Source: Protonemura montana | Lineage: Eukaryota > Arthropoda > Insecta > Plecoptera > Nemouridae | NCBI GenBank assembly: GCA_947568835.1 | Contig: OX387605.1 | Location: forward strand, 11,660,418 to 11,724,417 | DNA: 64,000 bases | Direction: 5' to 3' | Shown: positions 1-64,000 of the stretch, in pieces | Layout: every line of letters begins with the position of its first letter | Position numbering within the stretch: position 1 is the stretch's first letter | Notes under the pieces: generated by a model | Databases searched by the model: none | The model's input: the letters and a program-made list of their open reading frames with translations, nothing else | Told to the model about the DNA's origin: nothing | Program-made: the position numbers and the translations under genes

Positions 1-189
1 GAGATTCCTTATAATAAAACCCTTGGTCTATTATTGTTTAAACATAGAAAGAGAGGAGTGTCATTATTTCAACTGTACTAGATAAACTGATGTATTAGCT
101 GCCCTGACATTGTAAGGACACGACATAACACATGGAAAACCTGTCAAATCTAGTTTAAATTGCAAGTGCTTGTGATGTTTGGTGTATTT

Positions 190-367
190 TATTATTAGCC
201 TCTTGGTTCTACTCCTTGGAGATTTGTCATTATCATCAAATACACTAAAATCCTCTCAAAAATCATGTATTCAGGTAGCTCAATTGTGTTCAGGTAGCAA
301 CACACGCGATAGGTGGAGTTTGGGGTTTGAGTCCCCATTTAGGTACCAATTTTTGAGAGGGTAGTAG
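190..367 (+). repeat. tRNA-related SINE copy (family also at 33.9 kb)
   Basis: A block starting GCCTCTTGGTT at 198 matches, in reverse orientation, the block at 33880-34016. The shared text includes the stretch around ATACACTAAAATC and a tRNA-like part with GTAGCTCAA (box A-like) and GGGGTTTGAGTCCCC (box B-like). Two diverged copies 34 kb apart in opposite orientation show a dispersed repeat. The tRNA-like part is degenerate, so this is not a functional tRNA gene. Confidence 0.7.
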
Positions 368-422
368 TGTTTCTAATAACATGGAAAACCGTTTTATAAA
401 GCGACTGTATGGTTTTGGATTG

Positions 423-428
423 TTTATT
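423..428 (-). terminator. Candidate polyadenylation signal of CRAT
   Basis: TTTATT on the plus strand reads AATAAA on the minus strand, about 150 bases after the CRAT stop codon. It is the nearest canonical signal downstream. The cleavage site cannot be seen. Confidence 0.4.
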
Positions 429-574
429 ACCTTGCGTGAAATAACAGAAGATTTATCTTTTGTATGGAAGAAATGCATTGAAAACATTCAATGCCAACTT
501 CATGAGTCACCTGTGGCATTGCATTTAGATGTTTTAATTGTACCTCTCTGATGCATTGTGCAAGCAAAATTCTT

Positions 575-3500
575 CTACTTTTTCTTGGACTTATCTTTGT
601 TATCTTTCTTTGAAAGTACGAGCAAGTCGTGTATTTCTTCTAATGAAGTCGAAAGAGCTTCGTGAAACTTCTTCACATCAGTTTCGGGGCAAGATTTGAA
701 ATGTGATAGCCCAAATATGATTTCCTTCCCACGAGGGTTGTAGCAGCATGCATATCCATCAGGCACCAAGGGACCATAGCACATAAATGCATCACATTTT
801 CCCGCCACCTGCGTCAACAATACAAGTTCCAGCTATGACTTTTTTCACATATCTAAAATCATCATCCAATCAAATTAAATACTAAACTATAGATAACTGT
901 ACCTATTTATAACATATAAATGTAAGGTTATCTTTGTTTGTATAGTTTGTATTTAGCTTAATCATTAGACTTACTTAAAGTAGCTCCAAAATAGCTATGA
1001 GGATTACATGGATGAAAATAAGAAACGGCCATACCCTTGGGTAGAGGAACTATCCCAGAATTTGACTTTACAGACATTCTCTATAGAGCCTAGGACCTCC
1101 TTAATGCTCACGTGTTTGCACCTTGCAAGCAACGAGTGCGGTTGACCCATGTTAGTACCTGACTTGACGAGACTCGGAAATGTGAGCTGCGAGTGAAACC
1201 GATGTCACTGTAAAGCTTTGGAACTTCCATCTTGGCTTCAATCGCAGCCAGCTTGAGCCCCAGGAAGTGTCTGTCAACACCGAGTCCTTGTAGTGCGGAA
1301 AGTGTGTATGTTTTATGCCCTTTGATCGCTGCTGTCAAAGCCTTGATCTTGTCCTCCGACGACACGTCTTTGTTGAGCATTTTGCATGCAAAATCTGTCG
1401 ACTCAACAGAGCACGAACGAATTGTTTCCGTGCGCCCATGTAGAAACAGGCGCTGGGAAGCAGATTCGTAATGAGCACCAGGACCATTGTGAGTTCTGGA
1501 AGCCGTAATAATAATCATATAAACTTCTATGGCAGATGAAAAGTTGTTTGAGCTCATTAACAAGATGATTTTTTTTCCTGGAGAAGCTTGTCCATTAAAA
1601 ATGGATATAGGATTATTTTTCTCTTGCTTTATATAATAAAATTGGTTTGGTATTTATAAGTTAGATTTTTTAAAATATACCAGTTGTGGATAGAGCCGGC
1701 AATTTTCCCACAAACATTTTTTGTGGTATGTTTAGGATTGCTAGGTGCAAAATTAGTAATATCTGTTGACCAACATAAGTAGTAAACAATCATATCAGTG
1801 AGCTGAATCTAATATTTAATTGTGATTTTAGTTTTTATACAGTAGATTTACAGTACGAGGTTCAAAGTTCATTAAATCTTATCTTCGTCCAATATGGTGC
1901 ACCCTCGTGATTTTAGCAGTTTTTGCAGCAATTTTATTATTAAAATAATAGTCAGAAATTCAAACTTAAAACAAATTCTTTGCTCAAATATCAAATAAAA
2001 TGTAGCATTTTTTGAAATGGTATATTTGCTGCACAACAGCACTACAAAAACAGATTGAGATGTATACTTGTAGGAGCTCACCTGAAGAAGGCAAATTGTA
2101 AGGCCATCTGTATATAGCTGTCCGGGCTGAACTTCTGGCTTTTGATAAAATCCTTGCCGTAGCATTTGAATGTGAAGCATGACATACGCAGGTCATCGAC
2201 AAGGCAATCAAGGCTGGTCGAGGCAGCTTCGATTGCTGCGCAAACGTCCTCCGAGATGTTGAATTTGAGTTGTTCAGGAGGCATGTCGATTGAGCACGTT
2301 TTCTCTTTGCATTTTGATTTTCCCTTGGCCCTAGCAGACAGACAAGTAGCACACAGAATACATTGGATAGAAAACAAAAACCAATTTTAGGAGCAAGGCT
2401 GTCTGTGCATTATACCAAAATTGCTTGTATAATGTAAACAATCTAATTGCCTAATTGCCTGGGTCATTGAAAAATAGTTCTAAATTTGCCTCCCTACCAT
2501 TTTAAGTATGGACTTATCTCAATTAAAAAAGGACTATTTGAATTTTTTATCTCACTCCATGTAGCTGACGATATGGTCCATGAGGTTGGCGATGGGCGGT
2601 CCCTCAGCGGGACTGTGCTCATACGTGAGGCCAACTCCGCCCTCTGACCCCGACACGAACTGTATGGTCTTGTCGTACCAGCGGTTGCCGGCGTTTGCCT
2701 TGCTGCCTCCGCCATGCACCATCTGCAGTCCCGTGGCTGTCTGGTCGTTTACTCTTTCGCGCATTGGATTTGGTCCATCGATGCACATCAGGAAGAGCGA
2801 GGTGCGGATGGCGCAAAGCGACGCCACGTTGCACTCGTCGCCTGCAAAGTTCGACATCACTCAGAGTCCACTTGAATGAGGGCGACAACTGAAACTTAGT
2901 CCTACTGCTAGGCTCATAACCCAATAGTTACAGAATTTTTTTATTTTATTTACAACCAATTACTGCCCTTCTCTAACTATTTTAGGTAGTTGAAGACCAT
3001 GGCATGCCTCGAAAAGTGAATCATGAAGTTTTCAGAGAGACAAATGTTCTTCGAATATTATTAAACAATTTGTGTTAAGTGGTGGCTAAGTTCTGGGCCC
3101 AAAATGTTTTTATAACTGAGGAGGTGCGAAGGAATTGTCACGATTTTGGGCTTGAATAAAATAGCTTTGGGAGCAAATTTTTTTTTTCAAGAAATCATCT
3201 GAAATTTTCACGTGGTTCTTCATAATTACATGACAGTAGCTTGTAGGCTTTGCCCCATGCGTCGCGGTTGTTGGTGGTGAGAATGCCAACCGGAGGTCCC
3301 TTCTCCGGTGACATTTTCACAGCCTGCTCAAGCAGTGCTAGGATCTGCGACTCTGGCAACGGGTCCCCGCACTTGTCCAGAACACTAGTCTTGAACAGCT
3401 GAGGAAATTTGACTATAGGTGGTTGGTTCCTTCCACAAAGCATTTCATTTTTTACTGGCTGTGTCCTCGTGAGGATACATTTTTTTAAATCCTGCATACT

Positions 3501-4867
3501 GTAAAATATTTTTCATTATGTTTCCAGGCTTTATGGCTTTATTATGTTAGTATTAAAGTAAAAATGTATGCTAAGAAATTACAATAATATATAATGTAGC
3601 ACTGTAAATAGTTTTTTTTTTGCTAAATAAACGACTTCAAACAAAACAAAGTATGCCTATACATATCATCATTCTGCAATGCCTTAGTAATAAAAGCCTC
3701 AAACTTAATTCTAGAGTTTGGCTAAGTCTTTCGTGTTCACTGTGTGTTGTTGCTCACGTGGTTGTTGTGTGCGATGATTATGTGACTCGCTGGATCTTTG
3801 GGGTCGAGGTACGATAACTCGTCAACCTTCTCTCCGGGGTTGCGGCATGTGCCAAAAACCTTGTAATACTGCGACATATCCAGTGGCTGTTTTCCCATGA
3901 ACTCGAGAGGGATCTTTTTCCTGTTTTGGAGAGTAAGCCCAAATTAACTGTCCCAACCTAATGGAACCCAACCTAATGTAAAATGTATGAATATCTAGCT
4001 ACTAATGAAAAATAATAATATCTGAAACATAAGGAATTGATTTTAATGATTTAATATAATCATATATATGTCAGTTTTATTTTGCAAAAGACAACCGTTT
4101 CTCGTTGTAGGCTTAACAAATTAAATCATTTTATATTTGATGGTATTAAGGTGCAGTAAGTGCACCTAATAGAATAGTATTGATGATGGATGTCATGGTA
4201 GTTTTATTATTCTGGCTCACGTGTCAACCAGCTTCTTGTATTGAAGTGCACCAAAAATCATCTGTGCTGCATATTCCAGTTGATCAGAAGAACTGCAGAA
4301 CTTTTGTAGAGGAAACACAAGCCCAGGACTCGAGTGAACAACAACAGTTGATCGAAACCCAAGGTATGCCGTATTCAACCACCAATCTAACAGCTATAAA
4401 AAAAAATATATATATCTATATATATATATATATGTTACCTTGTATATAATACCTTGTAGCCGTGTATGTTGAAGATGAAATTTAATCATACCTACCCAAT
4501 TTTCATGACATTTAGCTCTCTCCTCTAAAAGTCCTTGCAGCTTTTCTCCTACTCCTCCTTTTGCACCAAATTCTTCTACAGCTTTCTTGGTGGTTTCAAA
4601 CTCTGCTTCACTCAGAAGAGGCTTTACAGATGTTACAAATTTTGCCAATGTGTCAGCAAGTGGAGGAACAGGTTGGCGTAGAAGTTCCACCTTAGCTTCA
4701 GGTTTGCCTGAACCCTTATCTGCCTTCTTTTCAACTTTTTTCGTCGCAAATGTGGCATTAAAAAAGAGGTTTGTAAATCGAACATTCCGATTGGAAAGCA
4801 ACACCACATTTTTCCCAGAGATTATTGTTTTATGTGCAGGGCTTATAACATGCCAAATTTTCGACAT
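575..4867 (-). CDS. CRAT: Carnitine O-acetyltransferase, 8 exons
   Basis: Transfers acetyl groups between CoA and carnitine, buffering acetyl-CoA in mitochondria or peroxisomes. Coding exons (minus): 4867-4492, 4386-4221, 3920-3758, 3398 to 3212 or 3230, 2841-2556, 2330-2082, 1495-1159, 808-575. The phases join into one frame of 665 or 659 aa (human about 626), depending on the donor of exon 4. Family marks: PVPPLADTL near the N-terminus, a WWLNTAYL block, PLEFMGKQPLDMSQYYK, GILTTNNRDAW, the catalytic His in YEHSPAEGPP (about residue 370), KDFIKSQKFSPDSYIQMALQ, YESASQRLFLHGRTETIRS, SSSQV and YGPLVPDGYACCYNP. The first 40 residues look like a mitochondrial presequence (basic, few acids). The C-terminus ends in lysines with no SKL/AKL-type peroxisomal signal. 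Choline acetyltransferase or CPT is less likely given the overall match to CRAT. Confidence 0.94.
4405..4435. repeat. (TA)n microsatellite in CRAT intron 1
   Basis: An almost pure TA run with one interruption, lying between CRAT exons 1 and 2, about 20 bases upstream of the exon 2 acceptor as read on the minus strand. Confidence 0.9.
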
Positions 4868-6180
4868 CGTGTAGGTAGGAAATGCACCTACCTGAAACTA
4901 CTGCAATTCACAGAAATATCACTCCAATTATCAAAGTCGAGCTGTAAGAAGATGAAGAATTGGCCGTAATAATAATTTGACACATAAAAAACAATGAATA
5001 ATTAAGGATCCAAGGGGCCGCATTTTATGTGCCAATCTGTATTTGTATCTACATGTTCTAAAAAGCCGTCACAAAACAAAATCATGCCTAGGATTGTGAG
5101 GGGGGGGGGGGGGGCACAAGTGCGTTATTGTTTACCTACTGTCTTTCATTTTGTACAATACATGATTTATTGACAATCATGTGAACATACAGCGTACATA
5201 GCCTTTATGGTTAAACCGTGGTAGACCAAGAACTAAAATAAGATCTGTAAACACTGATAAACCTTGATGTATTTGTGTGAAAATGAAGGAGGGTTACCTC
5301 ATTGAATTTTTCACAGAAGATAGAGTACGTGACAAGCTATCGATCTGTGAGTCTTAATTTTTGGCCCAGCCCTGGACAAAAACGGCTAACATTTACAAAA
5401 AATTTGAATTTTTCTTGAATTTTTTAAATTCTGCAGAATTTTTAGCCTTCTCGAATATTTCATAAAATGTAAACAATTCCTGTGTGCTTAAAATGGCTGG
5501 CAGGAATGATCGTTGTAGAGGGAATTCTTTCAGCTAATTCCAGCTATTTTTTTTAATACATTCATTCCAGTTTAATACTTGTACATCTAGTTTATGATGG
5601 GGTCGTCCTTTGCTAACCAAGTATATGTTATTTCCCTCCATCTGTCGATTTGACTCGATGGCAGGTTGAATTGGTCACTTCTCCGTCTTCAACATTTGAC
5701 CGTACCGAGTTCGGATACCTACCAGCCAGTCCGTATTTTGTTCTTCATAAATTGGAGACGTGACTGAATTATTATTGACAATTTTCATCAGGTGTTTAGC
5801 AGTGGGGTGTGGTGGGGCTAGATCTTAGTTATGCTCTTTAAAAAAACTTAGCCTATATAATAGGTAAAGTTTCTTTTTATTGCTGCAGGGCAATGCCAGT
5901 GTCTCCCACGCGATCCTACCCAAAACGGCGCCAGCCGATGACTGACTCAGACTGCATGCGGCAAGCTACCTTGTGGCGCCAGAGGAATTCTAAGCAAGAG
6001 CGGGAAGCTATTAAAATCATCTCACATTTGTGCGTTGGCTGCTTGACTACAAAACCTATAATATTTTTGTGGACAGGATGGTATTGAGGGGTTTCCTGAC
6101 ATTTCGATTAAAACAACGGCGGGGGTCTGTGTCAGGATAGCAGTACTCGGATCAAACCAAGCCAGTGTGATGACGAGCAT
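4868..6180. other. Upstream region of CRAT, no recognised gene
   Basis: AT-rich sequence with a run of G at 5101-5116. It should contain the CRAT promoter and 5' untranslated region, but I see no clear TATA box or start element. A short open frame at 5893-6087 follows an acceptor-like CTGCAG, but its protein is not recognised and has low complexity, so it is not called as a gene. Confidence 0.5.
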
Positions 6181-6184
6181 CTGG

Positions 6185-6212
6185 CAGCGGCGGCGGCGGC
6201 GGCGGCGGCGGT
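6185..6212. repeat. (CGG)n microsatellite
   Basis: About nine tandem GGC triplets, immediately upstream of a series of tRNA-like repeat heads. Confidence 0.95.
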
Positions 6213-6423
6213 TGTTTTCAACTACACGTGGTCATGTTGGTACTGGCAAAGACTCTTATATGAGTCGACCATTTTCGGGACACCAGTTTCGAAACCCGGC
6301 GCCACCACTGAACGGCAATTGTTCTGCTAGATGAAAGTTCTGGGAGTTTTGAGTAATCGAAAATATAAAACTCGGAAAATATCTTCAATGCTGCAGATTC
6401 GGATTCTGCGTTCGAAGTAGGTA

Positions 6424-6498
6424 ATTCGAGCGGTGAGGCCGTCCGGTTGATGTGGTCCACGATCGAATCCCGGCCAAGTAATTAAAGTTTTTTTTTTT
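6424..6498 (+). repeat. tRNA-like SINE head or pseudogene with T-rich end
   Basis: Contains box-A-like GAGCGGTGAGGCCG and box-B-like GATCGAATCCC at tRNA-like spacing, followed by an oligo-T run that could end Pol III transcription. No complete cloverleaf is evident, so a repeat or pseudogene is more likely than a tRNA gene. Confidence 0.5.
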
Positions 6499-6884
6499 TA
6501 CATCATTCGTATAAATATTTATCTAGTACATTTGATATCCAACAGATCGCGCTGGGGGTCACTGTGCGTCTTAACACAACTGCGTGTTCGGTGAAACTTA
6601 ACAAATAAATTTAAATAGGGGACTGTGATGAAGCATAGGTCTTAAACTGCCGTTCCTCTAGTCAGCCTGTAAAGCTTGTTGCAAATGGTGAAAGCCCATA
6701 TTTTTTAGTTGTCGAGTGCTCCTGCACTGCTAAAAATTTAAAGAGAGAAAACCACGGACTACCCGTGCTAAAACTAACTAAACAGAAGGTGCGGTCGATG
6801 TCATGTAGCGACACAGTAAGCTGGGTTTTCAAACAAGAAATTCAAATAGGTGCATCTTTTTCGGCAATCTATGAACGTCTGCGT

Positions 6885-6965
6885 GGCACGATGGTATAGT
6901 CGCTGCTTCGGTAACATCGAAGATACACGCGCTACCTGGATCGAATCAACTCGACGGAGGAACAC
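6885..6965 (+). repeat. Degenerate tRNA-like repeat
   Basis: GGCACGATGGTATAGTCGC resembles a D-arm and box A, and GGATCGAATC resembles box B about 45 bases later. The acceptor stem does not pair well, so this is probably a SINE fragment. Confidence 0.4.
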
Positions 6966-7051
6966 TTTTACCGTTGGAATACGACATCCACCACCCACCT
7001 TTGGTAGCTGGAGTCAGGAGACGTAAATAACTCAAAAATGCAGACGAAGAC

Positions 7052-7140
7052 GTACGTCTGCTTGCTCATGCGGTTAAAAGCATCTAATTCATGCAATCAT
7101 ATCATCATAGGATTCATGAAATTCTGGGTTCGAATCACGT
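7052..7140 (+). repeat. Degenerate tRNA-like repeat
   Basis: GCGGTTAAAAGCATC (box-A-like) and a good box B, GGGTTCGAATC. The long insert between the boxes and the poor stems argue against a functional tRNA. Confidence 0.4.
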
Positions 7141-7199
7141 ATATGCGGCGACGCAGTTTCACACTTTTGCCATTTTTTGGGCGTATGTTTTAGACAGTA

Positions 7200-7254
7200 G
7201 CAAAATTGCCGGGCGCTCCTGGCGCTTCGCGCCAGTCGCACCCGCCAATTTTGC
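7200..7254. repeat. Strong nested stem-loop
   Basis: GCAAAATTGCCGGGCG pairs imperfectly with CACCCGCCAATTTTGC. Inside it lies a perfect short hairpin, TGGCGC-TTC-GCGCCA. The local GC content is far above the surroundings. Its identity is unknown; it is probably part of a repeat. Confidence 0.7.
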
Positions 7255-7439
7255 GGGCCGTTCCCACGACCCCAAACCCCACCTATACCCCGTGTGCAGC
7301 TCCTAAGTCTAGCATCAAGTATATGGGAATGGGAACTAGAGTTAAGTACAAAATCAGAGCCACCTGTTGGCAGAAGTTAATACTACACCCTGGATTTTAA
7401 ATCATTTTTCATTTTTGGTCAAGCGTTTTCTAGTTCGAT

Positions 7440-7522
7440 GGTTAGAAACCAAAAACCAGCTACGCCGGGAATCGAACGCATTGCACGCACGACACGAAGC
7501 ACAGCGCTTACCACAGAGCTAC
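7440..7522 (-). repeat. tRNA-like SINE head, minus strand
   Basis: On the minus strand, TAGCTCTGTGGTAAGCGC (box A) and GCGTTCGATTCCCGGC (box B) lie at tRNA-like spacing. The variable part is long, and no acceptor stem with terminator was found. Confidence 0.5.
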
Positions 7523-7914
7523 GCTCTACGGTTATGAAGCATGGGAAATAAACCAACTTAACTGCTAACGATATAATTCCCGCCCGAAGTAACCAACATC
7601 TCTCCTAATTACCAACATGCTTATCTTCTTATATTATTATTATTTTTTTATTTGTGGTGTTTAACGACGCACTGTTTTGACATCTGGCCATGCGGTACTG
7701 GTCTAATGGCGTCGGTGAATGAGTAGATGATATCACGATGTAATCCTCGTGATTACTCTAATTTCACCACCACATCCATGCAATCATAGATTGCATTCTT
7801 GCTGAGCCTGTACACAGGCCGAATTCCCGAACACGATGGTTAGCTACCCTGAACTTCATAAACATAGGTATCACCACGGCCACCGGCCACCCTTGACTTT
7901 CTACACTCACAAGC

Positions 7915-8898
7915 ATTTAACGTCATAGCAGCTGAGAACCACTTTTAACGTGACGACCGGAGTGCACCAGGTGATCTCTTGTTAACTTAAGAAGGGTTGT
8001 TTTCCGATTCAACAATTTCCAATGCACGTGTTCACACACGTGGTCGACTGCAGCCGAACACTTGCCAGTATATAAAGTCCTGTTTTTGATGGCATACCAG
8101 CCAGAGTAGCCAGTACGACGCCAGTAAGAAGACCTCCACGTTCGTCGTCGTCGAATAATAACATTTTGTAAAATCACGGAGTTGGACTAGACTTGATCAG
8201 GACTGGACTGTTATGGGTACACCAGCCAACGTTTAGACTTGCAATTCTGACTGTTCTAAGTACACCGAATTCTTAGCTCCCTGTTCTGATTGTTATAAGT
8301 ACACAGAACTCCTAGATTCCGTTCTGATTGTTATAAGTATACACAGGACCTTAACTTCTCGTTCTGACTGTTATAAGTACACAGAACTATTCCTCCCCGT
8401 TCTGATTGTTATAAGTACACAGAACTCTGAGCTCCCCGTTAATTTCTCGTGCTGATTGTTATAAGTACACAGCACGCTTGAAATCCCGTTCTGATTGTTA
8501 TAAGTACACAGAACCTTATTCAATTTGCCAATTTCCCAACAAGTCTAGTTTACTCCGCTTTCCAACTAAAGTCTGATTTTAAACTGAGCAAGTGCGACGC
8601 TGCAAGAATCCATTCCCCGAGTTACTTTATAATAATATATACTTGTAAAATCTCAGGTATACATTCAGTGATTGTCTGTAACCACTTTTATACATCTCTT
8701 CATTTATTTACTACAGTGTCATTTACTACACTTATGATCTGTTCCAATTTTTCATTACCCATGTTTCTCAATAAAATCCATTTATAAATTCCACGTAACG
8801 TTTGTAATTCACTGTAAAAATTAGGATACCGCCCGTCGAACCCTCGTTTTGCTTTCCTCCGAACTTTCGGTTTTCATTGAAATATCTAGGGAAAACCC
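7915..8898. repeat. LTR-like dispersed repeat, copy A (with hairpin array)
   Basis: Homologous along most of its length to 9530-10145, except for the expanded array at 8243-8514. Shared landmarks, in order: GTGATCTC-TGTTAACT, a CACACACGTGG block, a TATA-like element (TATATAAAG at about 8072; TTATAAAA in copy B), TTCCAATTTTTCAT, an AATAAAAT signal, then GATACCGCCCGTCGAAC and CTTTCCTCCGAACTTTCGG. TATA box plus polyA signal resembles an LTR, but no TG..CA ends, target duplication or coding sequence were seen. The class is inferred. Confidence 0.7.
8243..8514. repeat. Seven-unit hairpin array with covarying stems
   Basis: Units at 8243-8271, 8283-8309, 8321-8349, 8361-8387, 8399-8425, 8449-8475 and 8488-8514. 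The typical unit is GTTCTG, a 15-base loop (ATTGTTATAAGTACA) and CAGAAC. One unit has GTGCTG with CAGCAC, another ATTCTG with CCGAAT, and another a G-T wobble (CAGGAC). Both arms therefore change together, keeping the 6-bp stem while the loop stays conserved. Spacers of 11-23 bases vary freely. Confidence 0.9.
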
Positions 8899-9265
8899 AT
8901 GATAATGATAATAAGAATGATGATTAACTAAACCTAGCCTAGAAGGAAGTAGGGGAAACCCGGTGCAGGCACGTAGCCTACTCCTGGCGAAGAGCACCAT
9001 GGGGACCACCGGCTTAACGTCCCTTCCGAAGGACGGTACAACTCGAACAGCAGAATTCCTCCACAAATCCATGCTGTCGAGAGGTTGATAAGCAATTGGC
9101 GAATGAAGTTGCTGAACTATTTTGCACCCCTCCAACCTTTCTCCCAAACTGAACTGGTATGTGTCTGATGGTCACCCATCCAATACCTGACTCAGCGCAA
9201 TGTTGCTTAAATTAGGTGATCTAATGAGAACCGGTGTTTCCAACACGCCAAACCGTTCGGTGCTT
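8899..9265 (-). repeat. 5S rRNA-derived SINE (SINE3-like)
   Basis: On the minus strand, 9262-9160 closely resembles 5S rRNA: CACCGGTTCTC, GATCACC, TTAAGCAACATTG and the box C text TTGGATGGGTGACC, in the right order and spacing. A body of about 260 bases with GGACGTTAAGCCG and GCCTGCACCGGGTTTCC follows, then a tail of ATT/ATC-type repeats at 8899-8925. This 5S-head, body and short-repeat-tail layout is that of SINE3-type elements. The tail abuts the end of repeat copy A. Confidence 0.8.
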
Positions 9266-9283
9266 TTCTTCTTCATAGTTCAT

Positions 9284-9370
9284 CTGCTGTCGAGGTCTAG
9301 TGGTTTAGGTGTCCGATTGCAGTATGTTAAGACCTGTGTTCGATTCCCACCGTCTTTCGCTTTTTTTTCT
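9284..9370 (+). repeat. tRNA-like element followed by oligo-T
   Basis: AGGTCTAGTGGTTTAGGTG (box-A-like) and TGTTCGATTCCCACC (box-B-like), then TTTTTTTT. A tRNA pseudogene or SINE head; acceptor-stem pairing is imperfect. Confidence 0.5.
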
Positions 9371-9529
9371 TCGTAACAAGTAGTATGGCCAAATATCTGA
9401 ACGCCATCAAGCGAATAGAAAATTCCAGTAACAGCGCCGAGATAGAGGGATTTGTCGTAGCATTAGCATTAAAAAACATCAACTGCATTTAACTTAATCA
9501 CTTTTACCGTCACTAGCATCTAACATCAT

Positions 9530-10145
9530 ATCTGTGAACTGTCATGTTTAAAACCACGTCGTGGATTCCAGGATGCATCAAGTGATCTCATGTTAACTAA
9601 ATAAGAGTTGTCTTCTGACTCAACATTGCACACACGTGGACGACTTTTGCAGCAGCACGTGTCATTATAAAAAGTTGATGTACGTGTCACACATAGACAT
9701 TTCATCTTTAGACTAGACGTGATCACGCTTGGATTATTATCGATATACAGAAATTTGTTCAACTTGCCATTTTTTCACTAAGTCAAGTATTCTTTGCTGT
9801 CAAACTAAAATCTTATTTCAATCTGTGCAAGTGCAGTGTTGCATAAGTCCATTCCACTGGTGAGCCGTATTTCTATTATTATATTTACTTGTAAAAATCT
9901 CAATTCTCAATTCATTGATTGTCCGTAACTTCTTTTATATTTCCTTTCATATATTTATTAAAGTGTCATTCACTAAAATTATCACGTGTTCCAATTTTTC
10001 ATCAACTCTATTTCTAAATAAAATACATTTATAATTTCAATATGTAACGTGAGTAATTCAGTTACAATCGGGATACCGCCCGTCGAACTCTCGTATTGCT
10101 TTCCTCCGAACTTTCGGTTTTCATTGAAATAACTAGCGAAAACCC
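9530..10145. repeat. LTR-like dispersed repeat, copy B (contracted)
   Basis: Diverged copy of 7915-8898 in the same orientation. At the site of copy A's hairpin array it has one degenerate unit (about 9731-9755, ending ATACAGAAAT). The end block GATACCGCCCGTCGAAC and CTTTCCTCCGAACTTTCGG is nearly identical in both copies. Confidence 0.75.
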
Positions 10146-10929
10146 ACGATAATTTTATATGTGGAATCGCGGAATCGGAATTTTTATTATTTTCCGGGTG
10201 GAATCGAAATCAGAATTTATATTTTGTGTAACATGGTGTCGGAATCGATAAACATAAAAATTCCGGTCCCTGATTCTTACCGCATTTTCTCGTAATGCAC
10301 GTCAGACAAATTCCCAGTGTAACTAGAAGTTTCTTTTGTCACGGCCAAACTATCGCTGCATACTGGAAAACCCAAACCAGCCGACACGAAAAAGCTGCTG
10401 ATTTTATGGAATTTATTCTCTTACTTGTTATTGTCACATTATTACACCTTATTTGGGCCCTGCATTGGCCCCGCGGTGACTGCCGTCAGCCACCGCAGCC
10501 CAGTCGACTTCCAAACTACTTACTGTATTGTGTAAAAGCATTTTTTCTCACGATTGGGAAAAATAAGTTGCCCATGGCGGCCATACACATAATTTAAGTG
10601 GGCGGAGTCACTATATTGCTGACGGTTGATGGAGTTCATATTTGGAGCGTCTTGCATCGCGATTATTGGTTGCAGGGGGTGGTAAGCAGGATAGCCCAGT
10701 GAGATTCAAAAATTAGTACCGTTGATTGCTATTTAGAGCGCGCTGTCTGCTACGAGAGTAGCAGATAGCTTTAGCGTTCCAGGTTTTTGATAATGGCCGG
10801 CGGCTATGACGTCTTTAGCGTCAGCTCTGACGTCTTTAGCGTCAGTAGAGGCAGAGCAACAAGTGCTAGAAGTGTTAAAAGCTGTGGATGATATTTACCA
10901 GAACTCTAATTAAAGTCTGAAGTGGTGCT
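10146..10929. other. Upstream region of the P-family transposase
   Basis: No gene was recognised. It holds GAATCGGAAT-type low complexity (10160-10270), the motif TAGTACCGTTGATT (10714-10727) and two tandem copies of an 18-bp near-palindrome (10807-10824 and 10828-10845). No TATA box stands out. If a mobile element surrounds the transposase, its left end should lie here, but I could not find a convincing terminal inverted repeat. Confidence 0.5.
10807..10845. repeat. Tandem TGACGTC..CGTCA repeats upstream of the transposase
   Basis: An 18-bp unit, TGACGTCTTTAGCGTCAG, occurs twice with period 21. Each copy is an interrupted palindrome (TGACG and CGTCA arms) containing a CRE/ATF-like TGACGTC core, about 85-125 bases before the start codon. 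It could be promoter or transposase-binding sequence; neither is shown. Confidence 0.7.
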
Positions 10930-13900
10930 ATGGGAAAGGGCACGGGTCGTGTGCAAATGATTTGCAAGTATAGGGAGTGCACCAATACTCATTTGAAGGA
11001 CCCGGCATTGTCTTTTTTTTATTGCACTAATAAAGACCAAGCACAACGCGATGCCTGGTTGACCCGTTCCGGCAACGAGGATTTGGTGGGTTCAACTGCG
11101 GAACATTTGAAAGCGAAGGGGTTTCGTTTGTGTGCTATACATTTCGAGAATAGCGAGTTCGTTAATATAAGAAAAAATCGGTTGGTCAAGAATGCGCTTC
11201 CTAAGCTGTATGCTGCTGAAAATGATCATGATGTCATTGACATTGCCAAAGACACCGACACTGTGGCAGGTGAGGGAATCTGAGGTCCTGGCATACACTT
11301 TATGTTCCAGTAAATAGCCATTACTAGTGGGTACTACACTCTCCTAGCCTGTAGCTAATATGGACTGAAATTCGATTGCAGAATCGTCACAAGATGATAG
11401 TCCAGTTGCCATGTCTGAGGCAGAGTTTGTTGGTGATGGCATGGATGCTGCTGGGCCATCTTCACCATCAGTCTCCTCTCACCAGACTACACCATTTGGT
11501 AAGTTTAAAATCAATCTATGCACATCCTCCTTTCACTATAACTTTAAATTCAGTACATTCAAATGCCAATAACCTGGGAGTTCTTATTGTATTTGTTCAT
11601 TTATAATTTTTAGTCATTCACAAAAGAAGAGGCTCTATTCTCGGAGAGTTGGGGTACAGTCTAGGTGAGCGCACACCGAGAAAGAAAACCCTGCTGTGCA
11701 AATACAAGAAAGCTGTGAAGAGGGTGCACCAGTTACTCAAACAGACTTCGCTACAAAAAGATAAAATTAAAGCTGTGGAGAAATTGAAATCTGCGCCAGC
11801 ACTGGAGAGGCTTATCTCCGACACAGAAACCTTTTCCCCTGCCATGTCGTCCTTCATCTTGGGAGATCTTCGGAACCGCAACCGGCCAATAAAGTCTCGC
11901 AGGTGTGTAAGCAACGGGTGGAAATAATCTTATAATTATCTGTTCGAGCTTGTTTTAACAACAAATTTTGACCTATAGGTGGAATTTGCAAGACAAAATC
12001 TGGGCACTGGCCATTATGAAGCGAAGCCCTCGGTGCTACGAATATATGCGCAAAATAATTACTCTGCCGAGCCCGAAAACATTGCGCATTTTATTGGACA
12101 ACTTGTCGTTTAAAACGGGCCTAAACCAAAAAATTCTCGCTCATCTTGCAACACGGGCGAGTAAGATGAGTGAGAGGGACCGATGCTGTGTTGTCCTCTT
12201 TGACGAGATGTCCTTGCGCTCGGGCATCTACTATAACGAGAGCGAGGACAACGTATCAGGTAAGGAAGACTACATCAAGTTGTCTGATTTTGATTAAATG
12301 GTATTAATACAATAAATCAATATTTGACTAAAATTCATTTTCAGGGTTTGAAGACTACGGCCACCTTGGCACAACACGAGTCATCGCCAATCATGCCCTT
12401 GTTATAATGGTTCGAGGACTTGCCAAAAGGTGGAAGCAACCGATTGCTTATTATTACACATGTGACACCGTTCCTAGTGACATTTTGGCAAAGTTGTTGC
12501 GGCATGCCATCAGTGCGTTGCTAGGCATTGGCTTAAATGTTGTGGTCACAGTGTGTGATCAGGGCCCCACCAACCGCGGAGCAATCCGGGAGCTATCGGA
12601 TGCCACACCTGATGGCTCGAGTGAGACATTTTTCGAGGTTGATGGCAAGAAGATTTTTGTACTCTTTGATCCTCCTCATCTCTTAAAATGTATGAGGAAC
12701 ATTCTTCAGAAAAACAATGTTACCTGGTGGGATGAGGTCCAATCGTGCTTTAAAACTGCCAAGTGGGAGCACCTGGAAAGGTTTTACGAGCTTGATCAGC
12801 TGACAGCAAGAATGGCTATCAAGCTGACGGCAAACCATCTGAAACCAGAAGGGTCATTCAAGATGCGCGTCAGTTTGGCAGCCCAGGTCCTGAGCCACAC
12901 GGTTGCTGCAGGGATGCTGACCATGGCCACTTGGGGGGATGGCAGCGTTTTTCCAAAGGAGGCCATGCACACTGCTGAGTTTGTGGAGCTCTTGGACAAG
13001 TTTTTTGACAGTGTCAACGGCTCCACACTGCACCCTGATCGGGGAAAGGAGCTGCGTTGTGTTCTGTCCAACCAATCTCCGCATCTGCAGTTCTGGGTTG
13101 AGATGCGAGCTAAAGTCCTAGGCTGGCGATTCACCAACTCTCACACTGGACGGGTAAGCTTTATGATCTACCAGTCTGTTAGGTACCACATTTTGCTGTT
13201 ACAGGTAAATAAATCTATGTAGGTTATTACATTGACATATAATTAACCTTTTTGCAGAAGCTAAGCCCACCAACAGTCACGGGTATTCTTGTCACCATTG
13301 TTTCTTTAGTGAAGTTGTGGGACTACCTGAGGACTGAAAAAGGCTTTCGCTACCTTTCCTTGAGGAATCTTGACCAGGATGCTCTGGAAAACTTGTTTGG
13401 GACCATACGCCAACATGGCATTTGTAATGTGAACCCAACGACAGTGCAGTTTGCTGCTGCCCTGAAGACAGCAACCATTACCAACCTGAGCAGCTACAGG
13501 TCCAGAGGAACGAACTGTGAGCGTGACAACGACCAGCTGCTCAGCGACCTGCGGGCTCTCCTCGAGAAAAAGGATGCCTCTGTTACACCTTCAAAGGTAA
13601 TTTTAATGTTTATGCACCAAACAAATATGTATGGTTGCTGATATTATCTTTATGAGCATGGTAACTCATTACTCATTTCTTGTAGGTGCTGCGACCATCA
13701 GACAGGGCCACCACAAATCCTCGTCTGCTTGCGGTACCAGTTGCCTCGCGAGAAGAGGACCAGCTCACGGACCTGCGGAGACTGCCAACCGCTTACGTAT
13801 GCGGCTACATTGCCAAGCGCCTTTGCTTAGTCATATCATGCACCGAATGCAAGTCGCTGATCTTGACGCACGAGCTGACTGAAGACCACCTCTTCATTTC

Positions 13901-14237
13901 CTTGAAGGAATATGATCTGCAAAAGGAGCACTTGACCTATCCAACAAGGAACATGGTGGACTTTGTTGAGTCGCTGTTGGACAGGTTCAGCGCCCTGATC
14001 TCGGAGACCATTTTCCTTCGGGGAGTGAAGGAGTTGTTGATGGCCGACTTTGTCAGCATCAATCATGAGTGGCTGGAGTGCTCTATCCATGGAGACATTC
14101 TGCTCACTCCGCTCCTGCAACTGTTCTGCAGAGTCATGCTGCACAGCTACTGCAAGAGAAGAAACCGCATGATTTCTGGAGCTGCGATAAAGGCAACCAC
14201 CATCAAGACCAGGATGAAGATTGTCAGGCACAATTGA
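10930..14237 (+). CDS. THAP-domain P-element transposase (THAP9-like), 7 exons
   Basis: Cut-and-paste DNA transposase of the P-element superfamily. Exons: 10930-11269, 11382-11498, 11614-11902, 11979-12259, 12345-13153, 13258-13596, 13686-14237. All junctions are GT-AG and the phases join into 908 aa, close to human THAP9. The N-terminal THAP zinc finger has C12, C17, C68 and H71 (C-x4-C-x50-C-x2-H). A basic, coiled-coil-like segment in exon 3 follows. The RNase H-like core has acidic candidates in VLFDEMSLR (about D324), VCDQGPTNRG (about D414), LFDPPHLLKCMRN (about D451) and DQDALENLFGTIRQHG (about E656). The C-terminal exon contains VCGYIAKRL and C-x2-C. No stop or frameshift interrupts it. 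It could be an active element or a domesticated gene; the termini decide. Confidence 0.92.
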
Positions 14238-14318
14238 ACCTCACATTGCTACAGCATATCTTGTGTGTTCAGCATGTCTTCTTTGTATGTTTTCACTTGC
14301 ATAATTTCTAATCACTTC

Positions 14319-14324
14319 ATTAAA
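14319..14324 (+). terminator. ATTAAA polyadenylation signal of the transposase gene
   Basis: The variant signal ATTAAA lies about 80 bases after the stop codon. Confidence 0.4.
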
Positions 14325-14405
14325 CACTTATATGTGTCAAAAATGATGCTGTTTTTCAATTAGTTATACCTTGGTCCTTGACTGATAATTTTTTGCTGTA
14401 ACACT

Positions 14406-14546
14406 GAATCTGCCAATGTAATGCCATTGCTTTATTAGTAACCTTTGCAATTTGATGAGAAAAATTAATGTCTGTAACAAGCATTATTATTTCCTCTCAA
14501 ATTGCAAATGTTACTGAAACAGCAATGACATTACTAAGACAGATTC
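14406..14546. repeat. Imperfect inverted repeat of about 54-bp arms (MITE-like or element end)
   Basis: 14406-14460 matches the reverse complement of 14493-14546 over nearly its whole length, for example TTTGCAATTTGA against TCAAATTGCAAA and GAATCTG against CAGATTC, with a loop of about 32 bases. It lies about 170 bases after the transposase stop, so it could be an internal inverted repeat of that element or a separate foldback MITE. Confidence 0.75.
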
Positions 14547-16889
14547 TGAATTTGAATGAAAACCGGGGCTAAATGATGGGTGAGGGGGAGTCGTGGTGCG
14601 GGGTGCAAATAGTACCGTTGATTCGAACAGAGATGGCGCTAGCTGCGCATTTCGTGTAGGTTTTCTCCTATAACATTGGGTTACCCCTCTCTACCTAACT
14701 CCTCTCTGATTGGTTGCTTCTACGTAGAAAAAGCTATTAGCTGAGTTCTTGTAGGAATAAGTGATGTTATCAATAGTCGACAACATCGTGTGAAGGTACT
14801 TCTGGTACTAGCTAGACGAAGATTCTGTTGACATGAATTGGCGTACATGTACCATTCGCATTGCCTTTTTTAATCTCCGAAGCCGACCGCCGCCAAACAC
14901 CATCGTCCTTGAAGACCGGGTTGCCTGCTTTGTAATCCTTCGCTTACCTGTCTTGCTAGAAGAAGTTACCGTTATCGTTGGTGGAACAGATGTCTTTTAA
15001 TTTTCACATGTTCGGATGTTCACATGTTCAGGTAACAGATGAGTTGTTAATAGCTACAAGTGGATGCAGGTAGAAATTAGGTTAGGGTTATGCAAAAGGA
15101 TTTTAATGCATTTGTTGTTCAGAAAAACCAAAGTTATATATTTTAGGTTCCGGGGTCAAATGCATATCTATGGCAAATTCTAATTAATGCAATGTTTGAC
15201 CACTGATAACTACTTGTTTTCATCATTATTCTATAACTGCATGTTTTAGTGAAATAGTTATTTAGCAAGCCTTCACAAAATGTTTTTGTGAATGCATCAT
15301 GAATGTGGAATGTGTTTCAAACTCTATGCTATTATCTCTAGGAAATATTGTTTAATTTGTTAAATCCAATTATTTATATGACCTGACTAGTTGGTTGATG
15401 GGGCTTGCTAGTTGGTTGATATGCACATATTGGAGATATTTGTTCAACATGTACCTAGTTTCTTCCCAACTAGAAAACAAGCCAGTAAATTATTTTTCAT
15501 TAAGTTGATGAGAAATGCTAGATTTATTAGAATAACCTCACACAGGACAGAGAAGTAGCAAGGTTTGAAGGCACCCAAGGGCAACTGGGTTTAATTCTAT
15601 CTCCCTTTTTCTTTTCTTCCTGTCTCTGGAGCCTCCTCCCTCCATAACCTCAAGTATGAGGCCACTGTAGCTGGACAGTAAAAATCTACTGGCGGTGTAA
15701 AGTTACACTTCTGCTCATTCCCTTATTTGTTACTGACTAAAAATGTATTTTACAAGGAGTTTCTTAAATATTCCAATCTAAAATTATTAAGACACCGATT
15801 TGTTATCTGAGATCTGTCTGTGCCCACTGACTAGATGTAAAATGATCTTTCCCATAAAACCCTTATTAGAACTGATTTAATTAAAAAAGAGGGAAATCTA
15901 GTTAATGCTTATAAGTTAAATTGAAATATAAAATATAAACATTAAAGCATTATAAAGCATTAAATATAACTGTGGCTCTTCATAATTTGGCATTGACCTC
16001 CCCACCCCTCCCTTTGCCCTTTAACTATTTCCCTATAAGTACCTTTAGGCTTGGAGACTAGTTATTGACCCTGAAACCGACCCCTAATTATGGCTGTGTG
16101 GCTTTGTGGCATCAAATCACATCCAGCGATTCGCTCGGACTCGCTGTCGGTAGCTACTCATTACCTCTCCAAACAGGGAAGTGGGGAGACCCATGAATCG
16201 GATTAACATTAGAATTAAATGTATTTTCCATGAATTATTGGTTGTTCAGCACAATGTGCTTGAAAAGATTTTTTGGTAATTGCATTTAGTTCTTAGTAAG
16301 TTCTCCAATGCCCAAGACTACTACTTTTCAAAAACCATGTTTGTGAAGGCACGTTTCATTTATTCCTAAGTCGTAATCTTTTGCTCTGCTGCAAATAAAA
16401 ATCAATTATTTTGCTATATTGATTGAAATATGGTCAAAAACCTTCTAAGAGCAATTCACATTTCTATTACAAAAACTAGAAATGCAATAACAAAAGTAGT
16501 TATTAGTACCTAATGACAACCATTTCTATTTTGTTATATCTTTTAGAAAATGTCTGTAGTTACTTACTCTGATAATGTTGCTCTTTATATACATGCACTA
16601 TACATGCACTACCAAGGGCTTCTGCTGGCCCTGCATCCATTTAATCTGCACTTCGAACTTACTATCATTTGTTATCTTTTCTAGGTGATGACTGACGACC
16701 ACATGCTACCCTTTTGTCATGGGCCATTTTCGCATTGGCAACTTAGCTTGCCTCTTGGAACTGGAGGATAACTTCTAAGATTTAAAGATACATTTATGCA
16801 GTGAGGTCACATACTCTAAAAAGTCATGCCACTGTACAAAATGAAAACATGATACTGGCTTTGGGACCATGAATGACAAATAAATTATA
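14547..16889. other. Region between the transposase and the next gene
   Basis: No coding sequence was recognised. A second TAGTACCGTTGATT lies at 14610-14623. 16128-16201 is a dispersed repeat shared with 27.7 kb. An acceptor-like TTATCTTTTCTAG at about 16672-16684 suggests a 5' untranslated exon of the following gene. A tiny upstream frame (ATGAATGACAAATAA) ends just before the chosen start at 16890. Confidence 0.5.
16128..16201 (+). repeat. Dispersed repeat, copy 1
   Basis: CGCTGTCGGTAGCTACT and a 22-bp block (16180-16201, starting AGTGGGGAGA) recur at 27725-27813. The 22-bp block is exact but inverted there. Class unknown. Confidence 0.75.
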
Positions 16890-19800
16890 ATGAATGGTAT
16901 TACGAGTGAAGGACCAGTGCCCATTGTTGGGCCTTCTACCTCTGCACAAACCTTCGACAGAGTCCATCCCAGGAGCGTGCCAGTTCTCAATGTCACCCAG
17001 AATCTGGATCTTACTTCCGAAGCTTTCTACGATAACATTTTGCTAGCCAATCAGCAATTGATTCAAACGACAGATATTGATCAATTGCAGCATCACATAG
17101 TTGAAGAGGAAGACTACTTTGCACACTCAGGAATTGAGTACCAACCAATTGCTTCATTCGAACCGCTTGTCAACAATCCTGCCAGGCCTTCTCCAGCTGG
17201 CGTTTATCACATTAGGCTTTCTCCAGAAAATAAATCATGGCCCCCTGTAAATATCATACGTGCAGGGACCTCATCTACTTTCACCAGTAAAGTACCCGTA
17301 CTTTCTAGTACTAGTACAGGGTCTGTTCTGTACGCCAAGACTAGAGCACCTTTAATTTACACCAGTGGAGAACCAAAATGCACCAGTTCTTGGTCATCAC
17401 AACCTTGCACCAATACATATTCCTCACTTTCCAACGCCAAACCAGTGCCCATGGTTACCAGCTCCAATGAAGTGCCTTCACTTATCAGTAATCCATGGTC
17501 ATCACAACCTCACTTCAGTCTAGGTCACTTACTTTACACCAAAGCAGAATCTTTACGTTCCAACTTCAATGGAGAGCCTATCTCAAATGCAGCGGACTTT
17601 GTTGCTTACAATAGCACAGAGCCTTTTCTACGCTCTAACTCTTGCAGCCCATTACAAGGCTCCGGTGCAGCATCCTTACTTGAAACCAGCCAAGAGTTTT
17701 TGCAAACTAATACCAGTCCTTCACAAAACATGAAAACGGAGGCACCTCAAACTGTCGTCAATGCCGAACACTTGCTCTCTCGGATAAGAAAAGAAACCTC
17801 CGTGCATTTCTCCATGAAGTATGAATCGCAAGTACAAACTGGCCGCCACCCAGAAGAGGTCTTTCACTTCTCCGGAAACAGAGCCGACGCCGATCTCAGC
17901 AAAAAGAGTCCTAGGACGGATGACAGCCAATTGTCTCCATTTTTGATCGTCCGTGATAAAAGATTTTGCGACAAACAGCCATTCAACACCGTTGGGTGTG
18001 ATTTTGAAGCTGCAACCTTGGCTACCGGCTTTAAAAGCGAATTTGCTGATTCATCCATGGTTGCTCAGCACCCTAGTTATCACGCTGTCGGAGAGAGCAA
18101 CATCGAAAAAGTGGGTGTGCCAAACAAGAAATATGACATAGATTCTTTTATTAAACCAACGGATTTAGATTTACTGAGTATTGTCGATTTGACCTCTTGT
18201 AAAGAAGAAGGTCCTGCAGATCTGATCACTTTGCCAGGAGTCAGTGCTTCGTATCTCAACACACATGAAGGTCAGCATGACAAAGTCTTCCATGAAGAGT
18301 CAGTGGAAGTGTTGAATGCTGTTCACCCAAAGTCTCAAACTTTGGTCGATCCCAAGTTTCACAGTGCTTTTGCTCGACTAACAGACATACCAAAGCAGCT
18401 TGAGAACAAATTTAAGCTCTTGCCATCAAAGACCACTCAAATTTGTGTTGAGTCCCAAAATGTGTCGATTTGCCTTAGCAATAGAAAGCCAGATGCCCTT
18501 AATATGCCAGTGGCTTCCTCCAAAGAAAGCACCACTGTTAAAAATAAGGCAATAACTCAACCAATGTTGTGTATTAAAAGTTGTGAAGTACAGCTAAGCG
18601 ACATCAGGCGTGACGGTACGTTTGATCAACTGCAGCAAAAGTCCAAAGAAACCAACAAAAGTGATGTTAGAGAAGTCACCAAACAAGCAATACACACCAG
18701 GGATTGCTACGTAAAATTATCCGATGTATTTCTTGATGGTACTTTAAATTTGCCAGAATACTCTAAATCACAGAATATCGGAGAGTTTAATTCAAAACTT
18801 GGTGCTTGTGCATCATACCAGCTGCTAACACCCAAGCAATGTCAAAGCTTGAATGACACCCTCATGCCACCCCCAGTGCTGCCTTTACAGCCCCTTCCTC
18901 TGATACTGCCTCAACCAACGCTACTGCCCCTACCAACGCTACTGCCCCTCATCCCACTGCGAGCTCATTCAAAGCTCCCTGTGAAGGTTGGAAGCTTAAA
19001 GGAGGAGCTAACAAAGCCTAGCTTCCAGGACTCTGACGCTCTAGAAAAAGCCGATAATTGCGCTCCAGGCTGGGACGTTTTGCGATGTGCAAGCACCGTT
19101 CGTAAGAAGTTTCAACGGGTTCGACATCGCTGGGAGTATCCACCGCTGCCCAATCCAAACCGTGACCTCAGCTTCCGCTTCAAACGGTCTGCTAAAGATA
19201 CTCACATGCAGTCAGTTCCTGTTCGATTCACAGCCAGTAGTGGACAATCTAAAAACGGTGACAAGCGATATACGTTAGGGACAGGAAAATCTGTGCATAA
19301 AGATAGCTTGTCAACTCAGAAGTATTCACAATGTACGCATCACAACTCGCAACCCTCCCATTACAACTCACGACCAAAGCAAAGAAACTCACGTGTTATG
19401 CGCGATGACTCGCGATTTAGTCATGGTAACTTAGAGTTTTGGCATGATGACTCAAGATCTAGTTCTTCACAATCTTCTTGCAAATCAAGGTCTCTGCAAA
19501 CCATGCGTCGTGACATGCAATTTACGCACCGGTACACCCAACCAAAGAACAATGTGTGTCGATCAGCGCACAGTGCAAGTCGTCGTGCAGAAGGTAATGC
19601 ACAATCTGAAGAATACCCCAAAGTACATCTCTTGCAAAGTGAGCTACCAAACTCATTTAAAGCACACAACTCGCAAGGCAGGCAGCTAAACCTGCGTGAA
19701 GCACGAGGTGAGCAGCCAAACTTGGTCATTGGCTATCGCTGTCACCGGGAAGCACGCCGATTGTTATCTGCCAAACAAAACAACGCGATAACTGCTCAAA

Positions 19801-22797
19801 ACTCAGCTTTTACTGCCTCAATGTCTTCCGGCAATTCCATCGCCCTGGTGAGCGAGGCCCCAGTGACAGATGGAAAGTCATTGGGCGTGAAACGCAAGCT
19901 CAGCAGCGGAGGTCCAATTGAGCCGGCTGCAAAGCGTGCAAGATTCATCCCATGCACACAGTTGTATGAAAGAAAGCTCTATCGAGTGAGTAGTTGGCGT
20001 AGTTTGCTATGATAGCTCATCTAATGCATGGTTGCATTGAACTACATCTGTTCTGCACGACTGATCTCTGAAATTACTAGGTGCTGTGTGAATGTTATAG
20101 CTTGATGAGGAGGTGAAGGTCTGGCGCAACTCATTGAAGGCGAGCCAGGCAAGGCAGGTCACAACAGATGAGCGTCTCCAAGAGCTCCGGCGAAGACAGA
20201 GGGTGAGTACCTGTGAAGTTCTGCTATGGATGAGTATAAATAAATAAATAAATATTGCATGTGGTGAGTTCTATTTCTTGACCCAGCTCTCTACGATTGA
20301 CGGTTCATCATTTGACTCTGAATGGTTGAGCGTAAACCCTGCTTTGAGGATCCATTACCAGATGAGTTTTTGATGAGTTGCATTGGCCAAAGTGTTAATG
20401 CCATCAAAAGTTCCTGTAACTGCCATCAAAAGTTCTGGGTGTGGGAATCGGGAACCACCAAAAGGCAAGAAAATAGGAAAATAATCAAAATGACTTTGCA
20501 AATCAGGCATTTCTTTGGTTATCCGGTCCCAAGACTGTAAGATGCAAATTGAAGATGACAAGTTGAGTAAACTTCAAAAGTTAGAACAAAAATTGTCAAA
20601 AGCTTGTGATAATGACAGTTTTTTTTTTGGATAATATTTGATTATCCTGCCAATTATAACCCAAAAGTAGGTTTTGCCTGATGTTTTGGAATTTTTCAAA
20701 GAACAGTTGTCAAAATGTAGAATGTCAACAAAATGTCAACTCAAACAGAGTGCCAAAGTTTCGAGTGGTTATCTCAAATACTGTGGAAACATAAAGAGTA
20801 CATTTTTTCTGGAGAACGAACTGGCTTAGCTGCATGTGGATTATTATAAGTAGATAGATTAAAACATTAGAAAAATATCTCCATAATTATGGCATGATCT
20901 TCTATCACCTGTTTACTTCCATCAGTTGTGGTCTGTTGTGGTAAGTGGATGATCTTTGTACAGGTTCAAGATAAGCGAGCAGAAAGAGCTAATAAAAATA
21001 AGCGCAGCGTGCTGGCCAGCGCAGTCACCGAGTTGCAGCACTTCCGTTCATTTTATCAAGGTGAGTTCAGAGTGATATCCACCACCCCACCCCCTACGGA
21101 AGCAGAGTCATACCTTTAGGGGTCTAATATTACCCGAAAAGATCTGAAAAAGAAATCAGTATATAGAGGAAGAGTGTGTCTATAGTTGCTACCCTTTCAG
21201 ATTTGATATTTTGAAAAATGTAGACGTGGTGAGATTTTGAAAAAGAGCTAAAATGCCCACATTTTAAGGCTTTGTGTGAAAACACCATAGGTTCAATTAA
21301 TTAATAAAATAGTAGCAACCATGACCAGTCTTTCCCTATGAACTTTTTTTCAGATTTTTTCGAACAAGTTTAGACCCCTAGAAGTTTGACCGCATAAGGG
21401 TTTGACCGTAAAACTGAGCTTGCACAGCTCAGTTTTTGGTAGATGCCAAGGTGCTAAGTCTCGACAAGAATTTTACAGCTTTCCTGGAGTTGACACCAAG
21501 TCTAAACAAAAGCACGTGCAATTAAAAACCCCCCAATTTCTACCATTTAAAAAAAATTTGCGCATTCTACTTTGAAGTCTGGTAGCTTGGCTATGGGAGG
21601 TCAGGAAACTTTCAGAATAAAATCTAATGATGCAAGTTAATTTATAAAATTCGTAAAATCACAAGTTCAATAAAATTAATAGGTGACTCAGCATTCACAA
21701 GCCCAGACCTGTTGGCAGGAAATATATCATTAAAGCCATGCAATGCTGGTAAGCTTATCAACATTAAGATAAGGAAATTAACTAGAAAGTAGACTTTTAA
21801 TACTCTGTGTTGGTGTACTTTTCTGATTAATATTTCACTCCCAGTCCCCCTAGGTAAAAAAGGATTATGTAACATATTTTTCACAATTGCAGTAGATTAA
21901 GTGATAGGCAAGCTTAAAAACATCCTTCCTTTATCAGGCGCCAATTCTGTCAGGTTTAGTTGTGTTTTCTTCTTTCATCTTCCCCAGTTAATTTGTGTAT
22001 AATTCTGTATTTGTTCAGGTAAATGTCCTAGTTTCTTTATTATTCACATGTTAAATTTATTGCATCACCTCTTTGCAAAGTGTTAGCTAGAAGGCAAAGA
22101 GGGTTTTATTTTATCAAAAGCAAACAAGCAGCAGGCTGCATGCAGTATTAGGGTTGCCCTATCTCAAATTCAATGGGCATAAATCGGGTGTGCATTATCC
22201 GTTTCCTAATCGAATATACTCGTGAAACCATGCAACTCCAAATAAACACGCTAAAAAAGTTTGGAAAGTGGCATATTTTATCATTTACATTTTGGTCTGT
22301 ATTTTGGCAATATATTAGTCACAAAAAAATCTTTCGTTTGCTGCATGCATTTCATCATAACTGCTAGAAAACGTTTCAAACAACTTCTGCAAAGCAAAAA
22401 ACACATGGGTCATCTTGGATGAGGTGATGTGGGGGTTCCAACATCAAAATTAACGGTGCAGGAAAGTATGCACTGCGGGCAAGCTTGCGTGCCAATCAAA
22501 CACAAAACGAGTGCACTGGCCTAGTCCACTACTCCAATCGAACATAGAAACTGCATCCGGTACACAGTCGGTGCACAATAGTCCAGCCAATCGAATACTA
22601 GTTTTACATTGTGCCTTGCAGATGCTGATGCTGGAGGAAAAAACACCTTTTACTTGACAGAAAATGAGGTGGAGGAGGCATTGGAACAGGATCTCTTATA
22701 TGCCAATATGAAGCTCACATATACAGGTCAAAGTGGAATCTGCCCACAACGAAACCAACTTGTACCACTACCCCGCCAAATGACTCAAAGTCGTTGA
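16890..22797 (+). CDS. Unrecognised low-complexity, probably nuclear protein, 4 coding exons
   Basis: Not recognised. Exons: 16890-19985 (one unusually long exon, 1032 codons), 20101-20202, 20964-21060, 22622-22797; GT-AG junctions and phases give about 1156 aa. Residues 1-60 are acidic/hydrophobic. About residues 560-625 hold two copies of a C-x-V-x-L-S-D...DGT motif (SCEVQLSDIRRDGTF and DCYVKLSDVFLDGTL), with a weaker third copy before them. About 659-693 is a Leu/Pro-rich tract, and about 805-860 is rich in Asn, Ser, His and Arg. A bipartite nuclear signal (KRKL...AAKRAR) lies near 1010-1025. The last three exons are charged and helical (LQELRRRQR, RAERANKNKR), ending after an acidic segment. 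The final exon could instead splice at about 22728 (weak donor GTCAAAG), so the last 23 residues are uncertain. Confidence 0.72.
20228..20251. repeat. (TAAA)n microsatellite
   Basis: Tandem TAAA units in the intron after exon 2 of the unrecognised gene. Confidence 0.85.
21119..21378. mobile_element. Tc1/mariner-type MITE, 260 bp, with TA target duplication
   Basis: The left end GGGGTCTAA...CGAAAAGATCTGAAAAA is matched in inverted orientation by the right end (...TTTTTTCAGATTTTTTCG...TTAGACCCC). Similarity continues inward to TAGTTGCTAC / GTAGCAAC, so the arms are about 70 bp. Both ends are flanked by TA (21117-21118 and 21379-21380). It has no coding capacity and lies 58 bases after exon 3 of the unrecognised gene. 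Confidence 0.8.
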
Positions 22798-22985
22798 TCC
22801 TATTCCGTGGTGTATTAACAGCTTTTTAGTTGAGTGGAATTTTCTCATCCTACACACAATGGATTACTGTTTCTGGTACAAAGTCTACCATTTTCCTTGA
22901 AATTGTGATATCAACAGAAGCTGTGCTTGATACATTCTCTCTAATTAGTAATTGGGTTAACTGGGGAGCAGTTGTCACTCCTAAG

Positions 22986-23756
22986 CAGGGGCGGCTCGTG
23001 AGGGAGGGCTGCAGGGCGGCTGCCCTCCCTAGCATTTTCGCCAGAATAAAAGTATAATTGTTATTATTATTATAATTTTAAGTGTTATTACTATTATTAT
23101 TGTTCTACGCCTTTTGTGTGTTTTAAAATGGGTGCTACTTTCGAAATGCGAAAAAACGCGCTATTTGCGTCGCGCCGACAGCACGAGCTGCTGAATGCAA
23201 CGAGATGTTCCAGTAGGCAGTGCATGTCTGCTGCCTTTAGAGCCTGAATGCCGCCGCTTGCTCTCTTTGGGGCAGCGAGCGCTGCCGTCCTCCCTGCTCA
23301 GCTAGGATTGCGTGGTAATGGCCTTGAACGTGTGTCGCCTGTCGTCGCTCGCAAGCCCAGCGAGGGCAGCAGAAAATCTGCCCTCGGCCAGCCCCGGACA
23401 GCCGCCGGGCTGAGCTAGCAGCGAGAGCGATTGAGACAGAACGATACACTCGATCGCACATTTTTTCCACGGCGATTAATAGTTTCAAAATAATAGTACT
23501 ACTAGCCTGATTTTTTGATCTCATCTTGTTGCACATACTCTGTACGTTTTTGTGCAATGAAAATTAATCCAATGTGTGACTTGACAGCTAGAATTCAATG
23601 ATAACTTTTTTCAAATATCACACGCTGAATTTTAATGTTACAATATTGAAATCCTACTACAGTGTTCATTACATATGGTGCTGGTGGTGAGGGAGGGGAG
23701 GGGGGGATAAATTTTACTGCCGCCCCTCCAAGAAAAACAGTCACGAGCCGCCACTG
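22986..23756. mobile_element. hAT-type non-autonomous element, 771 bp, with 8-bp target duplication
   Basis: The left terminus CAGGGGCGGCTCGTGA and right terminus TCACGAGCCGCCACTG are inverted repeats (one mismatch in 16). The flanks CTCCTAAG (22978-22985) and CTCCTAAG (23757-23764) are an exact 8-bp duplication, as in hAT insertions. A subterminal hairpin at 23001-23030 pairs AGGGAGGGC with GCCCTCCCT. No transposase is encoded. An AATAAA at 23045-23050 inside it may serve as polyA signal for the gene ending at 22797. Confidence 0.92.
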
Positions 23757-23764
23757 CTCCTAAG

Positions 23765-24683
23765 AACCTAAGATAGGCGCAAAATGATCAGCAGATTGAC
23801 GTGCCTACAACCCCCACTATTCATTTGAACCTTAGATATGACGTTGTTGCTTCTTTGTTCCAAAAGTGAAGCCCAAAGATCTCTAGACTAGTTTTGGGCA
23901 AGATAATAAGCCTAACTCAAAGCCTTGAGTAAGTCACTGATATCAACTATTAAAAATTATTAATTTAATTATCGCTCGGGTATAACTTAAGTTACATAGA
24001 CTGAATGTTACCACAACATGTTAATTTTTCCTTGATGATTTTCCTATGTGGCTGTAAGCCTGTTAGTTATTATGGTCGTACCTAGAATGGTAATTTTGCA
24101 CCATCATAGCACCAATTTATAAACCTGGCCTAGAGCGGCTGTATTAGAAAACATTTTGAGTGCCTATTCTCACTGCACTATAACGATGAACTGAAACCCA
24201 GCACCTATCTTTGGTAAAAGTCCACCGTAGCATCAGTAATCATGATTTCTAGAGGTGCTTAAATCAATAAGCGCTAACATTGTTGAAAAGTGATACTCTA
24301 AATTTCGCCAAATGACCGCTCTTTTTAAGGCCCTATTTATATTGTGATCATCTGTGCCCTTTCTTTTTTTTTTTTTTTTTTATGTACCCGCTATAAGCTT
24401 GTGGCAATGAGTTGCTATAATTTTTATGGACGCTTTGACAAGTTCAACCATTACCAAAAGTCAGTGTGAAATATTAGAACTTGTGATATTGGTTGTGAAA
24501 TGTTAAGGAAATTGCCAATGCTCTCTGTGATAACTATCATTACCTATTACTATATAATTACTATTCAGCCACCAGAGGCCTACAATATACAATTGTATCT
24601 GCTCCCAAGCTGTAAATAAATAAAATGAAACAATGAAAATGAAAATAAATCTTGTATTGATTTCTTTAAAATTTTTAAGAGCT
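23765..24683. other. No gene recognised
   Basis: AT-rich sequence with a run of about 18 T at 24365-24381 and an AATAAATAAA-rich stretch at 24614-24625. It may hold 3' untranslated sequence of the upstream gene, which cannot be shown here. Confidence 0.4.
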
Positions 24684-25960
24684 TATAATAATAATAATGT
24701 TTATTTATTTCGTGTTTGGCCAGGGCATACGAATTGTCAAAGTATATAGCGTGATAAAATAATAAATAAAATAAAAAAAAAATCACACACACATATGGCA
24801 CACAAAAATAGAACAATAATTAAAATTTATTTTCATGCCTGTATAACATAAATTCATCTATTGGATAAAAGGCTTGGTCTATTAAAAATTTCTTAAAATC
24901 GGACTTAAAAATTGACATGGAAGGTCTTGAAGTATTAAAATTTTCTACCGCCTTATTATAAAACTTTGAACCAGCCACAATCGGATCCATTACATCATAC
25001 TTCGAGATACATTTATTATTAAATAGTTTATTATTGCTTCTTGTTTGATGGTTATGTATTTCCTTGATTACAGACGTTAAATGATTGTTGTCAATTATAA
25101 AAACAAATGCAGTATAAATATATAAACAAGGCAGAGTAAAAATTTTTAATTTAGTATAATATGGTCTGCAGGTACAAGGGTATAAGGTGCAGGGTACAAG
25201 GGTTAAAACTTGCTATTTTATTGTACGTTTTTGTAGTGTAAAAGACTTTTTTGATTTAGAAGAATGTCCCCAAAATAAAATACCATAAGTAATCCTAGAA
25301 TGAACGTAAGCGTAATACACAAGTTTGGCAATTTCAAAACTACACATTTTTATAATGCGTTTAATGAGGTGACAACCAGAAGCCATTTTATTATTTACAG
25401 TGTTGATATGGTCATTCCAGTTAAACTTACTATCTATTGTGACTCCTAGAAATTTGGTAGTTGTTTGGGGTATTAGACTTTTACCGTTTAGATAAATAAG
25501 GGGGCTTGATTTCAAATAATTATCTTTTTTAGGGTGGAACTGCAATAAAACTGTTTTTGCATTAGTTAAACAAAGATGGTTTTCATCAGCCCACAACGAT
25601 ATTTTGCTAACCGCCTCGTTATTAGTGGATTTATCTGATTTGTCTTCATTATTTAAAAAGTATGTGGTGTCATCTGCAAATAAAGTCAATTGACCCCGAT
25701 CGATAATAGAGGGCATGTCATCAGTGAATAAAATAAATAGTAAGGGGGATAAGATAGAGCCTTGAGGCAATCCAATTGTCACTGTTGCTTCCTCCGAATA
25801 ATGGCACTCTCCTTCTTTTGTTATTTTGGTTACATGTTTTCTATTAGTCAGGTAAGATGAGATCCACGTGTTTGCTGTGCCTCTTATTCCTAAATTATTT
25901 AATTTATTTAATAATAATTGGCGGTCTATCACAGTGTCGGACTGGCTCCAAAAGGCCCCG
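24684..25960 (-). mobile_element. 5'-truncated non-LTR retrotransposon (reverse transcriptase part)
   Basis: On the minus strand a frame of about 240 codons (about 25940-25213) carries late reverse-transcriptase motifs: GLPQGSILSPLLFILF (RT4), LFADDTTYFL (the catalytic FADD box) and TTTKFLGVTIDSKFNW (RT7-like). Downstream is the typical ORF2 C-terminal tail in another frame (VAGSKFYNKAVENF), then AATAAA and a short ATT-repeat tail at about 24684-24697. The early RT motifs and endonuclease are missing. It resembles Jockey/CR1-like lineages. A frame break near 25210 makes it inactive. Confidence 0.85.
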
Positions 25961-26030
25961 GCGGCAATGAGACTTTTGGGGCCCCGCCACTGATCTGGCC
26001 CCGCGAAGCACGGCTTGTACATTTTTGGTG
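25930..26030. repeat. GC-rich fragment at the LINE truncation point, possibly a hAT end
   Basis: CAGTGTCGGACTGG at 25931 looks like a hAT-type terminus, and CCGCCACTG lies nearby within unusually GC-rich sequence. The LINE reading frame breaks here. No matching opposite end or target duplication was found, so this is a weak call. Confidence 0.35.
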
Positions 26031-28868
26031 AGCTATGATAATCATTTGTTTAATTAATTTGGTGCATATTCAGTATAAGCTGTTTAAGGCTGGGCGTTTG
26101 TTTGCCACTAATCCTGCACTTGATTCATTGGTCAATCATTACTCCTGAAAATTCCTGTCCGATCCCATCCGTAAACCTGTTATATATAGTATTTTTTGTG
26201 CAATGTTTATGAATTTTGAGCTCTGCAGAGATTTTTTCTTTGGTTATGAGTGATAATTTAGTAGCTGAATGTTAGTGGTATCTCTGATTACAGAGGGAAA
26301 AGAAATGCATAGTTTGACGCTGACTTTGACGGTAAGGATTTGTGACATGGTTCTGTACCTGTGTAGTTGTTTCATTTACAACTAGGGAACATGATAATTC
26401 TATTTGCATATAATCATAATCCTACCTACCGTGGTTGTACAGCGAAATGTTAAGTAAACTTTCCATTTTTTTGGAATGCACAGGGTTGGTGCATTTCAGT
26501 TGCATGGATCAAGAGCTGCAGTGTAGGGAGAGCTTGGTGGTAGCAAATAAAGCCTAGGATGGTCAAGTGACTGATTGAGATAAACGGAAGACATACAGTG
26601 AAGGTAGCAGAGTTGTTTGGCACTCGAAACATATTTGTACAATAACAATTCATGATTATCGATGCGGTACTTATAGGTTAATTAATGTAGATTCAGCCAT
26701 AAAAACCTGAAATCGACACCAAATACTTTAAGGTACATGAAAGACTTCAGAAATGCGTAGCCGCAACGAAAAACATCTAATTGGGAACCGGGTGGAAAGA
26801 AATTCACAGATTTCAGGGAAGGTCACCTGTTTCATTAGCTCACGACTTGTCTTTGATCACGACGATCACGACCAAAGATCACGACCCTTCACTTTCAAAC
26901 GCGATCGACTCTCGACTCCAGTTAGCGGCCCATGTGCTTCCCGCGCGGCCTGCGTGCGTCCACAGCTCATACTCTTTAACTATCTGCTCGCCTGATACTT
27001 AAGTTGGCGTTAGCGACGAATTTTGAGCATCTCGCATCGGTCAGTCAGCCTTTGCTGGTAGGCAACCCTGTGTGCTTTTATGTAACGCTGGCTGCCTATG
27101 ATGCCAGACTATCTGGTATATTTATGATTCGAATTTACCGGTCTTTTTCTAGTAAAGATTTGATCTTTCATTTTGTGTTTTTGAAAGATTATGTTATTTA
27201 TTATCAATTCCAGGATATAATTTCCAACCTTACAGCTGTTGCATAAGGCACAGCAACACCTAGCCCACAGCAAATCAATTGCATCACTTAGATCTTACCT
27301 TATATCCCTTAGATTATCTTACCCTAAAATAAATAGGCGACTTTCCCTGCGCCCTTTGCGTGTTAATACTGCCAGGGGCGCTTTGCCTCTCTGCACCTCC
27401 AAATTTGCCATAAAAATGTTTTTTTTTAAGAGAACTGTATCCACAAACATTACCATAATAACCTGATAATTACCTCTAGGCTAATTGTGGATTTCAAAAT
27501 CTTTTTTTAGTTATTGTAATAGACTGATAAAAGCTCACCAAAAAACCCTAAAAAAGACAAATATATTAAAACTTACTTATTAAACCCTAAAACTTAAAGA
27601 GACAAACATTTGATTTTAGTATCCATTCCACCGCCAAATGAACTACGTCTAAAAAAATGTAAATCGTAGCAACAATTTCAACGATCAACAAATTTGAGTA
27701 AGCACCACGGTAACCAAAAGTTTGCCGATTCATGGGTCTCCCCACTCCGCTGTCAAGAGGATCTACCGACAGCGCATCTAAGCGACTCGCTCGAACTCGC
27801 TGTCGGTAGCTACTGTACTTAATATAACGCTGAGCACCAACTTACGCAGACTTCGGTTTCATTGAAACTATTCGTCTGATCGAGATGAGACTACATTTTC
27901 TGGTATTGTTGTTCTTTAGAGTATAGAATAACAAATTATACTTTCAAAATTGTATTTGCTGGCGAGATTTCTGCGTTGAAACATGGGCGGAGTTTTTACT
28001 CATTTCAACATTATTAAATACAATTATTTTATTTGGAATTAGATAAGTAAGATGTCTGAAAACTTGCTATTCTCTCAAAATCAGTATTGTAGATGTCATA
28101 AAAATTGCGAATCACTCAACTCTATTACTTCTCGGAAAAACGAAGGCGACGACAAAAAATTTGTTTTTCCGAATTTCCCACAGATTTTCTGCAGAATAAT
28201 TTTTTGAGTACTTTATTAGCTACTCAGCAACACTTGAAAATGAAGCCATGCTAAAAGATTTGCTGTAATGTCGATTTTCACGTTCCGTACAAAATGCTTT
28301 TGCCAAGGCGTCACACTTTTGGTCCCCACGCTACATGTGGATATTTGTTTATTGTTGCTACGGTTGCTATATGAAGTTAACAATGCCAACTATAATGCAT
28401 TAGGCTGTGGTATATACTATTTCATTTGGCAGTGAATAAGCCAGCACCAAAAAAAAGTTGCCTGAGGAAGTGTTTGTTTTCACTGTTTTCACTTGTTTTC
28501 ACTCTTATGTGGTGAAATTGATTGTAATTGATACATAAAATTAAAATACATTCATATTACACGTCAACATTTCCACACTATATTTTGCTATCATTTTTTT
28601 TAAACGTTTTTATTATTTATTTAAAATAAAATTTAAATAATTATTACTTATTAGCCCTAATTTATGAAATGGATGCCACAATCTATTAAAAATAAATTAC
28701 CTGGTAGACATGTTTATATCCTATGTACCTACATTCATGCTATTTTGGTAAATGTTTGGTAGTGTGGTAACCGAAAATATTAATTAGCACGTTGCATTTT
28801 CCCAAGTGTGTTCAGCACATGTTTCACCTGCTATCAGAGCTGCTATCTTGCACTGAGTTTAGTCAATC
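26031..28868. other. Intergenic stretch without a recognised gene
   Basis: Between the truncated LINE and the GON7-like gene. Short open frames at 26753-27466 have no recognisable content. The segment 26850-26970 is locally GC-rich and contains repeated GATCACGA. The only structured part is the repeat at 27725-27813. Confidence 0.4.
27725..27813. repeat. Dispersed repeat, copy 2, with a 12-bp hairpin
   Basis: 27725-27746 is the exact reverse complement of 16180-16201. CTACCGACAGCG (27763-27774) and CGCTGTCGGTAG (27798-27809) form a perfect 12-bp stem with a 23-base loop. The right part repeats the CGCTGTCGGTAGCTACT text of 16.1 kb in direct orientation. Confidence 0.8.
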
Positions 28869-29568
28869 ATGCCAGAAGGTTCACAATTAGCTTCAAAAGT
28901 GCTTGTGAGAAAGAACAGCATTATATTATTTGAGATTGTCGCTCCACTAACAAATAGTGGTGATTTATTAGAATTGGTAGGCACAATCCAGGAAATCAAA
29001 CAGAAAACCAACGACTTTCTAACCTCACTTGTCATTGCTGACAAACGCAGCACTTGTGGTAAGCCTAGTAGCTAGTAGCATCTAGTAGATTGATATTATC
29101 CATACATTATTAATTAAGTTCTTTAATGTTGTACTCAATGATAGCTATCTGAGCAGCCTTGAGATTCTTCATTTACCATTCTTCCCATATTATAGAATAA
29201 ATGTAAACCTCGATGAATTGGTGGTGGAATTGCACATCTCAATTGTCTCGACCTCGGTAAAAAATCTTGGGATCGCAGTGCTGATGGGAACTACCTGCTG
29301 TACCAAAAACCTTAGATTTATTTGATATATTTGAATCATTATTGAACCCTTAACAAAAATACCAAAAATGATTGAAACATGGAATATGCCATAAGCCCTT
29401 ACCAGTATCTATGCCAGTATATATACTTGCCAAACGCCCTTAACCAGTACTTCCAATTATATTCTAGATGCCTTTTAACAAAAAGAAAATGTTTGATCTG
29501 TATCTGACTGGTTTATTTTTACTTCTTCAGAAAACGCTACAGAGGAATCTGAATCAGAGGAGGACTAG
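28869..29568 (+). CDS. Small GON7-like protein (KEOPS/EKC subunit candidate), 2 exons
   Basis: Exons 28869-29058 and 29531-29568 (donor G|GTAAGC, acceptor TTCTTCAG) encode 75 aa. The protein has a short beta-like N-terminus (KVLVRKNSIILFEIVAPL), one amphipathic helix (LLELVGTIQEIKQKTNDFL) ending in TSLV, and an acidic Ser/Glu tail (EESESEED). Metazoan GON7 has this layout: about 100 aa, two strands, a helix and a disordered acidic tail. GON7 stabilises OSGEP/LAGE3 in the complex that makes t6A on tRNA. The assignment rests on length and pattern only, because the family is very divergent. The start at 28869 is the first ATG of the frame. SWI5 follows 302 bases after the stop. Confidence 0.5.
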
Positions 29569-29823
29569 GCGTATTTTTAAAGGTAGGTTAATGTGTTGAA
29601 GAAAACAATACTAAATATTTAATCCAGGCTAACCCAGGTTACACCGTAATTACTCTCTGAGTAATTTTTTTACCTGCAAGGTTTAAAATATGACTAGATT
29701 TTAATTTTTACTTGAGGACGAGCCAGACACGCAGTCAGTGGATCAGAACAGTTCATCGTTTAATGTTATTTCAGTTTATTTTTGGATTTAGTTTAGTGCT
29801 GCCCCTGAAAATCACACATTGCT

Positions 29824-29850
29824 GGATATATATATATATATATATATATT
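29824..29850. repeat. (TA)n microsatellite at the SWI5 acceptor
   Basis: About 13 TA dinucleotides end about 10 bases upstream of the acceptor TTTCCTTTCCAG (29849-29860), between the likely branch region and the 3' splice site of the SWI5 exon. Confidence 0.9.
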
Positions 29851-29869
29851 TCCTTTCCAGCAACACTCA

Positions 29870-30115
29870 ATGAGTAAACTCACTTATCAACAGCTGAAGG
29901 TACGACAGCGTGAACTCGATGAAGCCTTGGAAGCAGCTACCCGCAGGCTTGCGAAGTCCAGTGGCCCTCAAACACGTCTCGACCAGCTGCATGACTACAA
30001 TGATGTGAAGGATGCCGCTCAGCTTGTTCTCGGGAACCTTGCACGGCTTGAGAATGTCACTGTTACCGAGCTGCACGAGCAATTTGGCTTGTCTTATAAG
30101 AACAACGATGTATAA
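29870..30115 (+). CDS. SWI5: DNA repair protein SWI5
   Basis: Small partner of SFR1. The SWI5-SFR1 complex stabilises RAD51 filaments in homologous recombination. The 81-aa single-exon frame matches the family: an N-terminal coiled coil (LKVRQRELDEALEAA), then LDQLHDYNDVKDAAQLVLG, then a C-terminal block ending in TVTELHEQFGL, which corresponds to the family's ELY..FGL end. The length fits the conserved Swi5 core. The ATG at 29870 follows an acceptor (TTTCCTTTCCAG) by nine bases, so a non-coding exon must lie upstream. A strong donor (AAAG|GTAGGT, 29583) sits 15 bases after the GON7-like stop and is an obvious partner. Confidence 0.85.
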   Translation: MSKLTYQQLKVRQRELDEALEAATRRLAKSSGPQTRLDQLHDYNDVKDAAQLVLGNLARLENVTVTELHEQFGLSYKNNDV

Positions 30116-30911
30116 GGTGACTAAGAAATGTTAGAGCATGCCTAGGGTGAGATTAATCTAGGATCAAATATGCAAGTTGAGTACATTGGGAAAAAACCAC
30201 AGTAACAAGTTTTCCCAATGCCTCACGGCTGTGATTCGGCTGCTTTAATAACCCAAGTATAAAAAACAATGTCAGGCATCATAGTTTGTCTAATAGGGTC
30301 AAGTCATCTGGTGCTAAGATATAATATTTGGAAAGAAAGGTCTAGTTGTAAGAATTTTGTGCCGTTGCCTGCAGCTCAGGCACGATGAATTCATTTCATG
30401 CTGAGTAATTATGACAAGTCAACTGGTGTATGTTTTAATCTGAGGACAAATTCTCTTAAAATTAACCCAAATTGCAACAAAACACAATGCTAACCACTTA
30501 CTGAACTCTCGAGATTTACTGCCATGTGAGAAGCTGGCAAACGACAGATACGAAGCTCATGTTGTCAAAGAAATTGTCGCAGAATTTCTTTTGTCAAGTT
30601 GTACACAATCTACTAGCTCTGAAGTAATCTCTGCTGGTGATCTTCGAAATTCTAGCTGCCATGTCATATTCCCGGATGACGTCTCTGAAATTTATAATTT
30701 TGAGGACGTGCTGAGCAAGGCGTAGAGGTCCAGTGCGAGGGAACGCAGCCTATCAGAAATTTTCTAGAAATAATGTTCCATTATATCACTGGATTGTCAC
30801 TTCTTTTAATGCTTCTATCACTGTGAGCAGAACTGAGACTAGAGGATTGAGCCAAATGTGGTTGTGTGCCATTGTTTCAGGTTTCAGCTATGGTTTCCTA
30901 TACATGCTAGG
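30116..30911. other. No recognised gene; one unassigned open frame
   Basis: An open frame without an ATG start runs from 30444 to a stop at 30723-30725 (93 codons, including PCEKLANDRYEAHVVKEIV and FEDVLSKA at the end). It matches nothing I know. It could be an exon, a transposon remnant or chance. The rest is AT-rich. Confidence 0.35.
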
Positions 30912-31686
30912 CAGTGGTTAATTTCTAAAAAAAAAGGTGGGTGGACGCTTCACGATCTTCTTTTTTGTGTATGTGTGGGAGGGGGTTAGCTCTTCTCGTT
31001 TTCTGTTAGTAAATAGTGGAATCATTGGTTGATAGTTGTGGTTTATTGTCGGCAAAAAGACTTTGTGTAACTAAAATAAGACTCACCCGAAGAGGACGTA
31101 ACCAACCTACATGAATTTGAATCCAACAAATTTTATTTGTTTAAGTAAAATACTTGTAATATTACCCTCTAATTTGTGGAAATTTCTAAAGAAATGAGAG
31201 GCAAACAGTACAAGTGACTGACGGGGTTTTTAAAACAACTAGGCACTTTCCGGGAGGACAAAGGAGAGGAAATGGTAATTCACGGAAAGATTGTGCGCGT
31301 GGGTTATCTCTGTCAACCTAAATTTCCCAGCTAGTGCCATTGTTTCTTCCTGGAAATGAATTGTTGAAAAGATCGATCAACTAACGTTGCTTACCTCTGC
31401 TCGCACGAGGAGCTGGGGGTAGGAATTTTAAGGCAATCCTGCTAATATCTTTTGACCAAAACATTAGCCTGAAACAACGGGATCGGAAGGAATTCTGTCC
31501 AACTTATAAATCGCGAGTTTGTACAAAATGAAATGGTATATCATCTGCACTCTGAGTAAATTAGAACAGCGCATTGACAAGGCAAAATTAAAATAAAAGG
31601 CATTTCGAAAATAATTAGGTGGTGGACGGCGTCCACCTGAAAAAAGGGTGGGTGGACGGCGTCCACCCACCCTGAAATTAACCACT
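30912..31686. mobile_element. MITE-like element, 775 bp, with palindromic right end
   Basis: The termini CAGTGGTTAATTTC (30912-30925) and GAAATTAACCACTG (31673-31686) are exact inverted repeats. Just inside, GGTGGGTGGACG (30936-30947) recurs inverted near the right end. The right end carries two hairpins: 31617-31637 and 31645-31671 (arms GGGTGGGTGGAC / GTCCACCCACCC around GGC). The CAGTGG start is hAT-like, but I see no clear 8-bp target duplication. No coding capacity. Confidence 0.75.
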
Positions 31687-33141
31687 GAGGCTAAGAAAAA
31701 CTATTTGAACTGGGTTTTTCTTAAAACTAGTGCTAAGGATAACTCAAGTAGACATGAGTCTAAAAACCATCATAAAAAACCTCTGAGGCTAGTTATAAAT
31801 GGTTATTTTTTGTACTATCCATTAATGGGCACACTCATTATCTACAGAAAATACACTTTAGGAGCAGAAATATATCAAAATCCCCTAATAAAATAATCTC
31901 CTTTACAATTTTCTGAGTGCGGTCATATTATGTTCATTATGTACGTGTTTCCCATGGCCAGACATTGATGTTTGCTCCCAGAATCCCTTTTCAATCTTTG
32001 GAAGATTGACAGTATAGTTCCAGGACCTTCAGAAACTCAATTATTTATGTTTACCAGTTCCTTAATTTATTCACATTCAAATTAATTTGTGATATGCAGT
32101 ATTAAACCATGATTGCTGTACAATATGGTATCAGTCACATGGCATAAATGATGTTTTAGAAACCTCATATATATATATTTGTAAACCATATGTATCTAAT
32201 TGTAATAATCAGGCTGGCTGGCAAGACAGCTTGAAATTAGAGAAGAAAACAATACAAAATAGATAATAATAAATATGACAAATAATTATTTTGTCTTATT
32301 TGTCAACAACCCAGTTTAATCATGCTGTTCACTCTTGCCTCTAATCTACAATCCCTTCCTTAGCATAGTTTATAAGCCGCAACTTTAGCAGCATACCCAG
32401 TATTAACATTGCCACTGCTAGTCAGTTGTCCTGTTTTTTCAAGCTATCACCTCGTAGCCGTAATTGTGCCGATACCCAATGCAAGGTAGGTCATGGGAAC
32501 TAATAGATATCCCCCATTAAATGCATCACTCAATTTTGAATTACGGTATTTATAGCATGAGGTTGTTATTCTTTTAAATAATCCTCTGCTTAATTTCGAG
32601 AAGAGTCAAATACACACATCCCAGTTTCGGGTTATGCCATAACCCAATCTTTCGAGATACAAAACGGGATTCGAGGAATGGAGACAGACGTTCTGTCCTA
32701 TGGCCATTGGATTAGCATCTCATCCTAGAGTTGCTAAGAACTCGTCATTATGATTCGCCTAGGACTCTTCCACTTTGAGGGGATTCCATCGGACAAAATC
32801 TGGAATAAGTGTGCCCCAATAGCCCAGTTGGTAAAATACCCAACCAGCAATTGTGAGGTCCCAGGTTCGTATCCAGGTTTGATTGCACATTTTTCCTGTC
32901 TAGCTCCCCATCCATCCATTGCTTGCTGGTTTCAGCTCTCTAGTGGAATCACCAGAAAAACTAAAAACCCTGCATTATATTATAAGTTGTTAAAAGAGTG
33001 CTTTAGACATCCGCCGGGAGCAATAAATCAAAACATGGTCAATTTATACGATACTTTTTTTATAGAAGATGTACAGAGCATGACAATTATCTTGACATTT
33101 TTTGCAATAAAAAAATACATATGTTGAGATAAAAAACCTCT
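31687..33141. other. Intergenic region downstream of SMC2
   Basis: AT-rich with short TA runs (32167-32178). It contains a tRNA-like repeat at 32812-32880. No protein-coding gene was recognised. Confidence 0.45.
32812..32880 (+). repeat. tRNA-like SINE head
   Basis: GCCCCAATAGCCCAGTTGG (box A) and CCCAGGTTCGTATCCAGG (box B) lie at near-tRNA spacing. The ends GCCCCAA and TTTGA do not pair as an acceptor stem, so a tRNA-derived repeat is more likely than a tRNA gene. Confidence 0.55.
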
Positions 33142-36100
33142 TTAATTGTTATGTTTGGATGATCCCCTTTGCACTGAACGGGCAACAGTTGACATACCTT
33201 CGACAAACGCTGTGCGGAACAAAACGTTAGCATTGTTGAACATGCCATCCTTCAAGGACACAATGATGAACTGGAACAAAATGGAAACACATTTTTACGA
33301 TCAACTTTCATCCAATCTTGCAAACGGATTATATCATTGACGTATATCTGATTCACCAAATGACTTCTTTACCGACAAAAATGGATGATACCAATAAGAG
33401 GAGTCATTGTCGTTTTAAGTGTTAAGAAATTTCAATTAGTTATTTCTCTCAGATTACTCGAATTTAAGGCTTTTTTATGCTCGATCAACCCCAACAGTTG
33501 ATACGCATGTATCGATATTTTAAGTCATATTATGTTAGTTAAAAAGGACGGCCGAAAGCGGCATTGTGTATGATCCACAGTTACTAAGTGTTGCCAGCTC
33601 GTTTGCTCAGCAGAAAGTTTACCACTAAGACTAACGCTGCCTCCCTGAAAATACCTATACACTCAAGGGTACTATCAAAATTGTAAATAAACCACACAAA
33701 TAAATAAATTAAAGTTAATTTTAAACATTACAGCCATCGCATTTAGATCAGGCTTTGCCGACTACTTTGCTGTTAAAATATTTTTGAGTAATAACAAACA
33801 TTGTTTAAAACAGGTAGAATAAATTATAAACTTATTTGAAATCTTATTTAAATTGCAAAAGCTTGCAATGCGTTTCTAGTGTATTACTCGAACCCCGATC
33901 TCCACCTATCGCGGGTGTTGCTCTAACCCATTGAGCTACTTGGACACATGCTTTTTGAGACGATTTTAGTGTATTTGATGAGAATGACGGATCTCCAAGG
34001 AGTGGAACCAAGAGGCAGTAAGTACTCTCAGTCCCTTTGATTTTATTGGAGAGACGGTAGTAGTGTTCACAATTTAAAAAAAAATTATAAACTTTTTTGC
34101 TCGACCACAAGCATTCAGCATACCTGTGAGTTCTTGAAGTGCTTTTTGAGCATACCGCCAATGTTCTGGGTGTGCGAGAGGTCGAGAGCAGCATCCACCT
34201 CGTCGAGAATGTAGATGGGTGCAGGCTTAAAGAGCAACATTGCAAGGATAAGCGACAGCGCCACCAGAGATCGCTGACCCCCACTCAACTCACCCAGGCT
34301 GTCTTTCCATACATTACCGAACCCCACCTTTACCTGCAAAATTGCGCCGACATGATTAATGATTGCACTTTAGCACTTTTTTGGGACTTTTAGTTTCATC
34401 TGTGGGTCTAGGACCCCAAGGCAATATAGCAGCACAAGTGAGCAATAAGGCAGACCCACCTCCAACCCATCTAGGACATCCTTGCCATCTGGTGGCTGAA
34501 GTTTAGCTCGGGCTCCCGGCAGCAACGTTGAAAAGATGGATCCAAAGTCCTTGTTAACCTGCTCGCACGCAGTACGTAGGGCTATCTTCTTCTTCTCGTC
34601 CAGCTCCTTGATGACCTCCATGATCTTGAACTTATCATTCTCAACAATCTGCTTCTTGCTAATCAGGTCTCCACACTCCTCTTCCTGCTGCTCCAGCATG
34701 TTCATTGCTCGTGTGTTCACAGTTTTCTCCAGCTTCTCCTTCTTGGCCCTCAACTCTGCGAGTCGCTGGCTCACAGCAGCCATGTCTTGTGAACGGAAGT
34801 CGTACGTGGCAGTCACACCAAAGTACTGTTTCTCTGTCTCCACCCACTCGTATCGTTCGGCAAGTGTTGCCAGTTTCTTAGCCGAATCCTTATCCTCCCC
34901 CTCCAGTTTCATCATGTCCATCTCAGCCTTTTTAGTGTCTAGCTCCAAATCACTCACCGACTTTAAAAGCTTGTCTTTTTGCCCCAGGAGAGCATTGATC
35001 TCTTTGGTTTTCAGGGTGATGGCATCTTTCTTAGCTTTCAACAAGTCTTGACTGACTTTCACGTCACCCTTAACCTCATTTACCTCAGCTTGCTTGACTT
35101 TGCTCTCCTTTTCAAGCTCCGTGAGTGCCAGCTCTGCAGCTGCGATACTCGTTTTTGCCTGCTCAATCGACGCCGCCAATTCTGTCATCTCAAGTCGCAA
35201 CGTTTCGTATTCTTGCTCGTGTTCACGCCACTTGGTCTTGCTCGAAGCTGCCTTCTTTTTCAGTTTTGTCAGCTCCTGCTGTGCCTCTTTCAGTTCGCGC
35301 TCTTGGATTTCGTTTGCGTTTTCTATTTTCTTCTCCAACTCTGCAGCACGTTTGGTGCTCTCTACTGAAATTTTCTTGCAAGACAAAACCTTCTCTTCTA
35401 GCTCAACAATGAGTGCCCTGATGGAATCTACTTCTTCCCGCTGCAGGTGGTGTTCTGTCTGACGAAGTCGGTTTCGCAGAACTTCCAGTTCGTGAGACTT
35501 AAGGTCAAGTGCTTCCTTCAGCTGGGTGTACTTCCCTGTGTCAAAATTTGAGAAGAAGCCATCAGTATTTTAGGTACGTATATTAGTGAAAAATAAAGAC
35601 TATGTGAAGAACGAATCTTTAAGGGTGTTGAAGAATGGAAAATGATAGTTGTATAGTGCAAGCAATGAGCAAACCAAATTCATTAAAAAAATCTCCTTTA
35701 GTCAGCAAGCATCGCCAACTTGCCTGCAGCTCCGGCGACAGCTTTAAGCTCCTTCTCTGTGTCGGCCAGCTGCTTGCTCTTGATGGCGAGTTCGTCCTTG
35801 ATCTCACGCAATTGGGCAACGATTTGCAGTACGGGCTGCCCACGCAGCGCGGCGCCGCCTGATAACGTCCCACTTGGATCCGTGGAGTCTCCATCCAGCG
35901 TCACGCATCTGAACATGGTAGCACGCATTTAATGGCAGTTTTCAGCTTCCACCATAGTAAAAGGTGTTAGAAGCTTTCCATTTATAAATATTATTTTCAT
36001 TTTTCAAATTATATTTCAACACGCCAAGTTGTAAAATATATTTTGAGACATCCAGATTAATAAATATACTGGCACAGCGCAGCACTGCTAAGAACGTACT

Positions 36101-39100
36101 TCTTGCGCAAGTCGCGGTTAAAGGTGATTGCTGAGGCGGTAGCCATATCCTTGCAAACAAATGTCTGGCCGAACACATAAACCATTGCGTTGTGGAGTTC
36201 TGGTGCATACTCGATGAGCGAAAGGGCAGATCGGGCGTTCTCTGGTCCAACCAGCTCCGCTGCCAGCTGTTGTGTCTGAAATCGCAAGTCACATTGCTTC
36301 ACCATGCAGAACTGTTGGTGTTTATTTTATCAAAGAACGTTGAATGCCTATTGGAAACATTGGTCAGATCACAGAAACTAAGTAACATTGCTCAGGGTCA
36401 GAGATCTAATGCACAGTTGGAGGTATGCAGGCTGGAGGTATTGCCGTTCAAACAACTGCTTTCTTTCACTTTTTTGTATATATTTTGGATTTCCCAATTT
36501 TGCTAGGTTATAAGTTACTTATAACTATGATTGATTTGCACACAAATTTCGGTAATCGCCAATCGCTAATGTGCTCGGTTTAGCTATTGTAAATGTAGTG
36601 CAATCAGTTCATAGAATGCAGTATACATATTAAGAATTGTTTACAGGCTCTAATTCCAATCGCTTCCACGCGTCGAAAAATTCTTAGATTTTATAAAAGG
36701 CCTTTGCTAATAGTGCGTTTTTAAAACTGATTTGAATATTTTTCGATCTGTCATCGATGTAATCCAATTTGGCAGACAAGTCTGTGGTGATAATTTTTCC
36801 TTGTTCCTGGTCATGTGGTTATGCATGTCAGAATGTTTAAGAATGTTTTATTTTTGTTGAAATATAAAGAGAATCTATTCTAAAATATATGTGCCAGGTA
36901 TTGTCATTCTTGTTTCCTTGGTAAATAGTTTTCTACATGATTTTCTCTTCCTTGACCTTGTTATAGTTCGAAGTGTGCTTTTCTGTAGATAGAATATCAT
37001 CTATAAGACTGACACTGAGTTTCCCAAGACTTTTATGCCATACGTGGCCTTGGAATGAAAATAAGCATGGTAAACTTCTATTAATTCCGCACTACATGAT
37101 GTGCGAAGTTTATTGCATATGTACTCTTCATGCTGGTTCCATTTAAGATGTTCATCAATGACAGTTCCATGAAATTTAGCATGGGGCACAGTCTCAATGT
37201 TGACTTCATCAATTTCAAGTGATATATATAAGTGATACATATAACTTTAGTTGGTACTTTCTTACTTTTAAATTGAATAATAGTTGACTTGTCAACATTT
37301 AATAGAAGCTTATTGATTGAGAACAAATTTGAAAGTCTTTTTAACACTGACTCTCCCCTATTCTTAAGGTCGGACTCTTCATACTTTTTTATAAAGGCAG
37401 TCGTGTCGTCAGCGAACATTAAGATATCTGCAGATTCACTCATATAATTTGAAAGATTGTTAATGTTGACCAAGAATAATAAGGGGCCCAAAATCGAGCC
37501 TCGTGGGACACCTATAGTAATATTGATTACAAAAATAAAACGGCGACAACGACTCATGAAGTGCTTACATACCCGCACGTCCAGTCCTTTGGCGTTTATT
37601 TTGTTGAGAGGAATGATGTTGACCCTACTCTTGAGCTTTCCCCCTTGCAGGATCGATTTGCCGACAGCCTCGTTGTCCACAATAACATTGTAGAGTCGGC
37701 CCCCAGCTGCGGTCTGCAGAGCAATGCTTGCCGAAGGGTCCTTCACCTTGAAGAGGTTGCACACCAGACCCTTGACTGATCCCCGGTTGAAGTTAGGGGT
37801 CGGGTCTGAGTAATTGAATGCCAACTGCTGGTTACGAGACTCGATGATATCGGCTTTCTCCTGGAAGTGATACAAATGTGTGAACGGAGATGCCAATTAA
37901 TCAACCAGTTAGGGTATTGAAGAGGTATAAGAACACCAGGTGGAGGTAACCAGTTAGGGTATCTTGAGGGATGAAGCCTGAGCATGTGTCTGAGCAAATG
38001 TCAGACTTCCACTAAAGATAGTTTCTTGTGATTATTTGTATTACTATTGAGAAAAAAAATGCAAATGAATGAATAGTGGGGGTTTAAGGTGTTTTTATTA
38101 ATCATTACCAGTTAATAAAATAAAATAAAATTTACAACGCACACAGAAGAGTGCTTAAATAAGCACAATAAGAGATTCTTAAGGCATTTTGTAGCCATGT
38201 TTATCAGAATAAACATAACAAGGTAAAAATATGATAGTTATCCAATGTACTAAATTCCTCTGTCTTCAGGTTTTTCTCATTTTGATGATTTTGGCAAACT
38301 CATCTAAGCTCATTCACAACTCTTCCGGAAAGCTGCAAGCAGTCTATACCTGCAAGGAGCGTGACTGCATGGCGAAATTGTCACGCGACGAAACTAGTTT
38401 CTCCTGGCTGCCGTCAGTGTACTTGATTCGGCCAAGCTGCTCACGTAGGCTCGCCACCTCACTCTCCATGTTTTCCAACAGCCGAGTGTCTTTCTGCGAT
38501 TCGCTCGAGGATGACTTCAAGTCATGCTCCTTCGCCTTCAGCTCTGTCTGAATTTTAATGGAACAAAATGGTGATTAATGCTAGCTGCTACATATGGTAG
38601 ACCTGAAACAACAAAAATTACTATCGTTTTTTTATAATCTAGATAGTTATAATCTTACCTCCTATAGAATACCTTTGATCATGTTTTGAGATGGTAGTGG
38701 TTCGATTTCAAATTATTTTAACAGCTATTGACACGAGTCCTTACATAATTCTTCGGTTACTGGGTTTCGACCTTCTTTCCCCTAATAAAGATCAGCTTTT
38801 GTTCTCCACATTGAACATGCAGTTTGCCTCTGTGGAGTGCCCCCATTACTCAGTACCATACTGAGCGCTCTTGTGACAATGTAAGGGAAGAGTGTTTCTG
38901 TTCTTTTTGAGACGAAATTTCTAGGAATTGTGATAGACGACGTGCTAAGCTGGTCAAAGTATATTAATTACGCGTGCAAAAAAGTTGCGTCAGGCTGCTA
39001 CCTCATTAAGAAATTAATGGAGGTCCACTCTAGCCACAGCCAAACTTGTTTACTATGCTTGTATCGAGTCAGTGCTCGATACTGTGGGGTAGGGGAACTA

Positions 39101-42100
39101 ATGTAAAAATACTGTTTAAATTACAGAAGAGGGCTGTCAGACTGATGGCTAATGCTAACACAGATCCCTGCGCTGTGATATGGACCAAAGACTCATGTCG
39201 TGAACTTTTCTGATCCTTAAAAATGTTAACATTAACTTGTATGTATATCCTTGAGACGATTATGTTTGTGGTAGAAAATCGCGCTCTCACTGTTTTACAC
39301 AAGGAAACCCACAACTCTGAAACTCGCAGGAAATGTAACTTCTTGCTTCAAAAGCCGAAACTCAATGTTTTTAAAAAGGGTTTAATTTATGCTGGATGTA
39401 AATTTTACAATAACTTTCCAGTGCAACTTCAATTAAAAGATTACAAGCGCTTAAGTCAAAGCTGAAATCTCTTCTTATTGACAAATGTTTTTATAATGTA
39501 GACAAGTTTCTGCTGATCAGATGTTAATCGATATATTGAGTTCTGGAAGTGAATAATATTGTTGATTGTACCGTTGAATTGAACTAATTATATTTGACAT
39601 TCTTACTGGCACATTGTGTTGTTTTGGAAAATAAACATTATTATTATTATTATTATCACAGCAGCCTTCAGTGGATAAACGCATAGTAGGCCTTCAGAAC
39701 TGTATGTAAGTTAACAATAACAGATGACAATAAGGTGCAACCATAAACTAAATCTGAGGAGTAACTTGATAAGAAAGACTCTTTCTATGTATGCACCAGT
39801 CTAGAGTCTATTTATAGTTATCGTTCAACATTTTGTATTCAAAATTTCTGGAACGCTTTTCCCTGGACACCTATTCACTAACTCTATTTGGTGCTTTGAA
39901 ACTGCGGCTTTCAGCCGTCGGTCGAACTCGGCCAAATCCGAAAGTCGCTAAGTTTTGTATTCGCTTACTATTTGTACCTAGCGGCAGAATCGCGAAACGG
40001 CCGGAAATGTCAGAGCAGTCGATAATTCTGCTTAATAAGCAGAAATTTAAATATTTTTGGATGACAAGTGACAGATGACAAGCTTGTAAGGGCTTGAAAA
40101 ACCTGGAATTTGGATAATGCTAACGAAAGATGATATTTTCGAAACATTTCCTTCGCTTGATGCCGTTTTCCTTTATGCTTTGTGCATTTATCCCAATGAA
40201 TTGCGCAAGTTGGAAAATATGTGGGTATTTAATCCATTTTCCACCACTATCAACAACAACCTCTCGCCATCAGATTCTGATAAACTGATCGAGGATTAAT
40301 CTTTTGGTTAATATTCTTTTTTCAGATATTTTTTTATTTTCTTCTAAATCCAATTTTGAATAAAATATACCTGTTTAAAATGTTTGCGTTTCAATCTCGT
40401 ACGAAAACGAGGGTCGCCATTTTTTATGACATGAAGTGATATCTGACGTCAGTATGACGTCAAAAAACGTCAAGAAACAGTAGCGAACGCAAAGGTGACC
40501 CAAAATGACGTCAGAACACTATTTCTGACGTCACAGCCTGTTTTCATCCCGCCACGAGAATTTATATTTTAGCCATTCTTAAAACAAATATAAATAGAAA
40601 AGTTATGATCGGATTGTAAAAAGAAAAAATACGTCAGATTTTATTTTAAACGCGTATTTGAACACAATGATGATAATTAAATAATAATCTTAAGCAGATT
40701 TCCCTATTGTATGCAGCATTAAATAAATAAATAAATACTGAAATATCACGAAACAGGAAAATATCACACAAAACAACTTCTCGTTTGCCGCGGCTGCCAC
40801 ACAAGTTTACGTCTCTTTAACCTCTCTTCTCCCAAATAAGCAGCCGCATCGAGCCAGATTAGAAAGCCGCATTCGTGTTTCAAACCTGCGGCTTCGGACA
40901 GTGAAAAAGTTATCGAATGCTAATTGTGTGACATTGCGGCTTACGCAGCCACTGCCGCGGCTATCGCTTCGGAAAAAGTAAGTGAATAGAGGTTCTTTTA
41001 GACAAAGGTCTAAGTTTTGCCTTTGTGCTCTGAATGGCAAACACAGTTTTTCCTGGGTTTTTTGTATCAGGTTATTTTGTACACACCAAATCCAAATTAG
41101 TTCAACTTCAGTATTCGCTAATCTAGCAGTGTCAACTAACACTGGCTCCAAAACTAACCAAGATGTATAATCTGAAGAATAACGTTAAAAGTTCAAAATC
41201 TGAAGCTGCACTACACAAAAACAAAGAGCAAACTGCAAAAAAAACTGCTGAAAAACATACAAATTCCCTTTGGATACCAAGATTAACCACAAGTGACACA
41301 CCTTTGAATGCTGCAACTGGAGCTGCGCCTGCTTGACATCTGCGGCGGCAGTGGCAGCAGTCTCCCGTGCTTTCATGAGCTGCGCCTGGAGCGTTTCCTG
41401 CGCACCATCTGCATTGGCCAGCAGACCCGAGCTGACAGCCTGGTACTTGAGTTGGGCAACTGCCTCAGCCTCTGCATCTGCCTTGTCAGCCGCACGCAGC
41501 TGCTCAAACGTCCCTCCGACACGTGCATGTTCCGCCTCCTTTGTGCGCAGCGCCGTCTCGTCATCAGCAAGACTCTAAGCACACACGTCAAACAGGAAAA
41601 TCAGTTTGAGGCAGATGTGAGAGCAAAGAGGTGTATTTTATGGAAAATTAGCACAAAGGCCAAGGAACACAAAAGACACTTTTAGATTAGCAACACAATC
41701 TAGCAGTGTTGGAAAACAACAAAGACATTTTAAATCAACCAGTTTGTGCAGAACACGGGAATAAGTTTCAACACCACATTCAAATAGACACGGTAAGGAT
41801 TTTATGTCGATATGATAAGAAATACACTAGAAGCCAGAGAAGCAATAGAAATTAAAAAACAACCCAATAACTTCAGGAGAGATGATAGTTTCCAACTAGA
41901 TAGAGCATGGGGAACAATTATACAACAGAAAAATGGAATAGAGAGTATTAGTGAGGAGGTAGAAGAAGTCAGCACAAAGGATCTAGAAGAAAATATTTGT
42001 ATAGATTAAAAACGAAACGTAGGTAATGAATAAGGAAATTTTGTTTATATCACATAACGTAAGGAAAACCTCGAAAAATTGGCGTTTTTTCCATACACAT

Positions 42101-45100
42101 AATTGGTTGGATAGTAAAAAAAGCCAATTTGTTCTGAATTTTATTTCTGAAAATACAAAATATGCTAGTTTTTGAGTTATTGACCCTGATTATTTTATTT
42201 AGATGCATTTAGGATGCTTGAACTAGATAATTGTTATAATTTTTGTGGTTCTTTTGTTATCAGAAAATTGTCATGTCTGGTCTTACCTTTTCTCTAAGCT
42301 CTTACCCTTGAAAAAGTATCAGGCACAGGTTACGAAACGTTGGGAAATTTAGTTTTTCTTCACTTAGCATTCAAAACCTAGTTCAAATAGTTTTTGTCAA
42401 GCGTTTTCTTCCTCTCTCTTCCTCAAGTAATTTATCAGTCTTTCGGCACTCCAATGTGGTAAATATAAATTGTGGAAGGAAAATGGGTGTGGCGTAGAAT
42501 TCTTCCCCACACTTTCCACACTTTCCTTTAGTCCAATTAACCCTCTAACCTTCCAATGATACACGGCTTAAATTTAACATGCGCCTACCTTCTCTAGCTG
42601 CTTTTTTTTCTTTGTCTCTGAAGTGATACTCTCGGTGCATGCCTTCAGCACAGCTACCACCTTGGCCTCACGATTAACGTTCACTTTCAGTTTGGCTTCC
42701 AACTCTTCAACGGCCCCGTCCAACTCTGCATCTCGCTCTTGTCGGCTCTCCTGCAAAATGCACACAGCACATGTAACGCTCAGGCTGTGCCTTGTTAAAG
42801 GCCAGCAGATTGAAGCCAAACAACACAGCTTTGTATTGAGTTGTTAGTGCTTCTCATCTCTTTTTCTCGAATTATTACTTGTAATGTGGGATGGGGCAGT
42901 GAATAAACTTTGGAGTTGTTGATGATGAATTTTTTACAGAACAGATGTTACTGTTAACCAGAATTAAACACAGAGTTTGAAAAACCGTGCTTTTTTCTTA
43001 CATAGGATTAAAGGCCTACCTTATTTTTAATTTGAGATCCTTTTCTATGGTCAGAATGCCAAAATGGAGAAAGAGGAACGAAGGAAGAATTGGAGAAACT
43101 ACAAAAGATTAAGAGCGTTCTATGTTTCTTCTGGTGCCTAGAGGTGAATAAAGGCACAACCAAAACGTAACACCTCTCTTCATATCACAATCGGCCATTT
43201 CTATCTCAGTCTCACTCAATTAGTTTCCTCTCTCTAGACATGTACCCTCCAAGGTGCCACTTGCTTTTTTCTGGTGATGGGAATAGTAAAAAAACAGTGC
43301 TTGAAACTTAATGATCTTCGTTGATATGTGACATTTTGCTTTTGCTCCAAGAATTTCATGTCAAGACGTTTGTCTGAGTTTACCACGGTTCTTATTTTCA
43401 AGCTATTTTAAGGATTTGTATATTAATTAGAAAACAGGGACTTCTTTTGCAGAAATAATAAGTTTTTTGAAATCCTGCCACTGAAATCTTAATTCAAATT
43501 AAATGTATGAGTTGGTAGCACTGCTTGATGGCAGTCTTTGTGCTGTTATCTCTTCTCACGGGCTAGACTATAATGCTATTATCTTTGACACAGCTGTGAG
43601 TAAGCAGTGGACTTACCACAAGTTGCCGCTCTACTTCCGCAATTTCAGCACGCTCGCTGTCGATGGTAGAGCGATCAGCCTTGACCTGTTCCTGTATGCG
43701 CCGCAGCGAGTTAATATTCATTGTGTTGGTCTCCATCAAACGAGTGTATTGGAACGCAACGAACAATCGATTCGTGGCATCCAGCTCGCGCTTTGTCTGA
43801 AAGTAAAGGACATCGGTATCTGGTCTAGAAAAGCTCAGCATTGTAGAATTGCTCCTTCAATTTTCTAAGTTTGCAGGTAACATGTTATTTCTATGAATAT
43901 CACATTTCTAACAGAGTGGCTAGTTGTAACCATTGCTTAACTAAAAACTTGTGTAAAATTTCTTTATTTTGATTTTTTTTTTAAGTTATTCTGGTTTTAA
44001 ATTTGACTTACTGATTTTGAATTTTTATTTAATGATTCTATAAGAAAGAAAACTTTCCAATAAATATTTTCCTAGTTGCAGTGTTACCTTCTGGTATTCT
44101 AGGTATTGACCCTTTTCATCACGCAGCTTTTTTAGTTTAGGTCGAATATCTTCATCTACAACATTGTTAAGCTGCAAAAGCTTGGCATCTTTTTTCTCGA
44201 TGGTTTTCTGTGCAATCTGTCTCTTGGCCTCATACATTCTTGTCCCTGCAGCCTCCTCAATCATTGACAGAATTTCTTCTGGCTTCATGTTGAGCACCTG
44301 CAAGTAACAACATACACAATGTGAACCTTATTGAATCAGACACAGTACCAATATTTATTGAAGAAAAAATGTAAAAATAATACCTATCATACTTTGCTGT
44401 ATAACACTGCTACTTTAGGAACTGGCTTGATACAATGCTATCACCTACCTTTGTGATGCGTCCTTGCATGATTAAAAAATGAGGATTGTTTACATTCATC
44501 TGTACTGAGCAAAATAGGTCCTGGATCCTTTTATTTTGAACATTGACGCCGTTCAATAGATACTTATTCTTTCCGCCAATAACAACCTGAAAAATACAAG
44601 AACCAAGTTAGAAGGGTTAAAAATTTGAGAACAAAAACAGCAGAAACAAATTTGCTACTAATGGAGAATGAAGAGCCATCCACAGCAAGTAAATGCAACT
44701 TCCACATGCAGAGTATCGCTCACCTGTCGCGTTACTGTTATCTCTGAATGGCTCTCGTAACCAATGGGACATGACACTGGATCACCATTGTCAAAAGTGA
44801 TTGATACATTTGCTTTAGTAACCCCGGCTTGACCATTCTTGTAGACGAGCTCTTGCATGGAGTTAGCCCGAACCTAAAGGACAAATGATACACAAATCAG
44901 AAACAATGAATGACTTTGTGAGGTTAGTGGTGCTCATTTATAAGAAGAATATCCAGGTTATCACAATTTTTGTGTGAAGGTAACACAAGTTGCTGCACGA
45001 GTTTACTTACATGAGTTAAGTTTGTGATGCCGAGAACGAAGCAAATTGCATCGAGAATGTTGGATTTACCGCTTCCATTGAGCCCCGTAATCGCATTGAA

Positions 45101-45178
45101 TTCCTTATCAAACCCAGTAATTTCTGTCCTTTGACCATAGGATTTAAATCCATCCAATACGATTGACTTTAAATGCAT
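33142..45178 (-). CDS. SMC2: SMC2, condensin core ATPase, 14 exons
   Basis: ATPase of condensin I and II (pairs with SMC4), compacting mitotic chromosomes. Exons (minus): 45178-45011, 44873-44724, 44586-44449, 44297-44088, 43796-43617, 42750-42589, 41574-41302, 38547-38350, 37860-37573, 36275-36100, 35908-35724, 35535-34460, 34333-34124, 33270-33142. Phases join into 1180 aa (human 1197). Residues 1-40 contain [14 protein letters not shown] and the Walker A loop GLNGSGKSN. Then come GRITK, the [21 protein letters not shown] block, the first coiled coil, the hinge (about 510-690), the second coiled coil, the signature [16 protein letters not shown] (about 1083) and Walker B ([13 protein letters not shown]). 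The intron after exon 11 has a GC donor (GCAG|GCAAGT). Several introns hold retroelement debris. The gene looks intact. Confidence 0.96.
33845..34075 (-). repeat. tRNA-related SINE copy in the last SMC2 intron
   Basis: Reverse-orientation relative of the repeat at 190-367. Its tRNA-like part on the minus strand reads AAGTAGCTCAATGGGTTAG (box A) and CGGGGTTCGAGTAAT (box B). It ends about 50 bases from SMC2 exon 13. Confidence 0.75.
37001..37545 (-). mobile_element. Non-LTR reverse transcriptase fragment in SMC2 intron 9
   Basis: On the minus strand, [15 protein letters not shown] and [11 protein letters not shown] (RT catalytic box) are followed in another frame by [16 protein letters not shown], the usual C-terminal region. 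The 5' part is missing and frames shift. It starts within about 30 bases of the 5' splice site at 37572, so the element inserted almost on the exon boundary. Confidence 0.8.
38885..39660 (+). mobile_element. 3' end of a non-LTR retrotransposon in SMC2 intron 7
   Basis: A decayed reverse-transcriptase C-terminal region ([19 protein letters not shown]-like, then [18 protein letters not shown] near the stop) is followed by AATAAA and an ATT-repeat tail (39638-39656). It is antisense to SMC2 and broken by stops and frameshifts. Confidence 0.75.
39661..41301. other. Remainder of SMC2 intron 7
   Basis: Holds four TGACGTCA sites (40444-40533), a (TAAA)n run (about 40721-40736) and recurring GCGGCTT-type text at 39905 and 40888. 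An open frame of 60 codons at 40117-40299 is not recognised. Confidence 0.45.
40444..40533. promoter_or_regulatory. Cluster of four palindromic CRE-like TGACGTCA sites
   Basis: Exact TGACGTCA at 40444-40451, 40455-40462, 40506-40513 and 40526-40533, plus an AACGTCA half-site near 40468. Four 8-bp palindromes within 90 bases is far above chance. The sites match the CREB/ATF consensus. They lie in an intron, so an enhancer, an alternative promoter or the regulatory part of a mobile element are all possible. Confidence 0.65.
41790..42370 (+). mobile_element. Penelope-like retroelement 3' fragment in SMC2 intron 6
   Basis: The frame 41812-42009 contains [19 protein letters not shown] followed by FQLDRAWG. 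This resembles the C-terminal end of Penelope-like GIY-YIG proteins (E-A-x-E-I...N-x-x-R-D-x-x-x-L-x-x-x-W). The downstream 42200-42370 segment, with ACGAAACGTTGGGAAATTTAG, recurs at 55.3 kb. It is 5'-truncated and antisense to SMC2. Confidence 0.65.
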
Positions 45179-45310
45179 TTTAGCAGCCCTCTGTCACAAA
45201 ACGCAGAGTGACAACTATTTGTACCATGTAAAAGTAATCCTTGAATCCAAAGCTTGAATCTGTTAAAGACGCCAAAATCGAGCAGGATGGCTTTGTCAGT
45301 TTTTGGCGCC
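45179..45310 (-). promoter_or_regulatory. SMC2 upstream region with an E2F-like site
   Basis: About 120 bases upstream of the SMC2 start codon is TTTTTGGCGCC (45300-45310), a close match to the E2F consensus TTTSSCGC. Condensin genes are cell-cycle regulated in animals, so the site is plausible, but a single match is weak evidence. Confidence 0.4.
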
Positions 45311-48300
45311 ATACCTTCAGGCGACCTTCACCTCCAGCTGGAAATGAAGTTGCGGGAAAAGGATTTCGTTTCGAAACCTCGAATTTCTACCAGAAAAAAG
45401 GAATAAATTCCGAATGCAAAAAGACCACTCAGGTCCAGATTCTTATTTCTGCTGGCCATCAATTTGAGATAACGGCTTCATTCTCTGCAAAGTAATAGGG
45501 TTATAAGCGAAAATAAAGTCTCATCTTCATAACCATCATCTTTTTCTTTACTGAAACCAAAAGTTATAATTAGACTTGAAACAATTTCTAGACGTCAGAC
45601 AAGTCTCAAAGCATGTCATGATTATAAAACAAACAACATTTTTTAATTCTGACATCGATTTCTTTTCCACTCACTTCGTATTTATTCCATCAGCCTCAAT
45701 ACATAAAGTTTAATTGTAACCAAATGTAATGCATCCCAGCATAATGTTCTATTGGCAAACGGCACCGAAGTGACACCATGGACTACTAAACGGTTTAACA
45801 TATTGCTCTCTTAATATAAGTGTCCAGAAAAAAGATATCTTTCAAAATAAGTGACTTATTCTTAGAACCAAAATCAGTGTTTTTCACAATTGAATTAAAA
45901 TCTTTTCAGCTTTGACTCTCAAGCAATAAGTTTTGTAGTTCGTAAATCATTTCTATTCTTACCAAGAATGTGCCAAGAATTGCTTGTACAACGTTCAAGT
46001 CAGACAAGACTACAAGACCAAAAGATTGGGTATATTCTTTATATATTGAGAAGAGTTGTATACAGAAGAAATAGAGATAAACTTGCCACAAGTTTGATGC
46101 AATTTAAAGTAAACTCTCTGATCATGTTTGAGTAATAACTGAATGCTTGTCCCATTTATTCACCAGAGTGTAGATTTTACCCTTCGTACATATGATTTCA
46201 CTTAAACTTAATCCATGTGCATAATAATGTGATTTCTGTCCCAAGTGGGATTGCATCTTGTCGTAAGACAATCCTTGGAGTACAGACATTTGAAGTTTTG
46301 GTATTATTAAGTTTTCAGCCAAAAAACAGGCCGTCACTTTAGCTGTTTGTATGAGGTGACACATTTTTCTTAATCTAGACCAGATGAACATAAAATGGAA
46401 TCTGATAACTTGCCCAAGAAACATTTTATGGGCAGTCCATGCCAATTTAAGACAGAACACTTAAAAAAATGACACTTGTTCTTTTGCAAGCAACAATCTG
46501 CCTGACCACTGGTGAAATATTTGCCACATTGGGATTCCGAGCCCTTCGTTAACCATCTGCATCTCTGATCTGCCGCTGAACTGGCCCACCTCAAAATCTA
46601 ACCTTTACTTTCGAGCTGCACTTTCTTAAAAATCTACAAACTCGCAAGTTACTTGATAATAATTATGCTGCAGTATGCTTTAGTCACTATTATTAACTAG
46701 CACTGTTTTTTTAAATCCTTTACTTTAAATCTGTTTTTCGAAAATGCACGCCAGGTTGTATAATATCATAGAAAGAATTTAGGTTAAATCTTTTTTCTAT
46801 GATAATTTGGTGCAATGTATTTTTTGTTGCCCAATGCAAAAAGAGGAGCTTTGTTAACATGGCACCATACTGGCTCTAACACAATTCACAGAGCAACTGG
46901 GATTTCTTATCTTGAGGTTCAATTTAACCATTTCTTTCACCTATTCTACCTTATACCATAATTTTGTTTGATCATATGGCATTTCCAGTTTTCAACAAAG
47001 CTCTTATTTACGATCTCATAACATCAGAACTCTACTCACTACGCTTGTAAATCTTAATTAAATGTTATTACTTATTAGTTATGGTTTTTATTATTTTTTG
47101 TGAACGATTCCAGCATCTTTTCTTTGTAAGATTAACAGTTTTTCCATTTTAAACATCTTACTTTCTTCCCATGAATGTGGAAGTGCTGGTTGGGTACATC
47201 AAATCAAAAAGTAGACCCAAATTATTGCATGGTTTTTTTTCCTGCGATGAGAAACTAACAAAATTTCGATACTCTGGGTAGTGCAAGGGCCCTTGATGCC
47301 TTGCCTTGCTTTTGTATCAGGATGTATAGCACAGGTGCTCATCCTTAGATGCTGCCTAGGCAAGCAACGTTAGGCAAACGTGACAACAGAGTGGGAAAAA
47401 GCTCGGTACACTTGCACTAGACGAGCACGGAAAACAACAAAAGACACCGCACAACTGTACAACAAAAACAAAATAAATCAACTTAAGAAGCACACCATTT
47501 TGATTCATTCATTTGGTCCATGTATAACAAATTCCACATGCCACAATGAAATGGTATGCATTAGAATATAACATCATTTCCTCTGAATTTATGCTCAAGA
47601 TTAAGTGAGAAGCATGCAATGCTCAAAAAGTTAAATACAGCATTGCATGCACCTACAGTCTTGCTACGTAAACTAACCTGTTTTCTCTTATTGGTGATTG
47701 ATTGCTTTATCACTACCCAATATTGTAAATCCATTGCCTAACATAACGACTATAAATTTTGTTTTACCTCATTTCTATCTCAAGTTAATAAATGTACCAG
47801 AGGACTGCCGTCGAAATAGTTTTTTACAATTATAATATGCATCGAGATATTTCTTTTGTGATTTCTACTTATTTTGTCCTGCGTATGTATAGCAATGAAG
47901 GTACAGCAACGCTTGCATTCAAAAAATACGAAGTCCTAAGGTACTTTTATCACTAACTATAAATGTGATTTACCCCATAAGACCTGGTCCTTGCGATACC
48001 ATTGTGGCCTTTCAATTTTGAATAAATGGATAGCCAAAGATATGGGTAATCCAATGTAGCGTATGAAAACTTCATTAAAAAAACATCATCAACCTACGCA
48101 TGGGGGGAAAATAGCTATGGCCGTTGAAGACAATATTGGCACAAAGCATATCATTTTTATAATTACTTGTCCATACTAAAAATAAAATGCTCAAGCAATA
48201 ACCCATGTTTTTTATAAGGTCTTACGATTTAAAGGCCAAAAGTTTCACAATTGTCTATTTGACATTTTTCGAGCAGACCAGACCAAACAGATAAAAACCG

Positions 48301-50919
48301 CTTGACTGCACCAACTATCAAAGATTTGAAGAAGACCTCGACACCAACATACACATTTGGCATAAGACCTTCGACATAAACGCATCCACCATCTTCCCTC
48401 TGTATTTGCCTCAGTAAAAAACACAACTGAAATCCTAACTATGAGCCACGAGACGATTCTTTCAAACAAAACTTTGACCAAGATGTTAAAAAGCATGCTG
48501 GACCAAAGCAGAGTATGGCATTTTATTTTATCCTCCTGAACTATGCCATTGAAAAGCATGCACAGGCAAGGAATGAAAACTCTGGCACAGTAATATAGGG
48601 AAATAGGGGTTCAAAATCCCAGCCCTGTTTTCAGATATCGTCCATATATCTTGTATCGAGAGAATAATATTATCTTATTGAATCTTAGCCCTGTCTAAAT
48701 CCAAGGGCTAGGAGGATGAAGCCAAATGCTTGTCCACAGTTCAAGCAGGTCATAACATATCTCTAGATGGCTCTGCCTCACTATTGGGATGAATCAGTAA
48801 ATCTTGTTACTTATTTCTGTCTCGTGAACCGCTTTCGACCACACAATGCAGCTAGGTAATATAACATATTTTTTCCTTTTTTTAGGTGTGCTTATGCTTC
48901 AAAAGATTTTACTGCCCCTCCTGCACTTTTTGAGTGGCTTAAAGCAAAATTAGTTAGATGGCAATTTACTGCCAATTTTCACCAAGCTGTGATCATTTCT
49001 TTAAAAGTCTCCTCGCATTTCCAATAGCATTATCAATGACACCGACCAACAGAAACGCACCCACAATAAATCCTCACTTCACATTTACTCTTACGAGACA
49101 CAACAAAGTCAAGTGCGCGGTAAATATAACAAAACTCTAGCAGTCTCATTAGAGCAAACATACTTCATGCTATTTTTACCATTCGCTGTACTTATCTCTT
49201 GATACATCCACACAATGCAAACATTTTATACGGCATACATACGAAAGCGGCCGCTTAGGTTTTAGTACATCTGGAGATGAATTTCACAAGGCCCTACTAG
49301 CCTTCTATTGTTGCCCTCCCCGGCACTATCCCCACAACACCACAGCTAACACCAACTTTTCACTACCAATGGTTTTGTGGCTCAGAATTTAATGAGTTCC
49401 CCACATTGTCTAACGTGTCCTTGAAAATTTTAACCATCTCCAAAACAATCACAACTAAATAAATAAGTTTCATATACTTAAGCAATTAATTTTTAAATAA
49501 TATGCACCCCAGAAAATGCACATGGGATTCTCGTATTCCCCTGATCAGTGCAAATATTTTTTAGAATAATTTAAAGTGATTTCTATGAAGGGATAAATTG
49601 GTATCCCTTTTAAAAGCAATGCTCTCCATGGAGTATCTGAGATAAGAGCACACTGTTGCATTCTGCATAGATCCATTGCAATTGGATTTTCTTTTTTAAA
49701 GAGATACTCTTAATAGAATGCAAAATTTAAGGGTGCACATTCTTAGTGCATCACTGTGTACAAAATAAACAGGTGTTTTGAAACTCTGACAGAGCAATGC
49801 ACGTTGAGGTGAGTTTCACCAGCCACCTGGTAGCTCTTTTCTTACTCTGCCCTTTCGAGCCAAGAGAAGAGAGAGACGAGCCAAGAGAAGATGAACACTT
49901 CTTTGCTTCCTGTCATAGGGTGGCATAACCTCTATCTCCTGACCACTTTCCTTGCATTGAGCCTGGACAAAACTTAAAATGTCCAGTTCCAATGGCATTC
50001 AGATTTTTTTTTTTAGTACTAATTGAAACTCAAAAGTGGCCAGTTGATAAAACCTAGCATCAGAACAAAGAAATGTCCCCTCATCAGCTTTGATCAAGCC
50101 AAGCAAGTTGCCCCATCTGTTTGCAGCAGGTTGGAGATGGAGACCAGCAAAGAGCACTTAGAGCGTCACCGGGCGCAGGCTATGATTCACCAGCGCACAG
50201 GGTGGGCACCGCACATATCCGGGTGGCTCGGGCACCGAGCGTTGGCATACTGAGTGCCTCCTGAAAATGCCAAGCACATTAAGACTTAGCCATGCTCAGA
50301 GGCCTTGCATTCAAAGACCTAAGGCAGCCATTTGACAGTCCTACCATGGTACTTTGAAATACAATTGGTGGTATTGGTGCAATTGTTGGTGATTGCTGAT
50401 ACTAGGACGTACAGTGGCACTTTAAACAATGCTAGAGTTTGGTGATTACGTGTTACGGAGGTAGCGTAAGTTTTAGTCAAAGATCAAAGTGCAGAAAAGA
50501 AAAAGCAACCAAACCCAAGTCACTGAATAGGGTGCAAATTAACGCTGTCGCTTTAGGTCAAGGTTACTGCTTGGTGCTATGGTGATGCCAGTAAGCCTGG
50601 TGCTACTGTCGTAAAATAGAGTTACAAAATGATCTTAGGTAAGGCCCTAGAACCCAACTGGAAGACAGTTTGTGGATTGTACACTACCAAAGGATGCTGG
50701 AAATTGATTGTAGATGGACGAACTTAGATATAATTGTGCGCTGACTGGTACAAATTGCAGAGAAGGAAGGTTGAAAAATAAGAGAGGATTTGGAAAAATT
50801 ATGATTCTGAGAATCTTAAATCTACCTAACTTTATTTTGCAAGCAATAAAATTTATATTTATGCAATTTAGTAAATAATTCACACAAAGCAAAAAAAAAA
50901 AAAATTATGCCATAATTGT
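45311..50919. other. Gene-poor region between SMC2 and the KIAA0232-like gene
   Basis: No gene, transposase or reverse transcriptase was recognised in about 5.6 kb. Open frames are short and lack family features. The sequence is AT-rich with few simple repeats. It may hold upstream elements of SMC2 and the 3' flank of the neighbour. Confidence 0.45.
50831..50836 (-). terminator. Polyadenylation signal of the KIAA0232-like gene
   Basis: TTTATT (minus-strand AATAAA) lies about 85 bases after the stop codon at 50920, supporting 50920-51215 as the terminal exon. Confidence 0.5.
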
Positions 50920-53900
50920 TCACTTCAGTGCAAGAAACGAAGAGTATGCGAGCATCAGCCTCGCTAAAGATCTCGAGTAGACAGCAACTTTTGAAAGAAA
51001 AATGTCAACAAGAGAAACTGACCGCTTTCTCTCAGTGTGTCGTGGCCAGGGAGCGAGCTCGGGGCCGATGATGAGAGACGAGGGCAACGCGGACAGCAAA
51101 CACGTCGACAGGAATGCATCGACGGAGCGAGCGTGCTGGCGCAACGTCTCACGCCCCACGTCTACGCACTCGGCCGGCGACAGGCACTGCAGCTTCTCCG
51201 CCGACGGCGCGCCGCCTGCAATATGGCACAGACCTCGTCACTTTTGGCACGGTCTGGAGGTGGTGGGTGGGACCAAAGGTGCGTTCTCTCCGTTGCTTAT
51301 TTGGGTAACGATTGAAAAACTGAATTATTAAATAAGGGGCAAGACACCTGGTCACAGCACTGATTTTTAACTTCTAAAGCCTTCGTACCTGGGAATGGTT
51401 GTGACGGTGTGGACACTCCTTTTTCCTAAAGGTTGTCCTTTTAAACAAACCTCGATGAAAAATATCAATGCATGCATTTCAATAGTTGAGATAAGCACAA
51501 ATAGAGATTAATTGAGAGGAAGCCAGTCTCAAACACGAATAGTCTTGTGAGAAATAACAAAATGAAATTTCTGAAAACTTCAAATGATACTTTTAATACT
51601 TAAAAATAACTTAATAATAATAAAACTTCATACTTCATCTCTGGGGACCACCATATTTACTGTGTATATAGAAGTCATTGGTGGGCAACTAAAGACAGTT
51701 GAAAATAAGCGCTTATAAATAACTCAAAAGCATGGCTCAGCTTGACAACACGAAACCTCACCGTCGTCATCGTCGTCATCATCATCCATCCAGCCAATAT
51801 GCGCGGGGCGAGCGCCAGTGTCGTGAAGCCACCCAGAACCAAGGAAGATGTAGCTGAGGTCAGAAAGCAGCTGGTCGCCATCGCGCGACAACTCTTCACG
51901 CAGGCGTCGAGCAGCTGTCGGCCCGCCGCCAGATTGCATCGATGTGGAGGGCTCACGGAGGGCCTCACACTGTCCGCAGGGCGCTTGCCAAATGGCCGCA
52001 AGTCCAGCTGCAGAAAGCAGGTTTACTGATTAGTCTTACCGGCCACACTGCGGCAGCCACCATAGATTTTGCCAAGTGATTTCCAATAAGTAGAGCCACG
52101 ATTATATGGTGATGCGCGAAATCGCGAATTGTTCTTATCTCTTGTTATTCTTACAAATGAGTGCGATTCATTGAATTCCCATCTCAAATATGTAAGAAGC
52201 TCATCGCGACATAACGCGAAATTCACGAAAAATCATCCATAACAACGAAATCAACTATTTTCCGCGAAATCATCGCGAAATGAGCCTTTTCCCATCCAAT
52301 TATGTTAAATTTCAGATAATCGGTTTTTTTTTCATTTTTATCAAACCATATTTCACGGAAAATAAATAAACAAATAAAATAACCTAAATTAAGAGATAAT
52401 GAAGCTATTTCACTGAAATATGTGTATTTTGCGAACTAGCCACTTATTTCCATGCAAAATATTTAAAATGTTTATTTTATCTCTCTAAACACACATTTCC
52501 ATGAATTTGTCATATTCAGGTCTGTTTCTCATCAAATGCTGTCAACATTCCTAAGCTTAGGGGGTAGAAGTAGTGGGGCAAAATGTTTGCAGTAGGAAAC
52601 CATTGCCATTGGTTGGCTGAATCTTCCCCTCCTTGCCATGTGAGCACCAGCACTACATGCATTCAGTCTATATAGAGATTAGCTGGGATTTCAAATTTCA
52701 ATGGGGTGTAATAAATCTTTGACTTTTGAGGATCAAACAAAGCAACTCTTTGTGAGTGATGGGTATATTTTGATGTGTGGAATCTGGAACACCAGACTTG
52801 TCTGGGAGAAAAAAGACAATCTTGCAAAGTATGTTGTTAGTACCAGGCAGTGGGTCTAATTCAAATTCCAATGGATATGAAAATCTCAAACTTCTCATTT
52901 GCAGTTCTGACTTAGCAAACTATTTGGGCCCCAGTGAACAGTGTTGATGCAGAGAGGTTTTTTAGGGAAGCTACCCTTGAAACTTGTTCAATGTTCAGTT
53001 TAACAAGTGGTAGGTGTCGCTCTTACTGCCATACAATGTATTTCATGCTGGCATTTATGTAAAATATTGATTTGTGCTATTAATTTTGTTCCAAGTCCCT
53101 AACAAATACCGATGTTGAGGACCTACACTAAATATTTGCTTTATTGTAATTATTATTGATCACTTCTTTATTAAAGATCCCAGTGCTTACCCTAAATCTT
53201 CATTCCTTTTGAATGTAGATCGCAAAACCCCTTTTTTCTATTTAGCTATAAACGCTAAAATTCAAATAATTAGCACTAAAATTTCGATCAAACTAATGCT
53301 AAAAACACGTTTTTTCTTTTTTTCGTCACCTATGTCTGAAATCTGTTATAGACATGAAATTCTGTACTTTTTCCATAACACCGCCATAACACCGAAATCC
53401 AAAAAGCTTACCACGAAATTATCGAAATCATAACACCGTAAAATCTTGGCTCTACCAATAAGACATTGTCATTGAGATTTAACAGAGACATACAGATGCC
53501 GTGGTATACCCTTAGTTTAAATATCTTTTATTGTACAGTGGTTGCCATCAGCAGTTTGCCCTGATTACAATTTGTGTAACAGTCGACAGCAACAGCATGG
53601 ATATGACAACTCGGCTATTTAGCCCAACAACCACAACTATACTTCAAGAGATAAAAAGTAAAAACAGCTAGATAAAATTCTGTTCAACAACTATCCCCCA
53701 GGGGCCAGTGTAGCTTGTTAGCGTCCTTTCATGCAAGAAATATCCTTAGGGCTAGCTGCACTTACCCTGTGCCCAGGCACCAGCCTGCTCCCATGGCGCG
53801 AGCCGGTCAGCTCGGCAGCTGCAGTCAGCATCGTCCCAGGCAGTGGCATCGCCCGGCACCGACCGTGGCTCCAGGTCCCCGTCCCACTTGCCAGCGTCGT

Positions 53901-56900
53901 CCGGGAAGTAGAAGTCCGGTTCCAGGTCGGTGTCGGGGGCAGCCGCCTCGGTTTGGCAACACTTCTCGTTCACAGACACACGGAACTTGGGCACAAACTC
54001 GGACAGGTCCTCGGCAGAATCGTCACGCCCATAGCGTCCGGCATACGGCTCCTGTACAGGCAAAACGTATCGTTAGGTTGGTTGTTAGACTGAGCTTGTA
54101 CTTTATTTAAGAGCAACGTTTCATTGTTTAGGTTGCACCCCCAGCAATTGCAACTCAATTTGCAACACTTTACAAGTTAAGATCTTGAAAATCTGACCTT
54201 AAAAGCTGACTAGGGTAATAAATCCACTTTGGCTGGATTCTTAGGAATTCAAGTTGAGAGAATTTCATAAGGAATTTTGCTAATATCTGAAGGGTGTTTA
54301 AATACACAATTCAAACCAATGCATGTCGTGATTATTTTTCCTTAAATGAATAAGGGATGCCCTTGCGTATTTGAGTTGGATCCTGGTAGATCTGGGCTCC
54401 AAATTTATTATCAGATTACATTTTGTTTGGCAAATGTACTAGGCTGTAAGTTGTAACCCACCGCACTCGTTTGTATCTTGGCGTGCTGTCCCACTCGCTT
54501 CCCTTCGCACAGTTTTGCTAAATTTTCCCACCTGACTTGACCCCACAACCACGTGCTAGCATCACTACCTCTTTTCCGAGTTGCAAGCTCAGTCAATTTC
54601 TGTCTGTTACAGCGAGCGGAAATATGCTCAAGCCTGGCTCTATTTTGTTGTGATAGCGCAACCAAACATTCTATACCTGGAATCATGCTTAATAGTAAAA
54701 GATGCTCAAGTTTGTGTGTTCTGCAGTCCTTCTATAAGCAATAAAATATGGATGTCAATGTCATAGATGAAAGCAGATAAAAAAACCATGTAGTCCTCTC
54801 CCTCCTCCCATGTGCACAGCCCCAAAAATCACTACCCCAGGGTGGTTAATATTTCTTTAAAATAATCTTAATTCAATCATCCAGCTAGACAAGGATTTGT
54901 AGTGGGAATTGAAAAGAAGGCCACCAAAATATTAAAATAAAATATTAAAACAAAACAAAGAACCTTGACAACCTATCTGTGGTATGTTTTACTCACCTTC
55001 TCCTTGTACTCGCGGTACTTGGCAGGCGGTGCCTCAGACTCGAGCATCAGAGTGCCACTCTGACATCGACGGAAGGCTAGCACCTCAAGGCCGGCAGCGA
55101 TGACAAAAGTCGTGCCGTCTGCATAGCCAGCAGCACCGGCAGTGGCTGCCTCTTCAGACCGGATCGGCTTGAAGTGCGTGCGCGTTGACGTGAGGAGGTC
55201 TTCCTCCACCTGGCCCCACGCAAACATAGTCAGCTTATGAGGTAGAGTGCTGGTTTTTCACTAAGATTAGATGCATTTAAGATTAGATGCATTTTAGATG
55301 CATTTAGGAAGCTTGAACTAGGCAATTGTTATAATTTTATGTGGTTCTTTTGTTATTGGAAAATTGTCAGGACTGCTCTTACCCTTGAAGAAGTAACTAG
55401 TATATGTTACGAAACGTCGGGAAATTTAGTAGCCCTTTACTTAGCATTCAAAACCCATTTCCAATAGTTTTTCACCAAAATTATCCAAGCTTATTGGACC
55501 ACCAATTCTGCTACAAACAAATCCATTGCTGGGCCATGTGAGAGGCATTAATGAAATTTTTATTCATTTTCACTCTTCGACAAGGTACATGGACTTGAAA
55601 TACATGATCGTGCTTGCCGGTTACATGGTGTCCGATTATAAGTTAAGTTTTACTTACAAAAACCAAAATTAAAAACTAAATATAATGGAAAAGAAACAAT
55701 TAAATAATATAGTTTGTTACACCGCACATACCTCTGTCTCTCTGTCAGCCAGGGCTGGATTGATGGCTTCAGGCGGCCGAGGTTCGGGCAACCGAGCGGT
55801 CTCTACGGGCGACAGGTCGTCGTACGCCTTGGGAACCACCTGCAAGCAAGCCACCAAACGGTCAGGTATGTCAGGCCATTGTACAATTCAAGCAGCAGGC
55901 AGCGTAGATCTTTCTAGCGGGCAGCATAGGTTTGTTTTCGGGAGTCCCCTCTTCTCTTCCTAACTTAGCAACACAATTGCAATCTGAATTTTTGAGGTCA
56001 CACACATATGATTTTTTTTTTGCTGTTGAAATAAAACTGGCAAACAGCCAGTGAAACACCCAAAGGCATCCCTAACTTGTTGACTCACCTCAGTGAAGCT
56101 GCTCTCCTGCTTGCTGTGGTTGAGCAGTGCAGCTGCCCAGCTAGGAGCCCATGTCCCTGGGTCCTCCGGCTCTGCCCACACAGCCGAGTGCTCGGACTCA
56201 TCAACGCAAAGACCAGGCTTCTCGGAATCAACCAGCCACGCTCCCTCCACGTTGCCTATGTGATGGATACGATGTTACAAACTTTTTTTGTCAAGATACG
56301 GGTGTCGAAAGCCTGGTAAATGTATGAGGAAAGAGGGAAACACATGTATAAATGGCCAATTACAGAAGATGAAGATGTGGAGTGAAATTGTAGAGATGGG
56401 TTGGGATACCTCTTAAAATCTTTTTAAGTAGGTTGTTTTTATCCTGGTAAGTTGTGTTTCCTTCTTTCGTCTTCTTTATATCTTCTTATCTTTATATCTT
56501 CTTATCTTTATATATCTTTATGTCTTCTTTAATTGTAAAAAAAATTCCCGATTCCGAGGGAATCCCAAGGTACAATACTTCAAGAGTTATTTCACTGTGG
56601 AATGCACTACCATACAACCTCCAGCACATTCTAGAAAGTGTGACGATTTTTAATGAAATCATAAAAAAAGTTAGTTGAGCAACCACTAGGGAAGCATCAT
56701 TATTCATTTGAAAATATCTTACTGTAAAACCTAAATATTTCAAAGTTGTAATGGATAATAAAATACAATTATAAAAGCTTGTTTTATGATAACATGACAG
56801 CTGCATTTCAGCAACGTTATTGACACCATTGCAAACCTCGGCAACTTATGGGGATGTGGACTTTAATTAGAGATATGTGATCCTAGGGAGTAATAACTGA

Positions 56901-59900
56901 TAACTGATAAGAGTTAAGTGGAAGAAACTGCCAGATACAGTGTCTCTTAATTGTTTCTGAAAATGAGAGGTTGGAACTAAAGGCAGAGCTGTAAGTCGAA
57001 AAACAGATACAAAATTTATTTCAGGATGTTTTCGACTCAGGCTGACAGATGGCTATGCTCAGGTAGCAACTGCCTTGCTGGCTCACCTGTCTGCAAGACC
57101 GGATCGTCAAGCTGGCTGCTCCATGTCGCAAGTGCATCTGGATCTGGCCACGACCCATCCAGGTCCCCAGCCCGAGCAAGCGTTGCAGCGTCGTCATCAG
57201 CGCAGTCCGACCAGATCGAGCTAGTGATGTTGGTACCGCTCGGAATGAACACGTGACTCTTGCTCTCTGATGAAAAAACACAGATATGAGCGTGACATGC
57301 CAATTAGCTGGGCACAACCTATGTTCTTAATCACCATTCTTGAATGACTATCAAAGGCCTCCTGGAACATCATCCACTCCCGCTCCAAACCTGTTAGCCT
57401 CCCCAAACATCCCAAACTCCTCGTCAATAACGTTAAGATAACAAACCCCCACATCTTGGCAGAGAAATTTAACAAATTCTTCGCCAAAGCAGGAAACGCC
57501 GCCGCCCCTATTATCCCTGGCGCTAATCTTTACCCAGTCCTAGCAAAGTCATCCTTAAGTCAATATTCCTATTCCATACCAATCCACCTTGCAAATCTCC
57601 CTTGCAACCCGCTTCCTCCACAACAAACACTCCAGCGGACTAGATGAGTTCTCCGGTTCACTCATAGCCAGCAACGTACACCTCCTAACCGACCCCCTCA
57701 CCCTCATCATTAATAGCTCCTTCACCTCCAGCTTATTCCCCACCAAACTCAAACCAGCTCTCATCCCAATCTACAAGAAGGGAGAAAAGTCAAAAATTGA
57801 CCAATATAGGCCCATCTCCCTCCTCACCACAATGTCCAAACTCACCGAAAAAATCGTGCTCTCCCGACTTCTTTCCTTCCTAAACTCCCACAACATCCTC
57901 GCAGACTGCCAACACGGCTTCCAGAGAAATAAATTCACCATCACAGACATCTTCCAATTCCTCTCTACCACTGCCCCTTGAAAAAGGCAATCAGGCACTA
58001 TGACTCTTTTATGATCTTAGCAAAGCCTTCGACACCATCAACCACTCCCTCCTCTCCAAACTCCAGTCCCAAGGGATCCGAGGAACCACTAACGAGTGGA
58101 TTTCCCCATTCCTCTGCGACCGCACCCAAGTTGTTCGTATAAACTCCTCAACCCCCTGCAAACCCCCCTCCTACTTTCCCTCCACTACGTCAACGACCTT
58201 CCCCAACTTAAAACTCAGGGCTCCTTTTCCAATTTGCAGCTGACGCAACCCACCTCCTCACCAACCTACCAGCTCCCTCACCCAAGCTGCAAACTCCCAA
58301 AAATTGATTATCTCATCCTATTACTTAAGCAACCAACTAGCCCTACAGCAGGCAAAGTCCACCTTCATTAACTTCCACGCTATGACAAACTCCCCCGACT
58401 ACTCCCCCCCTCATCCGAGTCAACAGTAAAAGAATTCCCAGTGCCCTCTCGACAAAATTCCTTGGCATCCACCCCCAAACCTAGACTGGTCACTATATGT
58501 TCAAAAAACCCTCTCCAAAATCAAAACCACTTGCTTCCTCCTCCGCTAACAAAATAATATTGTCAACCCACACACTGTCAAACTAGTTTATCATGTACAT
58601 CTACACTCACACCTATCCTATGGCCTCTTTTTCTGAGGCACCTCCCCCCAAGCAAAAAGAATCTTTATTGCCCAAAAACAAGCGGTCCGTACCATTGCAG
58701 GAGCATCCCACCATAAGACATGCAAACCTCTCTTCATAACTTTAAAAATCCTTACCCTCACCTGCACCCTCATTCAAATCGCAAGCACCCTAGTTAGATC
58801 CCACCCTGGCCTATTTCCACCTAACTACTCCGTTTACTCCCACGCAATGAGGAATTACATGAAATCCGAGCCCTCCCCCACAAAACCACACTTTTTGAAC
58901 ACAGCCCCCCATACCTTTGTACCAAAATCCACAATCACCTTCCCGCCCTCATTAAAGACTCCCCTACCTGCAGCTCCTTTGACTCTAAACTGCGTTTCTT
59001 CCTTCTCAACAACCCCTTCTACTCCCTTGATGAATATTACCTATCTAGTATTGTGCAACATGTCATTTGCAAAACTGTCATCTGTAAATATGTGAATCTC
59101 TTTTAACAAAACCAATTATTATTATTTCTATTATACTTTACTTTAATAAATATTATATGCCTATATTATCGATAACCTGCCGTTGCCCACACTTGTATAC
59201 TATGTCTATACCTGTCACGGACAAAAATAAATATTACATTACATTACTCAGTGACTTGGATTTAACCTCCCCACAACACTAGAGATATTATTTTTTAAAT
59301 TACTGTTCATTTTTTATGGCCGTTCCATATTATTTTTATTTGTCATAGCTAAACACAGGCTGGAGAATATTCATCTTTATTTACAATTAAAACAATAATA
59401 TTAGAGCCACCTGAAAGGGGCAACTTACCAGGCGGTGAAACAAGCAGTGGGAAGTCGCAAGCGGGCGGTTCATCAACAGGCAGCTCTGGCTCGGGGCTCC
59501 ACAGCGCCTCGATGCTCTGGTCGAACTTGGCCATCAGCCGGGCCAGGCTAGGATCGTCGCCTTCCTCCGACTGGCGCTCGTACAGCCGTCGCGGCCACAC
59601 ACCTCTGCAACTAGACCACACAGCCTTGTAAAGCTCTGAGAGGGTATTACTTACCGTTTTTGCTACAAAGCTTCCTGGTATCACTGATATTCTGGAGGTC
59701 AAATCCAAATTTTCAGGATTCCTGTTCACTATATGCGTTGTTACTTGTGATTTGATCATTTTGATCGACAACAATTCACTACAGGTAGTATACCTTATTT
59801 CAGCAATGGTAATTCAATGACACAACAAGAAAATTATGCTAGCTTATTGGCACTGATTTTGTTCATTTTATTATCACCAAATGCAGCTACACTTTTGATT

Positions 59901-60887
59901 CTGTAATAGAAATAATTGAAGAAATGAATGACCTCAAGTATGGCTCACCTAGTGTCGTCGTCGTCAACGTTGCCCCAGGCTGTGGGGGGAGGGTCGTCTG
60001 ATGGGACGGCTCCCATTGGCTGGGGAGCTCCCGCTGGAAGGGGGGCTCCCGCCAAGGGGGGCCAGTCGCTAGCACCCCGACGGGTCGGTCGCTGCCACTC
60101 CGAGTCCGTGCTCTCCGTCAGGCTCTTGATCTCCTGCAGCTTGACGCAGAGCTCGTCCACCAGCTTCTCCATGCCGAATTGCTTTAAAAAACAAAGGCAA
60201 AGGTCATGCTCAGCTCGCTTTCTCATATTTTCAGCAACATCTTTCGATTCTGCTACATTCTTACAGGTTGCCCCTCACTACAAAAACAGAATTTTCTTCT
60301 TTAAACTTTCCAACTGAAAAATGCTTTATTGATTGCTAATGAGTATAAAATTTTTGACTGTAAGTTGCCCTTTTTGTTTTGCACTAGCACGTGCATATCC
60401 GTAAAAATGTAGTTGCCATTATTTCGAAGAGGTGATTTATTGTGCTAGTAAACAGGGTTTCCCACCAAGAACCAAGTGAATGGAAATGCAACCTACCTGG
60501 TCAGAGGCAGACATCAGGCACTCAATTGCTGCTGCGCGTCGAACGCTTTCGCAGTCCTCACGCCGCAAGCGCTTGCTGGAACCCTGGAACAAAGCAAACA
60601 GCTTGATAGAATCGTTGTCACGAAGTTATGATGCTGATAAGCTAATTGGCATTACTAGCAAAAATAAGTTACGTTCCAAAAGTCGGCTCATGCCGCATGG
60701 GTAGTGAGTTCTACCTCTTCTGCGTATACTTATTAAGGAAACAAACCTTCTCCGGGAGCGTGTCACGTCGAAGCAAACTGAGAACGTATCGAGTGTAGAC
60801 AACAGGGTCGATGCCGCGCGCCTCCAATTGCTCGTCAAGCCAGTCTTGCACGCCAGACGGCATAGCCGACAATTGCGGGTACTTCAT
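50920..60887 (-). CDS. KIAA0232-like (DUF4603) protein, 11 coding exons
   Basis: Exons (minus): 60887-60747, 60583-60497, 60181-59949, 59604-59429, 57266-57087, 56255-56089, 55839-55732, 55209-54997, 54051-53766, 52007-51762, 51215-50920. All have GT-AG borders and consistent phases, giving about 710 aa. The N-terminus matches vertebrate KIAA0232 as I remember it: VQDWLDEQLEARGID, VYTRYVLSLL, then AAAIECLMSASDQ and EKLVDELCVKLQEI. The rest is acidic with many short W-containing motifs (ALWSPEPE, SIWSD, AVWAEPED, TAWDD), and exon 10 ends in eight Asp. The vertebrate protein is about twice as long. KIAA0232 has an ATP-binding annotation but no clear molecular function. Identity is strong for the first 110 residues only. 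The last exon is supported by frame and polyA signal. Confidence 0.78.
55262..55455 (+). mobile_element. Penelope-like 3' end fragment
   Basis: About 190 bases closely match 42180-42370: GATGCATTTAGGA, TTGTTATAATTTT, TGTGGTTCTTTTGTTAT, then GTTACGAAACGTCGGGAAA and AGCATTCAAAACC. It lies in an intron of the KIAA0232-like gene and has no coding part. Confidence 0.65.
56525..56680 (+). mobile_element. Non-LTR retrotransposon C-terminal scrap
   Basis: The frame reads IPRYNTSRVISLWNALPYNL and ends ESVTIFNEIIKKVS. This is the usual end of Jockey/CR1-like ORF2 proteins (R-x-x-x-x-W-N-x-L-P...F). It lies in a KIAA0232-like intron, preceded by CTTCTTTATAT-type repeats at 56460-56530. Confidence 0.6.
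57335..59250 (+). mobile_element. C-rich non-LTR retrotransposon, 5'-truncated, decayed
   Basis: Antisense to the KIAA0232-like gene, in the intron between its exons 4 and 5. It begins in the pre-RT region (LAEKFNKFFAKAG) and continues with PALIPIYKKGEKSKIDQYRP (RT1), SLLTTMSKLTEKIVLSRLL, HGFQRNKFT, SKAFDTINHSLL, a C-terminal QKQAVRTIAGASHH motif and VLCNMSFAKLSSVNM near the stop. It ends with AATAAATATTACATTACATTAC, i.e. a polyA signal and an ATTAC tail. Several frameshifts and stops. The plus strand is strikingly C-rich and G-poor compared with everything around it. Confidence 0.82.
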
Positions 60888-62583
60888 GCTACTCCGATCT
60901 ACAAGAAAATTTCAAGAAACACATTGTGATAGAGATCGATGAGTTGATAATAGATGCCTTTATAAGTATCTAGAACTTAGGTTATCTTTAATTATGGAGA
61001 AACTTACGATGATCTACATAAAGGTTGGAAAAAATGAATTACACCAGTTTGAGATCATTTGAACAAATCTGGTCTTTTAAGTTAGAAGTTAACTTCTATT
61101 CCTATGAACTACACCACATTAAATATCTGTTGTCGTTCACATACCTCAGCATAGAAAGATATCGTCGGCAGGGGAATAAGCTTTCAAGGCCATGCCGGGA
61201 GAACGCTCACGATAAGTGTGGATCTTTGGGCTGCTGGCCAGGTCGAGATTGCAGTAAATCGTAGTCGTTGTTTGTCGTGTTGCGAGGTTATTCTTCATTG
61301 CATGTGCGTTTCTTTGTGACAGTTTCATGGTGATAGGGTGCGGAAACGGCATGGGAGACTTTACCATTGGTATAAGTGAAGTCCAAGCTTTGGGTGGAGA
61401 CAGAAGCCATATCAATCTAGCTTTTAGATGGCTGTTTCTTTAAGTCTGAAATTTTTGAGGAAGCTAGGATACTTTTATGCTAAGTTACTTAATTATAAAT
61501 TAGAAGGTTGCAGGTTGGTAGACAAGTATAGTATTTTGCTTGTAAATTGGACTTAAGATGAAATGGCAAGAAATTCCTTGGGGTTCACGCAGGGTGTATT
61601 GTTAGAAGTTTATACACACTAAAATGTTAAGTTTTGCTGGCATAAAATCTTCAGAGAAATTAAAATGTCCATCATTAGCAGAGGGTCTTCATAGCTCCAT
61701 GGTGTAGCCAATGCAAGGTCGGAAGCTATATGGGGGCTACCAGCCCATTCTAAAACTGAGAAAATAAACCTACATTAGAATTATTAAGTTTTGTACTTTC
61801 TTAGATTAAACAACATCTAGACTTGAAGGTTAAACGGTTCACAAAAAAAACGGGATTGAAGGTTGCCGTCAGATAGGTTATTTACTGCCACAATCTCACA
61901 CTGATTTTATTAGTATGAAATGCTACATTTTCTAAATATGCCCATAGATTGTAAACATTTTAAGTTCTTCAGTTTAAAACCAGTGCAGAGTAATCAGATA
62001 TCTGCAAAGCTGATGACAAATGGGTATGACTCATCATCCCAAGTGAAATAGCATGAAAATCAAGTACCTAGTAGGTAAAATAGTACAGAAATCTTTGGTG
62101 GTGGGTTTGCACTTACGTCTCATTGATAAAACAATACAAATATATATATATAAAATTAAAAAGCATTCACTGCAAGTACAAGGCAGAATTCGCATTTTCT
62201 AGCTCATGGGAACTCTCTCCTGACTTGTCAATAATGCGTCCTATGTGCCATGTCCTGGAGAAAGACAGCACTCTTGAAGGTGTTTACTGCCAAAACGATG
62301 GGATACTTTCAACAAGCCTCGAGATTGCCAACGCATCGTCATTTGTAAATAAGGACGTCAACCAAAAAAATAATAACACAAGAACTACGCAGTCCGCAGT
62401 TTCTTGCACCCAGCTTAGCCTATGCAGTGCAAGACAGCAGCAAATTGTGAAATAGCAAACTAAACGGCGCTAGTATTAGAACCCCGCTCTACTTTTATAC
62501 TTTCTTCTTAAGTTAATTACGAGATCTTAAGTTTCTTTTAATTGTAATGAGGTCATGAATAGGGTAAACAGATTGCACTCACC
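60888..62583 (-). other. First intron of the KIAA0232-like gene
   Basis: The exon carrying the start codon begins at 60898 (acceptor TTTTCTTGTAG). The donor GTGAGTGC at 62582 is the likely partner. Between them nothing coding was recognised. A short (TA)n run lies at 62139-62150, and an open frame at 62123-62455 has no recognisable content. Confidence 0.5.
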
Positions 62584-62760
62584 CAGTTTTAAACGAGAAG
62601 GGATGAAGTTACACCCCGTTCTTGGTGTCCTACAGACCCCACTGGATATTTGGGATGGCCGCCAAAGGCGTCTGCGCGCTACTGCTCGGTGATCGGCGCG
62701 TGTTTAGCACTTCCGCACCTCATGACTCAGGGGCGGTGGCTTCGACTTGGGATTGAGCAT
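62584..62760 (-). promoter_or_regulatory. 5' untranslated exon and promoter region of the KIAA0232-like gene
   Basis: A GC- and CpG-richer island compared with its AT-rich neighbours. On the minus strand it contains GGCGGCCATCCC (YY1-like, common near start sites) and ends in a good donor, ACTGG|GTGAGTGC. No ATG lies between the YY1-like element and the donor, consistent with a leader exon. The start site itself is inferred. Confidence 0.45.
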
Positions 62761-64000
62761 GAACCGAGCACATGCATGATGTTTTAACTTTTCAAAATTT
62801 TACACGAAACCCTTCTGATTTATTAGAACGTTTGCATCAAAGTTAGCATTATTGCAGAAACCAAGTTCATGTCCACTATCATTACGCTAAAAGTCAGGAA
62901 AGGGATCCCTATCAATCCAATCCTTTGCATGTTGGTTTTAATATACATATTTTTTTATTTGTAATTAATTTCATCTTTAATGGTAGTTATTCCTGTCAAA
63001 TCAGATTAGGCTCTACAGCTTTTACCGTGCAAAGCTTAATGTATTAGGAGTGGGGTTTGCAACTAAATCTACCTTCAATATTATTTATTTTACCTTTGTC
63101 ATATTACATAGAATTTCGTAAGAACTTCATCATCATTCTAGTTAACTTCATTGCAGTTTAGACCAAACCAAAGAGTGATATTTACATTTTTAACAAGAAA
63201 GGGAAATTTAAGGAACAAGGAAACGAGAACTTGTTTAATTTTGTGGAGTGATGATGTACATAATCTTGTTGTTTTTTCTCATTCCCTAGCACATGGCAAT
63301 ACTGTAGCAGAAGAAACAATGCCAAAAATTGCAGTCTATCAGCATAACACACTGTCAAGAGTTATTATCTCAATAAGTACATCTGCAACTACATTTTATT
63401 CATTTTTAATTGCACAATTTATACAAACATAAGAACCAATGCAAATAAGAACCCAACAAAGTCAATCGCAAGAAATAATTACGCTTCGCATGGATGGGTA
63501 TTTAATATTTTATTATTTACCATCCAGACTAGATCACAGCAACTGCAAAATAATCTAACCAACACAATATAAAACTAGCAAATGTTTGCTATTAATAACA
63601 ACTAAAAAAAAGGTTATCACTACTATACAATGAAACATGCAAAAACCAATTTGCAGCCATATTCTTATACAAAGCATGGGTGTCAGGTACAAAACCAGAG
63701 CAAGAACCGTTCAGGATATCCATTCTTCGGTTGTTTCTTTTGCCAGGAATCCTTTCTTTGTGCGGAACCAAATCCTTGCTCCAACGGAAGATCGGGGTTG
63801 AACAGTACATACACCAAATAAGAAATGGATTTCTATGGCATTGCTGGAAAACATTGGTCAAAAATAACTGGTCAAAAACCTCAGCCCGGAAAATGTTTTC
63901 TTACAAGAAACGCGAATGGCCTGGTTATACTTCCTTGAAAAGAAATCACTAATTGGTAGATCAGTCACATAATTGTTGTAGGAACATGATCCAATCGTTT
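62761..64000. other. Right end of window, no gene recognised
   Basis: AT-rich sequence. The open frames at 63151-63432 and 63592-63952 show no family features. Nothing else supportable was seen. Confidence 0.4.

Follow-up and report, generated by a model that had tools for sequence, protein, structure and literature searches.

The window analysed here, a 64,000-nucleotide stretch of contig OX387605.1 of Protonemura montana, carries a solo LTR of a Ty3/gypsy-like retrotransposon, a relic that is probably inert, and inside it a row of eight hairpins at 8200-8514. The original prediction had placed seven hairpins at 8243..8514. All of these were found at 8243-8514 when the sequence was read, but the count was too low, because an eighth unit, u0, lies upstream. 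The features are as follows.

7727..7730, forward strand: target-site duplication ATGA, left
7731..8904, forward strand: solo Ty3/gypsy-like LTR, 1,174 bp, ends TATCA...TGATA; the sharp ends are common to the copies, and an empty paralogous site is found in L031
8069..8077, forward strand: TATA box TATATAAAG, by sequence; present too in L076 and L077
8200..8228, forward strand: hairpin u0, GGACTGG, loop ACTGTTATGGGTACA, CCAGCCA; five of six inner pairs, or six with one bulged A
8244..8270, forward strand: hairpin u1, ATTCTG/CCGAAT (CAGAAT in most other copies)
8283..8309, forward strand: hairpin u2, GTTCTG/CAGAAC
8321..8349, forward strand: hairpin u3, GTTCTG/CAGGAC, one G-T pair; 2-base loop insertion in the window copy
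8361..8387, forward strand: hairpin u4, GTTCTG/CAGAAC
8399..8425, forward strand: hairpin u5, GTTCTG/CAGAAC
8449..8475, forward strand: hairpin u6, GTGCTG/CAGCAC, 7 bp counting the outer C-G
8488..8514, forward strand: hairpin u7, GTTCTG/CAGAAC
8770..8775, forward strand: polyadenylation signal AATAAA, by sequence
8905..8908, forward strand: target-site duplication ATGA, right
9480..10151 (left edge approximate), forward strand: second LTR from the same superfamily, older than the first; its one remnant unit, at about 9727-9752, is unpaired

Results

The array and the LTR that holds it

The near-constant 15-base loop and 6-bp stem described for the units hold in general; the exceptions are unit 1, where the right arm CCGAAT breaks one pair, and unit 3, where a 2-base insertion unique to the window copy among seven aligned copies gives a 17-base loop. 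The loop of unit 1 is ACTGTTCTAAGTACA, and that of unit 4 has C at base 2. Differences between stems were paired as claimed, with A-T at pair 1 in unit 1 and, at pair 3, G-C (unit 6) and T-G (unit 3). The 23-base spacer of u5 looks like two spacers fused after the loss of a unit. The loops of most units contain the palindrome TTATAA, and TGT and ACA within the loop are able to pair, which offers an alternative form with 9 pairs, a 2-base bulge and a 7-base loop. A coding array was ruled out because the 38-bp period is not divisible by 3. A known RNA family was ruled out by a scan of the window with Rfam 15 at the gathering score, in which the array had no match and the only hit was 5S rRNA at 9142-9261. 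This 5S-rRNA-like sequence (reverse strand, 57.1 bits) belongs to a dispersed repeat interrupted by the LTR, and has copies in L031 and L048.

Copies of the LTR begin TATCACG and finish CCATGATA. Five independent sites have both ends and unrelated flanks, and at four of them a 4-bp target duplication was seen by eye: ATGA in the window, AAAT at L039, CAAG at the block comprising L034, L036, L041 and L044, and CAGC at L045. The flanks of L048, inspected in the same way, had none, and L033, L040, L042 and L043 are not simple solo copies. Locus L031 has the host repeat without the insertion; there the flanks of the window LTR are joined through one ATGA, and 375 of 418 letters are identical. We expect the border of U3 and R about 30 bases beyond the TATA box. 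Since the array lies between the TATA box and AATAAA, it should lie in R and is probably transcribed.

Affiliation of the family

The window's solo LTR has no pol beside it. We place the family in Ty3/gypsy (Metaviridae) on sequence grounds, namely the pol order of a sister copy, a primer-binding-like site, a purine tract and the short target duplication. A putative autonomous partner was sought from L043 to contig C12, where insertions obscure the element, and then in subfamily B. In the sister copy L074 of that subfamily, four pieces of pol scanned separately matched aspartyl protease (1.4e-4), RVT_1 (1.3e-30), RNase H, H2C2 (1.7e-20) and rve (5.4e-16), and the order protease, RT, RNase H, integrase is that of Ty3/gypsy. 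At 5 places, the primer-binding-like site TGGTGGCAGCGGTGGGAT is present without a mismatch 4 bases beyond the LTR end, and the control gave none; the remaining 53 of its 58 matches, with 2-3 mismatches, are mostly unrelated, and many fall in a satellite of C15. One of the five places, C5:409088 in subfamily B, has a gag-like frame in which a CCHC motif was recognised by eye; the piece of it scanned with Pfam gave no match. It is followed by an open frame of 1,459 codons, the one scanned in four pieces as above. The purine-tract-like GTGGGGGTGGT stands just upstream of three copies (L033, L040 and L042), and a 27-base motif from the LTR end has 89 matches in the genome at up to 3 mismatches. 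The inverted ends TGTTRNR...YNYAACA of animal Metaviridae are absent from these LTRs, which end TATCA...TGATA; exceptions among Drosophila Metaviridae are reported in the part of PMC3601003 available to us, from which the motif appears to be usual rather than defining. A DNA transposon with inverted ends was ruled out by the integrase-bearing gag-pol, the primer site and the purine tract.

Several other elements were observed around the family. Fusion glycoproteins of Monjiviricetes (chuvirus-like) gave matches of 9.4e-83, 1.1e-26 and 3.5e-17 to open pieces near its LTRs (L070 4082-5391 and L040 9010-9501, both reverse strand); at the loci inspected, we found neither a tie of these pieces to the element nor a capture by gypsy. 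Gypsy fragments beside such genes have been reported, with no clear gypsy capture in the text that we had of PMC10084718. Transposase-like frames with Pfam TNP-like domains occur at 12332-13219 of the window and at L069 5243-5998 (reverse strand), with a second copy inside a C12 locus of the LTR family. Near the ends of contigs C3, C5, C11, C12, C13 and C15 there are many subfamily B LTRs, as well as a block (L034 and relatives) that exceeds 9 kb and has one LTR, as if these were part of subterminal repeats; on C15 three copies are spaced 26,175 bp apart.

Copies in the genome and number of units

A search of the 258-Mb genome for the exact 15-base loop gave 103 matches, compared to 2 for a reversed-pattern control, so the loop array is not a product of chance. 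The 100 matches listed fall into 19 places, and each of the 18 outside the window that were fetched has part of the same LTR; the genome search that had been proposed for the motif therefore leads, among the matches listed, to LTRs of this family at all 19 places. The other 3 are consistent with three additional units read in the array on C16 (L048). Two hairpin-like relatives of the units (GTTCTG...CAAAAC) lie outside any family LTR at L045 4208-4245 and 3712-3745 (reverse strand), and for the latter only a 57-base flank matches other places.

Counting u0, the number of units varies from 1 to 23 across the 19 places. Most of the complete A-type copies have u0 to u7 in common, with stems GTTCTG/CAGAAC except for u1 (ATTCTG/CAGAAT) and u6 (GTGCTG/CAGCAC). 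L036 has 15 units and L044 has 23, for the most part near-identical repeats of 38 bp, while the 20 units of L048 form a higher-order pattern that includes several recombinants with mismatched arms. Subfamily C (L076 and L077), which looks older, has three hairpins, and u1 is retained in subfamilies A and C and in L033. Among 20 short pieces taken from other LTRs, 17 belong to type B, whose single hairpin is ATTCTG/CAGAAA, and the other 3 have one AGTTCTG/CAGAACC unit. Subfamily B, in which an open gag-pol is present, keeps this one imperfect hairpin, and the long array is thus not indispensable. A tandem repeat of about 104 bp in 7-8 copies is found in subfamily B upstream of the TATA box, beside an open gag-pol (L071, about 85-876; C5:408 kb); repeat expansion has affected a different part of the LTR in each of two subfamilies.

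As had been claimed, the repeat at about 9.5-10.15 kb of the window has only one decayed unit, the remnant at about 9727-9752, whose arms were unpaired by eye. The conclusion once drawn from this, that the array expanded in one copy, is not supported in view of the range of 1-23 units over 19 places and of the three hairpins already present in the older-looking subfamily. Instead, at least two types of LTR with single units look like contractions by deletion between units rather than ancestors, because they appear to join the left arm of an early unit to the right arm of the last. In subfamily B the unit is flanked on the left as u1 is and on the right as u7 is; in the second LTR of the window the left side is like u0 and the right like the last unit. 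A single unit at C4:2629459, judged from the unit alone without its surroundings, may be a third case.

Pairing and covariation

Altogether 144 units were found, and the exclusion of 3 outside LTRs left 141. All six pairs are perfect in 105 of these, 9 more are paired with wobble, and 27 have a mismatch, many of the last being recombinants in L048. Both wobble pairs and A-C mismatches, looked at for strand, are present among the 141. The 21 distinct arm pairs form a mean of 5.33 of 6 pairs, compared to 4.32 (sd 0.20) with shuffled arms (0/20,000), a result inflated by related rows. At the level of unit types, arms pair at 48/48 positions within units, 36/42 across spacers and at a mean of 4.91/6 with other units, u0 being entered with the arm CCAGTC present in 3 of 10 A copies. 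Under random placement of the right-arm changes, the exact P was 1.7e-3 without u0 and 2.5e-5 to 4.8e-4 with the five observed versions of u0; an earlier estimate of 1 in 200,000 had used the best-paired A version of u0, seen in 1 of 10 A copies. The evidence for covariation comes to about four independent events, with P of 2e-3 to 2.5e-5. Among 14 hairpins picked by hand, a choice that biases the result, 6 of 10 pairs change on both sides and the covariation score is 0.340, compared to 0.134 after shuffling.

Compared with the other units, u0 has changes on both sides of the stem at as many as four of the six pairs. At C1:5166955 it reads GGCTTGG/CCAAGCC, fully paired and unlike that of the window; the u0 of two other C copies has one mismatch each, and 7 of 10 A copies have GGACTGG/CCAGCC, with five of six pairs or six with a bulged A. 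Stem changes found in a single copy were compensated in 0 of 6 cases, and the one change common to L039 and L040 was two-sided. Stem positions that vary independently had been named as the case against the idea of paired changes. Such variation was found in single copies after insertion, but not in the differences shared between copies. Uncompensated changes are expected of dead copies, and so the shared paired differences are unaffected.

Divergence of stems, loops and spacers

We compared units u1-u6 in seven of the 19 places with an equal layout (the window, L032, L035, L039, L040, L042 and L045). Between like units across copies, stems differ at 40/1512 letters (0.026), loops at 64/1890 (0.034) and spacers at 48/1680 (0.029): dead copies decay evenly. 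Between unlike units within a copy, the values are 179/1260 (0.142), 99/1575 (0.063) and 508/1252 (0.406), respectively. In these counts the copy pairs and unit pairs are not independent and the homology of spacers is weak; spacers are only slightly more alike than when shuffled (0.517). Even decay between copies combined with uneven divergence between units suggests that a constraint probably acted on loop and pairing during the active life of the element, and that the constraint was lost after insertion. The neutral baseline is not clean, because subfamilies contrast: A copies diverge by 0.049-0.094 outside the hairpins (spacers and flanks) and by 0.010-0.052 in them, whereas in two C copies the loops reach 0.133 (6/45) against 0.074 outside; this comparison of the subfamilies is too small to carry weight.

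Folding

Folding of single units gave z of -1.37 to -3.18. The whole array folded only slightly better than shuffles as RNA (z of -1.57, with 6 of 100 shuffles equally good), and as DNA z was -2.58. The fold of the whole array consists of nested helices among interchangeable arms, not of separate hairpins, and folding alone is therefore no proof of local hairpins. Pairing within units is instead argued for by the arm sequences of u0, u1 and u6.

Discussion

With modest confidence, we suggest that the array is an RNA stem-loop element that folded in the element's RNA while the latter was active. Arm letters vary while pairing and loop stay, which favours a single strand folded on itself, in the simplest case the sense RNA, over a plain DNA site. 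Carried in R, the array would be found close to each end of the transcript. It would consist of successive 6-7-bp stems that share one conserved 15-base loop, or take the bulged form with 9 pairs and a 7-base loop. The shape of loop and stem would be recognised by a partner that binds them, with the Gag/nucleocapsid of the element itself or an RNA-binding protein of the host as the best candidates, and several units would raise the binding strength. Genome packaging or control of expression are perhaps the likeliest uses, with trans-activation as a further candidate. Units would be gained and lost through unequal exchange or slippage, and the constraint would end after insertion.

Selection is not the only process that could keep arms complementary. 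A reverse transcriptase or DNA polymerase that switches template in a near-palindrome may rewrite one arm from the other, so that mismatches vanish in one step, and such events have been proposed to create and maintain RNA stems (PMC8794818, available in part). The two-sided differences of u0, at up to four of six pairs, are simpler as one event than as many. However, the loop, which is not palindromic overall, is the best kept part between units (0.063, compared to 0.406 for spacers), which template switching leaves unexplained; nor were any of the 6 single-copy stem changes repaired after insertion, although reverse transcription was over by then. We regard this explanation as unlikely, but the claim that paired stem changes indicate selection or a copying mechanism on a folded strand stands only as far as the paired changes themselves and the keeping of loop and pairing above spacers, the two causes being inseparable here.

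An array without function is the least probable to us, and would be quite surprising: slippage would have multiplied the units of an LTR minisatellite, in which the spacers lacked homology from the start, or the hairpin spread on its own as a module. Arrays of 1 to 23 units, the near-identical 38-bp units of L036 and L044, the higher-order pattern of L048 with its mismatched recombinant hairpins, and spacers little more alike than shuffled ones (0.406 and 0.517) would all suit such a history, which however explains neither the paired stem differences nor the retention of u1 in subfamilies A and C and in L033. We also think it rather improbable that a transcription factor or an insulator protein bound the units as clustered DNA sites just downstream of the promoter, with the complementarity of arms secondary. 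The model for this is the insulator of Drosophila gypsy, a Ty3/gypsy element in which some twelve short repeats, set apart by spacers that vary, are clustered in a 5' part that is transcribed, as described in the available part of PMC2374998, and the expansion of the repeat of about 104 bp upstream of the TATA box in subfamily B is in line with it. Yet DNA sites should keep their letters, and the Su(Hw) sites have no paired arms, whereas here the arms vary (GTTCTG, ATTCTG, GTGCTG, GACTGG, GCTTGG) and complementarity is kept; the core TGCATA of the Su(Hw) consensus was absent from the units read.

The RNA stem-loop reading has counterparts in better known systems. Retroviral R stem-loops, such as the lentiviral TAR and those of gamma- and betaretroviruses, resemble the array, in the accounts available to us, as stem-loops in R downstream of the TATA box, and TAR has a bulge below its loop comparable to the one possible in the array units. 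In HIV-2 the TAR hairpins are duplicated. The array differs in its up to 23 near-identical units, in its loop and in its invertebrate-type metavirus host element, for which we know of no trans-activator. A stem-loop just past the start site has been described as a conserved feature of LTRs (PMC2664473, seen in part). Packaging and dimerisation hairpins of Ty1, Ty3 and retroviral psi also lie near the 5' end of the RNA. The packaging sequences of Ty1 and Ty3 are said to be not precisely defined in the portion consulted of PMC4974528, and kissing loops are described for Ty1 (PMC5454406, in part). Most array loops hold the palindrome TTATAA, but that of u0 does not, which weakens the candidate role of kissing through this palindrome.

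An array of this kind in a Ty3/gypsy LTR was not described in the papers found by a search of the literature. More tentatively than the reading itself, we propose that a metavirus LTR with a multi-copy, covarying array of R stem-loops, from 1 to 23 units with loop and pairing kept, may represent a tunable, multivalent cis-acting RNA element. If this is true, the dead LTR copies would form a natural record of how a repeated RNA element gained, lost and re-paired its units, and the corresponding unit across different copies would serve as a built-in neutral control. Such a record could be used to examine whether selection or template switching produces the paired stem changes, and why the leaders of retroelements multiply their binding sites.
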